Source: Roseivirga seohaensis
GTDB taxonomy: Bacteria > Bacteroidota > Bacteroidia > Cytophagales > Cyclobacteriaceae
Assembly: GCF_001592945.1 (NCBI RefSeq)
Contig: NZ_LRPB01000045.1
Location: 1 to 64,000, forward strand
DNA length: 64,000 nucleotides
Reading direction: 5' to 3'
The position numbers and the translations under genes are program-made. The stretch's first letter is position 1. Every line of letters begins with the position of its first letter. Below the pieces are notes generated by a model. It ran no database searches, had not been told where the DNA came from, and was given only the letters and a program-made list of their open reading frames with translations. This document shows, piece after piece, positions 1 through 64,000 of this stretch.

Positions 1-17
1 ATGTGTATAAGAGACAG
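1..17 (+). other. sequencing adapter remnant (Nextera mosaic end)
   Basis: The first 17 bases, ATGTGTATAAGAGACAG, equal the 3' part of the Tn5/Nextera transposase mosaic-end adapter. They lead straight into a tandem repeat with no biological transition. I read them as untrimmed library adapter at a contig end, not as genome. Confidence 0.95.
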
Positions 18-86
18 CCTGATCCCTGATCCCTGATCCCTGATCCCTGATCCCTGATCCCTGATCCCTGATCCCTGATCCCTGAT
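18..86. repeat. 7-bp tandem repeat, about 9.9 copies
   Basis: Positions 18-86 (69 bases) are uninterrupted perfect copies of CCTGATC, nine full and one of 6 bases. The array runs into the first base of the GSCFA gene's stop codon, so on that gene's strand it starts immediately after the stop. Because the read ends in adapter inside the array, the true copy number is unknown. Confidence 0.95.
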
Positions 87-1060
87 TAACCGATCAACTG
101 CTTCCTCAGTTTTACCAGTTCCTTATCCACCTTCACCAAACCTTTAAGTTGCTCTAGCTTTTCAATGGTCTTTTGAAGAAATTTCTGGTGTGCATCAGAT
201 TCGGGGTGAAATGCTTTGTGTTTCATGGCACTGCGTATTTCGCCCCAGTTTTTAATAAAGGCCTTCGTTTCTTTATCAAAATAGACGTCCATAAACTTCC
301 CCCAAATGTATTCTTGTGCCAATTGATTAGGGTGCAACATGTCCTTTTCATAAAAGCGATAATCCCTCAAATCGTCCATTAATAGCTCATAGGCGGGAAA
401 ATAGTCTACATCATCGGCATAAGTGCTAATCTGATGACAAGCCAGCCTTAGAATGCTTTTGCTCACCATATTCAATTCTAGTGTGTCTTTTACGTGTCGA
501 ATAGGACTGACCGTTAGAATGAATTTCAATTCAGGATTTTGCGTATGAAGCTGTTCTTTCAACAACATAAAAGCACTTGAAATTTCTTCGGAACTTAACA
601 GTCTTTTATTGAATTGGCTTGCAGGAGTTTTATGGCAGTTGGCTACCAGCATTTGTGTCTTTTTTTCTTCATACACCCAAGCCGTACCCAAAGTAACGAT
701 AATGGTAGTTGGTTTCTTTAGCACTTTGGTAAGTCGGTTGCGTTGGCGGTTTATATGAGATTCTAGCTGCTCTTTAGATTTTCCATACAGCTCAGAATGC
801 ACCTTGTAGTTTAGGTGAATTCCATCTCGAACCAAATAACTATCTTCTGGTAATCGAGTTTCATCCAATGCCATTTCTATCAATTCAAAAATGGAAAGGG
901 GATTAAAGATGATACCGAAGGGGTTATACTCAACCTTGAATTTATGCTGAGAGAGTTTCTTCCCAATATTGTCTGCAAAGCAGGAGCCAATCGAAATCAA
1001 TGGATTTGATAACTGTATTTTGTGAGAAGAGGGTTTTGGGTTTAATTCGGTTCGGAACAT
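86..1060 (-). CDS. GSCFA domain-containing protein
   Basis: A protein of about 324 aa carrying the GSCFA signature near its N-terminus (IGSCFADNIG, about residues 25-34). GSCFA is a Bacteroidota-rich family thought to have a GDSL/SGNH-hydrolase-like fold; its substrate is unknown. No signal peptide or membrane segment is visible, so it is probably cytoplasmic. The frame extends two codons further to a TTG at 1066. I chose the ATG at 1060 because a perfect TATCTTTG promoter box lies only 3 bases upstream, inside that extension. The stop codon touches the 7-bp tandem repeat, so no normal terminator is seen downstream. The family call is firm, the biochemical role open. Confidence 0.9.
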   Translation of the reverse strand: MFRTELNPKPSSHKIQLSNPLISIGSCFADNIGKKLSQHKFKVEYNPFGIIFNPLSIFELIEMALDETRLPEDSYLVRDGIHLNYKVHSELYGKSKEQLESHINRQRNRLTKVLKKPTTIIVTLGTAWVYEEKKTQMLVANCHKTPASQFNKRLLSSEEISSAFMLLKEQLHTQNPELKFILTVSPIRHVKDTLELNMVSKSILRLACHQISTYADDVDYFPAYELLMDDLRDYRFYEKDMLHPNQLAQEYIWGKFMDVYFDKETKAFIKNWGEIRSAMKHKAFHPESDAHQKFLQKTIEKLEQLKGLVKVDKELVKLRKQLIG

Positions 1061-1063
1061 GGG

Positions 1064-1071
1064 CAAAGATA
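1064..1071 (-). promoter_or_regulatory. TAnnTTTG promoter box of the GSCFA gene
   Basis: On the minus strand the sequence is TATCTTTG, a perfect match to the Bacteroidota -7 element. It is followed by CCC and then the ATG at 1060. A start site 5-8 bases after the box would fall on or near the start codon, implying a leaderless or nearly leaderless transcript. Confidence 0.65.
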
Positions 1072-1166
1072 ACCAATGTAAGAATGGCTAAAAATAAAAA
1101 ATGGAAGCCCGCTTTAGAGACTCCCATTTACTTGACTATGCACTCTTCTGACAGAAAGAGGTGTTG

Positions 1167-1673
1167 TTATAAGCTAGAAAGTGCTTTTACGATGGCTTGA
1201 GAATCGTCATCCACTTTAGTATCACTTCCAGATAATTTGAAAGCTACTTTTAAACTCATTCGGGCATTCACCAGTTTGCCTCGTTGTTTGCCAGGTATCC
1301 AATCAGGAGACAATTCGAGCATACGAACGGCTTCGGTATCGCAACCTCCACCAATACCTCTAATAACCTGAATGTTCTCTAGCTTTCCTTCGGTAGTCAC
1401 AACAAATGACACAAAAACATTTCCTTCAATTCCTTGGTTTTTAGCTTGTTCTGGATACTTAAGGTTGGTCAAAAGGTGTTTTCTGTAAGCATCTGCTCCA
1501 CCTGGGAAGGTAGGTGACTCTTCTACAATAAGAAATACATCATCTGAATTTTGTACACCAGCAACACCGGTGACTTGGCCAACTTCATCAATCGATTCAA
1601 GGCTGATGTCCTCATCGGAACATGAGAGTGCGGTGAATAGCAACGCAGCAAGTAATAATGTTGATTTTTTCAT
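1167..1673 (-). CDS. TonB C-terminal domain lipoprotein
   Basis: 168 aa. The N-terminus is a lipoprotein signal (hydrophobic run ending TALSC, Cys 18), so the mature protein is probably membrane-anchored in the periplasm. Residues about 50-150 resemble the TonB C-terminal domain seen in Bacteroidota energy-transducer-like proteins: FPGGADAYRKHL, then YPEQAKNQGIEGNVFVSF, and a late WIPGKQRGK stretch. It lacks the N-terminal membrane anchor and proline-rich spacer of a true TonB, so it more likely acts as a periplasmic binding module than as the energy transducer. It stands alone, with its own upstream gap and no obvious partner. Confidence 0.8.
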   Translation of the reverse strand: MKKSTLLLAALLFTALSCSDEDISLESIDEVGQVTGVAGVQNSDDVFLIVEESPTFPGGADAYRKHLLTNLKYPEQAKNQGIEGNVFVSFVVTTEGKLENIQVIRGIGGGCDTEAVRMLELSPDWIPGKQRGKLVNARMSLKVAFKLSGSDTKVDDDSQAIVKALSSL

Positions 1674-1773
1674 AGTAACTAAGTTTTATCCGAAGAAAAC
1701 TATTTTAATAGTTAATAGCAAATAAACTTAGTTGTTTTTAACGAAAGTTATTGAAAAAGAAATTGATAGGGGA

Positions 1774-3336
1774 TTAAGCCTTATCTTCTCTACCACCTAA
1801 ATGCTCGCATTCAATCAAGTTTTGCATACTAATAAAGTCTACTGGCACTTTTTCGTAATTGTAGATTTGTCGAAGAGTAGTGGTGTAATTATTATCGCCC
1901 ATACTCATGTCAACATCCGTCATTTCTAATTGACAAGGATGTTCGTAGCCGCAAGCGTGCGTAATCTCTAAGATTTCCTTCCTTAGCGTTTTGGCGTAAT
2001 TATAAAAGCGTTCCGATTTAAGGGTAGGGTCAATTCCTGCTTGTAGCCATTTGTTTTGGGTAGCCACGCCTGCGGGGCAGGTATTGGTATGGCACGAGAG
2101 CGCCTGAATACAGCCAATAGAAAGCATAGCTTCTCTGGCAATGTTAATTAAATCGGCTCCCATACTAAAGGCCATTAATGCGCTAGATGGAAAGCCTAAT
2201 TTGCCAGACGCAATAAACACTACACGATCAGTAAGGTTTTTACGCTTAAACATTTGATACACCTGTGAAAAACCAAATACAAATGGTAATGAAACGTGGT
2301 TCGCAAAGGCTGGAGGTGCAGCTCCTGTACCGCCTTCACCGCCATCAATCGAGATGAAATCAGGACCAATATTACGTTCTACCATCAGGTCTGTCAGTTC
2401 TTCCCACATGTCTAATTTTCCAACGGCAGACTTAAAACCAACAGGTAGGCCTGTGTTATTGGCAATGTCTTCTATAAAATCTAGTAACTCAGGAATGGTG
2501 CTAAAGGCAGTATGGGTCGATGGCGAAATCACATCTTTTCCCATTGGTACGTGTCTGATTTCTGAAATTTCTTTGGTGATTTTGGATGCAGGTAAAACAC
2601 CTCCTTTACCGGGCTTAGCACCCTGAGAAAGCTTTACTTCTATGGCCCTAATGTATTTGTAATCGTTTACCAATTTCACCATTTTATCCATATCGAAATT
2701 GCCTTCCGGGGTTCTTACCCCAAAGTAACCGGTGCCAAATTGGAAAACGATGTCAGCCCCATGCTGGTGATGATAAGACAAAGAGCCTTCACCAGTATTG
2801 TGATAACAGCCTGCCTTTTTTGCTCCTTTGTTCAACGATTCTATGGCCTTTGCCGATAAGGAGCCAAAACTCATGGCCGAAATATTAACGATGGATTTAG
2901 GTCGAAATGGCCTTTTTCTTTTGTTATAAAGCCCCATTACTTTGGCGCAAGGAATTAAGTCTACCTGAGTAACATTAGGGTGATTTGGTGCTGGTTTATA
3001 GGGCAACATGGTGGGGTTGATAAACACAAAACCCGGAGAGGCTTGGTCTTGATCTGTGCCAAATCCAGTATAGTTATTTTGCTTTTTTGAAGAGGCATAC
3101 ACCCACGTGCGCTGACTTCTGTTGAAAGGAAGTTCTTCTCGGTTATTGGCTACTATGTACTGTCGTAGTTCTGGGCCAATTTTTTCGAGCATATACCGAA
3201 TATGCCCAATGATAGGAAAGTTATGCGTAATGGTGTGTTTACGCTGAATAATATCTCTTAAGAAAAGGATGAATAAGAAAAACAAAACCCAGCCCCACCA
3301 AGGTACTGTAGCTAGAAATGATTGAATTGACTCCAT
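1774..3336 (-). CDS. FMN-binding glutamate synthase-family protein
   Basis: About 520 aa. One N-terminal membrane helix (about residues 8-27) precedes a domain like the FMN/FeS centre of the glutamate synthase large subunit. Visible marks are GGEGGTGAAPPAF in the FMN barrel and C-x5-C-x4-C in CIQALSCHTNTCPAG, the spacing used by the [3Fe-4S] cluster of GltB. There is no glutaminase (GATase) domain and no GltD beside it, so it is a stand-alone, membrane-tethered relative of unknown substrate, not a complete GOGAT. The frame extends to a TTG at 3363; the ATG at 3336 fits better. It is monocistronic, with gaps on both sides. Confidence 0.88.
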   Translation of the reverse strand: MESIQSFLATVPWWGWVLFFLFILFLRDIIQRKHTITHNFPIIGHIRYMLEKIGPELRQYIVANNREELPFNRSQRTWVYASSKKQNNYTGFGTDQDQASPGFVFINPTMLPYKPAPNHPNVTQVDLIPCAKVMGLYNKRKRPFRPKSIVNISAMSFGSLSAKAIESLNKGAKKAGCYHNTGEGSLSYHHQHGADIVFQFGTGYFGVRTPEGNFDMDKMVKLVNDYKYIRAIEVKLSQGAKPGKGGVLPASKITKEISEIRHVPMGKDVISPSTHTAFSTIPELLDFIEDIANNTGLPVGFKSAVGKLDMWEELTDLMVERNIGPDFISIDGGEGGTGAAPPAFANHVSLPFVFGFSQVYQMFKRKNLTDRVVFIASGKLGFPSSALMAFSMGADLINIAREAMLSIGCIQALSCHTNTCPAGVATQNKWLQAGIDPTLKSERFYNYAKTLRKEILEITHACGYEHPCQLEMTDVDMSMGDNNYTTTLRQIYNYEKVPVDFISMQNLIECEHLGGREDKA

Positions 3337-3495
3337 AATCACAAATAAGTGTATTTTGGTCAAAGTAGTATTTCTTTACCAGCATTTAAATTTATTGATG
3401 GGTATTTTGTTATTGGGATGTAGGTAAATTCTATTTCACCTACAAAAATAAAGTGAAGGGACTGGCTTAATATGGTCTAGTCCCTTGATTGATTA

Positions 3496-4146
3496 TTAAT
3501 AACTACGGATGATTCTGCCAGAGCCAGATACTTTAGAATTGATTTGTGGATCGCCCTTGTAATAAACATCCCCTGAACCTGAAATTTTGATGGTTAAGGT
3601 TTCTTCAGCCGTTACCTTAATATTTCCAGAACCCGAAAGGCTTGCGTCAACTACTTTTGCGTTTAGGCCATAAGAATTGATATCTCCCGAACCTGTAACC
3701 GAAGCGGTCAAATTATCGACCATACCGCAAAGGTTGATTTTTCCGGAGCCACTGATTTTCAGCTTCAAGTTGTCCAAATCCAGGCAGTTTTCACTTTCAA
3801 TATCTCCTGAGCCAGTAAGTGTAATGTTTTGGAAATCGGGTGCCGAAATATAGACTTTCAACCTTCTGGCTCTTCTGATGTTGTGATTGCTTTTTATGAT
3901 GAGTTCCCCATTACTTACATAAGTATCTACAATAGGTAGTAGGTTTTCATGAGTTTCAAGCCGAAGCGTTTGCTCATCGTCTTGCAATAAGTAAACATCC
4001 GCTTCAATTTGTAGCCTTACAGAATGGAAGTCTTCCATCACACGGGTTTCGTTAGTAATTGGTCCATTTCCTGTGATATCATCAAAAGAACAGCTAGAAA
4101 GAGCCAAAATGGCAAAGGGCATTAAGAGTAAATGTTGTTGTTTCAT
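3496..4146 (-). CDS. GIN-head (DUF2807) adhesin-like lipoprotein
   Basis: 216 aa with a lipoprotein signal (ILALSSC, about residue 19). The rest is the putative auto-transporter adhesin head GIN domain (DUF2807), a beta-solenoid built from repeated GSGDI/GSGNI/GSGKI-type turns, of which at least six are visible between residues 100 and 216. Such proteins sit on the Bacteroidota cell surface or in the periplasm; their role is not established. ATG start; the neighbouring folC gene is divergent. Confidence 0.88.
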   Translation of the reverse strand: MKQQHLLLMPFAILALSSCSFDDITGNGPITNETRVMEDFHSVRLQIEADVYLLQDDEQTLRLETHENLLPIVDTYVSNGELIIKSNHNIRRARRLKVYISAPDFQNITLTGSGDIESENCLDLDNLKLKISGSGKINLCGMVDNLTASVTGSGDINSYGLNAKVVDASLSGSGNIKVTAEETLTIKISGSGDVYYKGDPQINSKVSGSGRIIRSY

Positions 4147-4278
4147 TTTTTTGAGTTTGTTGTTGTACCCTTATGACGGTTGATGTTTGCCTCACACGTA
4201 TGGAGAAGAAATATTTTTTTAGTGATGTGAAAAGAAGAACAAGAAGATTGATTTAGCGGCAAATAATCTCCGAAATAC

Positions 4279-4286
4279 TATCTTCG
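4279..4286 (+). promoter_or_regulatory. promoter box abutting the folC start
   Basis: TATCTTCG matches the Bacteroidota -7 consensus TAnnTTTG at all but one position. It ends 4 bases before the GTG start of folC. The spacing is nearly the same as for the GSCFA gene and again predicts a leaderless mRNA for the folC-trmB-PAP2 operon. Confidence 0.5.
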
Positions 4287-4290
4287 CGCA

Positions 4291-5520
4291 GTGAACTATC
4301 AACAGACGCTCGACTATTTGTTTTCCGCATTACCCATGTACCAAAGGGTAGGGAATGTGGCCTTTAAGAAAGATCTTACCAATACTTTAAAACTTTGCGA
4401 AGCGGTGAGTAACCCTCAGCATAAGTTTAAATCTATTCATGTAGCGGGCACCAATGGCAAGGGTAGTTCATCGCATATGTTGGCCTCTATTTTTCAATCG
4501 GCTGGTTATAAAGTGGGGCTCTATACAAGTCCGCATTTAAAGAGCTTTACAGAAAGAATAAGAATTAACGGCCAACCGATTCCAGAACAAAATGTGGTTG
4601 ATTTTGTGGCAAGAATTCAACCTACCATTGACAAAATTCACCCTTCATTTTTTGAAATGACAGTGGCCATGGCTTTTAATTACTTTGCCGAAGAGCAAGT
4701 AGACATTGCCATTATTGAAGTGGGTTTAGGCGGAAGGTTAGACTCCACAAATATCATCACTCCTGAGCTTTCATTGATTACCAATATTGGCTTCGATCAT
4801 ATGGATATGCTCGGCAATACTTTACAAGAAATTGCTTTTGAGAAGGCTGGAGTGATAAAACGAAATGTTCCTGTGGTTATAGGAGAGTCTCAAAATGAAA
4901 CAACTCTTGTTTTTACCAAGAAGGCAAAAGAGATGAATTCGGAGTTGGTATTTGCAGATCAGGAGCCCTTGAATACGAGCGAATATTCACTTGATTTGCC
5001 CGGTACTTATCAGGCTAAAAATATCAAGGGCGTATTGGCCGCTGTTAATGTGTTAAGAAAGAAAGGCTGGGAAATTTCCGAAGAAGCCCTAGCGCATGGA
5101 CTCGCCAATGTGCGAACTCAAACAGGTCTGAAAGGCAGGTGGCAAATTCTTTCAGAAGCACCGCTCACCGTTTGCGACACGGGCCATAACAAAGAGGCCT
5201 TCGACTACATCATTCCACAAATAGAGTCTAGTTCTTTCGAGAAACTCTACATGGTTTTGGGCTTCGTTAATGATAAGAAGTTAGACACTTTGATTCCTCG
5301 CTTGCCAGCTCAAGCTGAATTTGTTTTCTGTGAAGCCAAAGTACCACGGGCCATGAAGTTGGAACGCATTGAAGAGTTGGTTTCACCTTTTGGTTTGAAA
5401 GCGGATTTTGTTCAGGATGTAAATGAAGCAATTACTCTGGCCAAGTCAAAAGCCACAAAAAATGACATGATTTATATTGGAGGTAGTACCTTTGTGGTTG
5501 CCGAAATAGAAGCGTTATAA
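4291..5520 (+). CDS. folC: bifunctional folylpolyglutamate/dihydrofolate synthase
   Basis: 409 aa, normal for FolC. It ligates glutamate to dihydropteroate/folate with ATP in the cytoplasm. Visible are the P-loop HVAGTNGKGSSSHM (about 50-63), the folate/Mg loop YTSPHLKSFTERIRI (about 78-92), IIEVGLGGRLDSTNI (about 141-155) and the C-terminal Mur-ligase-type DTGHNKEAFD. It starts with GTG directly after a promoter-like TATCTTCG; no in-frame ATG is nearby upstream. It is first in an operon: trmB begins on the base after its stop codon. Confidence 0.96.
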   Translation: MNYQQTLDYLFSALPMYQRVGNVAFKKDLTNTLKLCEAVSNPQHKFKSIHVAGTNGKGSSSHMLASIFQSAGYKVGLYTSPHLKSFTERIRINGQPIPEQNVVDFVARIQPTIDKIHPSFFEMTVAMAFNYFAEEQVDIAIIEVGLGGRLDSTNIITPELSLITNIGFDHMDMLGNTLQEIAFEKAGVIKRNVPVVIGESQNETTLVFTKKAKEMNSELVFADQEPLNTSEYSLDLPGTYQAKNIKGVLAAVNVLRKKGWEISEEALAHGLANVRTQTGLKGRWQILSEAPLTVCDTGHNKEAFDYIIPQIESSSFEKLYMVLGFVNDKKLDTLIPRLPAQAEFVFCEAKVPRAMKLERIEELVSPFGLKADFVQDVNEAITLAKSKATKNDMIYIGGSTFVVAEIEAL

Positions 5521-6189
5521 ATGTCGAGACAGAAGCAGAAAAGGTTTGAAGAGTTAAAAGAACGTGAAAATGTTCTGGAAGATTACAAAGCACTCTACAC
5601 TCAATTAAAAGGAAACTGGAACAAATTATACTTCAAGAATGACCATCCGATTACGGTCGAAATGGGTTGTGGCAGAGGTGAATACACTACGGGTTTAGCC
5701 AGGGTTTATCCCAACAGAAACTTTGTAGGCGTTGACGTAAAAGGCGACCGATTGTGGGTGGGCAGCACGCAAGCCATTGAAGAAAATCTTACCAATGTGG
5801 CTTTTCTGAGGGCTCAAATTCAGAGTATAGAGAGCTTTTTTGCCCCAAACGAAGTAGAAACCATCTGGATTACTTTTCCCGATCCTTTCAGAAGAGAAGG
5901 CGATGCAAAACGCAGACTGACTTCACCAAGATATCTTGAGTATTACAAATCATTACTCACCAAAAACGGTCAAGTGTTCTTTAAAACAGACAATACACCG
6001 CTTTTCGATTATACGCTGGAGCTGTTAAGCGAACGAAATGATATCATGGATTTAGAATATACTCGTAACCTGTATGATTCAGAATACATGGATGACCATT
6101 ACGGTATTAAGACTAAGTTTGAAGAGAAATTCTATAACCTTGGTGAAAGTATTAAGTACATGAAATTTAGATTCAACCATGAAAAATAG
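5521..6189 (+). CDS. trmB: tRNA (guanine-N7-)-methyltransferase TrmB
   Basis: 222 aa. It methylates N7 of G46 in tRNA using S-adenosylmethionine. The SAM site is EMGCGRGEYTTGLA (about 49-62) followed by FVGVDVKGDR, and the substrate motif ITFPDPFRREGDAKRR (about 119-134) is typical of TrmB. The ATG starts on the base after the folC stop. The last 11 bases overlap the PAP2 gene, so all three genes are probably co-translated. Confidence 0.95.
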   Translation: MSRQKQKRFEELKERENVLEDYKALYTQLKGNWNKLYFKNDHPITVEMGCGRGEYTTGLARVYPNRNFVGVDVKGDRLWVGSTQAIEENLTNVAFLRAQIQSIESFFAPNEVETIWITFPDPFRREGDAKRRLTSPRYLEYYKSLLTKNGQVFFKTDNTPLFDYTLELLSERNDIMDLEYTRNLYDSEYMDDHYGIKTKFEEKFYNLGESIKYMKFRFNHEK

Positions 6190-6838
6190 ACCATTTATAG
6201 ACAAAGGAATGCAATGGCTTATACTGGTTTATGTATTGGCTTTCGGTATTTTAATGCTTCTGACCAAACATGGTGACTTTGTGCTTTGGCTTAATGATAG
6301 GCATACTAGCTTTGGTGATTTCTTTTTTCAGTATTGGACCTACCTTGGTGATGGGGTTTTGCTGGCCATTGTGGCCTTATATTTTTTGTTCACCAATCTG
6401 CACAAGTTCTATTATATGCTGATTGCCATTGCGCTCCAAACAGTGTTTGTTCATATTTTTAAACAGTGGCTTTTTGCTGGCGAACCAAGACCCAAGACTT
6501 TCTTTGCAGATCAGGTGGATAGCCTCAATTTTGTAGAAGGAGTTACCACCCGCGGTTTTGATAGTTTTCCTTCGGGTCATACCGCTTCTGCCTTTACTTT
6601 GGCTTTCGTGCTCATCAGTTTATGCAAGAATAAAACTTTAAATGTATTGATCTTTATGTCGGCTGTATTGGTGGGAATATCAAGGGTTTATATTCTTCAG
6701 CATTTCTTGAGAGATATTTACATTGGAAGTGTTTTTGGAATACTGGCTGCGCTTATCGCTTGGTACATTATGAAACCTTATGCGGATAAACCTAAGCTCC
6801 AAAATGGTCTGTCGTTTAAAAAACCCTCCAAAAGTTAA
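6179..6838 (+). CDS. PAP2-family membrane phosphatase
   Basis: 219 aa, with about six membrane helices. The three PAP2 signature motifs are present in order: KQWLFAGEPRP, FPSGHTASAFT (catalytic His) and SRVYILQHFLRDIYIG (second His and Asp). The family removes phosphate from lipid phosphates such as undecaprenyl pyrophosphate, phosphatidate or lipid A. Which one is used here cannot be read from sequence. The ATG overlaps the trmB 3' end by 11 bases. It is the last gene of the operon and ends inside an inverted repeat shared with the convergent ArnT-like gene. Confidence 0.9.
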   Translation: MKNRPFIDKGMQWLILVYVLAFGILMLLTKHGDFVLWLNDRHTSFGDFFFQYWTYLGDGVLLAIVALYFLFTNLHKFYYMLIAIALQTVFVHIFKQWLFAGEPRPKTFFADQVDSLNFVEGVTTRGFDSFPSGHTASAFTLAFVLISLCKNKTLNVLIFMSAVLVGISRVYILQHFLRDIYIGSVFGILAALIAWYIMKPYADKPKLQNGLSFKKPSKS

Positions 6839-6902
6839 GAGGGTTATCTAGTCAATGTAAGTCGTTTCCAACTCAAACCAAAATTAGAACTTTTGGAGGG
6901 TT
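6822..6902. terminator. nested inverted repeats between convergent genes
   Basis: A perfect 15-bp inverted repeat (AACCCTCCAAAAGTT at 6822-6836, its complement at 6888-6902) spans the gap between the PAP2 gene and the convergent glycosyltransferase. The left arm can also pair with GAGGGTT at 6839-6845 in a compact 7-bp hairpin. The two foldings are mutually exclusive. There is no good T-run after the small hairpin, so terminator function is inferred from position. Confidence 0.5.
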
Positions 6903-6923
6903 GTTACAATGGAGACTGTTATA

Positions 6924-8501
6924 CTAATCCATTCCCCACTTCATCACTAAAGTAGTCGGGTTTTCGAATAAGTCTCTGGCTTTGTCCTGAAACTCTAAAC
7001 CGGGAATGGCTTCCAGTTCTTCTTGAAATTCGGTACGAGAAATCAAATAACCACTGGGCTGATTTCCCATAATTTGCTTGATGGTCTCCACATCATTGTA
7101 CATCGGGATTTCGCGTTTTAAGGCGAACACAAATGCAGGGTTAAGCCGTTTGAAGGCGATAATTGTTTTGCTCGTGTCCATTTCTGGTAAAGTCTGTCGA
7201 ACAGGGTTCTGCCCATCTACTTGCGGGAAAATCAAATGGAAGAAAAGCATTATCGTTACACACCAAACGCTGATGTTCATCCACAATACGCTTTCAATGT
7301 TCTTTCTGGCAATGCCTTGTTTCAAAATGAAAATTCCTACCACAGCAAGTGGAATGAAATAAAAGGCAAGGTTCGTCAGTTCACTTAAGGACTTATCGCC
7401 CTTCAGCCCAAAATAAATACCAACAGGGAAACCAATCAACAGTATAGCATAGAAAAACAGGCCAATTCGATTTCCGAGTTTAGCAAACCATTGGTTATCG
7501 ATTTTAGCAATGTAAGCCCCAATTAAAATGGCAATCAGAGGATAAGACGGAACCGTGTAGTTGGGCAGTTTGGTGCTACTAATCGCGAAAAACACTACAA
7601 TCACTGAAGCTGAAATCAGTACATACATCATTGCGCTGTCCTTCCTTTCTTTCCAAGCATTTTTGAACGATGGTACTGAAAAAGGTATAAAGGCCAACAT
7701 GCCCAAACCAAAAACAAAGGCCAAGGTTAACAATGGACTGCCGCTATGGCCTTCCATTGAGTCGGAAAAACGAGAGAAATTATGTTTGAAGAAAAATTCC
7801 TGAGTCCAAGCGCCATCCGTTTGAACATGCACGGCATAAAACCAAGGTACAGAAATCAATAAAGTCAGTAATAAACCTCCAAAGGGTTGTAAGCGCCAAA
7901 TCGTTTTCCATTTAAACTCTTTTTGGGTAAAAAGGAAGATGAGGGCCGCCAAGCCTGGTAAACCTATCGCCACAGGGCCTTTGGTGAGTACACCACAGCC
8001 AATGGCAAAGTAGAAAGACAGCAACTGCCATTTGTTATTGGTTTTATAAGCTTCGTAAAACGAATAAAACGCCCATGTTAAAAAGAAGACCAAATAAGGG
8101 TCGGGCACCGACATATGGAATTGCAATGCCAAATGAATGGAAGAAATAAGTACCAATGCCGCGTTCAATCCTGCCTTTTCGCCAAAGTGTTTTCTGGCAA
8201 ACAAAAAGGTAATCATGATGGTAAAAACGCCCATTAAGGAAGAAAAGAAGCGTGCGCCAAATTCGTTTACCCCAAAAATAGAATAGCCCGCAGCCATAAA
8301 ATAATAATGAAGTGGTGGCTTGTCGGTACGGAGTTGGTAGTTGTAATACGGAACCACATAATCGCCACTTTCAAACATTTCTCTGGCCGCTTCTGCATTT
8401 TTCGCTTCATCCAATGCGTAAACATCCAGTCCGCTATTATTGGCATAGCATACCGCAACGGCTAAAACGAGTATAAGTAAAAGGGTTTTTTGTTTGCTCA
8501 T
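6924..8501 (-). CDS. ArnT/PMT-like GT39-family glycosyltransferase
   Basis: 525 aa. A polytopic membrane protein with about 11-12 helices and a short C-terminal soluble tail. Family marks are the acidic first external loop (ALDEAKNAEAAREM, about residues 29-42) and TDKPPLHYYFMAAGYSIFG (about 59-77), as in ArnT and protein O-mannosyltransferases. These enzymes move a sugar from a polyprenyl-phosphate carrier to lipid A, protein or glycan in the periplasm; the acceptor is unknown here. A TAGCTTTG promoter box lies 10 bases before the ATG. It is monocistronic. Confidence 0.87.
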   Translation of the reverse strand: MSKQKTLLLILVLAVAVCYANNSGLDVYALDEAKNAEAAREMFESGDYVVPYYNYQLRTDKPPLHYYFMAAGYSIFGVNEFGARFFSSLMGVFTIMITFLFARKHFGEKAGLNAALVLISSIHLALQFHMSVPDPYLVFFLTWAFYSFYEAYKTNNKWQLLSFYFAIGCGVLTKGPVAIGLPGLAALIFLFTQKEFKWKTIWRLQPFGGLLLTLLISVPWFYAVHVQTDGAWTQEFFFKHNFSRFSDSMEGHSGSPLLTLAFVFGLGMLAFIPFSVPSFKNAWKERKDSAMMYVLISASVIVVFFAISSTKLPNYTVPSYPLIAILIGAYIAKIDNQWFAKLGNRIGLFFYAILLIGFPVGIYFGLKGDKSLSELTNLAFYFIPLAVVGIFILKQGIARKNIESVLWMNISVWCVTIMLFFHLIFPQVDGQNPVRQTLPEMDTSKTIIAFKRLNPAFVFALKREIPMYNDVETIKQIMGNQPSGYLISRTEFQEELEAIPGLEFQDKARDLFENPTTLVMKWGMD

Positions 8502-8511
8502 GAACTGCCTG

Positions 8512-8519
8512 CAAAGCTA
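8512..8519 (-). promoter_or_regulatory. TAnnTTTG promoter box of the ArnT-like gene
   Basis: On the minus strand TAGCTTTG is a perfect match to the -7 element. It ends 10 bases before the ATG at 8501, giving a predicted 5' leader of only a few bases. Confidence 0.6.
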
Positions 8520-8714
8520 ATTGATAATGGTTAAGAATGGGAATGAAATCTGAAAAGGAATATTCGATGGTAGAATTGGAGATGAAGTCGTTAGTTCGAC
8601 ATTTCTTTCTAAAATTGAAAAACTTATGCTCCATTAACAGAAATGCCACTCGGATAATCGATAGAACCTGATAACTTAGAAGCCGTTACAAGCCTGAATA
8701 CTCATTAAAACCAA

Positions 8715-11255
8715 ATGAAACACCTTTCTAAACTAATGCTTTTCTGCATTCTGCTTACTGCCTTTTCATCAGTAGGTAATGCGCAAGCGCCCAAAAAATT
8801 AGATGCCGCAGAAATAAAACAAGCCCTTAATAAACTGGAAGTACTGGGTTCGGTGCTTTACTTGGCGGCTCACCCCGATGACGAAAACACCCGCTTGATT
8901 GCTTACATGGCCAATGAAAAGAACATGCGGACAGCTTATTTAGCCATGACACGTGGAGATGGGGGACAAAACTTAATCGGTACTGAAATTCGTGAGTATT
9001 TAGGGATTATCAGAACCCAAGAGCTTTTGGCGGCCAGAAGAAAGGATGGTGGGGAGCAATTTTTCACCAGAGCGAATGACTTCGGTTTTTCGAAAGATCC
9101 GAACGAAACGCTAAATGTTTGGGATAAAGACGATGCTTTGGCCGATGTGGTTTGGAACATCAGACGCTTTCGTCCAGATATAATCATCACTCGTTTCGAT
9201 ACTACTTTGGTGCCGAGCGGAACCATGCACGGCCATCATACAGCTTCGGCCCGTTTGGCAATGCAAGCCTTTGATTTGGCCAACGATCCTACTAAATACC
9301 CTGAGCAGTTGAAGTATGTTCAGCCATGGCAGCCTAAAACCCTCTATTGGAACGGTTATAATTTTGGTGGAAGAAATGATGGAGAAGAGTTTGACGGTAC
9401 TCCGGGTTATTTCACTATAGATTTTGGAGCGTACAATCCACTTTTAGGGCTTTCTTATGACGAAATATCTTCTTTAGGTCGTAGCGAACATAAATCTCAA
9501 GGATTTGGAAGCACAGGCCGCAGAGGCGAAAGCAAAGAAGTATTGATGTATTGGAAAGGGGAAAAGCCAAAGTCCGATATTTTTGAAGATATAAATACCA
9601 CTTGGTCGAGAGTAAAAGGAGGAGCAGAAATTGGGGCTCTTTTGGAAAAAGCAAATAAGAATTATAGCCTCAGTAATCCTTCCATAATTATTGACGACTT
9701 AATGCAAGCCCGTGAAAAACTGGTGAAGCTTGAAAACGAGTATTGGAAAAAGGTTAAACTAGAAGAGCTTGATTTGGTAATTAAATCTGTACTCGGCCTT
9801 TATTTAGAAGTAGTAGCAGACGAAGAAACCAAAGTTAGCGGAGAGAAGCTTAGAATTAGTGTCGAAGCCATTAACCGTTCTGATGTGATGGTTGCACTCA
9901 ATTCAATTGATTTTCCTGAACTCAATGAGAAAGCCACTATTACACAACCATTGGCCAACAATCAATCTTTTAGAAAGAACTTAGAATTTACCCTGCCGCA
10001 ACTTACAAACTCACAGCCTTATTGGCTTCGCGAAGAAGGAACTGTAGGGATGTATAAAGTAGATGACCAAGCATTGATTGGGCTTGCTCAAAACCCAGAC
10101 ATTTTGAATGCTACGTTTAACTTGACAATTAACGGAAAGCCATATGCTTATGCTACATCTGTAGTATATAAAGAGAATGATAGGGTAGATGGAGAAGTAT
10201 ACCGACCTTTTGTGGTTACGCCACCTGTATTTGTGAACATTGCCGAAAGCGTTTTGGTATTTGCCGATAATTCGGCCAAAGAAGTAAATGTGGTAGTAAA
10301 AGCGGGTACCGATAACGTTTCTGGAAAGGTAAGTTTGGATTTGCCTTCAGGCTGGAAATCTAGTCCAGAAAATTTTGATTTCAACCTAAAAGGAAAGCAG
10401 GAAGAAGCACGGTTCAAGTTTCAGGTGTTGCCTCCAACCACTCAGCAAGAGGGACAGGTAACGGCCAAAGTGACTTACAATGGCAAGTCATATCACCAAG
10501 GTTTGAAGGTGATTGATTACAAGCACATTCCTCGACAAACGATTTTCCCTGAAAGTACAGCCAAAGTGGTACGCCTTAATTTGGAAAGAAAAGGACAGTA
10601 CGTGGGTTATATTATGGGCTCAGGCGATGCCGTACCAGAAAGCTTAACGCAAATCGGTTATACCGTATCTATTCTTGATCCGAATACCATAACTGCAGAA
10701 AGCTTGGCTGATTTTGATGCCGTGATTATTGGCGTGCGTGCTTATAATACTGTAGATAGAATGCCATTTATTCAACCTGATTTAATGGAATATGTAAAGC
10801 AAGGCGGTACCGTAATTGCCCAGTATAACACTAGCATGAGAGACCAGCCAGAGATTGGGCCTTATCCTTTTCAAATTTCAAGAGATAGGGTAACGGTTGA
10901 AGACGCTGAAGTGCGAATACTAGCACCCGACCATCCATTGATTAATGGGCCAAATAAGATTACCGAGAAAGATTTTGAAGGCTGGGTGCAAGAGCGAGGA
11001 CTTTACTTTCCAAACCAATGGGACGATCGGTATACAGCCATTCTTTCTAGTAACGACCCAGGCGATAAACCAAATGATGGCGGTTTGATTGTAGGGCAGT
11101 ATGGCGAAGGCTATTTTGTTTATACCGGTTATTCATGGTTTAGAGAATTACCCGCAGGTGTAGCTGGGGCTTACCGAATTTTTAGTAATATGATTTCGCT
11201 TGGTAACGAAACGCCTAAAAGCACCAAGCTTAACCGAATTGAAAACAAACGCTAA
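8715..11255 (+). CDS. secreted PIG-L family deacetylase, large multidomain form
   Basis: 846 aa with a signal peptide ending near VGNAQA (residue 25). Residues about 40-240 form a PIG-L/LmbE deacetylase domain: AAHPDDE (His53, Asp55, Asp56) and the distal zinc motif HGHH (172-175). The middle is beta-rich, and residues about 640-840 look like a ThuA/GATase-like sheet domain (DAVIIGVRAYNT). PIG-L enzymes release acetate from N-acetyl sugars. With an export signal and a symporter downstream, a role in using extracellular amino sugars or glycoconjugates is plausible but inferred. The stop overlaps the next ATG by one base (TAATG). Confidence 0.88.
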   Translation: MKHLSKLMLFCILLTAFSSVGNAQAPKKLDAAEIKQALNKLEVLGSVLYLAAHPDDENTRLIAYMANEKNMRTAYLAMTRGDGGQNLIGTEIREYLGIIRTQELLAARRKDGGEQFFTRANDFGFSKDPNETLNVWDKDDALADVVWNIRRFRPDIIITRFDTTLVPSGTMHGHHTASARLAMQAFDLANDPTKYPEQLKYVQPWQPKTLYWNGYNFGGRNDGEEFDGTPGYFTIDFGAYNPLLGLSYDEISSLGRSEHKSQGFGSTGRRGESKEVLMYWKGEKPKSDIFEDINTTWSRVKGGAEIGALLEKANKNYSLSNPSIIIDDLMQAREKLVKLENEYWKKVKLEELDLVIKSVLGLYLEVVADEETKVSGEKLRISVEAINRSDVMVALNSIDFPELNEKATITQPLANNQSFRKNLEFTLPQLTNSQPYWLREEGTVGMYKVDDQALIGLAQNPDILNATFNLTINGKPYAYATSVVYKENDRVDGEVYRPFVVTPPVFVNIAESVLVFADNSAKEVNVVVKAGTDNVSGKVSLDLPSGWKSSPENFDFNLKGKQEEARFKFQVLPPTTQQEGQVTAKVTYNGKSYHQGLKVIDYKHIPRQTIFPESTAKVVRLNLERKGQYVGYIMGSGDAVPESLTQIGYTVSILDPNTITAESLADFDAVIIGVRAYNTVDRMPFIQPDLMEYVKQGGTVIAQYNTSMRDQPEIGPYPFQISRDRVTVEDAEVRILAPDHPLINGPNKITEKDFEGWVQERGLYFPNQWDDRYTAILSSNDPGDKPNDGGLIVGQYGEGYFVYTGYSWFRELPAGVAGAYRIFSNMISLGNETPKSTKLNRIENKR

Positions 11256-11395
11256 TGAGTGCGCAAACAGAACAAGAACTGAGGGATGCTAAACCTCCAT
11301 TTTTTAAGAAGTGGTCTGGAATGTACTGGTTACTAATGGGTACATTGGCTGTATTAGTTCTATTGTTTTACTGGTTTACAAAATCATACGAATGA
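11255..11395 (+). CDS. 46-aa single-pass membrane peptide
   Basis: The ATG sits in the stop codon of the PIG-L gene (TAATG) and its own stop overlaps the symporter ATG (ATGA). The peptide is 46 aa: a charged N-terminus (SAQTEQELRDAKPPFFKKW), then one membrane helix (about residues 23-42, YWLLMGTLAVLVLLFYWF) and a short tail. I know no named domain for it. Small hydrophobic partners precede several SSS-type symporters (for example the DUF4212 and YhdT-like subunits), so a symporter accessory subunit is the best guess. It is too short for a routine gene caller. Confidence 0.78.
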   Translation: MSAQTEQELRDAKPPFFKKWSGMYWLLMGTLAVLVLLFYWFTKSYE

Positions 11396-13113
11396 GTTGG
11401 ATCGACTGGGCAGTGCTTTTCGGCACACTGATTTCCATTGTAGTTTATGGGGTTTGGAAAACCCGAGGCAATAAGGATATTGATAGTTATTTACGTGGTG
11501 GAGACGATGTGAAATGGTGGGCCATTGGGCTTTCCATTATGGCAACCCAAGCCAGTGCCATCACTTTCCTTTCTACTCCTGGCCAAGCTTATACCGAGGG
11601 TATGGGGTTCGTACAGTTCTATTTTGGTCTTCCAGTGGCCATGATTATCATTTCGGTGTTCTTTTTGCCGATTTACTATAGGCTGAAAGTTTATACTGCT
11701 TACGAATATCTGGAAACACGTTTCGATGTAAAAACCCGAATGCTCGCGGCTTTTATCTTCTTAGTGCAACGTGGTCTTGCAGCCGGAATAACAATCTATG
11801 CACCTTCAATTATACTTTCATCGCTGTTGGATTGGGATTTAAGAGCGACCAATATCGTAATAGGCGTTTTAGTAATTATTTATACCGTATCTGGCGGAAC
11901 AAAAGCTGTGACACAAACCCAAAAAACGCAAATGGCGGTAATGATGGGCGGAATGATCCTCGCTGGTGTATTGGTGTTAAACGCATTACCTACTGGTGTG
12001 AATATGAACGATGCACTCAATGTGGCTGGTAAAATGGGTAAACTCAATGTTGTTGACTTTACATTTGACCTAAAAAATAAGTATAGTTTTTGGTCAGGAA
12101 TGACTGGTGCGGTTTTTCTCTTCTTGTCTTATTTTGGAACGGATCAATCTCAGGTACAACGGTATTTATCTGGAAAAACCTTATCTGAGAGTCGCTTAGG
12201 GCTGATGATGAACGGTCTTCTTAAAGTGCCAATGCAGTTTATCATTCTCTTTATAGGGGTAATGGTGTTTGTGTTTTATCAATATAATCAACCACCAATA
12301 TTTTTTAATGAAACGCTGAAGGAGCAAGTTTATGAAACTGATAGGGCTGATGATTTCCGGGCGTATGAAGATGAATACTCAGAAATATTTACAGAAAAAC
12401 TCACCGCAGTTGAGGGACTTAATGAAGCGGTAAGAACTGGTAACGAAAAAGCCATAGAAGAAGCAAAAATAGCATTGAATGCACTACAAGCTAAATCTGA
12501 TGAAGTAAGGAGTAGGGCGATTATACTCGTTGGAGAAGCTGTTGAAGGATCAGAAACTAAGGATACGGATTATATTTTCATGGATTTCGTTCAGAAAAAC
12601 ATGCCTGTTGGTATCGTGGGCTTACTATTTGCGGTCATCTTTTCAGCAGCCATGTCTTCTACATCGTCTGAATTGAATGCGCTGGGGAGTACAACCACCA
12701 TAGACTTTTATAAGCGATCAGTAAAAAAAGACGGTAATGATAATCATTACCTGAGGTATTCAAAACTGTTTACACTTGGTTGGGGAATACTCGCAATTAT
12801 TGTAGCATCTACTTTATCTCTTTTTGACAACCTGATAGAAGCAGTGAATTTGATTGGTTCTTTATTCTACCCAACTGTTTTGGGTATTTTCGTAGTAGCT
12901 TTCTTCTTTAAAAATATTAGAAGCAATGCGGTATTTATGGGTGCAATACTAAGCCAAGCCGTGATTATATTGGTACACTACTTAAATGTTATAGGTGAAG
13001 CTGGAGCTTTCACCATGGGCTTTTTATGGTACAATGCCCTGGGTTGTATTTTGGTGGTTTTATTCAGTTATTTTTTCAATTTAGTTAAGCCTGAGAAGCC
13101 ATCGGTAGCGTAA
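11392..13113 (+). CDS. sodium:solute symporter (SSS family)
   Basis: 573 aa from the ATG at 11392. A longer frame back to a GTG at 11311 only translates the other frame of the 46-aa gene and should be ignored. It is a polytopic SSS carrier: DIDSYLRGGDDVKWWAIGLSIMATQASAITFLSTPGQAY is the typical helix-1/2 region, followed by more than 10 helices. A soluble insert of about 90 residues, rich in Glu and Lys (about 305-395), comes before the AAMSSTSSELNALGS helix; this insert is common in Bacteroidota members. It is translationally coupled to the two upstream genes. The solute is unknown. The last 29 bases overlap a convergent gene. Confidence 0.9.
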   Translation: MSWIDWAVLFGTLISIVVYGVWKTRGNKDIDSYLRGGDDVKWWAIGLSIMATQASAITFLSTPGQAYTEGMGFVQFYFGLPVAMIIISVFFLPIYYRLKVYTAYEYLETRFDVKTRMLAAFIFLVQRGLAAGITIYAPSIILSSLLDWDLRATNIVIGVLVIIYTVSGGTKAVTQTQKTQMAVMMGGMILAGVLVLNALPTGVNMNDALNVAGKMGKLNVVDFTFDLKNKYSFWSGMTGAVFLFLSYFGTDQSQVQRYLSGKTLSESRLGLMMNGLLKVPMQFIILFIGVMVFVFYQYNQPPIFFNETLKEQVYETDRADDFRAYEDEYSEIFTEKLTAVEGLNEAVRTGNEKAIEEAKIALNALQAKSDEVRSRAIILVGEAVEGSETKDTDYIFMDFVQKNMPVGIVGLLFAVIFSAAMSSTSSELNALGSTTTIDFYKRSVKKDGNDNHYLRYSKLFTLGWGILAIIVASTLSLFDNLIEAVNLIGSLFYPTVLGIFVVAFFFKNIRSNAVFMGAILSQAVIILVHYLNVIGEAGAFTMGFLWYNALGCILVVLFSYFFNLVKPEKPSVA

Positions 13114-13924
13114 GTTCACGACATTCTTCCTGAACTTTTTTATGTTTTCTTTTATCGATAAGATCGAGTGCTTCGTCAGAGTCTAAAAGCTGTTGGCAAA
13201 GCACGATGTCTTCTTTTAAAAGCAATTGCTTTTCCGCCTTTGTAAGCGAAACCAAGCAACTAATAGGGTAAAGGCCTGAGATTTCAATTCGATCCTTTAG
13301 GCTTCCTTTAGAAGGGTAATTCCATGCCATAATTCTAAGGCCGCTGCATTCTGCATATTGTATAGCATCTGAGGTGAAATTGGTATTGTCGACAATCCAC
13401 CCTGTAAATTTCTTATTTGGGAATTTAGGTTGGTAATTGGCAATAAGGTCATTCATCCTAGAATGCACGTACAATGCAATTTTTACATCTGATTTATAAC
13501 CAGGGTTGCTGTGGTACTTACATTCCATAAAGTGTATTTCAGTATCATTTTCGGCCCTAACATCCACTTCGTGTGTTACACATTTTCCTTTTAATGTAAT
13601 TCCTGATTCTACTTTATAGCCTTGATATTCAAATAAATGAGCAATAAAAGCTTCGAACGGATAACCAGAAGGCCCTAACTCAAGAATTGCTTTTTTAAGT
13701 TTATATCGGCCAGCCAAGGCATTAGAAGACTTTCTGAGAATGCTATAAGCCCTTTTATAAATTTCCTTGGTGGAAATTCCTTCAAATAAACAACTGAGTA
13801 CTTCTTTGGTGATTTTTTCAATAAGCTCTGGACTTGCTCCAGATTTGAATAGTGAGTTTTCTAGTTTCTCAATTTCAAATGGAACCAGATCGCCAGAGTA
13901 TTTCTTAACAAGGATAGTATTCAT
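13085..13924 (-). CDS. ATP-cone plus PD-(D/E)xK nuclease-like protein
   Basis: 279 aa. Residues 1-85 look like an ATP-cone (VKKYSGDLVPFEIEKLENSL), the nucleotide-sensing module of ribonucleotide reductases and NrdR. Residues about 86-215 look like an Mrr-type restriction endonuclease fold, with FEAFIAHLFEYQGY, Asp121 in HEVDVRAE and Glu134-x-Lys136 in MECKY, which fits a D...ExK active site. This domain pair is known in bacteria; its biological target is not. A C-terminal helical tail follows. ATG start. Its 3' end overlaps the symporter gene by 29 bases on the opposite strand. Confidence 0.82.
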   Translation of the reverse strand: MNTILVKKYSGDLVPFEIEKLENSLFKSGASPELIEKITKEVLSCLFEGISTKEIYKRAYSILRKSSNALAGRYKLKKAILELGPSGYPFEAFIAHLFEYQGYKVESGITLKGKCVTHEVDVRAENDTEIHFMECKYHSNPGYKSDVKIALYVHSRMNDLIANYQPKFPNKKFTGWIVDNTNFTSDAIQYAECSGLRIMAWNYPSKGSLKDRIEISGLYPISCLVSLTKAEKQLLLKEDIVLCQQLLDSDEALDLIDKRKHKKVQEECRELTLPMASQA

Positions 13925-13971
13925 TCAGTTAATGTTACGTATTGAAAACAAAACTTATGTAATTTGAAGCT

Positions 13972-15348
13972 GTGTACGCCATAGTCGATATAGAAACCAC
14001 GGGCAGTTCTGCCAATTACGGAAAAATCACCGAAGTAGCCATTCTAATTCATGATGGAAAGCGTGTGGTAGACGAATATCAAACGCTTTTGAATCCTGAG
14101 CGGGTAATTCCAATGAATATTACTGCGCTAACGGGCATTTCGAATGAGATGGTAAAAGATGAACCTCGATTCTTTGAAGTGGCCAAAGAAATTTATCAAA
14201 TGTTGGAGGGAAATATCTTTGTAGCGCACAATGTCAATTTTGATTATTCATTCCTTAAAAATGAATTTCAACAACTTGGTGGCACTTTAAACTTAAAAAA
14301 ACTCTGTACGGTTCGGCTTTCTCGTAAGGTATTTCCAGGGTTGAAATCCTATAGTTTAGGCAATCTCTGCGATCATTTTGGTATAGCAAACCATGCACGC
14401 CATAGGGCAATGGGTGATGCTAGAGCAACTGTTGAATTGCTTGATTTGATTATTCAGAATGATGAAAATCACATTGCTAACTTCTTAAAGAAAGATTCTC
14501 AAGAAGGCTTTTTGCCACCTCATTTACCTAAAGCTGCTTTCGATGCTTTGCCAGAGTTTACTGGCGTATATTACTTTCACGATGCCCACGGTGAGATCAT
14601 TTATGTAGGAAAGGCCAACAACATTAAGAAGCGTGTTAAAGGCCATTTTTCGAATACCGATGTAGTGTACAAACAAGGATTGAAGGATAAGCTCTACGAT
14701 ATATCATATGAAGAATGCGGAGATGAAATGATCGCTTTTTTATTTGAGTCTTCAGAAATCAAAAAGCATTTTCCGATTTACAACAAGGCCCAAAAACTCT
14801 CCAATGCTAAATACGGCCTCTATCATTATCAAGATGGAAAGGGCTTCGATCGATTGTCAATTGGAAAGAAAATGAAAGGCACCTTGCCTTTAATAGGTTT
14901 TACTTCTTTCGATCGCGCTCGTGATTATTTGATTGAACTGGTAAAGAAGTTTGAACTCGATCCTGAATTGTGCAGTCTGCCTGCATCTATGATGATGTAT
15001 TTTGGCTATACAATTAAAACAGGCGGAGAAGGAGCGACAGAGCAGCGCGAAAGATTCAAAAAAGCCATTCAGAGTATTAAAGAAAACTCTCAGTCGTTTT
15101 GTTTGCTGGGGCAGGGAAGAACCCTCACTGAAAAGTCTGTAGTATTGGTTGAAAACGGAAAGTATTTGGGCTTTGGCTTTTTTGAAAACGATATGGCTTT
15201 TGATAGTATTGAGGATGTAAAGGCTATTATTACCAGGTACCCCGATACGCCCGATATCCAACGTATTATAAATCAGTATTATACAAAACGAAAAGTGATT
15301 CAATTTGCTACTCAAGTTCAAGAGCCTAATTATGGTCTTTTTGCTTAA
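13972..15348 (+). CDS. 3'-5' exonuclease fused to a GIY-YIG endonuclease
   Basis: 458 aa. Residues 1-165 are a DEDD exonuclease like the DNA polymerase III epsilon subunit: VDIETTG, HNVNFDYSFL, HRAMGDARATVEL. Residues about 195-285 are a UvrC-type GIY-YIG nuclease: GVYYFHDAHGEIIYVGKANNIKKRV, with Arg and Glu further on. The C-terminal third (about 290-458) has no domain I recognise. The architecture matches Cho/UvrC-like fusions thought to act in excision repair. It starts with GTG; a TAATTTG box 5 bases upstream resembles a promoter. It is divergent from the ATP-cone nuclease across 47 bases. Confidence 0.9.
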   Translation: MYAIVDIETTGSSANYGKITEVAILIHDGKRVVDEYQTLLNPERVIPMNITALTGISNEMVKDEPRFFEVAKEIYQMLEGNIFVAHNVNFDYSFLKNEFQQLGGTLNLKKLCTVRLSRKVFPGLKSYSLGNLCDHFGIANHARHRAMGDARATVELLDLIIQNDENHIANFLKKDSQEGFLPPHLPKAAFDALPEFTGVYYFHDAHGEIIYVGKANNIKKRVKGHFSNTDVVYKQGLKDKLYDISYEECGDEMIAFLFESSEIKKHFPIYNKAQKLSNAKYGLYHYQDGKGFDRLSIGKKMKGTLPLIGFTSFDRARDYLIELVKKFELDPELCSLPASMMMYFGYTIKTGGEGATEQRERFKKAIQSIKENSQSFCLLGQGRTLTEKSVVLVENGKYLGFGFFENDMAFDSIEDVKAIITRYPDTPDIQRIINQYYTKRKVIQFATQVQEPNYGLFA

Positions 15349-15554
15349 GACTATTAATACGAACTATTCGTTATTCATTTCATAAGATTCCATCACTCAA
15401 TATCCCTTGTTTTGGGTATGGAAAAAAACTTTTAACAATTTACCTTGAGCAAGGTTAAACCGTTAAAATAATTGTTTCATCAATTGAAAGGATTACGAAA
15501 CAAATTGATGAGATAATCGCTTAAATAAGTATAGAATTCTCAAACTATAATACG

Positions 15555-15749
15555 ATGAAAAAGACTAAAGAAATTCGAGGTAAACTATTGAAATACGCTG
15601 AAGGTAAACTACATGAATCTCAGGAGAAATCTGGGCGTATTATTAAGTATGTTAATGATGTGAGTACTGTGGGTAAAGAGCTATTTTATTCTAGTGTGCT
15701 AATGGCCGGCCACAAGTACTTAAAAGTGGAACAAGAAGGACAAGCATAG
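15555..15749 (+). CDS. 64-aa basic hypothetical protein
   Basis: A 64-aa ORF with ATG, rich in Lys and Glu, predicted helical, with no signal peptide. No family recognised. It is flanked by non-coding DNA and followed about 55 bases later by a strong hairpin terminator, which supports a real transcription unit. Upstream (15435-15530) there are short inverted repeats (ACCTTG/CAAGGT and TCATCAATT/AATTGATGA) that could be regulatory. It may be a real small protein or a chance ORF. Confidence 0.5.
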   Translation: MKKTKEIRGKLLKYAEGKLHESQEKSGRIIKYVNDVSTVGKELFYSSVLMAGHKYLKVEQEGQA

Positions 15750-15804
15750 CCTAAGAAATCCTTACTTCTTACGTAAGATTTTAGAATCCTTTTTATGGAT
15801 TTCG

Positions 15805-15828
15805 ATTCCCGATATGGGAATTTTTTTT
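15805..15828 (+). terminator. rho-independent terminator
   Basis: ATTCCC-GATAT-GGGAAT stem-loop followed by eight T. It ends the 64-aa ORF's unit and insulates the downstream gene. A second small hairpin (AATCC/GGATT) lies just before it. Confidence 0.8.
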
Positions 15829-15862
15829 AGCAAAAATTACTTAAAATCTATTTTTGGCGATC

Positions 15863-15878
15863 TGGTAGGGCATTTGCG
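15863..15878 (+). promoter_or_regulatory. candidate sigma-54 (-24/-12) promoter
   Basis: TGG-TAGGGCATT-TTGCG has GG and GC at exactly the -24/-12 spacing (10 bases between) and TTGC at -12. Transcription would start near 15889, about 17-29 bases before the possible starts of the methyltransferase-like gene. Eight of eleven consensus positions match by my count. A chance match cannot be excluded. Confidence 0.35.
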
Positions 15879-15905
15879 TACGTTAGTGTAATAAACGCAA
15901 GCGCT

Positions 15906-16817
15906 GTGAAAGATAGAATGAATATGGAAGGATTAATGGTTTGTCCGTTTACAAAAAAGTCGTTAAGACTAATGACGGAAAAGGAGCTTATTTCATTAAA
16001 TACTCAAATTAAACATGGCGATTTATTCTTCTACCCTGGAGCACCTGTAAATATTGAAGTAAAGGCAGCTTTGGTTACCTCTCATCTAACTCATATTTAC
16101 CCCATAATTGATAACATAAGTTATTTACAACGTAGAACAGCTATTGTTTCAAAAAACAGAACGGCCAATCATCTTAAAAGAGTACCTCAAGAAGAAATTG
16201 ATCAATTTTATAGAGACTATGGATTTGGAGAAGGCAATGCGATTGAAAAGCCTACCAAAGAGCTTAAGAGTAACCCAATAAGTCAGGAAAAAGTAACTCA
16301 GTTAGCACGACTACTTCCTAAAGGAGGAGAGTACTTTATGAGCGTGGTAACCCACGATGTTGATTCTATTCACAACCTAACTTATGGGCGTTCATTCAAA
16401 TACTATTTTCATATGGACTTTTCATTGTCAAGGTTGATGGCAATAAAAGACGAACTACCAGGAGAAACCATTTTAGTGTTGGGCGATGTAGATCACTTGC
16501 CTTTTGATAATAATTCTGTAGACGCCTTATTCTCATTTGATTACATCAATAACTATGATAAGGAAGTTCAAGAAATGGCATACGAGGAGTTGAAAAGGTG
16601 CCTAAAACCTGATGGCGTTTCAATCATGCTTTATGATAATTCAAAACCCATGCATGCAAGCAGCCAACTTAAATCTGATCAGCGATCAAAAAGAGCTTTG
16701 GGCGTAATTGCTCCGTGGAAAAAGATAAAGCTTCCTAATATCTTCTTTTACCCCATCCATAAAGAAGGAGATGCCCCACAAAGTATGGGTTTCTTTAGCC
16801 AAAGTATCGCCTGGTAG
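15906..16817 (+). CDS. methyltransferase-like protein with degenerate SAM site
   Basis: 303 aa from the GTG at 15906; ATGs at 15918 and 15924 are equally possible starts. The N-terminal 70 residues resemble a Trm112-like segment (MVCPFTKKSLRL ... THIYPIIDNISYL), but with one Cys, so no zinc knuckle. The C-terminal half keeps the later motifs of a class I methyltransferase (VLGDVDHLPFDNNSVDALFSFDYINNY and YEELKRCLKPDGVSIML). The glycine-rich SAM loop normally before them is not recognisable (YFMSVVTHDVDSIHNLTYG). It may have lost catalysis or use another cofactor mode. Upstream are a terminator and a candidate sigma-54 promoter, so it is probably transcribed alone. Confidence 0.65.
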   Translation: MKDRMNMEGLMVCPFTKKSLRLMTEKELISLNTQIKHGDLFFYPGAPVNIEVKAALVTSHLTHIYPIIDNISYLQRRTAIVSKNRTANHLKRVPQEEIDQFYRDYGFGEGNAIEKPTKELKSNPISQEKVTQLARLLPKGGEYFMSVVTHDVDSIHNLTYGRSFKYYFHMDFSLSRLMAIKDELPGETILVLGDVDHLPFDNNSVDALFSFDYINNYDKEVQEMAYEELKRCLKPDGVSIMLYDNSKPMHASSQLKSDQRSKRALGVIAPWKKIKLPNIFFYPIHKEGDAPQSMGFFSQSIAW

Positions 16818-16894
16818 ACCTTTTGTGTAATTCTTGTCAATCCAGTCAAACTATTTTTACGTTTATCAAGTTGGGAAGAAAAAAAGATAGTGAT

Positions 16895-17440
16895 ATGAAA
16901 ACTAAGGTACTACTGATTAGCGGATTAATGATCTTACTTGTAGCAAGTGTTATGACGGTCAGGGGCGAGGAAGACGAACTGTCTGGAGTGGCTTTTGAGC
17001 AAGAAAAACCAAAATACGAGATTCAGTTAACAGAGAAGGAGTGGAGAGAAAGATTAACACCCTTGCAATATGCGGTATTAAGAGAACAAGCTACTGAAAC
17101 CATGTTTTCTGGCAAATACAATAAGTTTTATGAAAAAGGAACTTATTACTCTGCAGCTAGCTTACAGCCTATTTTTAGCTCAGAAACCAAATATGATTCA
17201 AAATCAGGCTGGCCAAGTTTTTGGAAACCAATTTCTGATGATGCCATTAAATTGGTGAAAGACACAAGCGAAGGAATGGTGCGCTGGGAAGTTGTAGATA
17301 GTAAAAGTGGATCTCATTTAGGCCATGTATTCGAAGACGGCCCTGCGCCAACAGGTTTGCGCTATTGCTTAAATTCAGCAGCTCTAATCTTTGTTCCAGA
17401 AGGCGGAACGCCTCCAAAGTTTAAAAAAGACAATAAGTAG
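16895..17440 (+). CDS. msrB: exported peptide-methionine (R)-S-oxide reductase
   Basis: 181 aa from the ATG at 16895; an upstream TTG extension to 16823 has no support. A signal peptide or anchor (MKTKVLLISGLMILLVASVM) directs it outside the cytoplasm. It reduces methionine-R-sulfoxide in proteins. MsrB marks are SGWPSFWKPI (104-113), HLGHVFEDGPAPTGLRYCLNS and catalytic Cys158. Both zinc CxxC pairs of classic MsrB are replaced (YYSAAS, SKSGS), and Cys158 is the only cysteine. It is therefore a zinc-free, single-cysteine form needing an external reductant. A strong terminator follows. MsrA, also exported, lies two genes downstream. Confidence 0.92.
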   Translation: MKTKVLLISGLMILLVASVMTVRGEEDELSGVAFEQEKPKYEIQLTEKEWRERLTPLQYAVLREQATETMFSGKYNKFYEKGTYYSAASLQPIFSSETKYDSKSGWPSFWKPISDDAIKLVKDTSEGMVRWEVVDSKSGSHLGHVFEDGPAPTGLRYCLNSAALIFVPEGGTPPKFKKDNK

Positions 17441-17470
17441 TTTACCAACCGCAAATAATTATTTAACATT

Positions 17471-17494
17471 GGCCTGTTTAATACAGGCCTTTTT
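17471..17494 (+). terminator. rho-independent terminator of msrB
   Basis: GGCCTGT-TTAAT-ACAGGCC perfect 7-bp stem followed by TTTTT. It ends only 9 bases before the ATG of the next gene, so that gene needs a promoter inside or beyond the hairpin, or read-through. Confidence 0.88.
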
Positions 17495-17503
17495 ATTTAT
17501 ACC

Positions 17504-17980
17504 ATGAAAGAACCACAATCACTCAACTCAGTTGCTGAATTTCACAAAACATTCAAACACCCAATTCTAGAAACTCCTCAAATTCCGTCTGCCGATAGGT
17601 GCAAGCTTAGGGTATCGCTTATTGCAGAAGAGCTGAAAGAACTAGAAGAAGCCATTCAAGCAAACGATTTAGTTGAGGTAGCCGATGCCTTGTGTGATAT
17701 CCAGTATGTATTATCAGGTGCTATTCTTGAATTTGGTTTAGGTAATAGTTTCAAAACCTTGTTTGACGAAGTACAACGCTCAAACATGAGTAAAACCTGC
17801 AAAACAATGGAGGAAGCTGAAGCTACACAAAAGCACTATATGGACAAAGATGGAACGGAAAGCTATATTGAGGAGTCGGACGGACATTTTTTGGTGTATA
17901 GAACTGCGGATAACAAAACTTTAAAATCGGTAAATTACTCTCCAGCCGACCTTAAGAGTATTCTGAACGACACTATTTAA
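17504..17980 (+). CDS. MazG-like nucleoside triphosphate pyrophosphohydrolase
   Basis: 158 aa. An all-helical NTP pyrophosphohydrolase of the MazG/PRA-PH superfamily. It shows the metal-binding EELKELEEA (about 47-55) and DALCDIQYVLSG (about 66-77), giving the ExxE...ExxD arrangement. The family hydrolyses (d)NTPs, often abnormal ones, to the monophosphate. The C-terminal 50 residues (HYMDKDGTESYIEE onward) are typical of the longer Bacteroidota form. It lies between two oxidative-damage repair genes, which fits house-cleaning of oxidised nucleotides, but this is inference. Its ATG lies right after the msrB terminator. Confidence 0.85.
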   Translation: MKEPQSLNSVAEFHKTFKHPILETPQIPSADRCKLRVSLIAEELKELEEAIQANDLVEVADALCDIQYVLSGAILEFGLGNSFKTLFDEVQRSNMSKTCKTMEEAEATQKHYMDKDGTESYIEESDGHFLVYRTADNKTLKSVNYSPADLKSILNDTI

Positions 17981-18032
17981 AAACATATCGCTTGTAGATG
18001 GCGTTAGGGCTGTAAATAAAATAAAAATACAA

Positions 18033-18695
18033 ATGCACATAGCCTATACATTAATAACAAGCCTGTTTCTCAATTTTGGAGTTTCTTCATGCTCAAATGT
18101 GAACTCAACAGAGTTAGTTAATCTGGAAGCAGAAGTTCAAAAAGGGAATGAAATAGCCACTTTTGCGGGGGGCTGCTTTTGGTGTACCGAAGCGGTATTT
18201 GAACGCGTAAATGGCGTTAAAAATGTGGTTTCGGGTTACACAGGAGGAAAAGAGAATAACCCCACTTATGAAGACGTAAGTTACGGCAGGTCAACCCATG
18301 CCGAAGCTATTCAAATTTATTACGACCCTAAGGTGATTTCGTATCAAGAACTTTTAGAGGTCTTCTTCTATACACACGATCCAACCCAAGTAAATCGTCA
18401 AGGTCCAGATGTAGGAACACAGTACCGTACAGAGGTTTTTTATCATGATGAGAATCAGAAGAAACTAGCTACCGATTATATTTCAAAGTTGAATCAGTCA
18501 GGAAAGTACAATAAACCGATTGCTACAAAAGTGACTGAGTACACTAAATTTTGGCTGGCCGAAGATTACCATCAGAACTATTACGAGTTGAACCCAGGTA
18601 ACCCTTATATTATCAATATAGCTGTACCTAAAGTGAATAAACTAAAAGAACATTTTCCTAATTTGGTAAAGAAGAAATACGCTTCTGAGAAATAA
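18033..18695 (+). CDS. msrA: lipoprotein peptide-methionine (S)-S-oxide reductase
   Basis: 220 aa. A lipoprotein signal (FGVSSC, Cys20) anchors it in the periplasm or outer membrane. The catalytic motif GGCFWCTEAVF places Cys48 as nucleophile and Cys51 as nearby cysteine; these are the only cysteines in the mature part besides Cys20. GPDVGTQYRTEVFYHDENQ is the usual second conserved block. It reduces methionine-S-sulfoxide. With the exported MsrB 0.6 kb upstream it forms a complementary S/R repair pair outside the cytoplasm. A strong hairpin follows. Confidence 0.95.
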   Translation: MHIAYTLITSLFLNFGVSSCSNVNSTELVNLEAEVQKGNEIATFAGGCFWCTEAVFERVNGVKNVVSGYTGGKENNPTYEDVSYGRSTHAEAIQIYYDPKVISYQELLEVFFYTHDPTQVNRQGPDVGTQYRTEVFYHDENQKKLATDYISKLNQSGKYNKPIATKVTEYTKFWLAEDYHQNYYELNPGNPYIINIAVPKVNKLKEHFPNLVKKKYASEK

Positions 18696-18725
18696 GAGCT
18701 TGGCCTTAAATCTTTAATAATATTC

Positions 18726-18755
18726 AATAGCACTTCTTTACAGGAGTGCTATTTT
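18726..18755. terminator. bidirectional terminator between msrA and antiporter
   Basis: AATAGCACT (18726-18734) pairs perfectly with AGTGCTATT (18745-18753) across a 10-base loop and is followed by T residues. The stop codon of the convergent antiporter (18749-18751) lies inside the right arm. Confidence 0.8.
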
Positions 18756-20608
18756 TCTAATATGCTTCTAAACTCAGCTAAGGCGGCATGACTGCCAATT
18801 ACTGTCATAATATCGCCCACCAATAGATGCGTGTTTCCGTGAGGGATAAAGACTTCTCCAGCTCGCTTTTGAATGACTAATGAACCAGCAGGAGGAAAAG
18901 GTACTTCCTTTACCAGTTTTCTATTAATATCACCACGGCTAATTGTTATCTCCTCCAGACGGTAATCTCCAAAACTTTCTGAAAGTGAAGAAACTGAATC
19001 TGGACTGGCAATCATATTTTCAATGTGGTTGGCCAAAACTACATCATGATCGATAAACTTAATTTCTCCTTGAGGGTCAATCAAATCATGTGTAGCCGAT
19101 TGCTTTCTAGTAATAATTTTACTGTGTTTTAATTCATTTTTGATGTATCGGGTCAGCTCCTGATTCAAGTTGTTTGATTCTGTAAGAACAATCACAAGAT
19201 CTGCTGACCTCAGTTTTAATCCGTCTACAACGCTCGCACTTAGGTTTTGAATGAATTTATAGTTCAAACTCTTTTTATCGAAGTCTGGCAATATTTCCTT
19301 CTTCTGGATTAGGGTTATGAAGGACATATCGTGCATTTTAAGCCTTTCGGCTAAGAATAAACTTGCCCTGCTTCCTCCAAAAACATAAATATTGTGGTGC
19401 TCTTCTTTTCCATTATTAAAGATCTTGTAAATGGAAGGCGAGATTAGACTTACCAAAATGGCCGTGGTTACAATTCCGGCATTATCGGCAGAACTAATTA
19501 CATTTAAAGAAAGCCCGATTTGGGCAGCGGCAATGGTCAACCCCATTCTAGCAGTAAGTAATACACCTCCGGCTAAAGCCTTTTTCAACCCAAACACTTT
19601 AATCATGATTAAGGCTGGAATAAGCTGAGTAACAAAAAAACCAACAATTAAGGTGAGAATAAAGGGTATGGATTCTTGAAACTGAGTAAGTGCCGACAAA
19701 TCTAAGTTCACCCCAACCATAATAAAGAAGATGGGAATAAAGAAGCCATAACTCATACCATCCAGCTTAAATAGCAATGCCGAACGCTCTTTGCTTACAA
19801 ACAGGCTTAACAGGGTACCTGCAAAAAAAGCACCCATGGCCAATTCTGTACCGATTAAATGGGCAATTACCACAAAGAATAATAGTAAGGCCACAGCACC
19901 ACGTACTCTAATTTGGCTGGCGGCATGTTCCAGTCTATAGAGCAACTGCTGAAAACTGCGCACTTTCATTAAACGCTTACCAAGCCAGTACACAACGATG
20001 AATACAATGAAAATAATGGCGAAAAGGAGAAGTTCTACCTGAAACCCTTTTTTCAGTACGCCTGAATAAATGCTAATCAGTATGATGCTCATTACCGTGG
20101 CAATGGCACCTTCCATCAGTAGAATCTGCCCAAACTTGCGCTTCAATTCTCCTTCTGCTTTTAAAATAGGTACAGTTATGCTGAGGGCTACGGTTGGTAA
20201 TAAGAACATGTAGAATACGATGTCTACCTCCATAAATTGGTTCATTAACCATGCAAAAGGCAATGAAAGCAATAGCGAACCAAAATAGATGAAAAGGGCT
20301 ACCAAAAGTGAGTTACTTACTAAATCTACAAATTTGATTCGGCCTCGGGGGAAAGATGAAATAATTTTGTTGACATCAATTTCCATTCCTGCCAAGAAGA
20401 TTAGGAATAGAAAGCCAGTTTGTGCCAAAAAGCTTGTAATGGCAGTTTCTTCAACCCAGCCCAATACGAAAGGGCCTACCATTACGCCCATTACGATTTC
20501 GACAATTACAGAAGGTACTTTTGAGATTTCTAACCTGGAGAGTACTAAGGGTACTACCCAGGCAATAGACAGAATGATAAAAATTGGCCAGTATTCGAGG
20601 TTGTTCAT
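18749..20608 (-). CDS. CPA2-type cation:proton antiporter with TrkA domains
   Basis: 619 aa from the ATG at 20608; the preceding in-frame TTG (20611) adds one residue only. Residues about 5-385 are about 12 helices of the Na+/H+ exchanger (CPA2/KefB) fold. Residues about 395-510 form a Rossmann-like TrkA-N/RCK domain (IYVFGGSRASLFLAERL). The last 75 resemble TrkA-C (GDINRKLVKEVPFPPAGSLVI ... VGDIMTVIG). It would exchange K+ or Na+ for H+ across the inner membrane under ligand control. The nucleotide motif GGSRAS is less canonical than GxGxxG. It is transcribed alone. Confidence 0.9.
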   Translation of the reverse strand: MNNLEYWPIFIILSIAWVVPLVLSRLEISKVPSVIVEIVMGVMVGPFVLGWVEETAITSFLAQTGFLFLIFLAGMEIDVNKIISSFPRGRIKFVDLVSNSLLVALFIYFGSLLLSLPFAWLMNQFMEVDIVFYMFLLPTVALSITVPILKAEGELKRKFGQILLMEGAIATVMSIILISIYSGVLKKGFQVELLLFAIIFIVFIVVYWLGKRLMKVRSFQQLLYRLEHAASQIRVRGAVALLLFFVVIAHLIGTELAMGAFFAGTLLSLFVSKERSALLFKLDGMSYGFFIPIFFIMVGVNLDLSALTQFQESIPFILTLIVGFFVTQLIPALIMIKVFGLKKALAGGVLLTARMGLTIAAAQIGLSLNVISSADNAGIVTTAILVSLISPSIYKIFNNGKEEHHNIYVFGGSRASLFLAERLKMHDMSFITLIQKKEILPDFDKKSLNYKFIQNLSASVVDGLKLRSADLVIVLTESNNLNQELTRYIKNELKHSKIITRKQSATHDLIDPQGEIKFIDHDVVLANHIENMIASPDSVSSLSESFGDYRLEEITISRGDINRKLVKEVPFPPAGSLVIQKRAGEVFIPHGNTHLLVGDIMTVIGSHAALAEFRSILEK

Positions 20609-20752
20609 CAAGGTTGTGAAAGTTCGTAATTTCCCTAAAATAGGTAAAAATGAACTGAGCCACGACTATAAACTTCAAAGAATGCTCGAGCCCAAAATAT
20701 TTAAGGCTTTGAAAAGTAGAAATCGAAAATTGAAGAAATAAAGCTCAAACTA

Positions 20753-21250
20753 TTATTTGCTAAACCTAAAGTACTTGAATTCAACTTCTTCTGCTTCTCC
20801 TTCATCGCTGATGACCACATACATGTGAATTTCATTTGCGGAGATACGCTTAATCGTAAACCCATCAAAATAAACGGCATTCTTTTCCACTTTTACCAAA
20901 GGGAACTCTTCTCGTTCATTTTTCTCTTCCCAGCCTGTGAGGTCACTGTTGAAGTGCTTTAAGCGAAATGATAGGCTACCGTTTTCTTCTACCAACTGGC
21001 AGATTTCGTAAAAACTGGTTTTACCTTCTGAAACAAGTTTGAAGGAACCCATCATAGAATCGCCCAAAGGAGGAGACCAAATTTCTTCTGTTATGCCTCC
21101 AAACGCTTCGCCACGCCAATGACCACTCAGCCAAGCGATATCGGCTAAAGTTGCTTTCGGAGATTTATTATTGCCAAGTTTTAAGGTGTTTTGACTAAAG
21201 CTGCTTAAACAGATAAAAACGAATACGAGAGATAGACTTAGCTTTTTCAT
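20753..21250 (-). CDS. DUF6265 family secreted protein
   Basis: 165 aa with a signal peptide (MKKLSLSLVFVFICLSSFSQ). The body matches the DUF6265 pattern: ADIAWLSGHWRGEAFGGITEEIWSPP, then GDSMMGSFKLV and a lipocalin-like beta pattern. Function unknown, probably periplasmic small-molecule or lipid binding by fold analogy. ATG start. It ends 140 bases from the antiporter and follows the DEAD-box gene by 48 bases, so co-transcription with the helicase is possible. Confidence 0.78.
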   Translation of the reverse strand: MKKLSLSLVFVFICLSSFSQNTLKLGNNKSPKATLADIAWLSGHWRGEAFGGITEEIWSPPLGDSMMGSFKLVSEGKTSFYEICQLVEENGSLSFRLKHFNSDLTGWEEKNEREEFPLVKVEKNAVYFDGFTIKRISANEIHMYVVISDEGEAEEVEFKYFRFSK

Positions 21251-21298
21251 GTTTTATTGAATTGACGAACCACAATGCAAATAGGGGACAACGGCTTT

Positions 21299-22624
21299 CT
21301 AGATTTCCGTAATCCTTACCTTTTTATTCTTCAGTTTAGTGTTATTCAGGGTCTTAATCAAACGTTTGGCTTCTATGGCGGCTACGGCAACAAAAGCACA
21401 GTCGTTTTTAATTTCTATCATGCCCAACTGATCTTTCTGCAATTGGCCTTGTTTGAAAAATAGTCCAGCAATATCACTTTTAGAAATTTTATCCTTTCTT
21501 CCTCCCGAAATAAATAGGGTTTTCATCAGTGGTTTTGGTGCCGAAATTTCTTCCAATACATCACGAACCCTTCCACTTTTAGGCTTAAGCTCAGAAATGA
21601 AATCAGGCAATTCTTCTTTTTCCCATTGTAGCACGTAGGCCGTTCCTTCTGAGTTCATTCTGGCGGTTCTACCGTTTCTGTGGGTGAATTCTGGCCCAGA
21701 GTTAGGCAAATGGTAATGGATAATGAATTTCAATTCTGGAATATCAATTCCTCTGGCAGCCAAATCTGTTGCCAATAGCAATTGGTAAGTACCATTTCGG
21801 AACTGAATAAGCGCTCTTTCGCGGTCTACTTGTTCCATTCCACCATAAAACACACCATGGTTAATTTCATGATCGAAAAGGTATTGGCTAATGCGCTCAA
21901 TAGAATCTTTAAAGTTGCAGAACACAATGCCCGGCTGATCTCCAAGTCGGTTGAGGGTATCTACTAAAGTTTCCAATTTATCTCTATCGGGAGAAAGCAC
22001 CAGTTGGATTTCAAGCGATGAGTCGCCTTTATCTGAAAAATCGAGAATTTGAGGCGACTTGAGCTTTACAAAGCCTGGTATTTCGGTTTCGTTGGTGGCC
22101 GAAGTCAAAATCTTCTTTTGCACATGGTTAAGCAAAGCGATGATCTCCATCATTTCTAGTTCAAAACCCACTTCTAAAGACTTATCGAATTCATCTAATA
22201 CCAAGGTTTGTATGTCTTTTACAGGGAAAGCGTCACGCCTTAAATGGTCCGCCACACGGCCAAGAGTACCAACAAGGATTGCAGGTCTGTGCTTCAATTC
22301 CATTCTGTCTTTCGATGCTGGGCGCCCGCCATACACGGCATTGGCTTTAAAACCCGTTCCCATTTCTCTAATCACCTGTTCAATCTGAATGGCCAATTCT
22401 CTGGACGGCACCAAGATTAAAGCTTGTACTTCAGCGCAGTTCACATCTAGTGATTGAATAATAGGAAGCAAAAAGGCCAAGGTTTTTCCTGTGCCCGTAG
22501 GGGAAAGTAAGACTACGTTTGAATGCTGGTGAATGGCTTCTTGGGCCGCTTCTTGCATTGGGTTGAGTTTTTCTATTCGAAGCTTTGCGAGGATTTCCTC
22601 TTGGTTTTTATGGGCAGTTTGCAT
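21299..22624 (-). CDS. DEAD-box RNA helicase with DbpA-type RNA-binding domain
   Basis: 441 aa. Helicase core: Walker A SPTGTGKT (about 41-48), PSRELAIQIE, a DEAD-box variant LDEFDKS, SAT motif (TSATN), then IVFCNFKDS, TDLAARGIDIP and HRNGRTARM in domain 2. Residues about 365-441 resemble the DbpA/CsdA RNA-recognition domain (LFISGGRKDKISKSDIAGLFF). DbpA-like proteins act on 23S rRNA in ribosome assembly. The match is good, but the box is DEFD where DbpA has DEAD. ATG start. Confidence 0.92.
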   Translation of the reverse strand: MQTAHKNQEEILAKLRIEKLNPMQEAAQEAIHQHSNVVLLSPTGTGKTLAFLLPIIQSLDVNCAEVQALILVPSRELAIQIEQVIREMGTGFKANAVYGGRPASKDRMELKHRPAILVGTLGRVADHLRRDAFPVKDIQTLVLDEFDKSLEVGFELEMMEIIALLNHVQKKILTSATNETEIPGFVKLKSPQILDFSDKGDSSLEIQLVLSPDRDKLETLVDTLNRLGDQPGIVFCNFKDSIERISQYLFDHEINHGVFYGGMEQVDRERALIQFRNGTYQLLLATDLAARGIDIPELKFIIHYHLPNSGPEFTHRNGRTARMNSEGTAYVLQWEKEELPDFISELKPKSGRVRDVLEEISAPKPLMKTLFISGGRKDKISKSDIAGLFFKQGQLQKDQLGMIEIKNDCAFVAVAAIEAKRLIKTLNNTKLKNKKVRITEI

Positions 22625-22704
22625 GGTGCAAAACTACTTGTATTTCAGGTATAAATAGAAAAGTGAAACGCTTTTGCGCTTTTATATTTTTTTAAATTGC
22701 CGAA

Positions 22705-22857
22705 ATGAAAAAAGAATGTCCTTCATGCGCCATGGAAATAGATGCAGCAGCAAAAGTTTGCCCTATCTGCGCTTATGAATTCCCTAGGCAGTCAAAGGCT
22801 TTAAGCTGGGTAGCTATCCTCTTAATTGTGGCCTTGTTGTTATGGTTGGTGTTGTAG
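22705..22857 (+). CDS. 50-aa zinc-ribbon plus membrane-helix protein
   Basis: A 50-aa ORF from the ATG at 22705 with two cysteine knuckles (ECPSC at 4-8 and VCPIC at 18-22), then one C-terminal membrane helix (about 33-50, ALSWVAILLIVALLLWLVL). The pattern is a zinc-ribbon anchored to the inner membrane, as in zinc-ribbon-plus-TM proteins of unknown role. A TAAATTG box lies 8 bases upstream of the ATG. It converges on lspA with a single base between the two stop codons. It is too short for the usual gene-length cutoff, but the four cysteines and helix argue it is real. Confidence 0.75.
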   Translation: MKKECPSCAMEIDAAAKVCPICAYEFPRQSKALSWVAILLIVALLLWLVL

Positions 22858-22858
22858 A

Positions 22859-23374
22859 TTAACTGGCTTCCTTTACTTTTTCTTGGTCTTTTTTTGTTAA
22901 GAATTGCTCTAACAGAATTAAACCTGTACCAATCATTACCGATACATCGGCAGCATTAAAAATGCCTGTTCTAAAAACGCCACCTAAATCTATATGCACC
23001 ATATCGGTTACAGAACCATAAAGAATGCGGTCATATAAATTGCCAATTCCACCACCAACAATAAATGATAGACCTACAATTGCTAATTTGGTGAGGTCTT
23101 TTTTAATAAGAAGGAAGACAAAAAGGCCTACCATCACCAAACCTGGTAAACCAAGCAACAGAATGTTTTTGAAAATAGGAGACAAGTCGGAACCCATGCC
23201 TAAGAAAGCGCCTGAATTCTCCACTTTGGTAAGAATAAGGGTATCACCGATCACTTCAATGCGCTCGTTATATTCAATTTGCTCGCGTGCCATTTCTTTG
23301 GTGACTTGATCGCAGCCTATATTAACGATGATAATGGCGAGAATAGCGATGATACGATTAACGTTTGACTTCAT
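22859..23374 (-). CDS. lspA: lipoprotein signal peptidase (signal peptidase II)
   Basis: 171 aa, four membrane helices. It cleaves prolipoproteins before the lipidated cysteine in the inner membrane, serving the many lipoproteins in this window. The two catalytic aspartates are Asp115 in GGIGNLYDRI and Asp143 in FNAADVSVMIG; VENSGAFLGM and DQVTK are the other conserved blocks. ATG start; a TAGTTTAG box about 15 bases upstream resembles a promoter. Confidence 0.96.
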   Translation of the reverse strand: MKSNVNRIIAILAIIIVNIGCDQVTKEMAREQIEYNERIEVIGDTLILTKVENSGAFLGMGSDLSPIFKNILLLGLPGLVMVGLFVFLLIKKDLTKLAIVGLSFIVGGGIGNLYDRILYGSVTDMVHIDLGGVFRTGIFNAADVSVMIGTGLILLEQFLTKKDQEKVKEAS

Positions 23375-23608
23375 GGGATTCTTTTCAGGCTGCTAAACTA
23401 ATCAATAGCTTATAAAATGAAGGCTGGTATTGGTGAAAATTATTTGGTTATGGAAATCTTAGTGGATATTAAGAGTCTTTGAATATATGAAAGATTACAG
23501 GTCTGTGCGTAGGGGTTTTATAAAGAGAAATCAGACTCAGTACATGAGTAAGAACTTTTTGTTTAGTCTAAAACAGTAATTTTTTACATACCTTATGTTA
23601 TAATGTTT

Positions 23609-24106
23609 TTACTCACCAATTAATTCAGTTGTAACCTTTTTTAATAATTCCAAATATTCATTGAAATCATTTCTTTGTATTAGCGATGGTCTATATTGTT
23701 CTGGTGGGTAATGAGAAAGAGCATTTCTTAACTTTCCCCATTCAAGTAATTTATTATAGTCCTCATTATTTATCTTTTTTGAAATTTTTCTAGTGTAATC
23801 TAATTTTACTTTTAGTCCATGCATATCCTTTTCAGGAAAAAACTCTTGCTTTAAAATCCCTTCAAATATTCCTTGTAAGCGCCAAATTCCGAATTGCCAG
23901 ATGAATAAATTGTCGATGAAAGCGTAATAACTTAAGTCAGAAATAGCTTCGGAGTCAGTTTTTTTAGCTTCTAATTCTTTTTCTTTAATTTCAATTTGTT
24001 TATTTCTATCATCAATTAATTCTGTGATTAATCTGTCCGTATAGTCGTAGTCAGAAATTGATAATCCGTATATGTGCCAATTTGTATTTTTAAGTTCTTC
24101 TCTCAC
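23609..24106 (-). CDS. HEPN-like hypothetical protein
   Basis: 165 aa from a GTG start (AT-rich, no ATG nearby). The N-terminal half is charged and coiled-coil-like (IEIKEKELEAKKTD). The C-terminal part contains LRNALSHYPPEQ, which fits the Rx4-6H motif of HEPN RNase or HEPN-like domains. I recognise no specific family. It sits between lspA and a repeat-rich region, has no partner gene and is lower in GC than its neighbours. These are signs of recent acquisition. No nucleotidyltransferase (MNT) antitoxin is next to it, so a toxin role is not supported. Confidence 0.55.
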   Translation of the reverse strand: MREELKNTNWHIYGLSISDYDYTDRLITELIDDRNKQIEIKEKELEAKKTDSEAISDLSYYAFIDNLFIWQFGIWRLQGIFEGILKQEFFPEKDMHGLKVKLDYTRKISKKINNEDYNKLLEWGKLRNALSHYPPEQYRPSLIQRNDFNEYLELLKKVTTELIGE

Positions 24107-24144
24107 TATATACTTTGGTTTCTCAAATATGCTACAATCTTACA

Positions 24145-24200
24145 TAACGCTCACATTTATGAGCGATATATTTCCAATAGTTTACAAAAAGTGAGCGTTA
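24145..24200. repeat. inverted repeat with three competing arms
   Basis: TAACGCTCAC (24145-24154) is perfectly complementary to GTGAGCGTTA (24191-24200). A third copy, TGAGCG (about 24160-24165), can pair with the left arm as a 6-bp hairpin. The AAC...GTT ends recall integron attC sites, but the flanking consensus bases do not fit. It lies upstream of the HEPN-like gene. Confidence 0.6.
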
Positions 24201-24322
24201 GCACCCCAATACGGTGTACTATACGCACCTATTAACAAGTTATAAGTTTAGCGAAATTAATTTTAGAACAGTAACATTCGTTGGCTATTTAGTATTAAAA
24301 TACTAATAAAGCCTGCGTTACT

Positions 24323-24457
24323 CGTCATTGCGAACCTGCTAAAGTCTTGCGAAGTGATAGTGTTTACGTGAAGCAATCTCCCCGCCCAGTTAACGAACAC
24401 CTTAGATTGCTTCGTCATAAGCTTTTGCTATCGCAACGCTTATTTCTCGCAATGGCG
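24323..24457. repeat. palindromic dispersed repeat, copy 1
   Basis: The ends CGTCATTGCGA and TCGCAATGGCG are inverted with one mismatch. The inner GAAGCAATCT (24370-24379) is perfectly inverted against AGATTGCTTC (24404-24413). The same GTCATTGCGA/GAAGCAATCTC design is a widespread bacterial palindromic repeat. No coding sequence is seen in it. Confidence 0.85.
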
Positions 24458-24540
24458 CTCTGATTGAGCGTTTGTGGTGATTTGCATTCAAGAATAATGT
24501 GTGATTGAGGCTGTTATTAACCGAACATATCTGCGTTCAC

Positions 24541-24707
24541 CGTCATTGCTCCTTCGCTGTAGCTTCAGCTCAAGCGTTGCGAACCTGCTGTACTTCTTCG
24601 CAGTGATGGTGTTAACGTGAAGCAATCTCCCCGCCCAGTTAACGAATGCCTTAGATTGCTTCGTCATAAGCGTTCGCTATCATAACGTTTATTTCTCGCA
24701 ATGGCGC
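24541..24707. repeat. palindromic dispersed repeat, copy 2
   Basis: A second copy of the same element with the same inner arms (24619-24628 and 24653-24662) and an identical core of about 30 bases around GAAGCAATCTCCCCGCCC. It has an extra 30-base insertion near the left end. Similarity continues about 20 bases past the right ends of both copies, so the real unit is longer than the palindrome. Confidence 0.85.
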
Positions 24708-24812
24708 TCCGATTGGGTGTTTGAGGTTAAGTGTGGTCAAGAGGATGGGAAACAATCTCAAAGAAATTTCTTATCAGGTTAGGGTAAAAGTAGTTGACCA
24801 ATATGCCCCATA

Positions 24813-25298
24813 CTATTCAAAGCCTTTTTCCCATTCACTTCCTTGAATATCTCCTGCAATAACTAGTTTGTTTTTGAAAACCCACATGGCCATTGTGAAT
24901 TTTTGTTTTGTTTTATCAGAAAAGAAACGCCATTCATTGTTTTCAACATTTGGGCTTCCCAAAAGCTTATTGGCTACTTTGTTAACATCTATGCCATCTT
25001 TTGCAGTTAAAATTATTTCGTAAACTTCTGCTGTACTTGTGCTTACATAAAAAATAGCCGATTGAAACTCTTTATCGTCTAAATTTGAGAGGTATACCCT
25101 TCTGAATGATTCTTCTGTCTTTTGATCTACGCAATTATCACATTTATTTAAAAGCTCTTGCTCGGTAGAGCCCAAGAAGATCTTCATTTTTGTTATAGCT
25201 TTTGGGAAGTACTTTTTCTGTTGTTGAAGGCTTTGCGCTTGAATAGATGTATAACTTAGAAGTAGTACTAGAATCGAGAGCTTTTTGAATAGTTTCAT
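24813..25298 (-). CDS. secreted hypothetical protein
   Basis: 161 aa from the ATG at 25298, which begins a clean signal peptide (MKLFKKLSILVLLLSYTSIQAQ); the frame extends to an unsupported TTG at 25313. The mature part is mixed alpha/beta with a CDNC pair near residue 55. I recognise no family. It lies next to the repeat region, downstream of the histidine kinase and on the same strand, but 170 bases away, so it is probably independent. Confidence 0.6.
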   Translation of the reverse strand: MKLFKKLSILVLLLSYTSIQAQSLQQQKKYFPKAITKMKIFLGSTEQELLNKCDNCVDQKTEESFRRVYLSNLDDKEFQSAIFYVSTSTAEVYEIILTAKDGIDVNKVANKLLGSPNVENNEWRFFSDKTKQKFTMAMWVFKNKLVIAGDIQGSEWEKGFE

Positions 25299-25466
25299 AG
25301 CTAATAAAGTCAATAAGTTTGAGTCGGTAAATCATCTATTCATAAACTATATTGTGCCTATGTCTACCGAGTAGTTGTTAGAAAGTTATAAAAAAATCTT
25401 TCAACGATCAATTCTTTAACGGAGAATAGCGGTTTAGTTTGTAGTAAGAGCACATAGGTACAAGAT

Positions 25467-26846
25467 TTAACTTAAAACATTCACAGCCAGCTTTATTTTG
25501 AATTCAGTTGTTCCTTTGCTTCCGTCTACACTAAAGCTAATTTCGCCTTTATGGGCTTGTACAATTTGTTTGACTAAACTAAGCCCAACCCCCGAACCAT
25601 TGGATTTAGTTGTGTAAAACGGAATGAAAATATTTTCCTGAATTTCTTGGGGAATGCCTCCGCCATTATCCATAATCGAAATTTGAAAACCACCAGATTT
25701 TTCTTCTAACTGGCTAGGTTGTTTTACCACTAAACGGATAGTACCCGTATTGGCTTCCACCGCTTCTTTGGCATTCTTCAATAGGTTAATGAGGGCTTGC
25801 TCCATTAAATCTGGGTCGATATGTAAGGTGAAGGCTTCTTTAGGCAGCTCCATATGGAACTGAATATTGCTTTGTGCCAGTGTAGGTTTAAAAAGCGAGG
25901 CAACGCGCTGGAAGTAAAGTTGGCCTTCAACAGGTTTGATTTGGGGCAGTGGCACGCGTGTTAAACTTCTGTAGGCTTCGGTAAAGGTCATCAGTCCGCC
26001 ACTGCGGTGTTGTATGGCATCGAGTCCTTCATGTAAGGATTGGAGCTGCGCTTCGGTTAAATCTTGACCCGATACCCTTGATTGGTTTACAAAATGGTTA
26101 AGCGTAGTAGACAGTGAAGTAATAGGCGCTACTGAATTCATAATTTCATGGGTCAGCACGCGAATCAACTTTTGCCATGCCATCATTTCATTATTGTCCA
26201 GTTCGGTATGGATGTCGTGAATGGAAACCAAAGTGTATTTGGTTCCTCTCAATTTGAAAATAGAAGCCTTAATAGAAAGCTGAAATTCCCTTCCATGAAT
26301 ATTCACCTTTAGTAATTCATTGTGTCCAACCTCTAGTTGAATTATGGAGTTGTAAAGTGTTGAACTGATTGTTTTTATACTGTTTAGTGTAATCAGTTCT
26401 TCTTTACCTAATAGCTGCTTGAGGGCTTTGTTCGCCAAATGAATTCTTTCCTTATCATCATAAGAAAGTACACCAATTTCGAGCTGTTGCACTAGCACCG
26501 ATAGGTACTGATATTCGTTGGCTTCGCGCTGAGAGGCCTCGATGAACTTTTGGTTCACTTGATTGAAACTGTCATAGAGCTTTTTAAAACTCTTGCCTTT
26601 TTTATCGGCTGAATACTTCAGGGTGAAATCATTATGGAGAATAGCTTCTAAAAAGTTCTTGGTGTCTTTGTTCGTCCGATTGATATAATAGAAAAGCTCA
26701 ATCAGAACCGACAGAATGAAAATGACAATAAAGAATAGGCGAATGTAATTGAGGTCCTCAAAAATGTAGAACAACAAAAAGCCCAAACCCACAGTGATAA
26801 GGAGCAGTCTTATAATAATCTGAAACTGGAAATGCTTAGAGTTCAT
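25467..26846 (-). CDS. sensor histidine kinase
   Basis: 459 aa from the ATG at 26846, which overlaps the regulator's stop by 11 bases; a GTG at 26876 would add ten unsupported residues. Two membrane helices (about 8-28 and 33-55) with almost no periplasmic loop suggest sensing within the membrane or cytoplasm. A PAS-like segment (about 115-215) precedes the phospho-acceptor His233 in LTHEIMNSVAPI. The ATPase domain has LINLLKNAKEAVE, DNGGGIPQ and GSGVGLSLVKQIV. It should phosphorylate the coupled NtrC-type regulator. Confidence 0.93.
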   Translation of the reverse strand: MNSKHFQFQIIIRLLLITVGLGFLLFYIFEDLNYIRLFFIVIFILSVLIELFYYINRTNKDTKNFLEAILHNDFTLKYSADKKGKSFKKLYDSFNQVNQKFIEASQREANEYQYLSVLVQQLEIGVLSYDDKERIHLANKALKQLLGKEELITLNSIKTISSTLYNSIIQLEVGHNELLKVNIHGREFQLSIKASIFKLRGTKYTLVSIHDIHTELDNNEMMAWQKLIRVLTHEIMNSVAPITSLSTTLNHFVNQSRVSGQDLTEAQLQSLHEGLDAIQHRSGGLMTFTEAYRSLTRVPLPQIKPVEGQLYFQRVASLFKPTLAQSNIQFHMELPKEAFTLHIDPDLMEQALINLLKNAKEAVEANTGTIRLVVKQPSQLEEKSGGFQISIMDNGGGIPQEIQENIFIPFYTTKSNGSGVGLSLVKQIVQAHKGEISFSVDGSKGTTEFKIKLAVNVLS

Positions 26847-28206
26847 ATTTCTCCATTCTACGGTACAAGGCACCACGGCTCAGCCCTAGTTCTACTGCTG
26901 CATTGCTAATATTTCCTTGATGCTTTTTGATACAAGTTTCTATCGCCCATTTTTCTAACTCTTCTAAGTTAAAGCTCTCTATTTGTGCGTTATCGCTGGT
27001 GTTTTGGCTATTTAAGTTAAAGTCCTGAACATGAAGTTGTTTGCCGTCACTCATAATTACCGCACGTTCAATGCTGTGTTGAAGTTCTCTGATGTTACCC
27101 GGCCAATCGTATTTCTCAAGCTTGGTAATGACGTATTCGGGCACGAAAAGCCCTTTCTTTCCATATTTGGTTTTATACAAATGGATGAAGTGCTTGGCCA
27201 ATACAGGAATGTCTTCTTTGCGTTCGCGTAGGGGAGGAAGGTGGATTTCGATGGTATTGATTCTAAACAGCAAATCCTGTCTGAATTCATCTTCACTGAC
27301 CATTTGCGGTAGATTGGCATTTGTAGCACAAATCAAACGGACATCAATGGCTTTGGCATCATTGGACCCAACAGGCACAATTTGTCGGTCTTGAATAACG
27401 CGTAACATTTTGGCCTGAAGTGGCTTGATCAGGTTACCGATTTCATCTAAAAACAAAGTGCCTTCATTGGCTGCCTCAAATTTCCCAATGCGGTCCGTTT
27501 TAGCATCGGTAAAAGCACCTTTCTTATGCCCGAAGAGTTCGCTTTCAAAAAGGGTTTCGGTAATGGCACCCATATCAACATTCACAAAAATGGATTTGGA
27601 GCGGTTGGAAGCACGATGAATCGCCCGAGCAACCAGTTCTTTTCCTGTTCCGTTTTCGCCTGTAATTAGAATATTGGCATCGGTATGCGCTACCTTTTCA
27701 ATTTGTTGAAAAACCTGCTTGATCTTATCTGATTCACCAATGATTTCAGTGAAGGGGGCATCGAGCATGTCATTCAATATGCTTTGCTTCGAACTTAATT
27801 CCTTGACCTTATGCTTTGATTTGTTGAGTTGAAAAGCAGCCGAAACCGTGGTCAGCAGCTTTTCATTCTGCCATGGCTTGGTAATGAAATCGAAGGCACC
27901 CAGTTTTATGGCTTCTACGGCCAAATTGATTTCTCCATATGCCGTGATTAGCACAATGGAGGTTTCTGGGGAAATGCTTTTTATTTGTTTTAGGTAGTAT
28001 AAGCCATCATTTCCAGAGCTTTCGCCTGTTTTGAAATTCATGTCCAGAATAACAAGGTCATAATCGTTTTCGGCCAATGCCGTTTCAATTTGAAGCGGAC
28101 TGTTAATGCCTCGAACATCGTCATAATGCTGCTCCAATAAAATACGGATGGAAAGCATCACATAATTGTCATCGTCTACAATTAGAATTCGACCTTTGTT
28201 TTTCAT
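26836..28206 (-). CDS. NtrC-family sigma-54 response regulator
   Basis: 456 aa. Receiver domain 1-120 with phospho-acceptor Asp55 and Lys110. AAA+ domain about 150-385 with Walker A GENGTGKE, the sigma-54 contact loop GAFTDA (canonical GAFTGA), LFLDEIGN and RFRINT/R-finger region. Fis-type HTH at the end ([19 protein letters not shown]). It would activate a -24/-12 promoter from an upstream site. The divergent permease operon, with a palindrome and a -24/-12-like site between, is the obvious target. It is first in the operon with the kinase. Confidence 0.95.
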
Positions 28207-28285
28207 AACTGCCTAAAACACCAAATTTATACCAAGTTTACAATATGCTGATTCATTTACTTTTAGTAATATGAATGTATTGAAA

Positions 28286-28305
28286 AGTGCCCAATTTTGG
28301 GCACT
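28286..28305. promoter_or_regulatory. palindrome, candidate activator binding site (UAS)
   Basis: AGTGCCCA-ATTT-TGGGCACT is a perfect 8-bp inverted repeat in the 224-base gap between the NtrC-type regulator and the permease operon. It is centred about 118 bases before the predicted start at about 28414, the usual distance for a sigma-54 enhancer. No T-run follows it, so it is not a terminator. Confidence 0.55.
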
Positions 28306-28387
28306 CCTGTTTTACTGATGGACAATTGAAAGGGCTTAAATCGACATGTTTGTGCGTAACTTATTGATATACAGAAAAATATATTCT

Positions 28388-28403
28388 TGGTTCAAAATTG
28401 GCC
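28388..28403 (+). promoter_or_regulatory. candidate sigma-54 promoter of the permease operon
   Basis: TGGTTCAAAATTGGCC carries GG and GC at the exact -24/-12 spacing; the -12 element is TGGC, not TTGC. Predicted start about 28414, leaving a 17-base leader to the ATG at 28431. Support comes from the adjacent NtrC-family regulator and upstream palindrome. Confidence 0.5.
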
Positions 28404-28430
28404 ATTGGGGCATTGTCAAATACTCAAACT

Positions 28431-30812
28431 ATGATTAAGAACTACTTCAAACTCGCTATTCGTAACCTCTGGAAAAACAAGCTGGTAACTGGCACCAACC
28501 TGATTGGTCTTACTTTAGGGATTTCATGCAGCCTACTTCTATTGCTTTATGTGCAGTATGAGTACGCAATGGATGATTTCATTCCTGAAAGAGAGAATAC
28601 GTATTTTCTATATGGTACTCAAACTGGTGTAAATGCAAGAAAAGTGGGGCTTTCCATTGAGAATGACTACAAAGATTTATCGAGCAATTATGCAGGAATT
28701 AAAGAAACTGCGATAATTAGAAATAACAGCAGTGATTTTTACCCAGAAAATAACTCGACCAAGAAACTGAACATTGATTATTGGTATGCGAGCAGCAACT
28801 TCTTCGAGTTTTTTGGTTTCCCTTTAATCGAAGGAAATGCAGCCCAAGTACTGAATGACCCTTCTTCCATTGTAATTACAGAAAGCACCGCCATTGCCCT
28901 GTTCGGTACTTCCAATGCCATTGGAAAAACAGTAACCATGGCTGGGGTTTCGTCTGACAAAGCCTTAGTGGTGCGTGGAATTGCGGCTGACGTTAAGAAT
29001 TCACATATCAAATTTAAAGCGATTATTCCTTGGGAAATGACTTTTCCTGATGGATCGCAACCCGCTAAAGGCTTTGCTTACTCGCTTTACACCTATGTGA
29101 AAACCACGCCAGGAGCCAGTATTGATGAAGTTCGAGCTTTAAAGAATGAAAGGTTAGCCAAGGAACCCGGTTTTGATGGAGACTTTAGCTATGAGTTTCT
29201 ACCCGTAACAGATATGTATTTAAAGTCTGGGGACATTCAGTTTATGTCTTTCGCATCGGGGAGTGCTTCGGCCATTCAAACGCTCTTATTTATTGCCATT
29301 ATCATTTTGTTGGTGGCTTGTATCAACTACATCAATTTACAGACTGCAAAAGGAGCGAGGCGATCGATGGAGGTGGGTGTGCGCAAAGTAATGGGAGCGC
29401 ACAGAGGGCAGCTGATCCGTCAGTTTTTAGGCGAAGCCGTTTTGATTACGATCATCTCCGCGATATTCTCCATTTTGTTGATTGATGTAGGCTTATCGTC
29501 ATTCAATCAGCTGACGGGTAAAGAATTTACCACGGCTACTTTAATGAATGAAGGTTTGCTACCTGTTTTATTGGGGGTTGTTCTTTTTACTTCTTTGTTT
29601 TCAGGGCTTTACCCTGCATTAGTGCTGTCGTCATTCCAGCCTTCTCAGGCACTTAAAGCTTCGGCACGTGAATCTTTAAAAGGAGGAAGGGCACGTAAAA
29701 CATTGATGTTTGTTCAGTTTGTGATATCTATATTTTTGATCGCTGTTACCGTAATCACATTTAGACAAAATGAATTTTTGCACAATAAGGATTTAGGTTT
29801 CAACAAAGATCAAGTCATTACTTTCAGTGTTTCCACCAAAAATTTAAGTAGAAATTATAGGTCCTTCAAAAGTGAAATTGATGCCTATCCGGGTGTTGTA
29901 GCATCATCGGTGAGCACCGATGTATTGGGAAGCGGCTATACAAATAACTCTGGGCCGATGATGTCCAAGACCAATCCGGACTTGAGCGCAGTCACCACCA
30001 TTTTTGGAGTAGACTTCGACTTTATCAAAACCTATGATTTGGAGTTGGTCAACGGTAGAGATTTCGATATCCAATCTTCATCAGACTCCACTGCACTTAT
30101 CGTAAACGAAGCTTTTATCGCTCAACTCGGCTTAGATAATCCGATGGAAGACGAAGTGACGCTTTATAACCCCAATAACAGGGGAATGAAGATTATAGGC
30201 GTAGTGAAAGATTTCCACTTTCAAAAACTTCATCAGAAAATCAGTCCGGTAGCTTTTAGAATTGCCAACAGAAATTTATGGAATCTATCGGTGAACATTA
30301 AGGCAGAAAACATTACTGAAACCCTCGCATTCTTAGAAAGTAAATGGGCCGAATTTGAGCCAGATCAACCATTTACCTACAGCTTTATCAATGATGAGTT
30401 TGCGCGGTTCTATGCCAACGAAACCAGATTATTGAAGGCCATTAGCTTCTTTTCTATTGTGAGCATTGTACTCACCGCTTTAGGCTTATTCGGCATGGTC
30501 ACTTTCGTGATTGAGCGAAAATTGAAAGAAATAGGTATTCGTAAAGTTTTAGGGGCTTCTGGTACTAATATCAACTTCATTATTCTAAAGGAGTTTTTGG
30601 TTGTGTTGGCCATTGCGGCTTGCATTTCAATTCCTTTGGCGCTTGGTGCTGGAAAAGAGTGGCTTTCAAATTTTGCTTACACTACCAATATTGGAATAAT
30701 GCCCTTCGTGGTCGCGTTGGTTATTTCTCTAGTGATTGTACTGATTACCGTTGGTTTACAGGCCATTAAAGCCGCTAAAGCCAACCCAATAAATGCTTTG
30801 AAAAGCGAATAA
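28431..30812 (+). CDS. FtsX/MacB-type ABC transporter permease 1
   Basis: 793 aa from the ATG at 28431; an upstream TTG extension overlaps the promoter and is rejected. The ADOP-like layout is membrane helix, periplasmic MacB-PCD domain (about 45-265), three helices with an FtsX domain, a second periplasmic domain (about 440-650) and three C-terminal helices. GVRKVMGAHRGQLIRQF and GIRKVLGASGTNI are the paired FtsX signatures. These permeases work with a MacB/LolD-type ATPase, none of which is nearby. It is first of three tandem paralogues and diverges most from the other two. Confidence 0.9.
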   Translation: MIKNYFKLAIRNLWKNKLVTGTNLIGLTLGISCSLLLLLYVQYEYAMDDFIPERENTYFLYGTQTGVNARKVGLSIENDYKDLSSNYAGIKETAIIRNNSSDFYPENNSTKKLNIDYWYASSNFFEFFGFPLIEGNAAQVLNDPSSIVITESTAIALFGTSNAIGKTVTMAGVSSDKALVVRGIAADVKNSHIKFKAIIPWEMTFPDGSQPAKGFAYSLYTYVKTTPGASIDEVRALKNERLAKEPGFDGDFSYEFLPVTDMYLKSGDIQFMSFASGSASAIQTLLFIAIIILLVACINYINLQTAKGARRSMEVGVRKVMGAHRGQLIRQFLGEAVLITIISAIFSILLIDVGLSSFNQLTGKEFTTATLMNEGLLPVLLGVVLFTSLFSGLYPALVLSSFQPSQALKASARESLKGGRARKTLMFVQFVISIFLIAVTVITFRQNEFLHNKDLGFNKDQVITFSVSTKNLSRNYRSFKSEIDAYPGVVASSVSTDVLGSGYTNNSGPMMSKTNPDLSAVTTIFGVDFDFIKTYDLELVNGRDFDIQSSSDSTALIVNEAFIAQLGLDNPMEDEVTLYNPNNRGMKIIGVVKDFHFQKLHQKISPVAFRIANRNLWNLSVNIKAENITETLAFLESKWAEFEPDQPFTYSFINDEFARFYANETRLLKAISFFSIVSIVLTALGLFGMVTFVIERKLKEIGIRKVLGASGTNINFIILKEFLVVLAIAACISIPLALGAGKEWLSNFAYTTNIGIMPFVVALVISLVIVLITVGLQAIKAAKANPINALKSE

Positions 30813-30832
30813 AAACTTCAAAACAGCAAAAA

Positions 30833-33244
30833 ATGTTCAAGAACTATTTCAAAATAGCCATACGAACCCTCTGGAGAAGTAAAGGCTACGCTTTTATCAA
30901 TATCCTTGGCTTGGCCATTGGTATCACGGGCGCTACATTGTTGCTAACTTATGTCAATAGCGAACGAAGTTTCGATAAGTTTCATACCAACTATGAACGC
31001 ATTGTTCGCCCCGTTTTTATTCAAGGAGGTGGAGCTGAAGGTGATCGATATTTTAGCCGGGTACCAGCCATATATGCAAGAACGTTGGTTGATCAACTGC
31101 CAGAAGTAGAAGAAGAAGTTACCTTGACAAGGCTTAGCAGCCAATTCAATGCTAACGTAAACAACGTTAATTTCACAGAAACTAATTACTTCATTACCAC
31201 TTCTGATGTATTCTCTGTTTTTGACTTTGAATTGCTTCAAGGTAATGAGAAAACGGCTTTGGATGAACCGTTTTCAATGGTGGTGACACAGTCGCAAGCA
31301 TTGAAGTTCTTCGGTACAGAAGATGTAATGGGTAAAACCGTAGATGCCTCAAGCTATTTGGGCAACTTCAAAATCACAGGAGTAATGAAAGACCTCCCTC
31401 GGAACTCCCATCTTGAAATAGGCATTTTATTAGGTCAAGAAACCTTAAATGGTACGAACACTGCTGACCTCTATGGTTCTTGGTCGAGATTTTCTTCCTA
31501 TTCCTATTTGCTGCTTAAAGAGAATACGGAGTTAACCACTCTTTCAAATAAGGCCAACAAAATCGCTAAAGACAACATGCCAAGTGAGGTAGTGGCATCT
31601 AGCAGTTTCATGTTTCAACCTTTAGAGGATATTCATTTTCATTCTGCCAATATTGAAGGAGATATAGCCGCCTTTAAAGGAGAGGAAACTTACAGTGTCA
31701 TTTTTACAGTCATCGCTATTTTCTTGATTGTTATAGCAGCGGTCAATTACATGAACTTAGCTACCTCAAAGGCAGTATTTAGGGCAAAAGAAATTGGAAT
31801 TAGAAAAGTAGTAGGGGCTATTAGGCAACAACTCATCTTTCAGTTTCTGATTGAATCGTTCATGATTGCCTTTTTTGCACTGGTTATATCGGTGGGTATT
31901 ACAGACCTTTCAATGCCGTTTTTCAATGAATTAACAGGACGTACATTTGAATTCAACTGGAGTACACTTTTGGAGTATTTGCCATTATTGATGGGCATTA
32001 CTTTAGCCATCGGTTTGCTCTCAGGTATATATCCAGCACTTTTTATGACCAAATTTAAACCTGTTTCGGTGCTGAAAGGTGAAAATGTAACGGGTAGTGC
32101 TTTCAATTTGAGAAAAGCTCTTGTAGTGTTTCAGTTTGTGCTTTCTACTGTATTCGTAATTTCTACTTTGGTGGTATCAGACCAAATGAATTTCATTCGT
32201 GAAAAAGATTTGGGCTTTGATAAGGAAAACCTTTTGGTAATTGATATTAATAATGGTTCAATACGGCCAGTTTTTAAAACTATGCGGTATGAGTTAGAGC
32301 AGATTCCTGGTGTACAAGAGGTGGCTGTAGCTTCTAGAATTCCTGGAGAATGGAAGAACATTAATGAGGTAGAAGTAAGTTCTTACGATCAAGAGGGTGA
32401 GATTAGAGACTCTGTAAAGAGCTATTATATGAGTTTTGACCCCAATATGCTCTCTACTTTTAATATAAAGTTGAGAGCAGGTGAATTTTTTAGTGGGAAT
32501 GACCAAAGTGATAGTACAAAGATTTTAATCAATGAAACTGCAGCCAAAAAATTTGGCCTTGAGAACCCAGTAGGCACTGTAGTGCAGCTTGCAGGAAGGG
32601 GTAAGGCAAACTATACTATTATTGGTGTGCTTGAAGATTTTAATTTCCAATCACTACATACCAGCTTATCTCCTTTGGTTATTGGTGCATGGAACAATCC
32701 CAATGCAGTCATTGATTACTTTATACTGAAGACATCGGGAAACCCAAAACCTATTATCGATGCCGCTGGTTTGGTTCATTCAAAGTTCGATACTCGAACC
32801 GTAATGGATTATCATTTCCTTGACAATCAATTAGAGGCTTTTTACGAAACCGAAAGAGAGGCCAATGTGATTTTCATAGCGGGGGCGAGTTTGAGTATTT
32901 TTATTGCATGTTTAGGTCTTTTTGGCTTAGCCTCTTTTACAATCCAAAAAAGAGTAAAGGAATTAGGAATTAGAAAAATACTTGGCTCAAGTCAGTGGGG
33001 AATCTTCTTTTTATTATCAAGTTCATTCGCAAAGCAAATACTGCTCTCTTTTGTGATTGCTGCACCAATTGCTTATTACATTATGAACAATTGGCTTGAA
33101 AATTTTGAATACAGAGTTGGTATTGGAGTAGGCGCATTTTTGCTTGCTGGATGTTTTACTTTTCTAGTTTCTATGCTCACTATAAGCTACAGAACTATAA
33201 AGGCTGTCAATTCCAATCCAATTGACTCTCTCAGGACTGAATAA
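30833..33244 (+). CDS. FtsX/MacB-type ABC transporter permease 2
   Basis: 803 aa, same two-half layout as the upstream gene. N-terminal YAFINILGLAIGITGATLLLTYV is the first helix; FtsX signatures are GIRKVVGAIRQQLIFQFL (about 325) and GIRKILGSSQWGIFF (about 715). It begins 20 bases after permease 1, so it is in the same operon. It is clearly closer to permease 3, sharing an exact 38-base DNA block over the first helix. The substrate is unknown; related systems export small peptides, drugs or lipoproteins. Confidence 0.9.
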   Translation: MFKNYFKIAIRTLWRSKGYAFINILGLAIGITGATLLLTYVNSERSFDKFHTNYERIVRPVFIQGGGAEGDRYFSRVPAIYARTLVDQLPEVEEEVTLTRLSSQFNANVNNVNFTETNYFITTSDVFSVFDFELLQGNEKTALDEPFSMVVTQSQALKFFGTEDVMGKTVDASSYLGNFKITGVMKDLPRNSHLEIGILLGQETLNGTNTADLYGSWSRFSSYSYLLLKENTELTTLSNKANKIAKDNMPSEVVASSSFMFQPLEDIHFHSANIEGDIAAFKGEETYSVIFTVIAIFLIVIAAVNYMNLATSKAVFRAKEIGIRKVVGAIRQQLIFQFLIESFMIAFFALVISVGITDLSMPFFNELTGRTFEFNWSTLLEYLPLLMGITLAIGLLSGIYPALFMTKFKPVSVLKGENVTGSAFNLRKALVVFQFVLSTVFVISTLVVSDQMNFIREKDLGFDKENLLVIDINNGSIRPVFKTMRYELEQIPGVQEVAVASRIPGEWKNINEVEVSSYDQEGEIRDSVKSYYMSFDPNMLSTFNIKLRAGEFFSGNDQSDSTKILINETAAKKFGLENPVGTVVQLAGRGKANYTIIGVLEDFNFQSLHTSLSPLVIGAWNNPNAVIDYFILKTSGNPKPIIDAAGLVHSKFDTRTVMDYHFLDNQLEAFYETEREANVIFIAGASLSIFIACLGLFGLASFTIQKRVKELGIRKILGSSQWGIFFLLSSSFAKQILLSFVIAAPIAYYIMNNWLENFEYRVGIGVGAFLLAGCFTFLVSMLTISYRTIKAVNSNPIDSLRTE
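30884..30921 (+). repeat. 38-bp exact direct repeat within permease genes, copy 1
   Basis: GGCTACGCTTTTATCAATAT and the 18 bases after it recur exactly at 33314-33351 over the first-helix codons of the next permease. Flanking synonymous sites differ, so the block looks like recent gene conversion rather than selection on protein alone. Confidence 0.85.
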
Positions 33245-33262
33245 ACTCAAAAACAACACATC

Positions 33263-35668
33263 ATGCTCAAAAACTATTTTAAAATTGCCTTTCGTACCCT
33301 TGCCAGAAGTAAGGGCTACGCTTTTATCAATATCCTTGGCTTGGCCATTGGAATCACTGGGGCCACACTTTTACTCACCTATGTAAAAGATGAAACTTCT
33401 TTTGATCAGTTTCACAGCAAAGCAGATGAGATTGTGCGAATAATTGTGGTGGATAAAACTGGTGAAGCACCAAGAAGATTTGCCGTTAATGCTGCTGTTT
33501 TTGCTTCTACTTTGGTGGAAGAATTGCCAGAGGTAACCAGTGCCACTACCTTGTTTATGCGAGGTGGACATATGAATTTCACCATAGATGGGGTGCGTTT
33601 TGCACAACGAAATTACTTCATCACCGATCCATCTTTCTTCGAAGTATTTGATTTTGAATTTTTGGAAGGAGATAGGGTTACAGCATTGGCTGAACCAAAT
33701 TCTGTGGTGTTGAGTGAAAATGAAGCCATTCGTTATTTTGGCACAACCGATGCGCTAGGCAAAACCATTACCTCGCCATTTGCCGGAGAATTTAAAGTAA
33801 CAGGCATTTCGAAGAATACTCCCGCCAATTCGCACATTAAATTTGACGTGCTGATTTCGCAAAATTATTCTGACCCGCAGTGGCAACAGATGCTCACCAG
33901 TTGGGAACAAATTGGGCCTAGTTCTTATTTAGTGCTAACCAAGGGAGCGGACATTGCAGATGTGCAAAAGAAAGCCGAAGCCATTGCCAATGAAAGAATG
34001 GGGGTGCCAATGGCAGATATGGTTGATTTTGAACTGCAATCCCTTAGTGATATCCATTTCGAATCGGCCAATATTGAGCAAAGCATAGCTCAAACCAGTG
34101 GTAATAAGAGTTATATCCTTATTTTCATTTCTATTGCTATATTCTTGGTGGTCATTGCCTCGGTAAACTATATGAATTTGGCTACTTCTAGGGCTGTTTT
34201 TAGGGCCAAAGAAATTGGAATTAGAAAGGTAGTAGGAGCCGTTAAAAAACAGTTGGTCACTCAATTTTTAATGGAGTCTTTGCTAATCACATTAATCTCC
34301 CTCATTGTCTCCATTGGTCTTACCGATCTCAGTATGCCTTTCTTTAATGATCTTACTCAAAAGAATTTCGACTTTAGCTGGGCTACTTTAGGAGAATATT
34401 TACCGATGCTTCTTGGGCTTACGGCTATTATTGCTTTACTCTCTGGAATTTACCCTTCCTTTTTCATGACCCGTTTTAAAACAGTAGATGTACTGAAAGG
34501 AGAACGCAAAACCAGCAGTCCGTTTGCTTTGCGCAAAATATTGGTGATTGCTCAATTTGCCCTTTCCATTATCATGATCATTTCAACCATTGTGGTAACC
34601 CAGCAAATGAACTATATCAACGATAAGAACCTTGGTTTTGATGATAGTAATTTGGTAGTGATTGATATTAACAATGGAAACGTGAGGGCCAACTTTAAAG
34701 CCATGCGAACCGAATTGGCCAATGTACCTGGAGTCGAGTCGGTATCTGTTTCAACCCGAGTACCAGGTGAATGGAAAACCATTAATGAAATTACAGCAGT
34801 CACAAATAATGTTAATCAACAGACTCGGGATTCGGTGGATGTTTTCTATATGGGCTTTGATGAAAATCTGATTGAGACTTTCGGTTTTAAATTAAAGGAC
34901 GGAGTGAGTTTTGCTGGCGTTGACGCTACTGACAGTACTAAAATATTATTGAATGAGACAGCTGCGGCCACTTTTGGTTTAGAGAACCCAATTGGGGAAA
35001 CCATCGAGTTGACTTCACAGGGAAGAAGTTTACGGGTGCAGATCATTGGTGTGGTGGAAGATTTTAACTTTCAGTCACTGCACAATAAAGTAGCACCAAT
35101 GATTCTTGGTTATTGGAATAACCCTGCGGGTACTATAGATTACTTTACAGTAAAAGCTTCGGGCAATATGGCAAATGTGGTAGCGGGGCTTACGGAAGTG
35201 CACAATAAGTTCGATCAAGCTACGGCCATGGAATCACACTTTTTAGACAGTCAATTGGCGAATTTTTATCAGGCAGAGCAGCAGGCCAGTGTAATTTACA
35301 AGGTAGGAGCAGGGCTCAGTATTTTCGTGGCATGTTTGGGCTTATTTGGTTTGGCTTCTTTTACGGTTGAAAAACGAATCAAGGAATTGGGTATCCGAAA
35401 AGTGTTAGGTGCAAGCCAGTGGAGTTTGTTCTATTTACTTTCTTCCACTTTCGCGAAGCAAGTATTCTTGGCCTTTATCATTGCTAGCCCCTTTGCATTT
35501 TGGATTATGAAAAATTGGCTGAGTGGATTTGTCTATCATGTAAACATCAGCCCAATTGCGTTTATTGTTGCGGGATTAATGACCATGGTGATTGCTTTAT
35601 TGACAGTGAGCTATAGATCAATTCTCGCCACCAAATCCAATCCAGTAGATTCGCTAAGAAGCGAGTAA
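33263..35668 (+). CDS. FtsX/MacB-type ABC transporter permease 3
   Basis: 801 aa, very similar in order and sequence to permease 2 (YAFINILGLAIGITGATLLLTYV, GIRKVVGAVKKQLVTQFL, GIRKVLGASQWSLFYLL). It starts 18 bases after permease 2 and ends the operon before a perfect 36-bp terminator palindrome. Retaining two close copies suggests either a heterodimer or paralogues with different periplasmic domains. No ATPase or HlyD-type adaptor is encoded here. Confidence 0.9.
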   Translation: MLKNYFKIAFRTLARSKGYAFINILGLAIGITGATLLLTYVKDETSFDQFHSKADEIVRIIVVDKTGEAPRRFAVNAAVFASTLVEELPEVTSATTLFMRGGHMNFTIDGVRFAQRNYFITDPSFFEVFDFEFLEGDRVTALAEPNSVVLSENEAIRYFGTTDALGKTITSPFAGEFKVTGISKNTPANSHIKFDVLISQNYSDPQWQQMLTSWEQIGPSSYLVLTKGADIADVQKKAEAIANERMGVPMADMVDFELQSLSDIHFESANIEQSIAQTSGNKSYILIFISIAIFLVVIASVNYMNLATSRAVFRAKEIGIRKVVGAVKKQLVTQFLMESLLITLISLIVSIGLTDLSMPFFNDLTQKNFDFSWATLGEYLPMLLGLTAIIALLSGIYPSFFMTRFKTVDVLKGERKTSSPFALRKILVIAQFALSIIMIISTIVVTQQMNYINDKNLGFDDSNLVVIDINNGNVRANFKAMRTELANVPGVESVSVSTRVPGEWKTINEITAVTNNVNQQTRDSVDVFYMGFDENLIETFGFKLKDGVSFAGVDATDSTKILLNETAAATFGLENPIGETIELTSQGRSLRVQIIGVVEDFNFQSLHNKVAPMILGYWNNPAGTIDYFTVKASGNMANVVAGLTEVHNKFDQATAMESHFLDSQLANFYQAEQQASVIYKVGAGLSIFVACLGLFGLASFTVEKRIKELGIRKVLGASQWSLFYLLSSTFAKQVFLAFIIASPFAFWIMKNWLSGFVYHVNISPIAFIVAGLMTMVIALLTVSYRSILATKSNPVDSLRSE
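33314..33351 (+). repeat. 38-bp exact direct repeat within permease genes, copy 2
   Basis: Partner of 30884-30921, identical over 38 bases. It lies in the signal/first-helix region of permease 3. Confidence 0.85.
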
Positions 35669-35692
35669 TAAAGCGTCTATAATATTATATTA

Positions 35693-35733
35693 AAACAGCC
35701 CTTTAATGAATTTCATTAAAGGGCTGTTTTTTT
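35693..35733. terminator. perfect-palindrome bidirectional terminator
   Basis: An 18-bp arm (AAACAGCCCTTTAATGAA, 35693-35710) is immediately followed by its exact complement (35711-35728), with T-runs outward. It closes the permease operon and faces the convergent SDR-like gene, 19 bases away. Confidence 0.93.
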
Positions 35734-35747
35734 AATTGAAGAATAGT

Positions 35748-37295
35748 CTACCAATCTATTGGTCTGTAGTCTTTTAAAAATTTACCACACCAATGTTTTC
35801 CGGTGTTAATTCCGTCAAACAAAGGATCTAAAACTCGGGCGGCTCCATCTACAATATCCAGCGGTGGCTGAAAGTCGTGAACCTCTTGTTTCAACTTAGA
35901 AAGCTCAGCAGGATCTTCATCGGTTACCCAACCCGTATCTACAGCATTCATGTAAATTCCATCCTTCGCAAAGTCAGAAGCAGAAGTATGCGTCATCATG
36001 TTCAAGGCAGCTTTGGCCATGTTCGTATGCGGATGTCGGTCTTCTTTATGGAAACGGTGGAACTTGCCTTCCATGGCCGAAACGTTAATAATATGTTTCA
36101 TGCCCGTGTTTTCTTTTCGCATTAAATTCGAAAGTCGGTTACACAAAACAAAGGGCGCTACGGCATTTACGAGCTGTACTTCCACCATTTCAGGTGTTTC
36201 AATTTGACCCAACCTTAAGCGCCAGCTGTTGGTCTTTCTTAGGTCAACTTGTTGCAAATCAGCATCTAATTGCCCTTCAGGGAATACTTCTTTGGTAGGA
36301 AGCGAATTATCGAAACTGTATGGGATTTGAGACAGCTGAGCAGAAGCCCTGATTCCAATACCTGGTTCTGGTGCATGCCAAGTCACTGAAAGGGCATTGT
36401 TCTTCTTGTCTGAAACACCCGAAGAAAGCGTTCTCAATTCCTGCAAGCAGTAATGATGATCAGCCAAAAGGTCTTTCACATAAGGCGTGAGTTTTTCAAT
36501 TGGTTTTTCTTCATTCTCCATCAGGTGATGGTAGAAACCAGAAGGTCTTCTTACGGTTTGTGCCGCATTATTGATTAAAATATCGAGTCGATCGTATTTC
36601 TGCTCTATGTAATTACAGAAGATTTCCACACTCGGAATATGCCTTAAATCTAAACCGTGAATCTTTAGACGATGTCCCCAATCGGCATAATCTGCTTCTT
36701 TCGAATAACGAATGGCAGAATCAACAGGGAATCGGGTAGTGGCCACTACGGTAGCGCCAGCCCTTAAGAGCATTAAAGTAATGTGATAACCAATCTTAAG
36801 TCTGGAACCAGTAACCAAGGCTACTTGGCCGGTAAGGTCTGCGGTTTGAAATCTTTTGGCATAATTAAAGTCACCGCAATCTTTGCACATGGCATCGTAG
36901 AAATGGTGCACTTTAGTGTACACCGCTTTGCACACATAGCAGTTTCTAGGTGATTCCAGTTCTGGGGTATCCAGCTTTTCTGGTTCAACCAAAGAAATGA
37001 GTTTTGGCGCTTCAAAAACAATTTGCTCTCTGGCACTTCGAATACCAGTGGTTTTTCGGGCGTGTTTATCGCGCTCAATCATTTTGCGTTTGGCGGCTTT
37101 TTTAGCGTCCTTTCTGCGCCTTGCAAATTCTTCTCGGTCGGGACGGGTTAATTTTCCAGCCGCCATAAATAAGGCTACTCGTTGTTCCTCAGGCATTTCA
37201 AAGAGTTGGTTGGTATCGCCAATAAGGCGTTCCATTACTTCAATACAGCGCTGTATTTCTTCCTGACTTAGCTGTTTATCGGCCTCTTCTTTCAT
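35748..37295 (-). CDS. SDR-like protein with N-terminal zinc ribbon
   Basis: 515 aa. Residues 1-100 are charged and helical. Then comes a four-cysteine zinc ribbon (NCYVC ... MCKDC, about 117-140), followed by a Rossmann SDR domain ([30 protein letters not shown]). The SDR catalytic YxxxK is not kept: in [11 protein letters not shown] the Tyr position is Thr424 before Lys428, so classical SDR catalysis is doubtful. A large insert separates the two halves of the SDR domain. Similar zinc-ribbon SDR-like proteins exist in bacteria and plants; function unknown. A TACCTTTG promoter lies 27 bases upstream. Confidence 0.83.
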
Positions 37296-37322
37296 AAAAC
37301 AAAGGATTGAAAATTATGGCTG

Positions 37323-37330
37323 CAAAGGTA
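37323..37330 (-). promoter_or_regulatory. TAnnTTTG promoter box of the SDR-like gene
   Basis: On the minus strand TACCTTTG matches the -7 element exactly and ends 27 bases before the ATG at 37295. Confidence 0.6.
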
Positions 37331-37462
37331 TACATTAAACCTGATTTCAACTTTATAAATGAAGTAACTCACCGAAGCGCTAAGTATGAAATTATAAAAA
37401 TTTACGTCCTTGTGTAAGAAATCCATTGCCTGTTGGTACTAGTAATTTGAGAATAAGGCAAA

Positions 37463-37957
37463 ATGACGGAAAACGAAATCAATCACATTTTTCAAACCTG
37501 GTTAAAGCAGCATAAAGCTTTACTATTTAAAATAGTGAGGTCCTATGCCTTTAACGAAGAAGACAGAGATGATCTTTTTCAAGAAATCGCGATTCAGGTT
37601 TGGAAGTCTGTGGCGAGTTTTAAGCAACAATCAGCGGTAACCACTTGGCTCTATCGTGTTGCGCTAAACACGGCCATCAAATGGACTACCAAGGAGCGAA
37701 AGCACCAAGATGGACATGAGTCGATTGATATTAGTCAACACATCATTGAAAGTCATCAACTGCCAGACGATCGGTTAGCTTGGTTGTATGAGGAAATTGC
37801 CCAACTCAATGAGGTAGATCGTTCACTCACCCTCTTATTATTGGATGGGTTCAGCTATAAAGAGATGTCCAAGATTTTGGGAATTTCTGAAAGCAATGTA
37901 GGAGTGAAGATCAACCGAATCAAAAAACATTTAACCACGAAATCAGAAAAATCATGA
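37463..37957 (+). CDS. ECF-type RNA polymerase sigma factor
   Basis: 164 aa. Region 2 (about 15-85): LFKIVRSYAFNEEDRDDLFQEIAIQVW, with TTWLYRVALNTAI. Region 4 (about 105-158): LNEVDRSLTLLLLDGFSYKEMSKILGISESNVGVKINRIKKHL. No region 3, as expected for ECF factors. The stop overlaps the ATG of the next membrane protein (ATGA), so that gene is the likely regulator or partner. ATG start; no clear autoregulated -35/-10 pair was identified. Confidence 0.93.
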   Translation: MTENEINHIFQTWLKQHKALLFKIVRSYAFNEEDRDDLFQEIAIQVWKSVASFKQQSAVTTWLYRVALNTAIKWTTKERKHQDGHESIDISQHIIESHQLPDDRLAWLYEEIAQLNEVDRSLTLLLLDGFSYKEMSKILGISESNVGVKINRIKKHLTTKSEKS

Positions 37958-38544
37958 TCGCCATGGAATTTAAGGAAATGAAAAAAATATGGGATACGCA
38001 GAACGATGAGGCACTTTATGTCATTAATGAAGATGCACTGCACAGAAGAATTAAAGCGAAGAAAGTAGGTACAAAAAGAAGAACCAGTTTCTCAGAAGTG
38101 GTACTTATTGCCTCTAACCTTTGTGCGGGAGGTGTAGTAATTATATCACATTTACTGAAAAATAGTGGCAATGTAGTTGCGGTCACTATGGGAGCTATGA
38201 TGATGATTGTTGGTATGTATATTTTGTTTCTGCGTTCGCAAAGAATCAAAAGAGACCAGCAAACAGATGTTTCTATTTTGGGAGACTTAGAGAATGCGAT
38301 TGAGAACATCAATTATAGAATTAAGCTTTCTCAATCCATGATTTGGTTCTGTTTGATTGTGATTGCACTCACTATGTATACTGTACTTAATAGCGATCAA
38401 TCTGTGTTTAACATTGTCTTGATCTCGGCTTTCTTTATTGTAGGCTTTATTATGAGCCGTTGGGAACACAAGCGATTTAACCTTGGAAAAAAGAAGCAAC
38501 TGCTAGACTTAAAGGAAAAGTTGATCAATGAATTTGAGATGTAA
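37954..38544 (+). CDS. membrane protein coupled to the ECF sigma factor
   Basis: 196 aa. A basic N-terminal cytoplasmic part (about 1-45, MEFKEMKKIWDTQNDEAL), then four membrane helices in two pairs and a charged C-terminus. The ATGA overlap with the sigma gene implies coupled translation, and the position fits an anti-sigma factor. No zinc-binding HxxxCxxC motif is visible, so it is not a ZAS-type anti-sigma. Function is inferred from context only. The ATG at 37963 is an alternative start. Confidence 0.72.
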   Translation: MIAMEFKEMKKIWDTQNDEALYVINEDALHRRIKAKKVGTKRRTSFSEVVLIASNLCAGGVVIISHLLKNSGNVVAVTMGAMMMIVGMYILFLRSQRIKRDQQTDVSILGDLENAIENINYRIKLSQSMIWFCLIVIALTMYTVLNSDQSVFNIVLISAFFIVGFIMSRWEHKRFNLGKKKQLLDLKEKLINEFEM

Positions 38545-38563
38545 TTTCAATCACACCACAAAT

Positions 38564-38600
38564 AAAATGGCTTTTCTATTCAATAGAGAAGCCATTTTTT
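38564..38600. terminator. bidirectional terminator
   Basis: AATGGCTTTTCTATT and AATAGAGAAGCCATT pair with one G-T wobble around a 1-base turn, followed by TTTTTT. It lies between the sigma-factor operon and the convergent hydrolase gene. Confidence 0.85.
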
Positions 38601-38619
38601 CTTGGAGATTTAGGTAAAA

Positions 38620-39507
38620 CTAAACCAAATTATCCTTAAAGAACTTGATGGTTCTTGACCAGGCTAAAGTAGCAGCTGCTTCATCATAACGAGGAGTGGT
38701 GTTATTGTGAAAGCCATGGTTTACATCAGGGTAAATAAAGGCTTCATACTTTACATTATTGGCTTTTAGTACTTCCTCGTAAGCTGGCCACCCCGCATTC
38801 ACTCGGGTATCTAAACCAGCATATTGTAACATCAAAGGAGCTTTTACCTTTGCAGCATCTTCTGCCGAAGGTTGACCACCATAGAAAGGAACTGCTGCGC
38901 CTAAAGTAGGTACTTTTACCGCCATCATATTGGCAATCCAACCACCAAAACAAAAACCGACAACGCCTATTTTACCATTACAATCGGGGTGATTGCGTAA
39001 ATACTCATAAGCTGCAATGAAATCCTCTAGCATCTCATTTCTATCGCGTTTGCTTTGCATGGCCCTGCCTTCATCATCATTGCCAGGGTAGCCACCCAGC
39101 GGAGTGAGGGCATCGGGTGCCAAAGAGATAAAACCATCTACAGCAGCTCTGCGTCCTACATCTTCAATATAAGGGTTTAACCCACGGTTTTCATGCACCA
39201 CAACAATTCCAGGTAGTTTACCGCTCGAATTGTTGGGTTTAGATAACAAACCTTTGATAGTTCCTCCACCTTTTGGCGAATTATAGTTTATATAATCTGA
39301 ACTAATTCTTTCATCATCTGGGGCTACCAGCATGGTGTCTTTATAATTGGGCATCATAAAGCTCATAAGAGAACCGATGGTTATTCCACCAACCGCATAA
39401 AGGGAAAGCCTTTCCATAAAAGCCCTTCGGTCAATTTTACTATGGGCATAGTCATCGTACAGATCAAAAATTTCCGGATTGACTTCTTCTTTGGTTAGCT
39501 TTTTCAT
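38620..39507 (-). CDS. dienelactone hydrolase family protein, exported
   Basis: 295 aa. Near the N-terminus [23 protein letters not shown] is a twin-arginine-like signal (RRAFM plus hydrophobic stretch), so export to the periplasm is likely. The alpha/beta-hydrolase body has VVHENRGL, the nucleophile elbow GFCFGG (Cys as in DLH), Asp in YAGLDTRVN and His in [10 protein letters not shown], giving a Cys-Asp-His triad. DLH-like enzymes hydrolyse lactones or esters; the substrate is unknown. It is monocistronic. Confidence 0.9.
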
Positions 39508-39676
39508 TTGAATATGGATTTGGTGGGTTTAACTTATTGATTGACTGTTCAATATAGCTGAAAGTTTAAGGCGAGACAAGAGGTGTTGTGTGATGAAGAA
39601 CATAAAACGTTCATCAAAAAGGCTTTAATCAACTCAGATTTAAACCCTATCTTCATTCCCAATAAAGACCTAAATA

Positions 39677-40981
39677 ATGAAGAAACTAACCGCCATATTT
39701 TTTCTGACTTCCCTGAGTTTTAATCTTTTCGCTCAAAAGGCAGAGGTTGAAAAAGCCTATACGAAAGAAATCAAGAACCTTACTTTGGAAAAACAGCTTG
39801 AAAAGGCTTTCCAAGTGATAGATGAGCTTGAGCCTCAAAGTCAAAGTGATTTGGTGCTATTGACGGAAATTGAAGCGCCTCCGTTTAAGGAAACCAAACG
39901 AGCCTTAAAGTATAAGGAAATGCTAGAAGAAGCAGGTGCTGATCGAGTTTGGATTGACGAAGTGGGTAATGTTTTGGCTTTAAAGAAGGGTACGAAAGGT
40001 GGTAGAACTGTTGCCCTAGATGCACATTTAGATACCGTTTTTCCTGAAGGTACCGATGTAAAAGTAAAATACAAAGGAGATACCATGTACGCCCCCGGTA
40101 TTGGTGACGATACTCGAGGTTTGGTGGTAGTATTAACCACCTTAAGGGCTTTGAATAAGGCCGAAATTCAAACCGAAGCCGACTTACTTTTTGTGGGTAC
40201 TGTGGGCGAAGAAGGCTTGGGCGATTTAAGAGGCGTTCGTCATTTGTTTGAAAAAGGTGAAGTGAAAATTGACGCTTGGATTTCAATTGATGGAGGTGCT
40301 ATCGGTCGTGTCAATAATCAAGCGTTGGGGTCTAAAAGGTATAAGGCCATTTTTAAAGGACCAGGTGGACATTCTTGGGGTGCTTTTGGTTTGGGAAATC
40401 CTCATCATGCTATTGGAAAAGCGATTGACTATTTCGTTCAAGATGCATCTGAATTCACGGCATCTGGACCAAGAACAAGCTTTAATGTGGGCCGAATGGG
40501 GGGAGGAACTTCGGTGAATTCTATTCCTTTTGAGTCGTGGATGGAAGTAGATATGCGTTCGGTAAGTCCTGAACGTTTAAATCAAATTGACAAAATCTTT
40601 AAGGACGCGATGAACCGTGCCTTGGTAGATTACAATAATAGTGATATCAAAGGCGAGAAACTTACTTTAGAGCTTGAGCAAATAGGAGATAGGCCAAGTG
40701 GCGAGCTGCCGACAAGCCTAGCTTTGGTGCAACGTTCCATGGCCGCTACTGAGTATTTTGGTGAAGAACCTTCATTGACCAGAGGTTCTACCAACTCTAA
40801 TATTCCAATCGCCTTGGGCATTCCAGCAGTTACTTTGGGTCGTGGTGGTGTAGGCTCAGACGGACATTCATTGACAGAATGGTGGTTAAATAAAAATGGT
40901 GCTGATGCCATTAAATTGGCCTTACTAGTAACTGTGGCCGAAGCTGGCTTGGATAAAAATAGAAGGATTAGTAATAAGTGA
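39677..40981 (+). CDS. secreted M20-family metallopeptidase
   Basis: 434 aa with a signal peptide (MKKLTAIFFLTSLSFNLFAQ). Zinc-binding residues are in LDAHLDTVFP (His, Asp), PGIGDDTRG (Asp), GTVGEEGLGDLRG (catalytic Glu-Glu) and a C-terminal GSDGHSLTEW (His). The dimerisation domain lies between about 220 and 330. M20 enzymes are amino- or dipeptidases or deacylases; this one probably works on peptides in the periplasm. A TATCTTCA box about 30 bases upstream is a weak promoter candidate. Confidence 0.9.
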   Translation: MKKLTAIFFLTSLSFNLFAQKAEVEKAYTKEIKNLTLEKQLEKAFQVIDELEPQSQSDLVLLTEIEAPPFKETKRALKYKEMLEEAGADRVWIDEVGNVLALKKGTKGGRTVALDAHLDTVFPEGTDVKVKYKGDTMYAPGIGDDTRGLVVVLTTLRALNKAEIQTEADLLFVGTVGEEGLGDLRGVRHLFEKGEVKIDAWISIDGGAIGRVNNQALGSKRYKAIFKGPGGHSWGAFGLGNPHHAIGKAIDYFVQDASEFTASGPRTSFNVGRMGGGTSVNSIPFESWMEVDMRSVSPERLNQIDKIFKDAMNRALVDYNNSDIKGEKLTLELEQIGDRPSGELPTSLALVQRSMAATEYFGEEPSLTRGSTNSNIPIALGIPAVTLGRGGVGSDGHSLTEWWLNKNGADAIKLALLVTVAEAGLDKNRRISNK

Positions 40982-40991
40982 TTTGGGGTAG

Positions 40992-41483
40992 TTACTTGGT
41001 AATAGTGAGCTTTATGTTTGACTTTATCTTGTTGAAGAATTTTTCTTGCCCTTCAAAGGTATAGCCACCAGAAATTAATAATGCAGAGAAAGATGAAGTT
41101 TCAATTTTGAGCTCAGTTTCAGCAATATAATATTCCGAATACCGGAGTCTAAAATTTCGAGCAATTTGAATTCTGACTTTAAATTTGAGTAAAATCCACA
41201 TGAGAGAAAATGGGATTGGCGTTATTCGCTCTTCTCCTCTCACCAAGTGGATTGATTTAATTTCTTCGAAAGGAATTGGAATTGCAATAGAATTTGAAAT
41301 GTAAAAAGTATGGATGAGCAGACCTTTGGTATATATTTCAAAAATGGCTTTTCGCTTTAAAATATCCTTTGGAAACAAGGCTTCCTCATTACTTTTAAAC
41401 TCCTTCACATAATAACTAGTGCTACCTTTTAACTTGGGTTTAATGGGTGAACCAATAGCTAGAAGTTTTTGTCGGGAGTTCAT
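40992..41483 (-). CDS. hypothetical protein
   Basis: 163 aa with a Lys-rich N-terminus, a PH-like beta-rich middle (IHTFYISNSIAIPIPFEEIKSIHLVRG) and one hydrophobic stretch near residue 95. No family recognised. It begins 13 bases after the next gene's stop and may be the last gene of the DUF885 operon. It ends 10 bases from the convergent M20 gene. Confidence 0.6.
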   Translation of the reverse strand: MNSRQKLLAIGSPIKPKLKGSTSYYVKEFKSNEEALFPKDILKRKAIFEIYTKGLLIHTFYISNSIAIPIPFEEIKSIHLVRGEERITPIPFSLMWILLKFKVRIQIARNFRLRYSEYYIAETELKIETSSFSALLISGGYTFEGQEKFFNKIKSNIKLTITK

Positions 41484-41496
41484 TAATATCTACAAG

Positions 41497-42174
41497 TCAA
41501 TTTCTGAATTTATTGACATTCCTATTCCAATAGTCTTCGATAAAACCCCATTTATTGTCCTTGTAGGTATCAATGATTGAATAGGGGAGATTATCTATTT
41601 CCGTGGAGCTATTGTCAGGTAAATATTTAACTATTCTGATTTGCCAATCTTTATCGTTCTCCGAACAACCTTCTCCAATAATGGTGGCTATTTTAACCGT
41701 TTTGAAATTCTCAATCTTGAAAAGATGGCTCAGCCAGTTCATATCGGCACAACCATTCTTAATATAGGAGTAGAAATAATCATGATCATTTTTGATTATT
41801 TGTGCGTCTGGAAAATCCCAAAAATCGAATACTCTAATGAACTCCATACGGGCGCTATCAAACAGGTATAACCAACTACGCCAAGTGTTATATGTCCAAG
41901 TTATTTTTAAGTCTATAAATCCATCTTGATTAAAATCAACGAATTCTCTACCACCACTAGGACCAGTATAATCCATGGAGTCAAGGAAAATAACCCTTCC
42001 ATTCTTAGAGAATTTCAGAAACGAGTGCGTGGGACTATAGTGTTCTTCATTAAACTCAAGTCTGTTCCCTAAAACCATGAAGGTGGTGTCCCAAACAAAA
42101 TCTTGCGCTAGCAAGGATATAGGAGAACATCCTAAAATTAATAGAATCGATATTTTATACTTGAGAAGTTTCAT
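41497..42174 (-). CDS. secreted hypothetical protein with FG-GAP-like motif
   Basis: 225 aa with a signal peptide (ISILLILGCSPISLLAQ). FVDFNQDGFIDLKITW (about 78-93) is an Asp-rich calcium-loop motif of the FG-GAP/XAC2610 type. The rest has no clear homologue. Translation is coupled to the DUF885 lipoprotein gene by an ATGA overlap, so the two probably share a cell compartment. Function unknown. Confidence 0.65.
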   Translation of the reverse strand: MKLLKYKISILLILGCSPISLLAQDFVWDTTFMVLGNRLEFNEEHYSPTHSFLKFSKNGRVIFLDSMDYTGPSGGREFVDFNQDGFIDLKITWTYNTWRSWLYLFDSARMEFIRVFDFWDFPDAQIIKNDHDYFYSYIKNGCADMNWLSHLFKIENFKTVKIATIIGEGCSENDKDWQIRIVKYLPDNSSTEIDNLPYSIIDTYKDNKWGFIEDYWNRNVNKFRN

Positions 42175-43472
42175 TTCAACCCACTTGCAGTCTGCGGATT
42201 GCTCAATAAAACCTTAAAAACTTCCCAGCGTTTTTCTGGCTGGTCTGCCGTTCCGCCTTGTTTTTCAATATAGTTCGCAACCAAGTCTCTACCAAGGTTA
42301 TAATTGATTACATAGCTTCTGTATTGGTCGAAAAAGCGGGTGCGTTGCAAGGCACGATCGGGTTCGTAGAGTAAATATTTCTCAAGCCACTGGGCAGCTT
42401 CTTCTCTACTAATTTCTTTGTTTAAATATTTTCTAGCGGCTTCATTTCCTGCATAATCTAGCTTAGCACGCAACTCTTGGATTTCATAATACTGTTCTGC
42501 TTTGTTGGGGTCAATTCCCGCCAAAGGAAAAAGTACTTCCTTTTCGAACTCGATTCTTTCTTTACCAGGAAAAGCCACGTTAATACCATAGTTGGCGCTT
42601 CCTTCTGCAATAAGCGATTGAGGAGAGAAAAGTGGATACACTGAAAACTCTTTCCAGCCTTTTCCATTCACTAAGTTTTGTTCTAGCAAAGCATTAAAAA
42701 CATGGTGTCCAGGGTAGCCTTCATGACAAGCCAAATCGATGGCCCTTTCAATGTAAATAGGGAAATCTGTGTTCAGTTGAATTAAACTCTGGCTGTTGCC
42801 CTGATAATAATTGTAACCTGACCAAGATTTATCGTTCACGTATTCTAAAGCGAAATTCTCATTTTCTGGAAGGTTGAAATGTAAATCAGTACGTTTTCGG
42901 GCTTCTGTAATGGCGGCCCTGAACACAGCGTCTAATTTATCTTTAGGGATCACAAACTGACTCGCATAAGCTGCGTATCGTTCTGAAATAGAACCTTCAC
43001 CTTCAAGTGCCTGATCCAAATCGTTTAACAAACTGTCAAAATGCGATAGCTCATAATGAGGCGGTTCGGCATCGTATAATAATTTTGCTTCGTCATCGAA
43101 AGAGAATGATTTTCCAGCCATCATTTCTACTTTGGTTTTCACAGCTGTCAACTGCTTTTTCATCATGTTCAAGCGAGACTGTTCCAGTTCGGTAAAACCG
43201 TTACTGTTCACCAATGCTAGCTGACTGAGCAGGGCAGAAGCCCTTTCTATAAAGTCTTCTGAAGGAAGTACTTCAAGCTTTTTGCCTTTAGGTTTCCATT
43301 CTTCAGGGCCATAGTAAGCATCCACAAAGTCAGAGTCGTATTGGCCAATTTCTAATACCAGCTTTACATAGGCTTCAGAAATTGAATTCATTTCTACGGT
43401 CGATTCATTTGGTTTTCCGCAAGAGAGACAGAAAAGTATGGATACGATAAGTAATAGGGCTTGCTTTTTCAT
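42171..43472 (-). CDS. DUF885-family lipoprotein, probable metallopeptidase
   Basis: 433 aa from the ATG at 43472, which begins a lipoprotein signal (LLIVSILFCLSCGK). A TTG at 43499 is rejected because it lies in the promoter region. DUF885 proteins have a gluzincin-like core, here HEGYPGHHVF with a downstream LIAEGSANYG. This gives HExxxH plus a Glu, close to the M3/M32 type, so peptidase activity is likely. It sits in the envelope. A TATTTTTG box lies 5 bases before the start. It is first gene of a three-gene unit. Confidence 0.85.
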   Translation of the reverse strand: MKKQALLLIVSILFCLSCGKPNESTVEMNSISEAYVKLVLEIGQYDSDFVDAYYGPEEWKPKGKKLEVLPSEDFIERASALLSQLALVNSNGFTELEQSRLNMMKKQLTAVKTKVEMMAGKSFSFDDEAKLLYDAEPPHYELSHFDSLLNDLDQALEGEGSISERYAAYASQFVIPKDKLDAVFRAAITEARKRTDLHFNLPENENFALEYVNDKSWSGYNYYQGNSQSLIQLNTDFPIYIERAIDLACHEGYPGHHVFNALLEQNLVNGKGWKEFSVYPLFSPQSLIAEGSANYGINVAFPGKERIEFEKEVLFPLAGIDPNKAEQYYEIQELRAKLDYAGNEAARKYLNKEISREEAAQWLEKYLLYEPDRALQRTRFFDQYRSYVINYNLGRDLVANYIEKQGGTADQPEKRWEVFKVLLSNPQTASGLK

Positions 43473-43477
43473 GACTT

Positions 43478-43504
43478 CAAAAATAGTGACGAGACTCAAA
43501 TGTA
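43478..43504 (-). promoter_or_regulatory. two TAnnTTTG promoter boxes of the DUF885 gene
   Basis: On the minus strand TATTTTTG (43478-43485) lies 5 bases before the ATG, and TACATTTG (43497-43504) a further 11 bases upstream. Both match the consensus; the nearer would give a leaderless transcript, the farther a short leader. Confidence 0.5.
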
Positions 43505-43538
43505 ATGGATTTATAAAAGTGCTTGAAAGTAGACGGTT

Positions 43539-43575
43539 AAAAAAACGCCTTATGCTGAAAATTCAACATAAGGCG
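43539..43575 (-). terminator. terminator of the MATE gene
   Basis: On the minus strand CGCCTTATG (43575-43567) pairs perfectly with CATAAGGCG (43554-43546) around a loop, followed by a run of T. It lies between the MATE stop and the DUF885 promoter. Confidence 0.88.
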
Positions 43576-43596
43576 CTCTCTGAAATTTGCAATATG

Positions 43597-45006
43597 CTAA
43601 ACTTTAAAGGTTTTCCATTTTCCTTTTTTGAACCAATACCACGACACCGCAGCAATCAAGGTTTCGGAAAGCGTAATGGCCAAATAAACGCCCAAAGGCC
43701 CCCAATCCAGGATTAAGGCCGCCACATAAGCCACAGGTATTTGGAACAGCCAAAAGCAGAAGAAGTTGATCACGGTCGGCACTTTGGTATTTCCCGCGCC
43801 ATTAAATGATTGTGTGAGCACCATGCCATAGGCATAGAAAACGTAACCAGCAGCAATTACTTGTAAACTCAAAGCACCAGCTTCTACCACGGCAATATCA
43901 CCTTTAAACCAACCCACAATGGTTTTGGCAAAGAGCAGGTAGATGACAGAAATACTCACCATAAAAATGGCATTGTATTTAGCTGTTGTCCATACCGATT
44001 TCTCAGCCCTTTCGGGTTGGCCTGCACCCAAATTTTGGCCAACCAAGGTTGCTGCAGCATTGCTCATTCCCCAAGCGGGCATCATGGTAAACATCATTAC
44101 GCGAATGGAAATGCCATAACCAGCCAATACATCGCTACCAAATTCAGAAATAATTCTGGTGAGGATTACCCAAGAAGAAGTTCCAATAATGAACTGACCA
44201 ATGCCTCCTAAAGAAACCTTGATCAATCCCCACATGATTTTGCCTCTGAATACTAAATCCTTAAGCCCAACTTTAATCCGACTTCCTCCCATAAAGAGGA
44301 CAACGAGCTGACCAACTACCGCCACTCCACGGCCGATATTGGTGGCAATGGCGGCACCTTCCACGCCATAAGCTGGAATAGGGCCAAAGCCGAAAATGAA
44401 CATCGGATCGAGAATAATATTGATCCCGTTGGAAAGTACTAAAGTCCACATGGCGATGGAGGCATTGCCTGCACCACGGAAAACTGCATTGATTAAGAAT
44501 AGGAGTACTACCGTAATATTTCCCCCAATCATAATTTGGGTATAACGATATCCTTCTTCGATTAAATCGGGTTCTCCACCCATTAAACCAAGAATCTCCT
44601 TGGGATAAATGATACCGAAAACGCCAATCACTGTAGCGATAATTGTACCTAGAAATATGGCTTGAACTGCTGTTTTAGAAGCACCTTCCATGTCCTTTTC
44701 GCCAGTTCTACGCGCTACAACAGCGGTGGCGGCCATACTCAAGCCAATCGCTAAGGCGTATACCAAGGTGATTACGGATTCTGTGAGTACCACTGTGGCA
44801 ATGGCGTTGGTGCTTACCTGAGACACAAAAATCATGTCGACCAAAGCAAAAGTAGATTCCATCAGCATTTCCAAAATCATTGGGATGGAAAGCATAAAGA
44901 TGGCTTTGCGAATGCTACCAGTAGTGAAGTCTTCTTCTTTACCGGTAATGGCTATTTTAAAATAGCGTATAAACTTCTTGATAGAAGATTTTGAAAAATC
45001 TGTCAT
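43597..45006 (-). CDS. MATE-family multidrug efflux transporter
   Basis: 469 aa with about 12 membrane helices and the two-fold repeat of MATE carriers (MLSIPMILEMLMESTFALVDMIFVSQ in half 1, GMSNAAATLVGQNLGAGQPERAEK in half 2). These pumps expel cationic drugs using Na+ or H+; substrates cannot be read here. ATG start. It is monocistronic and ends at a strong terminator. Confidence 0.92.
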   Translation of the reverse strand: MTDFSKSSIKKFIRYFKIAITGKEEDFTTGSIRKAIFMLSIPMILEMLMESTFALVDMIFVSQVSTNAIATVVLTESVITLVYALAIGLSMAATAVVARRTGEKDMEGASKTAVQAIFLGTIIATVIGVFGIIYPKEILGLMGGEPDLIEEGYRYTQIMIGGNITVVLLFLINAVFRGAGNASIAMWTLVLSNGINIILDPMFIFGFGPIPAYGVEGAAIATNIGRGVAVVGQLVVLFMGGSRIKVGLKDLVFRGKIMWGLIKVSLGGIGQFIIGTSSWVILTRIISEFGSDVLAGYGISIRVMMFTMMPAWGMSNAAATLVGQNLGAGQPERAEKSVWTTAKYNAIFMVSISVIYLLFAKTIVGWFKGDIAVVEAGALSLQVIAAGYVFYAYGMVLTQSFNGAGNTKVPTVINFFCFWLFQIPVAYVAALILDWGPLGVYLAITLSETLIAAVSWYWFKKGKWKTFKV

Positions 45007-45210
45007 TGTTGTCTTGAAAAATAAATGTAAAAATATGAGTAATAGGGGGACGAGCTATTTTACTTGCTCGCTTCTGCGACCAGTGCACGGACGGCTACTA
45101 TGGTAAACACAATTCTCATAACTTCATGATGACGCAAATGTGGAAGTTTTTTTTCTTTTCTCAAAATTCAAGTGTAATCTGTCAGTAAGATTTCTTAAGC
45201 CCCATCCATG

Positions 45211-45232
45211 CCTTCCCCAAAGGGGAAGGTTT
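45211..45232. repeat. GC-rich palindrome in an AT-rich gap
   Basis: CCTTCCCC-AAA-GGGGAAGG followed by TTTT, in the gap between the sirtuin and MATE genes. The sequence resembles a palindrome often scattered in Bacteroidota intergenic DNA. It could also terminate the sirtuin transcript only if transcribed from the other side, since the T-run is on the plus strand. Confidence 0.6.
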
Positions 45233-45268
45233 TGCAGCTGTGGTTTATAGGCTTCAGGGATCATTAAA

Positions 45269-45961
45269 TTAAACGTAATCTTTCAGCAAAATTTCTTTGA
45301 GCAATTCCATTCCAGTAGTTGCCTTTTCCTGAATAAAATGATGGTTTGATCTACGGCTAATTTCTGGTTGATGTGGGTCTACAATAAACACAGGCGCATG
45401 ATTACCTACATAATGCACCAAACTGGCGGCAGGATACACCACAAGAGAAGTGCCTACAATCACTAGAATATCGGCTTCTTGGGTAATTTTAGCAGCGATG
45501 TCCATCATGGGTACGGCTTCTCCAAACCAAACAATGTTGGGGCGAAGTTGATGACCTTTCTCGCAAAGATCTCCCAGCTTTAACTCCCAATGATCCATAT
45601 CGTAAATCAAAGATTCATCGGCCACGCTACGGCTCTGAAAAAGCTGACCGTGTAGGTGAATTACTTGGTTTGAACCAGCTTGTTCATGGAAATTGTCTAC
45701 GTTTTGCGTGATGATACTTACCTCGAAATGAGCTTCTAATTCTTTGAGAATTTCATGTGCCCTATTGGGTTTAGCCTCTAAGGCTTGCTTTCTGCGTTGG
45801 TTGTAAAACTCCAATACCAATTCCGGATTTTTGCGCCAAGCTTCGGGTGTGGCTACTTCGCTTACGGAATGGCCTTCCCAAAGTCCGTCTGCATCGCGAA
45901 AGGTTTTTAAACCACTTTCGGCACTTATGCCTGCCCCTGAAAGTACAACTAGCTTTTTCAT
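45269..45961 (-). CDS. Sir2-family NAD-dependent protein deacylase
   Basis: 230 aa. NAD-binding GAGISAESG (9-17), TQNVDNFHEQAG (85-96) and catalytic His104 in HLHG. Tyr53 and Arg56 (EFYNQRR) match the Y-x-x-R pair that makes SIRT5/CobB-type enzymes prefer succinyl and malonyl groups. The zinc module that normally carries four cysteines has only Cys133, so the zinc site looks lost. It removes acyl groups from lysines in the cytoplasm with NAD. It is divergent from a lipoprotein gene across 53 bases. Confidence 0.9.
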   Translation of the reverse strand: MKKLVVLSGAGISAESGLKTFRDADGLWEGHSVSEVATPEAWRKNPELVLEFYNQRRKQALEAKPNRAHEILKELEAHFEVSIITQNVDNFHEQAGSNQVIHLHGQLFQSRSVADESLIYDMDHWELKLGDLCEKGHQLRPNIVWFGEAVPMMDIAAKITQEADILVIVGTSLVVYPAASLVHYVGNHAPVFIVDPHQPEISRRSNHHFIQEKATTGMELLKEILLKDYV

Positions 45962-46014
45962 AGAAATAACTTAACTTTAATCATTCTGAAATTCAAAGTA
46001 ATATTTTTTCTTCT

Positions 46015-47133
46015 ATGAGAGCCATAAGACATACTGCTACCTACTTAATTATTTTTTCTGTTTTTTCATGTAGTGCTGACAAAAAAGAAGCCTTGCTGGA
46101 AGAGGAACCATTGGTCAAAACCATTGAGGTGACTGAATTTCCAGTAACTATTGACCTCAGATCCAATCTAGATTCCGTTCCTATTTCAAGTCCTTTATAT
46201 AAAATAAGGCAGATGATCAGTACGAAAGATCACTTGGTTTTCATGAACTTGGAAGAACCACTTTTTTCTGTCTATGACAATCAAACAGGGGAATACAGAG
46301 GAGCTTTCGGTTTTAAAGGAGAGGGGCCACTTGACTTAGAGTTTAATAACGCTAATGCCAGTAGTTTTAAGAGTTACGGAGATAACTTTCTGATTACTGA
46401 TATGTCACGGATTAGAGTCTTATCGATCGACAAAAAGGAGGGGTCACAATTATTGACAAATGATGATGTTAAGATTTTGGAAAGTAAAAAACGAGCGAAA
46501 GATGCTGGCTTTTTTAATAATGCTTTTTTAGCAAACGACAACATGGTTTTCACCACCGATATGTTTACAAAGAAGCATTTTGTTTATATCGACTTAGAAA
46601 CTGGGGAACAAGGAGATACAATTGATTTTCCTGATTTTCACCCCGAAATACCAGTTGAAGCTTATCATCACTTATATACAAGTCATACTGCACCGAGCCT
46701 CGATAAAAGAAAGTTTGTATTAGCTTATCAGCGTTTTCCAGTCTTAAGAGTTTATGATTTAAAGAAAGGTAGTTATACTCAGATCAATGTAAAGCCCGAA
46801 AATGAGCAAAAAAAGGATATTCAGGCAGACGCTCGAGGAAGAAGCATTCAAGGGTTAGGTATGTTTACCTATTACCAAAAGGTCGTAGTTAGTGAGAAAT
46901 ATATTTATGCTAAACACCAAGAAGGTAGCCTTGAAAGGGTGAATGGTGAGTTCGGGTCAGTGAAACACACTGGTTTAGAGATTCATGTGTTTGACTGGAA
47001 TGGAAACCCGGTTAAAAAGTTACTGCTTCCAGATTGGGTGAATCCCTACACAGTTACCCAAAATGATGAATTCATCTATTTCTTTCACCCAGAAAACGAG
47101 AACTATTTGTACAGAAAATCAATGAAGGATTAA
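46015..47133 (+). CDS. BF3164-like lipoprotein
   Basis: 372 aa with a lipoprotein signal (LIIFSVFSCS, Cys19). The body is a beta-propeller-like sequence (TKDHLVFMNLEEPLFSVYDNQTGEYRG repeated pattern) of the BF3164/TolB-like type found as surface or periplasmic lipoproteins in Bacteroidota. Function unknown. Its TAA stop shares the palindrome TTAA with the stop of the convergent HD gene. Confidence 0.75.
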   Translation: MRAIRHTATYLIIFSVFSCSADKKEALLEEEPLVKTIEVTEFPVTIDLRSNLDSVPISSPLYKIRQMISTKDHLVFMNLEEPLFSVYDNQTGEYRGAFGFKGEGPLDLEFNNANASSFKSYGDNFLITDMSRIRVLSIDKKEGSQLLTNDDVKILESKKRAKDAGFFNNAFLANDNMVFTTDMFTKKHFVYIDLETGEQGDTIDFPDFHPEIPVEAYHHLYTSHTAPSLDKRKFVLAYQRFPVLRVYDLKKGSYTQINVKPENEQKKDIQADARGRSIQGLGMFTYYQKVVVSEKYIYAKHQEGSLERVNGEFGSVKHTGLEIHVFDWNGNPVKKLLLPDWVNPYTVTQNDEFIYFFHPENENYLYRKSMKD

Positions 47134-47669
47134 ATATTCAACTCTTTTCTGTTTTCTTCCAACACCTTGATAATGAATTCAATGTGTTCGGTGAGGCCAA
47201 CGCCTAAGAGTTCAACCCCTTTTTCTATTTCATCGCGCTCTACCTTGGCCGCAAAGCTTTTCTGCTTGAGCTTTTTCTTTACTGATTTAGCTGTTAAACC
47301 CTCAATGCTTTCTGGTCGAACTTGGCAACAGGCAATGGTAAAGCCTGTCAATTCATCGCAGGCGAGTAAGGCTTTGTCCAGTTTGGTTTCATATTCAACG
47401 CCCCATTTGGTGTAGTGGGCAGAAATGGCATGAGCGATTTTCTCTTCACCCATTTCCCTAAGCATATTTACAATTCGATTAGGATGTTCTTCGGGATAAG
47501 CCTCATAATCAGCATCGTGTAACATGCCTGTTATAGCCCATTCCTCAGAATCTTCTCCAAAATGCTTTCCGTAAGCTTCCATTACCAATTCTACACTTCG
47601 GGCGTGACGTAATAGACTTTCCCCTTTGGTCATGGATTCTAGAATGTTTCGTGCTTCTTCTCTGGTCAT
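47130..47669 (-). CDS. HD-domain (HDIG) hydrolase-like protein
   Basis: 179 aa from the ATG at 47669; a TTG at 47711 is less likely. HD-domain metal ligands are visible: LLRHARSVELV (His), GMLHDADYEAYPEEH (His-Asp) and HAISAHYTK. A C-terminal helical part follows. HD phosphohydrolases act on nucleotides or second messengers; the substrate is unknown. It ends inside a shared TTAA with the BF3164-like gene. Confidence 0.85.
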   Translation of the reverse strand: MTREEARNILESMTKGESLLRHARSVELVMEAYGKHFGEDSEEWAITGMLHDADYEAYPEEHPNRIVNMLREMGEEKIAHAISAHYTKWGVEYETKLDKALLACDELTGFTIACCQVRPESIEGLTAKSVKKKLKQKSFAAKVERDEIEKGVELLGVGLTEHIEFIIKVLEENRKELNI

Positions 47670-47730
47670 AGTGTCAAAATACGAGCAAAACCCTGATTTT
47701 AAAAATCGCAATGCAAATAACTAACCTTAG

Positions 47731-47808
47731 CAATTTACCATCACTCTAAGTTTGAATATTGAAAAGGGAAATCGTGAGAGTCTGTCTGTTCGGAGTGGTA
47801 GTCGCTTA
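47731..47808. repeat. dispersed repeat, copy A
   Basis: About 78 bases starting CAATTTACC, with the core GAGAGTCTGTCTGTT, similar to 50731-50807 at about 84% over the first 70 bases by hand alignment. It lies between the HD gene and DUF1648, and its last 3 bases are the DUF1648 stop codon. Confidence 0.85.
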
Positions 47809-48339
47809 CTTAATCTTCGTTTTACCCAGCTTTATGGATTTTATGATGTAGTAGGTCATTGGAATAAAGATCATTCCTAATGTTAAAGGTAAGAACCAAA
47901 CCCCTAAGCCTTCAGCCGTTCCGTTAATATTCTGTATAGTTCTAAATACAATCAGGCTAAAGATTATCACTAACACTAACTTCAACACACGTAATAACCG
48001 GGTAGCCATTGTATAGTTTTTTAGGGCATTTTCTTCAGTTAATACTTCAGTAGGATAGTTAAAAACATGAGGATATTTGTTCAGAATCGTCATGCCAATG
48101 TACAGCACCGAAGCAACGATTGGTAATGTTAACATGTTCCATTTGTTTCCAAAGCCATCTGCTTTTCCAGCTGCATTAAAGTGAATGGGTATGGTTTCAG
48201 GTAAATCCTGAAAATTAATGAATACTAAAACCCAAACTCCAATCAAGATCAGCCAGCCAAAAAGCTCCATGGCAACATCTAAACCCGACAATTTAAGTCT
48301 CAATATTGGGCGATCGTTTTTATCCTTTTTTGAATTCAA
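47806..48339 (-). CDS. DUF1648 membrane protein
   Basis: 177 aa with about four membrane helices. The DUF1648 signature is LPETIPIHFNAAGKADGFGNK (about 51-71) after the first helix. DUF1648 proteins occur with SdpI-like immunity or general membrane functions; the role here is unknown. The likely start is a TTG overlapping the stop of the PETase-like gene (TTGA); no ATG exists until residue 24, which would cut into helix 1. It is co-transcribed with that hydrolase. Its stop lies in repeat copy A. Confidence 0.8.
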   Translation of the reverse strand: MNSKKDKNDRPILRLKLSGLDVAMELFGWLILIGVWVLVFINFQDLPETIPIHFNAAGKADGFGNKWNMLTLPIVASVLYIGMTILNKYPHVFNYPTEVLTEENALKNYTMATRLLRVLKLVLVIIFSLIVFRTIQNINGTAEGLGVWFLPLTLGMIFIPMTYYIIKSIKLGKTKIK

Positions 48340-49196
48340 TTTAAATTACTTTGATGTTTTGAAGCTGTTGAGTTTTGATTAAGTGCATTGGTACTTAGTA
48401 ATTGACTATAACAGCCGTTTCCACGTACAAACAGTTCGAGCCAAGCGTAGGCTACATTACCTAAATCTCCGTTTCCTGTGTTTGGATAAAGCGGAGTAGA
48501 ATGATTTCCTTCTGTAATTTCAAAAAGCATTTTTTTAGTGTTTGAAGGAGTGTAGTCATAATGCACATTCGAATGACTTGCTGGAGGGGCTGTAGGGTCA
48601 ACTTGTCCGCTTAAGATCAATACTGGTGCGGTATGGTTTAAATCCGTTTCCACAAGTGTTTTAGGGTATAACCAGGGTGTTATCGCAATCACGGCTTTCA
48701 CTCTTTTATCGAGCGCTGCGGCTAATTGTGCGCCACCGCCTCCCATAGACCAGCCGCCCACAGCGATGTTTTCAGCGTCTAGCTTATGGAATAAGGGCGA
48801 ATCCGTTCTATTATTTTCTTGTCGAATGGTTTCCATACCATCTAGAAGTGCTTTGGCCCTTAATGCGGGGCTGTCGGTTAGAGCGTTTGTGCCAATTGTC
48901 ATGGTAACATAACCACGTTCGGCAAGGTACCTTGCCCATAAGCTTACAGACCTTTGTGTGGCTTTGTAGCCAGGTACCAATACGATACTTTTTAAATTCC
49001 CTTCGCTATTGGTTGGGAAGTACAAAGTGGCACCATCATAATCATCACCGTTTCGTAATCCATCAGCTTCATACAGTGAATCCAAGGAGAATGGTGTGTA
49101 GGTTGAAACACTTTTTACTGTTATAGATTCGCATTGTCCGTAAACAGAATGCGATAACACACATATTAACAATACTAATAAGGTTCTGACTTTCAT
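48336..49196 (-). CDS. secreted PETase/cutinase-like alpha/beta hydrolase
   Basis: 286 aa with a signal peptide (MKVRTLLVLLICVLSHSVYG). The fold and order match polyester hydrolases: LVPGYKATQRS (oxyanion Tyr77), GGWSMGGGG (nucleophile Ser150, Trp149, Met151), ITPWLYP (Trp175), GQVDPTAPP (Asp200) and EGNHSTP (His232, Ser233). Trp149 and Ser233 correspond to the positions where Ideonella PETase differs from actinobacterial cutinases (Trp159, Ser238). The extra disulfide of PETase is absent. No T9SS C-terminal sorting domain is seen; only three cysteines (12, 22, 262). The natural substrate is unknown; ester or polyester hydrolysis is inferred. ATG start. Confidence 0.85.
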   Translation of the reverse strand: MKVRTLLVLLICVLSHSVYGQCESITVKSVSTYTPFSLDSLYEADGLRNGDDYDGATLYFPTNSEGNLKSIVLVPGYKATQRSVSLWARYLAERGYVTMTIGTNALTDSPALRAKALLDGMETIRQENNRTDSPLFHKLDAENIAVGGWSMGGGGAQLAAALDKRVKAVIAITPWLYPKTLVETDLNHTAPVLILSGQVDPTAPPASHSNVHYDYTPSNTKKMLFEITEGNHSTPLYPNTGNGDLGNVAYAWLELFVRGNGCYSQLLSTNALNQNSTASKHQSNLN

Positions 49197-49563
49197 AATA
49201 GGTGATGGTTAATGGTATTTTTGATTAGGTGTAATGAAGATAAAAATACTTTTTACAAAATTATTTCTGTAGCCATGCTATCCCTCAAATTTTAACCTTT
49301 TTTATTTAAAGGGTAGTCATCACATTCCGTGGCAACCAGACTGATTTTAAAGGAAGTATTTGGGAAGTACATAATTGATTTTGGATGGCAAATATATTGG
49401 ACTTTTTAACCTGTAGCTTCTTTCACCACTAGTGTGGAATTCACTCTACTGTTTTTTATTGATATGTTGATCAAAATCGCATATAGACTTAATTGAGAGG
49501 CCCTTATAGAACTGGCATAGTTCTTTCAAAAGGCTAGGTAACTTTTAATTAAAATATAGAAAC
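49197..49563. other. 367-bp gene-free spacer
   Basis: Between the divergent PETase-like and DUF2383 genes. AT-rich; no ORF or strong hairpin. A -24/-12-like TGGCAT-N5-TTTCA at 49513-49528 lacks the essential GC at -12, so it is not called as a promoter. Confidence 0.6.
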
Positions 49564-50013
49564 ATGAATTATACAGAAAAATTAGTCGACAAATTAAATG
49601 ATGTTTTAAGACGTTCATATGATGCGATTCAAGGGTATGAAAACGCTATTGATGACATGAACGATGCCCAATTGAAAAACTTCTTTAAAAACCAAGTAAT
49701 GGAAAGAACTAGGTTTGCTGGAGAATTGGCTTCTGAAATAACGGCTTTAGGTGGAGAGCCAGTAACTGAGAGCAGCTTTAAAGCAGCTTTACACAGGGCA
49801 TGGATGGATTTGAAATCTTCAATAGCCTCTAATAACGCAGAAAAAGTTTTGCAGGAGTGTATTCGCGGAGAAGAAACGGCTAGTGAAGACTATAAAGACA
49901 TTTTAGAAAGTGATCTTTCGCTTCCGCCAAGTGTAACTAACATGCTAAGAAGCCACAAAGCCAGTATTGACGCAACAGTAGTTAAGCTGAAAATGATGGA
50001 AAAAGTAGCTTAA
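49564..50013 (+). CDS. DUF2383/PA2169-family four-helix-bundle protein
   Basis: 149 aa, all helical, ferritin-like: MNYTEKLVDKLNDVLRRSYDAIQGYENAI in helix 1, EITALGGEPVTESSF between helices, GEETASEDYKDIL in helix 3. PA2169-type proteins are typically stress- or stationary-phase induced; function unclear. It has its own terminator and no operon partner. Confidence 0.86.
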   Translation: MNYTEKLVDKLNDVLRRSYDAIQGYENAIDDMNDAQLKNFFKNQVMERTRFAGELASEITALGGEPVTESSFKAALHRAWMDLKSSIASNNAEKVLQECIRGEETASEDYKDILESDLSLPPSVTNMLRSHKASIDATVVKLKMMEKVA

Positions 50014-50041
50014 GATACTAGAGTAGTTTATTTGTTTAGAG

Positions 50042-50079
50042 CACCGCATTTAGCCTTATAGTTAAATGTGGTGTTTTTT
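50042..50079 (+). terminator. terminator of the DUF2383 gene
   Basis: CACCGCATTTA pairs with TAAATGTGGTG (one G-T wobble), followed by TTTTTTT. Confidence 0.85.
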
Positions 50080-50171
50080 TATACCTAGATATTAGAAAAG
50101 AAAGCACCAAGATCACATAAGATTCTTTGTAGTGATTAGCTTAGAAAAAAAATGTCGTTGAATTGAAAAGG

Positions 50172-50645
50172 TTACATTATAAGAAAGGCTAAATCAGCTA
50201 AGGTAAGGGTCTGCATAACGAAAATTAGTGCACTCATTTTTCTTCCATGGCGATAAGCAAACCCCATAACCACGAGCACAAGCAATGGAAGGATAAGACC
50301 AGAATACCTCCTCAAAGAATCCGTGTGTATACTTTCATCTTCGCTTAGTTGATAGCGATTAACTTCTTTAAATATGCGAGAAAGACGGTAGTTCACAGTA
50401 TCACCTTCATTAACTGTTTTTGCAAAGTCTTCCGACACAGAAAAATCGTGTTGTCCAGTAGTTAGCTTGAATGAATAATGATAGTTCTGGGCGGCATTGT
50501 AATACTGTTGGCGTTCGGCTTGTACTTTTATCACCTGATCTGTAAAGGATTTTCCGGGTAGCATAAAGTCCGTAATAATTACCAAGGCAATCAATATGAA
50601 TAGACTGTATAAAAAGGGGCGCAGCTTAAATGTAGACTTGTTCAT
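50172..50645 (-). CDS. two-helix membrane hypothetical protein
   Basis: 157 aa from the ATG at 50645 (a TTG two codons upstream is less likely). One N-terminal membrane helix (about 10-28), a periplasmic domain of about 85 residues rich in Tyr and Gln, then one or two C-terminal helices (about 115-157). No family recognised. It is monocistronic. Confidence 0.6.
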   Translation of the reverse strand: MNKSTFKLRPFLYSLFILIALVIITDFMLPGKSFTDQVIKVQAERQQYYNAAQNYHYSFKLTTGQHDFSVSEDFAKTVNEGDTVNYRLSRIFKEVNRYQLSEDESIHTDSLRRYSGLILPLLVLVVMGFAYRHGRKMSALIFVMQTLTLADLAFLIM

Positions 50646-50730
50646 TGGCAAGCCCTAAATTAACAAAGCTTTTGGCCTTTGTGACATAATAAGAGAATTG
50701 GTTTTTCACCGCAAAGAACGCAGAATTCTA

Positions 50731-50807
50731 CAATTTACCGTCACTCTGAGGTTGAAGCTTGAAAAGCGAAACCGCGAGAGTCTGTCTGTTTGGAGGGGGA
50801 GTGCTTA
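50731..50807. repeat. dispersed repeat, copy B
   Basis: Second copy of the repeat at 47731, with the shared GAGAGTCTGTCTGTT core. It sits in the spacer after the transketolase terminator, and no ORF crosses it. Confidence 0.85.
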
Positions 50808-50904
50808 GTAATGACGCTTCGAATGAGGTTTGTTTATTTTAGACCTTGGTGTTATTTTGAAACATTGAGATTCTCATAGTTTGACAAATCCTGAAATAAC
50901 AAAG

Positions 50905-50935
50905 CAAAAAAGCCCAATTCTCTCGAATCGGGCTT
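50905..50935 (-). terminator. terminator of the FAH-M23-bcp-tkt operon
   Basis: On the minus strand AAGCCCGATTC and GAATTGGGCTT pair around a 4-base loop and are followed by a T-run. It lies 27 bases after the transketolase stop. Confidence 0.85.
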
Positions 50936-50961
50936 TCAGTATTTTAGGGTTTGAAGTGAAA

Positions 50962-51915
50962 TTATTTTCTCTTCATTACTCTTTTAACGGCTTTCACGAT
51001 GTTTTCAGCATCGATACCGTATTTCTTCATCAATTGCTCTGGCGTTCCACTTTCTCCGAAAGAATCATTCACCGCTACCATTTCTAATGGGGTAGGGAGG
51101 TTAAGCGCTAAAGTCTGTGCTACGCTATCGCCCAAGCCACCGTTCATTTGGTGTTCTTCGGCTGTTACTACACAACCTGTCTTTTTAGCTGATTCAATAA
51201 TCGCTTGAATATCCAAAGGCTTAATGGTGTGAATGTTAATCACTTCCACGCTAATACCTTCCTTGGCCAATACCGCTTCTGCTTCAATGGCTTCCCATAC
51301 CAAATGACCCGTAGCAAAGATGGTTACATCATTTCCTTCAATCATTTTAAGGGCTTTGCCAATTTCGAATTTCTGATCGGCTGGTGTAAATACAGGCACT
51401 TTTGGTCTTCCAAAACGCAAGTAAACAGGGCCTTCGTATTCAGCAATGGCTATGGTGGCCGCTTTGGTTTGGTTATAATCACATGGATTGATCACCGTCA
51501 TGTGCGGTAACATTTTCATCAAACCTATGTCTTCCAAAATCTGGTGCGTTGCACCATCTTCACCCAAAGTTAAGCCTGCGTGAGAAGCACAAATCTTTAC
51601 GTTTTTACCAGAATAGGCAATTGACTGACGGATTTGATCGTAAACACGACCCGTAGAGAAGTTGGCGAAAGTACCTGTAAAAGGAATTTTACCGCCAATG
51701 GTTAAACCAGCTGCTACACCCATCATGTTCGCTTCAGCAATACCTACTTGGAAAAATCTTTCAGGAAATTCATCGATGAAATCCTGCATTTTTAAAGAAC
51801 CCACAAGGTCGGCACAAAGCGCCACCACTTCAGGGTTGGTACGTCCTAATTCCAATAAACCAGCACCGAAGCCAGAACGCGTATCTTTTTGATCTGTATA
51901 TGTAAATTTCGTCAT
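50962..51915 (-). CDS. transketolase C-terminal subunit
   Basis: 317 aa. It carries the pyrimidine-binding and C-terminal domains of transketolase: [45 protein letters not shown] and [11 protein letters not shown]. It must pair with the N-terminal subunit encoded 9 bases upstream to form the thiamine-diphosphate enzyme of the pentose phosphate pathway. Split transketolase is common in Bacteroidota. ATG start; it is last gene of the operon. Confidence 0.93.
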
Positions 51916-51924
51916 TGCTGCTTA

Positions 51925-52773
51925 TTAATAGTCTCCAAGGGTTTCTTCTAACTGGGCCAAAGCGGTAGCCAATTGTTCATCGTTTGGCGCTACACCGTGC
52001 CATTTGTGCGACCCCATCATAAAGTCTACACCAGCACCCATTTCGGTTTTCATAAGGTTCACCACTGGTTTTCCTTTACCAGAAAGTGATTTAGCCAAAG
52101 TCATCGCGTTGATTACAGACTTCATGTCGTTACCATCGCTTTCGATCACATCCCAACCAAAGGCCTGCCATTTGGCTTTCAAGTCCTTAAGGTCCATTAC
52201 ATCAGAAGTAGGGCCGTCAATTTGCTGACCGTTATAGTCTACAGTAGCAATAAGATTATCAATTTTGTGGTGAGCTGCATACATTGCTGCTTCCCAAACC
52301 TGACCTTCATCAAGCTCTCCATCGCCCATCAAAACATACACGCGCTTGTCGTCCTTGTTCAGTTTTTTAGCTTGGGCTGCTCCACAGGCTACAGAAAGGC
52401 CTTGGCCTAATGAACCTGATGCTACTCGAATTCCGGGTAAACCTTCTTCAGTAGCAGGGTGGCCCTGAAGCCTAGAGTCCAATTTTCTGAAAGTGGCAAG
52501 TTCGGATACCGGGAAGTAACCGCTGCGGGCCAAAATGCTGTACCAAACTGGAGAAATGTGCCCGTTCGATAAAAAGAACATGTCTTCGTCTCTTCCATCT
52601 GGATCAAATGGCTTTTTGATGTCCATAATGTTGAAGTACAAAGCAGTAAGGAAATCGGTGCATCCTAAAGAACCACCTGGGTGACCAGAGTTCACGGCAT
52701 GTACCATTCGTACAATATCACGCCTTACCTGAGAAGCTGTTTTCTCTAGGGTTTCAATACTAGGTTTATTCAC
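51925..52773 (-). CDS. transketolase N-terminal subunit
   Basis: 282 aa from a GTG start. The thiamine-diphosphate motif is MGDGELDEGQVWEAAMYAAHHKIDNLIATVDYNGQQ (GDG ... N), and the N-terminal SGHPGGSLGCTDFLTAL is typical. It forms the active site together with the C-terminal subunit. It begins 24 bases after bcp in the same operon. Confidence 0.93.
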   Translation of the reverse strand: MNKPSIETLEKTASQVRRDIVRMVHAVNSGHPGGSLGCTDFLTALYFNIMDIKKPFDPDGRDEDMFFLSNGHISPVWYSILARSGYFPVSELATFRKLDSRLQGHPATEEGLPGIRVASGSLGQGLSVACGAAQAKKLNKDDKRVYVLMGDGELDEGQVWEAAMYAAHHKIDNLIATVDYNGQQIDGPTSDVMDLKDLKAKWQAFGWDVIESDGNDMKSVINAMTLAKSLSGKGKPVVNLMKTEMGAGVDFMMGSHKWHGVAPNDEQLATALAQLEETLGDY

Positions 52774-52797
52774 GCTGTATTTATGATTGGTTAAAAA

Positions 52798-53247
52798 TTA
52801 TTTCAATATCTGAGCGGTGTGGTCTTTGGTTTTTACTTTCGAAATCACCTCTTCAATCACTCCGTTTTCATCAATTAAAAATGTTGTGCGGGCGGTTCCC
52901 ATATAAGTTCTGCCATACATCGATTTTTCTACCCAAGTTCCAAACTGCTCATGAATGCTTTTGTCTTCATCGGCAATTAGCGGAAATGGAAGTGCGAATT
53001 TATTAATAAAATTTTGATGCTTCTTTGCCGAATCCGAACTAATCCCAACAATTGCGTATCCGGCCTCTAAAAGGGCATTATAATTATCTCTAAGGTTGCA
53101 TGCTTCTGCTGTGCAGCCGGGGGTGTTGTCTTTTGGGTAGAAGAACAGAACTAATTTCTTTCCAGCAAAGTCAGAAAGCTTAATTGGGTTACTATCTTGA
53201 TCAATTCCTTCAAAATTTGGGGCTTTATCGCCTGCTTGTAATGCCAT
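52798..53247 (-). CDS. bcp: thiol peroxidase, bacterioferritin comigratory type
   Basis: 149 aa. Peroxiredoxin motif FFYPKDNTPGCTAEACNLRD with peroxidatic Cys45 and resolving Cys50 spaced C-x4-C, the alpha2 type of BCP/PrxQ. It reduces hydrogen and organic peroxides with thioredoxin in the cytoplasm. Begins 2 bases after the M23 gene. Confidence 0.95.
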   Translation of the reverse strand: MALQAGDKAPNFEGIDQDSNPIKLSDFAGKKLVLFFYPKDNTPGCTAEACNLRDNYNALLEAGYAIVGISSDSAKKHQNFINKFALPFPLIADEDKSIHEQFGTWVEKSMYGRTYMGTARTTFLIDENGVIEEVISKVKTKDHTAQILK

Positions 53248-53249
53248 GA

Positions 53250-55163
53250 TTAAAGTTTTAATGTTAGGGTTTTCTTGTTTCCAGCGTAATCTGTAACTGT
53301 TAAAGCAAAATCTCCCTTTAATGGTTTGCTCTTATCTAAAGTTTCTGACCAAATTAATTTTCTTTTGGAGTCGTAGTTCATTAAAAGCCATTCTCCGTTA
53401 ATGGTGGCCTCGTATTCTTTAATGCCCGAAAGTTCATCGTCAATATTGAAGTAGAGAATTCCGTTGCTTGATGCGCGTTGCTTAATTGTAGGGGGTATTA
53501 CATCTTTCATCAATGTAAAATTACCAAAGGAGGAAATGGCAAACCTGATTTTACCCTCGTTCCAATTTCCACCTACAAAGCTTGCATTGCCCGAATTACT
53601 TAGCGCATAAGCTTTATATTGTTCAAGTGTATCGTATTCCAAAAGTGGAACTAGCTCTATTTCAACAATTCCTCGTAAAGCAGAAATTTCATCACCAATC
53701 TGTAGTACTTCTATTTTCTTTTCTTCATTTACGTAGTGCCTCGCTTTTAGGTAAAGCGTATCGAACAGAGTGTTTTTGCCGAAGGCTGCAGAAAAAGATT
53801 CAGAAAGATAGGAGTGTTCCTTTTCTGAAGGAATCATATCTATAAAGTCCATTTCCTCTTGATTGTCTCCGAAATCTATAGTTTTTGGCAGACCTTTATT
53901 CAAATCTATCAAGTAAACGTTTTCCTCGCTATCAGAATAGGCGGGTTCTAGAATGTGTGAACCTTGTTGGGTATACACAGTAATGTTGTTGAGTTCGTCT
54001 TTACGCTTTCTGTGAATTTGTAGCGTATTGTCTAATAAGTAAGAATGATTTCTACGGTCAATTTGAGTGAGCTCGGTGGGAGCAGCCTTTTCTCCTTTTA
54101 CATTGAATGACACCCTACGTTGGTTGCCATAGGCATCGGCCAAAAGAATTTGGAAAAGGTAAATCGAGTCTTGCTGTGGATAAAAGAATCCACGGTCTTC
54201 CATGTCGTTGTAAAAGCCCAAACTATTACCATCATCAATATAAAGCTTATTATAGCGCCTTCTTGTTTCTTGCTCAGCTTGGTAATTTGTAAATGACTTG
54301 ATATTGTATTGTAGAGAAAAATTGACAGAGTCAATTCTCTGACTGAACAGTAATTTTCGATTTTGATACACATCAATTTCCGGAACACCATTTTTATTAG
54401 CAGCGCCATCGAGTTTGTCGTGTGCCCAAATTTCGAAACCAATTTTGCCTGCGGTGCGAATGGTGTCGGTAATCACATATTCATTTCCTCGCTTTTCTAG
54501 GTTGAATTCGAACCTACCGAATTGCCCATTTACCCTTGAGTTGATGTTCATGGTTTTCAAGGCAATTTTTTCAGCAATAGGGGCGATATTGTCTTTGATT
54601 TCGGTGAAGCCGATTCGAAGAGGATCGAGCACCTCTTGATTGGCATCTCTAATTTCAAAATGAAGGTGTGGACCTGTAGATGAACCAGAATTACCTGAGT
54701 AACCCAATACTTCTCCTTTCTTCAATTTAAATCTTCCGCGATCAGGAAATAGGTTTACAGTAAATGACTTTTGCTTGTACTGACTTTCCAATACGTATTT
54801 GGCCAATTCATCATTAAATCGCTGTAAGTGGGCATACACCGTTGTGGTGCCATTGGGGTGAACCACGTATACAGCATTTCCATATCCCCCTGTAGACACC
54901 GCAATACGACTTACATAGCCTTCGGCAGCTGCATAAACATTGAGCCCTTCTACGCCATTGGTTTTAATGTCGAGCCCAGCGTGAAAATGCGAGGCACGCA
55001 ATTCACCCATATTTCCAGCCAAATAATTCGTGCGCTCTGGCTGTATGGGAAATTGATAATAGCCTTTTTCGATCTTGCTATATTGGGCAAAGGTCGAAAC
55101 AGTAATAAATAAAAAGGGTAATAATAAGAGTCTACTTAACCTCAACTTCCAACATTTTTTCAT
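53250..55163 (-). CDS. M23-family metallopeptidase, exported
   Basis: 637 aa from the ATG at 55163; a TTG further up is rejected. Signal peptide (LLLLPFLFITVSTFAQ). The M23 zinc site is HFHAGLDIKT (HxxxD) and GPHLHFEIRD (HxH), both before residue 200, so the catalytic domain is N-terminal. The C-terminal 440 residues are beta-rich, probably Ig- or carbohydrate-binding-like repeats. M23 enzymes cut peptidoglycan peptides. Its first 32 bases overlap the FAH gene, so the two are translationally linked. Confidence 0.9.
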   Translation of the reverse strand: MKKCWKLRLSRLLLLPFLFITVSTFAQYSKIEKGYYQFPIQPERTNYLAGNMGELRASHFHAGLDIKTNGVEGLNVYAAAEGYVSRIAVSTGGYGNAVYVVHPNGTTTVYAHLQRFNDELAKYVLESQYKQKSFTVNLFPDRGRFKLKKGEVLGYSGNSGSSTGPHLHFEIRDANQEVLDPLRIGFTEIKDNIAPIAEKIALKTMNINSRVNGQFGRFEFNLEKRGNEYVITDTIRTAGKIGFEIWAHDKLDGAANKNGVPEIDVYQNRKLLFSQRIDSVNFSLQYNIKSFTNYQAEQETRRRYNKLYIDDGNSLGFYNDMEDRGFFYPQQDSIYLFQILLADAYGNQRRVSFNVKGEKAAPTELTQIDRRNHSYLLDNTLQIHRKRKDELNNITVYTQQGSHILEPAYSDSEENVYLIDLNKGLPKTIDFGDNQEEMDFIDMIPSEKEHSYLSESFSAAFGKNTLFDTLYLKARHYVNEEKKIEVLQIGDEISALRGIVEIELVPLLEYDTLEQYKAYALSNSGNASFVGGNWNEGKIRFAISSFGNFTLMKDVIPPTIKQRASSNGILYFNIDDELSGIKEYEATINGEWLLMNYDSKRKLIWSETLDKSKPLKGDFALTVTDYAGNKKTLTLKL

Positions 55164-55740
55164 TCTCAATATAAGCAGTAAGTGTATCGCCAATCACCGT
55201 TTTACCAACACCCGCAGGTGTACCAGTAAAAATGATGTCTCCCTTCTTCAACGTAAAGTATTTCGAAATATGCTCAATGATGTCGTCAAAACTGAAAAGC
55301 ATCATGTTAGTATTTCCATTTTGCTTTACTTCGCCATTTTGCTGTAAACTGAAATTCAAGTTGTTTAAATCAAACTTGTCTTTGTTCACAAATTCAGAAA
55401 TAGGGGCAGAGCCATTAAAGGCCTTGGCTTTTTCCCAAGGTAAGCCTTTTTCTTTGCAGCGTTGCTGAACATCTCTGGCGGTGAAGTCAATTCCCACGCC
55501 AATTTCATCATAGTATTTGTTGGCGAATTTCTTTTCAATGTGTTTTCCTTCCCTACTTATTTTTAAAAGAATTTCTACTTCGTAATGAATATCATTTGAG
55601 AAATCGGGATGATAGAAAGGCGCATTATTTCTCAATACAGCGGTATCGGGCTTTAAAAACACTACTGGTTCTGTGGGGCGTTCATTGTTTAATTCTGCAA
55701 TATGTTCTGCATAATTACGGCCAATAGCAACAATCTTCAT
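55132..55740 (-). CDS. fumarylacetoacetate hydrolase-family protein
   Basis: 202 aa. The FAH fold shows metal ligands in HYEVEILLKI (Glu), the conserved GVGIDFTARDVQ and the C-terminal FTGTPAGVGKTVIGD. Small FAH enzymes act as decarboxylases, hydratases or acylpyruvases; oxaloacetate or acylpyruvate is plausible but not proved. It is first in the operon, with a TACCTTTA box about 35 bases upstream of the ATG. Confidence 0.88.
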   Translation of the reverse strand: MKIVAIGRNYAEHIAELNNERPTEPVVFLKPDTAVLRNNAPFYHPDFSNDIHYEVEILLKISREGKHIEKKFANKYYDEIGVGIDFTARDVQQRCKEKGLPWEKAKAFNGSAPISEFVNKDKFDLNNLNFSLQQNGEVKQNGNTNMMLFSFDDIIEHISKYFTLKKGDIIFTGTPAGVGKTVIGDTLTAYIENEKMLEVEVK

Positions 55741-55913
55741 TCGGATAAGTTTAGTTAAGGTTGGATAACTATAAAGGTAACAATGGACAAAATTAAAACT
55801 TCGATCTGATTTGACAACCTGTCATTTATGATCAATTTTGTGTAACGAAAGAATATGCCAGTATACCTTGTTGTTCAGGAAGATAGATTTTTAATAAAAG
55901 AGAATTTTTAGTG

Positions 55914-56720
55914 ATGAGAAAATTAATAGCACTGAGTTTTATAGTAGCTTTAGTAATTGGTTGTACTACTGTGCCGATTACAGGTAGAAAACAACTTACT
56001 GGAGTGGTAGGTAGTGAAGAAGTGATTGCCATGAGTGCTGATGCTTACAAGCAAGTGATTGATTCGGTACAATTATCGACTAATCAAGAGCAAGTAGCCA
56101 TGATCAGACGAGTGGGGACCAGAATTCAAAAAGCTGTAGAGCAATACATGAATAATAATGGTTATGAAGGGCTTTTGGATGGTTTTGATTGGGAGTTTAA
56201 TTTGATTGAAAGTAATCAAGTAAACGCTTGGGCTATGCCAGGCGGAAAGGTGGCTTTCTATACAGGAATCCTTCCTATTTGTAAAGATGACCTAGGGGTA
56301 GCTGTAGTTATGGGGCACGAAGTAGCGCATGCAGTTGCTAAGCACGGTCAGGAGCGAATGAATCAGAACTATGCTAAACAAGTGGGTTTAAGTATTGGTG
56401 CTGTGGCACTAGGGCAGGATCCAACTTTAGCTCAGCAAATGGTATTTCAGGCAGTAGGCATTGGTACCGATATTGGACTGTTGAAATTTTCAAGAACGCA
56501 TGAATCAGAAGCCGATGAATTAGGCTTGACTTTTATGGCCATTGCGGGTTACGACCCAAGTGAAGCACCCAAGTTTTGGGAAAGAATGTCGGCAGGAAGT
56601 AGTGGACAAGCACCACCAGAGTTTCTTTCTACACACCCAAGTCATGAAACTAGGATTGAAAGGCTGAATGCTGCTTTGCCTAAGGCTATGGAGTACTATA
56701 ATAAGAGTACATTGAAGTAA
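55914..56720 (+). CDS. M48-family metalloprotease lipoprotein
   Basis: 268 aa from the ATG at 55914; the GTG one codon earlier is possible. Lipoprotein signal VALVIGC (Cys17). The M48 zinc site is GHEVAHAVAKHG (His125, Glu126, His129) with third ligand Glu187 in HESEADELG. NAWAMPGGKVAFYTGIL and LSTHPSHETRIERL are the family blocks, as in BepA/LoiP. It probably does protein quality control at the outer membrane. Confidence 0.93.
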   Translation: MRKLIALSFIVALVIGCTTVPITGRKQLTGVVGSEEVIAMSADAYKQVIDSVQLSTNQEQVAMIRRVGTRIQKAVEQYMNNNGYEGLLDGFDWEFNLIESNQVNAWAMPGGKVAFYTGILPICKDDLGVAVVMGHEVAHAVAKHGQERMNQNYAKQVGLSIGAVALGQDPTLAQQMVFQAVGIGTDIGLLKFSRTHESEADELGLTFMAIAGYDPSEAPKFWERMSAGSSGQAPPEFLSTHPSHETRIERLNAALPKAMEYYNKSTLK

Positions 56721-56766
56721 TTAATATTCAGCCTTTCGGGGCTTTTGAATATGTCAGGTAGTTATG

Positions 56767-56793
56767 CGGAGGGCTTTTGTCCTCCGTTTTTTT
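56767..56793 (+). terminator. terminator of the M48 gene
   Basis: CGGAGG-GCTTTTGT-CCTCCG followed by TTTTTTT; strong rho-independent terminator. Confidence 0.9.
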
Positions 56794-56846
56794 GTGGGTA
56801 AGGTTGTTTTGTTCTTTCAGGACTGTAGAATAGGGATTAGGTGTTT

Positions 56847-57000
56847 CGAAGGGCTTTACCCTTCGTTTTGATATATAGCCCTTTCAGGGCAATTCATGAC
56901 TGGCCATGTTGGTGAAAGCACCAACGGGTCGTAATATGATAGGGATGGGCTGCAACCCATCCCTAGTTCTGTATAGTTTGATTTAGCCCTGTAGGGGCGG
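56847..57000. repeat. REP-like stem-loop cluster
   Basis: Five consecutive short palindromes as listed for the spacer. The wording around AACCCATCCCTA and TAGCCCTGTAGGGGC resembles repetitive extragenic palindromes of Bacteroidota genomes. No RAYT transposase is nearby. Some could act as further terminators, but only the first and second have T-runs. Confidence 0.6.
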
Positions 57001-57290
57001 TAGGAAGGCTAATGAAAAAAGAATTGAGCTCCAGTCGTCTGTTGGGGAAAGCACCAAACAGGAGCAGAACTTTTTATATTACTGAAAAACACCGAAGCTT
57101 CGAGGCTTACAGCATAACTTAGCCTTGAAGTTAGTGCTGATGATTTCATTGAATTGGTAAAGCAATCTAATCCGCGTAATCCTTCAACCCCTAAAAATCT
57201 GCGATCACTCACAATTTTCACTGTAATTAATCGCAACAAAACTCTTATCCCCCCTGTTTCCTTCGTATTATTGCACCCAAATTCGAAAAA

Positions 57291-58013
57291 ATGGCGGTTG
57301 TACCTTACAAAGAGAACCAAGCGAGTAAAAAAGAACAGGTGGCTGAAATGTTCAATAACATAAGCCACAAGTATGATTTCTTGAATCATTTTTTAAGCCT
57401 AGGCATAGATATTCTTTGGCGAAAAAAAGCCATTAGAATGCTGAAATCGCATCAGCCGAAGCAGATTTTAGATATTGCCACTGGTACAGGTGATTTCGCT
57501 ATTGAGGCTTTAGCCCTTAATCCAGACAGGGTAGTAGGGGTCGATATTTCTGCAGGAATGCTAGAAATAGGTAAGCAGAAAATGAAGAAGAAGGGGCTCG
57601 ATCATATCATTGATATGCAGATGGGCGATTCAGAGAAGTTACTCTTCGAAGACAATACCTTTGATGCCGTCATCGTTTCCTTTGGCGTAAGGAATTTCGA
57701 GAACTTAAAGAAAGGTTTGAGCGATATGCACCGCGTATTGAAGCCAGGAGGGAAGGTAGTCATTGTAGAGTTTTCGCAACCAAGAACTTTCCCAATGAAG
57801 CAGCTCTATAATTTTTATTTTAAGTCGATTTTACCTGTCATTGGTAAAGTAGTGTCTAAAGATCAGTCGGCTTATACGTATTTGCCAGAATCAGTAGCTG
57901 CTTTTCCTGATGGCGAAAGATTTTTGAATATTTTAGGGGAAGTAGGATTTAACAAAACTGAATGCAAGCCACTAACTTTTGGTATAAGCTCAATATACAT
58001 CGGTCAAAAATAG
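57291..58013 (+). CDS. ubiE: demethylmenaquinone methyltransferase (UbiE/MenG)
   Basis: 240 aa. It makes menaquinone with [40 protein letters not shown] (SAM loop), [19 protein letters not shown] and [29 protein letters not shown] start; a TATTATTG box with one mismatch lies 17 bases before. Its 3' end overlaps the porT gene by 52 bases, a conserved gene pair in Bacteroidota. Confidence 0.95.
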
Positions 58014-58696
58014 TTTTCTTTTTAGCACTGTTCATTGCCAATTTAGCATTGGGGCAAAAAGCACCCATAAAGCTGAATAGGATTGGCAGTGATGATAAAA
58101 AAGCAAATTATGGCTTCTTTTTGGGCTATCATCAGAACTACTACGGAATAAAATACTCCGATGCCTTTGTAGGCCCCGATTACGACAATGTAACCTCTAT
58201 TGTGTCTAAACAAAACTCTGGGTTTAACTTGGGTTTCATGGTGAATTTTAGGCTTGCCGATCAATTTACCCTAAGGTTTGTGCCGGTAAAAATTGGTTTG
58301 TACCAACATATGGTGCAATACAATATGACAGATGGCACAGTGGATGAACAGTTGATTGAAAGCACCCGAATAGAGCCTGGCTTATTTCTTAAATACCGCT
58401 CTATCAGACGCGACAACCTTAGAATGTACGTGATTGCAGGTGTAAGTGCTTCCATGCGTTCGGGTAAGGCTGAAGACTTGGTTGGTGTGGATAAGTTGGA
58501 AATAAGGAAAGGAAACTTGAAAGCTGAAATTGGCTTTGGCTTCGAAAATTATTTTGAGTTCTTCAAGCTTGAACCTGAAATACGCTACTCCAGAGGCTTG
58601 ACGAATGTGCTTAACCCTTCGAACAACTTCTACTCGAATGGCATAGGCCAAATTACCACGCACAACTTCTCTATCTATTTCCACTTTACGGATTAG
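57962..58696 (+). CDS. porT: type IX secretion system protein PorT
   Basis: 244 aa. A signal peptide with an unusually long N-region ([32 protein letters not shown]). The mature part is an eight-strand-like outer-membrane beta-barrel of the PorT family ([57 protein letters not shown]). PorT/SprT is needed for T9SS secretion and gliding. Position after ubiE with a 52-base overlap supports the call. A MITE-like element begins one base after its stop. Confidence 0.85.
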
Positions 58697-58997
58697 TTGT
58701 ATCGTCCTGAAATAGGTTGACAAAACATTTCCTAAACCCTCTTAATAAAAGGGAATTGACCAGTGCTAATTTCAGGTGTTTGAAGTCAAACCTCAATAAT
58801 GACCACCGAAGTACTCCCTCCTTGAAGGTGAATAATCGTTTCAACCTATTTGAGCATGAGACAATCCTAGTTACAAAAACGAGGATTAGTGGCGTATCTT
58901 AACCAATTGAAAATAAGCTACAACTCACATCATAAATAATACCTTCATACTTACCCATATTTCTTCTAAATTCGAACCTCAAGAATTTACAACAGGA
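58697..58997. other. 301-bp spacer holding the MITE-like element and SDR promoter
   Basis: No credible gene; a 61-aa ORF across the element shows no protein-like pattern. After the element lies an AT-rich promoter region with TAAATTCG (58967-58974), one mismatch from TAnnTTTG, 23 bases before the SDR ATG. Confidence 0.6.
58698..58863. mobile_element. 166-bp MITE-like element with 23-bp terminal inverted repeats
   Basis: The left end TGTATCGTCCTGAAATAGGT plus TGA (58698-58720) and the reverse complement of the right end (58841-58863) agree at 19 of 23 positions, with an identical AAATAGGTTGA at the inner side. TGT...ACA ends are typical of IS3-like insertion sequences. No transposase ORF fits in 166 bp, so it would be a non-autonomous derivative. 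No matching target duplication is seen (left TTAGT, right ATCCT). Confidence 0.65.
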
Positions 58998-59744
58998 ATG
59001 AGCAAAATAGCAATGGTTACCGGAGCTACCTCTGGTATTGGTTGGGCTACTGCCGAAGCACTTGCCAAGGAAGGTTATCAATTGATTATCTGTGGAAGGC
59101 GAAAGGAACGACTTCAAGAATTGTCTGCGAAAGTGAGCGTTAAAACCCTAGAACTCATTTTTGATGTGAGTGATAGAGCTGCAGTCGCAGAAGCCCTTAA
59201 TTCGCTTCCAGAGGAATGGAAACAGATCGATGTGTTGATCAATAATGCTGGAAATGCACATGGTTTGGGCAAAATTCACGAAGGAAATATTGATGACTGG
59301 GATGCCATGATTGACATTAACGTAAAAGGCCTGTTATATGTCACCAAAGCCATTGTGCCGAATATGGTAGAGCGAGGTGAAGGTCATGTGGTGAATATCG
59401 GGTCTATTGCAGGAAAAGAAGCTTACCCGGGAGGAAACGTATATTGCGGTTCTAAACATGCGGTAGACGCTATTAATACCGGCATGCGAATGGACTTGAA
59501 CGGAACAGGGGTGAAGGTTTCTCAGGTTTGCCCAGGTTTGGTAGAAACCGAGTTTTCATTGGTCCGCTTTAAAGGCGATAAAGACAGAGCGAAAATGGCC
59601 TATGAGGGCTTTGATGCGCTTCGTGCCGAAGATATTGCAGACCTTATCCGCTTTATAGTCACTCGTCCTGCACATGTAAATATTGCCGACACGCTCATTT
59701 TACCTGCTGCACAGGCTTCCCCAACTTTGGTGGATAGAAACTGA
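58998..59744 (+). CDS. short-chain dehydrogenase (YdfG-like)
   Basis: 248 aa. Classical SDR: TGATSGIG cofactor loop (8-15), INNAGN, catalytic Ser in NIGSIAGK, YCGSK (Tyr-x-x-x-Lys) and CPGLVETEF. Closest in pattern to YdfG/3-hydroxy acid dehydrogenases that use NADP. The substrate is not readable. It is probably co-transcribed with the two downstream genes (32-base gap). Confidence 0.93.
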   Translation: MSKIAMVTGATSGIGWATAEALAKEGYQLIICGRRKERLQELSAKVSVKTLELIFDVSDRAAVAEALNSLPEEWKQIDVLINNAGNAHGLGKIHEGNIDDWDAMIDINVKGLLYVTKAIVPNMVERGEGHVVNIGSIAGKEAYPGGNVYCGSKHAVDAINTGMRMDLNGTGVKVSQVCPGLVETEFSLVRFKGDKDRAKMAYEGFDALRAEDIADLIRFIVTRPAHVNIADTLILPAAQASPTLVDRN

Positions 59745-59776
59745 GCTCTAATTTCTAGGAAAGAACAAGAAACACG

Positions 59777-60367
59777 ATGAACGAAGAAGAATTCAATGAC
59801 GAAGTGCCACAAGAAGGCCTTCCCATTCCAGAAATATTTAGAAATTCCGACACCAAGGGTTATATCACGCACTGTATTCAGTGCGATTACGAATTACTTA
59901 AAGGCGATCGGTCATACATGATCGAAAAGGTATTTAAAAGATACCCAAACCTTGATTCCACCCAAGTGCTTTTTGAGTACGGTATGTGCAGCGTTTGTTA
60001 TGAAAAAATGAAGGACAGCCTGTCCGCAGAAAGCATGCAGAACCTTTCCAATTACATGATGAACAACATGGATTTTTCGGCCATGCAGCAGCGTATTGAA
60101 GAAAACCCAGAAGATCCTGAGAAATGGATGTCGCATTGTATGATTCACGGTACCCCAAAAGAAGAAATGACTGAGTATCAGGTGGCGGCTTCCTTTAAAG
60201 GTGATCGTTTGATGACGAATTTTATGCCTCCCTATATGATTGGAGGTTTGGCTTTAGAAGAATTAAACGGTTTGCTTTCAAAAGAAACCAAAGAAGACAT
60301 GGACGGATTTATTGACCAGCATTTTGGCATTCCTCCTGAATTGAGAAAAGACTTTATTCTGATATGA
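59777..60367 (+). CDS. Cys-rich hypothetical protein coupled to M1 aminopeptidase
   Basis: 196 aa, cytoplasmic, acidic, with no signal peptide. Two cysteine pairs, HCIQCDYEL (about 32-40) and YGMCSVCYEKM (about 68-78), could hold one zinc ion in a ribbon. Met-rich helical C-terminal half. I recognise no family. The stop overlaps the M1 peptidase ATG (ATGA), so translation is coupled, though that product is exported. A chaperone or regulator role would be speculation. Confidence 0.75.
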   Translation: MNEEEFNDEVPQEGLPIPEIFRNSDTKGYITHCIQCDYELLKGDRSYMIEKVFKRYPNLDSTQVLFEYGMCSVCYEKMKDSLSAESMQNLSNYMMNNMDFSAMQQRIEENPEDPEKWMSHCMIHGTPKEEMTEYQVAASFKGDRLMTNFMPPYMIGGLALEELNGLLSKETKEDMDGFIDQHFGIPPELRKDFILI

Positions 60368-62937
60368 AAAAACTACTTTTATTCTGCCTGCTTCCCTTTT
60401 TAATCTTTTCGTGTAACAGCAAAAATGAATTTGAAGGAATTGAAAATGGCGTTTCGTTGGCCTTGGCTAAATCCAGAAAGGCCATTGTTTCTAATATCAA
60501 TTATACGCTCGAATTCAGGGTGCCAGAAGCGCTAGCTCAGCCCATTCAGTCGCTGGAAACTTTGACTTTTAACCTGAGCGATAACTCTGAAGACCTGCTT
60601 TTAGATTTTAGAGAATCAGCCGATAAGCTTAAAGGCATTATTGTCAACGATCAATCCACTGAAATCAATTTTAAGAATGAGCACATCATTATCAGTAAGG
60701 ATTTATTGAGAAGAGGGAAGAACATCATTGAAATCAACTTTTTTGCAGGAGAAACCTCGCTCAACCGAAAGGAAGAGTTTATGTACACCTTGCTCGTTCC
60801 CGATAGAGCAAGAACCCTTTTTCCTTCATTCGATCAGCCTAATTTAAAGGCGACCTACGACTTAACTTTAGACTTACCTGAAAGCTGGACAGCCATAGCC
60901 AACGGGCCTGTGGCACTTTTAAGTGTGAAAGATGGCAGAAAAAACATTCAGTTTGAAAAGTCTGATTTGATCAGTACTTACTTGTTCTCTTTTGTAGCGG
61001 GCAAGTTCAAAACCGAAACTCGAAATGTGGGAGGTATGGAAATGACCATGCTCCATAGAGAAACAGACAGCGAAAAAGTAGCTAGAAACCTCGATTTGAT
61101 TTTTTACCTCCATGGCGCTTCAATTCAATGGTTACAAGAATACACGGGCATTCCATATCCCTTTAAAAAATTCGATTTCGCGCTAATTCCTAGTTTCCAA
61201 TACGGAGGCATGGAACATGTTGGCGCTATTCAGTACCAGGCGAATAGCCTCTTGTTAGATGAAGATCCTTCGCAATCTCAGTTATTGAGTAGGGCCAGTT
61301 TGATTGCACACGAAACCGCCCACATGTGGTTTGGCGATTTGGTCACAATGGACTGGTTCAATGATGTTTGGACCAAAGAAGTATTTGCTAATTTTATGGC
61401 CGCCAAAATGGTAAATCCAAGTTTCCCTGAAATCGATCATGAATTGAATTTCTTGGTGCGCCATTATCCTTCAGCTTATGGGGTAGACAGAACCGAAGGT
61501 GCCAATCCAATCCGACAAGAACTGAACAACCTGAATGAGGCTGGTCAAATGTATGGCGCCATTATTTACAATAAAGCACCAATTATGATGCGTCAGCTAG
61601 AAATGCTGATAGGAGAACAATTGTTTCAAGAAGGTATGCAAGAATATTTAAAAACCTATTCGCACTCCAACGCCACTTGGCCTGATTTGATCAATATTCT
61701 GGACAAAAAAACACCTGAGGATTTAAAAACTTGGAGTGAGGTTTGGGTAAATACGCCTGGTCGCCCAGAGTTTCAGTTAGAACTTGTTCGTGAGCAAGGA
61801 ATGTTAAATCAGATGCGATTGAGTCAGTTTGACCCATTAGGAAAAAACCGAGTATGGCCTCAGGTATTCAGTGCGGCAGCTTGGCTCGATCAAACCAAAG
61901 TGTATAAGAAAATCATTTCAAAGCAGGCGGTTTTAGATATTGATCTACCTATTCTACGATTAGGAGACCTTGTTTTGAATGCAGACGGAAGAGGCTATGG
62001 TCTTTTTGAAGCAGACATCAATATGGTTACTCAGCGGTATTCACGCATGACCGATGTGGAAAAAGGGACCACTTTTGTGAACCTTTACGAGAATTTCCTC
62101 GATGGTAGAGTTCCTCGTGTTGGCTATATAGAAATGGTGAAATGGGTGATTGCGAAAGAGGAAAATGAATTGATTCTGAACTTGGTTTTAGGGCAACTCA
62201 ACAATATTTACTGGTCGTATTTAACGGAAGATGAAAGGGCCAGCGTAGCACCTGATTTGGAACGTACCTTATACTTTTTAATGGAAACCAAATCTGAAAA
62301 GCCAAGTGTAAAGAAAATTTACTTCAATGCCTTCCGAAACATTACCATTACCCAAAACAACGTTGGACGTTTGTATGACATTTGGAATGGTACCAAAGTA
62401 AAAGGCTTGAATCTTTCTGAAAACGATTTGGTGGGGCTGGCTTCGCAATTGGCCATCCGTTTACCCGATAGGGCAGATGCTATTTTAAAACAGCAATTAG
62501 ATTCCATTAAAAACCCTGACACCAAACGTAGATTCGAATTTGTGATGCCTGCGCTTTCTAATTCAAAACAAGTGCGTGATGCATTTTTTGAGTCGTTGAA
62601 GGATGAGAAAAACAGACAGACCGAGTCTTGGGTGCTTTCTGCTTTGGCTGCCTTACATCATCCATTGAGAAAAGAGTCTTCTGAAAAGTACATTCTGCCA
62701 AGTTTAGAATTGCTGAAGGAGATTCAAGAAACGGGCGATATTTTCTTCCCAACGCGTTGGTTAGATCAAACTTTAGGCAATTACAATTCGGCTTCGGCAG
62801 TAAAAACAGTGCGTAATTTCTTAAAGGATAACCCTGACTATAATGCCCAGTTGAAAATGAAGATTTTGCAAGCAGCAGACAATCTTTTCCGTTCAGAAAG
62901 AATTCTAGGAGGGAAGGAGAGTTTACAGCAGAAGTAA
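60364..62937 (+). CDS. M1-family aminopeptidase lipoprotein
   Basis: 857 aa. Lipoprotein signal (LLFCLLPFLIFSC, Cys17). Zinc site HETAHMWFGD with distal Glu in NDVWTKEVFANF (HExxH-x18-E). The exopeptidase motif is GGMEH, where most M1 enzymes have GAMEN; GGMEH-type variants occur in bacterial aminopeptidase-N-like and LTA4H-like members. Long C-terminal helical domain (about 440-857). It removes N-terminal amino acids from peptides at the envelope. Confidence 0.92.
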   Translation: MKKLLLFCLLPFLIFSCNSKNEFEGIENGVSLALAKSRKAIVSNINYTLEFRVPEALAQPIQSLETLTFNLSDNSEDLLLDFRESADKLKGIIVNDQSTEINFKNEHIIISKDLLRRGKNIIEINFFAGETSLNRKEEFMYTLLVPDRARTLFPSFDQPNLKATYDLTLDLPESWTAIANGPVALLSVKDGRKNIQFEKSDLISTYLFSFVAGKFKTETRNVGGMEMTMLHRETDSEKVARNLDLIFYLHGASIQWLQEYTGIPYPFKKFDFALIPSFQYGGMEHVGAIQYQANSLLLDEDPSQSQLLSRASLIAHETAHMWFGDLVTMDWFNDVWTKEVFANFMAAKMVNPSFPEIDHELNFLVRHYPSAYGVDRTEGANPIRQELNNLNEAGQMYGAIIYNKAPIMMRQLEMLIGEQLFQEGMQEYLKTYSHSNATWPDLINILDKKTPEDLKTWSEVWVNTPGRPEFQLELVREQGMLNQMRLSQFDPLGKNRVWPQVFSAAAWLDQTKVYKKIISKQAVLDIDLPILRLGDLVLNADGRGYGLFEADINMVTQRYSRMTDVEKGTTFVNLYENFLDGRVPRVGYIEMVKWVIAKEENELILNLVLGQLNNIYWSYLTEDERASVAPDLERTLYFLMETKSEKPSVKKIYFNAFRNITITQNNVGRLYDIWNGTKVKGLNLSENDLVGLASQLAIRLPDRADAILKQQLDSIKNPDTKRRFEFVMPALSNSKQVRDAFFESLKDEKNRQTESWVLSALAALHHPLRKESSEKYILPSLELLKEIQETGDIFFPTRWLDQTLGNYNSASAVKTVRNFLKDNPDYNAQLKMKILQAADNLFRSERILGGKESLQQK

Positions 62938-63045
62938 ATTCTTATGAAACTCTAGCAATCTAAGTAAGTAACCCAATTATACTAATACCTTACTCATTTA
63001 AGCTAGAAAGTAGTTAACAAATAATGGAGTTAAACAGCTTGAAGT

Positions 63046-63561
63046 CTATTTCTGATACTCAATTTTAAGGATTTCCCATACAAAATCACCCATTTTGGTT
63101 TTAACGATTACTTCATCTCCAACCGTTTTATCAAGAAGGGCTTTAGCCATAGGGGAGTCCATAGAGATATAATTTTTGTTACCTATTAGTTCTTCGTAAC
63201 CAACAATACGAAAACGGTTTTGAAGCCCTTTTTCTTTATTTTTAATTTCTACCCAAGCCCCGAAATTCACTTTTCCTTCTTGGTTGGGATGGTATTCAAT
63301 CACTTTAAAATCATCAATACACTTACGCAAATAACGAACGCGATTATCAATTTCTCGAAGACGCTTTTTGTTGTAATGGTAATCAGCATTTTCTGAACGA
63401 TCACCCAAACTTGCGGCCCATGTAACCTTAGCAGTAACGTCTGGACGCTCAACTCGCCACAAGTGATCATGTTCTTCCTTTAATTTTTCTAAACCTTCGG
63501 AAGTAATCAATTGCGAGCGGTTGAGTTTTGGTAGCGTTGATTCTGGGATTTTTCGCCTCAT
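63046..63561 (-). CDS. greB: GreA/GreB-family transcription elongation factor
   Basis: 171 aa from the ATG at 63561. The frame continues upstream to 63654, but those 31 residues are not Gre-like and lie over the promoter region. N-terminal coiled coil with LKEEHDHLWRVERPDVTAKVTWAASLGDRSENADYHYNKKRLREIDNRVRYL, including the acidic tip DRSENAD. C-terminal FKBP-like domain ends SPMAKALLDKTVGDEV. It rescues backtracked RNA polymerase. The basic patch and length favour GreB over GreA. TATCTTGC about 26 bases upstream resembles a promoter. Confidence 0.9.
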   Translation of the reverse strand: MRRKIPESTLPKLNRSQLITSEGLEKLKEEHDHLWRVERPDVTAKVTWAASLGDRSENADYHYNKKRLREIDNRVRYLRKCIDDFKVIEYHPNQEGKVNFGAWVEIKNKEKGLQNRFRIVGYEELIGNKNYISMDSPMAKALLDKTVGDEVIVKTKMGDFVWEILKIEYQK

Positions 63562-63784
63562 AATAAATGCCTTGTTTTGAAAAATTTCCGCAAGATAATA
63601 AATGATGGATAGCTTGTTAGTGCTTAAGCAGCAATGGATATTGTATAACTTCAACGGTTTTACCCTCCTGCAGAATCGTAGTGTTAGCAGGTTGTTGTTC
63701 CCAAAGGTGTTTTATGCTAAGAAGTGTAGCCAATTAGCCACATAGGAGGTGAGCAATGGCGCATGTTTGTGGTATTTGGATTTA

Positions 63785-63967
63785 TCAAGAAATTCGAGGC
63801 CAGATTTGGTAATCCCTATAGCTCAAGGTCATAAGGTTATAAATTCTAAAAATCCAGTCCTGAGCCTCTTGTTCAGAACCAAACCCTTTTTTTAAAGGCT
63901 CCATAATTGGTAGTTTACCAGACTCAGCTTCATAATGAATTTTATATGCATCCCAAACAGTCTTCAT
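63785..63967 (-). CDS. 60-aa hypothetical protein
   Basis: A 60-aa ORF from the ATG at 63967 with a plausible globular sequence (TVWDAYKIHYEAESGKLPIMEP ... EAQDWIFRIYNL). No family recognised. The composition looks protein-like, but there is no operon partner or clear ribosome site. It may be partial to its region's regulation beyond the window. Low confidence. Confidence 0.45.
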   Translation of the reverse strand: MKTVWDAYKIHYEAESGKLPIMEPLKKGFGSEQEAQDWIFRIYNLMTLSYRDYQIWPRIS

Positions 63968-64000
63968 GTTCAAAAAATCGATTAAATTTCTCTACATTAA

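Follow-up and report, generated by a model that had tools for sequence, protein, structure and literature searches.

Here, we describe a genuine PETase relative in a 64,000-nucleotide stretch of DNA from the marine bacterium Roseivirga seohaensis (the window), which by its sequence is nearer to known Bacteroidota enzymes than to the Ideonella enzyme and sits in an uncharacterised Bacteroidota subclade with a Tyr-Met-Trp aromatic subsite. This adds to the Bacteroidota PETases a subclade in which the subsite type of IsPETase and LCC is found on a PET30-like scaffold. The hydrolase belongs to the family, carries its motif residues, lacks the C-terminal secretion tail and overlaps the next gene, and the pair of genes stands at two different genomic sites. 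We consider it probable that the enzyme is a promiscuous, probably periplasmic PF12740 alpha/beta serine esterase of the Bacteroidota lineage to which PET30 belongs, with small or oligomeric esters as its substrates, and PET hydrolysis is an unproven candidate function.

The coding sequence is a minus-strand open reading frame at 48336-49196 (ATG start, 286 aa), exactly where a preliminary description of this DNA had put it. It matches Pfam PF12740 (PETase) with 160.6 bits (E 6e-47; curated cut-off 28), and its top match among PDB sequences is 7pzj (278 bits, E 5e-82; runner-up 139 bits), which is PET30 of Kaistella jeonii (PMC8767016). The PETase-type blocks named in the preliminary description (VPGY, GWSMGGGG, TPW, VDPTAP and NHST) are all there and, judged by these scores, the resemblance to the family is not due to chance. 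Homology to the BHET hydrolase BdeA (NCBIfam NF051441) is detectable at 130.2 bits but does not reach the equivalog level, and with a cut-off of 520 a BdeA equivalog was rejected. The R. seohaensis genome (4.15 Mb, 48 contigs) contains a single match to the hydrolase at E ≤ 0.001, and an arbitrary non-gene stretch of the window (36000-36302) gave no family match.

The active site was read from an alignment of the hydrolase with 46 other Bacteroidota rows (47 in total) and four PDB rows, among them 8otu (PET44 of Alkalilimnicola ehrlichii) and 7cwq, a DLH domain-containing protein reported as BurPL (PMC10080609). The distant relatives came from separate searches, and a peptide-pattern search with the hydrolase reaches close relatives only. 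The predicted triad Ser150-Asp200-His232 is invariant across the 47 Bacteroidota rows, and GxSxG is present. On the minus strand, the nucleophile elbow GWSMG holds the Trp149-Ser150-Met151 codons (48744-48752), Asp200, the catalytic acid, is encoded at 48597-48599, and His232-Ser233 (48498-48503) align with IsPETase His237-Ser238. Two further minus-strand codons specify Cys22 (49131-49133), which is Cys in all 45 of the 47 rows that reach this position, and its possible disulfide partner Cys262 (48411-48413), which is invariant in the 47 rows.

Tyr77 (48966-48968, minus strand), Met151 and Trp175 (48672-48674, minus strand) fall on IsPETase positions 87, 161 and 185. Of the 46 rows with a residue at position 87, 19 have Tyr there together with the Tyr-Met-Trp motif, and two subclades account for 18 of these. 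The Bacteroidota candidates of Zhang et al. have Phe-Met-(Trp/Tyr/Ala), plus one Trp-Met-Tyr, and the same source gives Tyr-Met-Trp as the motif of IsPETase and LCC (PMC8767016, Table 3). The motif is not new to the phylum, given that PET93 and PET94 carry it (PMC13188925). It also predicts little about activity by itself, since PET30 variants changed to Tyr, Trp or both were no longer active on BHET and PET (PMC8767016).

The preliminary description had read Trp149 and Ser233 as Ideonella-type residues that set IsPETase apart from cutinases. The residues do align with IsPETase Trp159 and Ser238, but their value as a hallmark is weak in this phylum. Of the 47 Bacteroidota rows, 35 have Trp at position 159, seven Phe, four His and one Tyr, and Trp also stands there in each of the three proteobacterial PDB rows of the alignment. 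At position 238, Ser occurs in 21 rows, Asp in nine, Gly in eight, Asn in three and other residues in six. In the hydrolase's own subclade, the three Roseivirga rows have Ser at this position, but the nearest relatives outside the genus have Asn (L005-L007) or Tyr (L008). Trp is thus usual in Bacteroidota, Ser comes and goes, and the pair alone is no sign of Ideonella-type ancestry there. Both residues can nonetheless matter, given that the W159H and S238F substitutions strongly reduced the activity of IsPETase (Joo et al., PMC5785972).

We think it highly improbable that the hydrolase is a type IIb, IsPETase-like enzyme with an Ideonella-style subsite II. What distinguishes type II PETases is an extended loop together with one more disulfide; type IIb also has conserved subsite II residues, the Trp/Ser pair among them (Joo et al., PMC5785972). 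The window protein has the Trp/Ser pair and the extended loop, in that its beta8-alpha6 loop aligns without gaps to that of an IsPETase variant, with differing residues and in a comparison made without any type I row. The additional disulfide is absent, with G197 and T234 aligned to the active-site pair C203-C239 of IsPETase. The S214/I218 pair, reported as unique to IsPETase (PMC10080609), is replaced by H208/H212, the His at position 218 recurring in 46 of the 47 Bacteroidota rows, and Leu236 takes the position of Asn241. The tree sets the hydrolase apart from the Ideonella group. Membership in that group was hence rejected on the tree, the lacking disulfide and the lacking S214/I218 pair.

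The tree comprises 50 rows (L070 was left out as too short, and the midpoint root serves for drawing only). The 47 Bacteroidota rows, PET30 included, form one clade with support of 100/100, and the three proteobacterial rows fall outside it. Within it, the three Roseivirga rows and L005-L008 make up a subclade (100/99) separate from that of PET30 (100/92); L008 is one of the long branches of the tree. Among named records, the closest proteins are those of Roseivirga ehrenbergii KMM 6017 (97% identity) and R. echinicomitans KMM 6058 (82%), and over the core the hydrolase is 50.9% identical to PET30 and 34.3-35.5% to the three proteobacterial PETases. Two AlphaFold2 models were built from 10-row alignments, one of the whole protein (pLDDT 74) and one of residues 21-270, the mature form (pLDDT 79). 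In comparison with IsPETase and Bacteroidota PET hydrolases, which the preliminary description had proposed as a check, Foldseek ranked PET30 (7pzj) first for both models (TMq 0.73 whole, 0.80 mature) and an IsPETase entry second. The loop after Asp200 is weakly predicted, with a mean pLDDT of 56 for the 201-210 block of the mature model and values below 50 for residues 199-210 of the whole-protein model.

PET30, the characterised enzyme closest to the hydrolase, shares with it the triad, Trp/Ser at 159/238, the lack of an active-site disulfide and a signal peptide, which is a probable one in the hydrolase, and the same holds for PET27 of Aequorivita sp., which is known here from PMC8767016 alone. 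TPA release by PET30 is 38 times below that by PET27 (PMC8767016). Both enzymes differ from it at the subsite, where Tyr77/Trp175 stand against Phe/Tyr in PET30 and Phe/Trp in PET27, so that the Phe typical of these two enzymes at the first position is missing. The window enzyme further differs from both in lacking the T9SS PorC tail and the C262-C285 disulfide and in the overlap of its gene with a DUF1648 gene, and relative to PET30 it has five extra residues after Trp175 and sits in another subclade. Likeness to IsPETase covers the family, the triad, the Tyr-Met-Trp subsite I, Trp/Ser in subsite II and the loop length, but identity is only 35% (to the engineered variant 8d1d), S214/I218, C203-C239 and Asn241 are lacking, and the clade is a different one. 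The dienelactone hydrolases PET93 and PET94, of Maribacter and Arenibacter, are likewise Bacteroidota proteins with Tyr-Met-Trp and without a PorC tail, but they have 433-434 aa, are called novel scaffolds and stand in no operon (PMC13188925), in a comparison by published description.

The hydrolase had been described as secreted, and this holds as far as an export signal is concerned. By eye, its hydrophobic N-terminus, ending in VYG-QC, has the look of a Sec signal peptide, probably residues 1-20 (49137-49196, minus strand) with cleavage at G20|Q21. A type IX sorting tail is absent, however, so 'secreted' may mean export to the periplasm only. At the C-terminal end (48336-48341, minus strand; the last Asn codon and the stop), relatives run on with Cys and a tail. 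Past position 264 the hydrolase has 22 residues, compared with at least 81 in 40 of the 47 rows, and the short-ended rows number seven, namely the three Roseivirga proteins, the plus-strand row of L071, L005, L007 and L006, the last of which breaks off with its contig. The T9SS tail family TIGR04183 matches 29 of the 47 rows at E ≤ 0.01 and gives no match to the hydrolase at E up to 1. The R. seohaensis genome has 27 TIGR04183 matches, and the 26 above the cut-off indicate that T9SS cargo is plentiful there and that the tail is missing nonetheless. Tail-less PET30 retained its activity (PMC8767016, section 16), which means that tail loss is no argument against catalysis. The C262-C285 pair of PET30 has lost both sides in the three Roseivirga proteins, with Ser or Leu at one position. 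From the missing T9SS tail, the hydrolase is probably periplasmic, although it may still leave the cell via vesicles or lysis. Tailed and tail-less relatives offer a natural comparison that makes the site of action and the natural role testable.

Among eight rows checked singly, four match TIGR04183, one of them (L049) just below the cut-off, and three from another subclade have a sub-threshold NF041540 'GC-type dockerin' tail instead (L053 1462-2577, plus; L054 1192-2307, minus; L057 805-1917, plus); in the 47-row scan NF041540 matches seven rows. The plus-strand row of L071 has no C-terminal domain match, no tail and no visible remnant downstream. L071 (contig G1324:C133) carries two PETase-family genes, at 275-1162 (plus) and 1189-2304 (minus), one tailed and one not, and the tail-less gene is present in L052 too.

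Stops just ahead of the tail in two relatives could suggest that the lost tail is a step towards a pseudogene. In L007 (5838-6125) an in-frame TAA comes before a TIGR04183 domain that can still be read (39.9 bits; cut-off 23), and in L005 (5865-6017) an in-frame TAG comes before 49 codons, which resemble a sorting-domain remnant by eye but were rejected as one because they match no family. L005 and L007 are metagenome bins, so these stops could be sequence errors, and repeated tail loss is unproven. The tail-less end of the Roseivirga hydrolase is seen in three genomes, and these retain an intact catalytic domain (82% and 97% identical to the protein of the window over its length), all catalytic residues and the overlapping next gene. 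A decaying gene is hence very unlikely.

In the mechanism proposed from the PETase literature, Ser150, activated by His232 and Asp200, would attack the ester carbonyl, with the backbone amides of Tyr77 and Met151 as the oxyanion hole. An aromatic or hydrophobic acyl group would be clamped by Tyr77 and Trp175 beside Trp149, and water would free the acid. The putative Sec signal would carry the protein over the inner membrane and, without a T9SS tail, it would most likely remain in the periplasm, co-transcribed with the DUF1648 membrane protein; its substrates would be small or oligomeric esters, and its activity on polyesters would be low and promiscuous. Activity on PCL, BHET and Impranil is common to PET27-PET30 (PMC8767016, section 16). 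Given the missing secretion tail, the enzyme may act on small esters inside the cell envelope and not on plastic.

A true extracellular PET/PBAT hydrolase, acting on plastic or a natural polyester and exported without a T9SS tail, is in our judgement unlikely. Its Tyr-Met-Trp subsite is that of IsPETase and LCC (PMC8767016, Table 3), and the marine flavobacterial PET93 and PET94 act on PET with this subsite and without PorC (PMC13188925); these, however, are proteins of 433-434 aa described as novel scaffolds, and changing PET30 towards Tyr/Trp abolished its BHET and PET activity (PMC8767016). The R. seohaensis genome gave no match to the tannase/MHETase family, in a search in which the control matched nowhere either. 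In a marine culture grown on ecovio FT, a compostable polyester, a Roseivirga MAG accounted for 23% of the free-living fraction, but this Roseivirga was undetected on the film or in the biofilm (PMC10734441). A free-living occurrence fits the small-ester role, by analogy with a strain that is not tied to the gene, and the available text of PMC10734441 draws no link between a PETase and Roseivirga; 'Roseivirga' is absent from the main text of PMC8215760.

Of the coupling to a DUF1648 gene that had been described, the overlap was borne out. The partner (47806-48339, minus strand; 177 aa, Pfam E 3e-14), a membrane protein with about four hydrophobic segments, overlaps the hydrolase stop to start, through TTGA in the window and ATGA in R. 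echinicomitans. Titles and opening lines of abstracts in the literature gave nothing on DUF1648/SdpI in Bacteroidetes. DUF1648 relatives occur in five of the 19 Roseivirga genomes, with 99, 90 and 80% identity where the hydrolase is present and 36 and 33% elsewhere. In R. echinicomitans the DUF1648 match contains a TAA, yet the gene reads through 170 codons without a stop when started at its own ATG.

The unit is patchily distributed. With a threshold of E 1e-10, three of the 19 genomes of the genus contain the hydrolase; the same three are the only ones among 291 genomes drawn from the order, and across 395 drawn from the phylum it is found in the R. seohaensis genome, with one weak partial match besides (28% identity, residues 86-233). 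Searches at E 1e-20 around two relatives gave 15 of 397 genomes for the family to which L009's genome belongs and 21 of 399 for the order to which L007's genome belongs, each count including the centre genome. The nearest relatives outside Roseivirga are labelled Flavobacteriaceae, Crocinitomicaceae or unclassified Bacteroidota. Patchy distribution and these labels together point to a horizontal gain. Carriage on plasmids was rejected, with five plasmid matches, all below 60% identity and none from Bacteroidota, in a search from which records close to the R. seohaensis genome were possibly left out.

In the window the pair adjoins an HD-domain gene, whereas in R. echinicomitans it lies about 205 kb from that gene on the same contig, and at the empty site the HD gene directly neighbours a membrane-protein gene (window 50172-50651). 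The segment shared with the other site in R. echinicomitans (47838-49315, minus strand; 78% identical) reaches from some 120 bp ahead of the hydrolase gene almost to the end of the DUF1648 gene. A gene for a DUF2383 ferritin-like protein (49564-50013, plus strand) adjoins the unit here and in R. ehrenbergii and did not turn up in the stretches of R. echinicomitans that were inspected (L004, L025 and L074). One intergenic repeat copy lies at the junction of the unit and the HD gene (47732-47795, minus strand) and a second, oriented alike, lies at the opposite side of the block (50728-50804, minus strand). Repeats on both sides could have mediated the insertion of the hydrolase; at the empty site of R. 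echinicomitans none was found between the flanking genes, and two copies lie upstream.

More tentatively, a surface polyester hydrolase may have been repurposed as a periplasmic ester hydrolase, with the tail lost more than once in the subclade and the Roseivirga DUF1648 unit moving between sites; we regard this scenario as possible but doubtful. If true, this would mean that a PETase fold has naturally changed its place of work, with a possible BHETase- or MHETase-like job and a membrane partner.

The repeat is an interspersed intergenic element of Roseivirga of 64-86 bp, with further copies in L003 (2655-2737, 2881-2966, 3389-3470 and 6402-6461) and L074 (590-675 and 762-830). Elsewhere in the window, 28398-35668 (plus strand) encodes three MacB_PCD/FtsX-type proteins in a row, each about 800 aa long.
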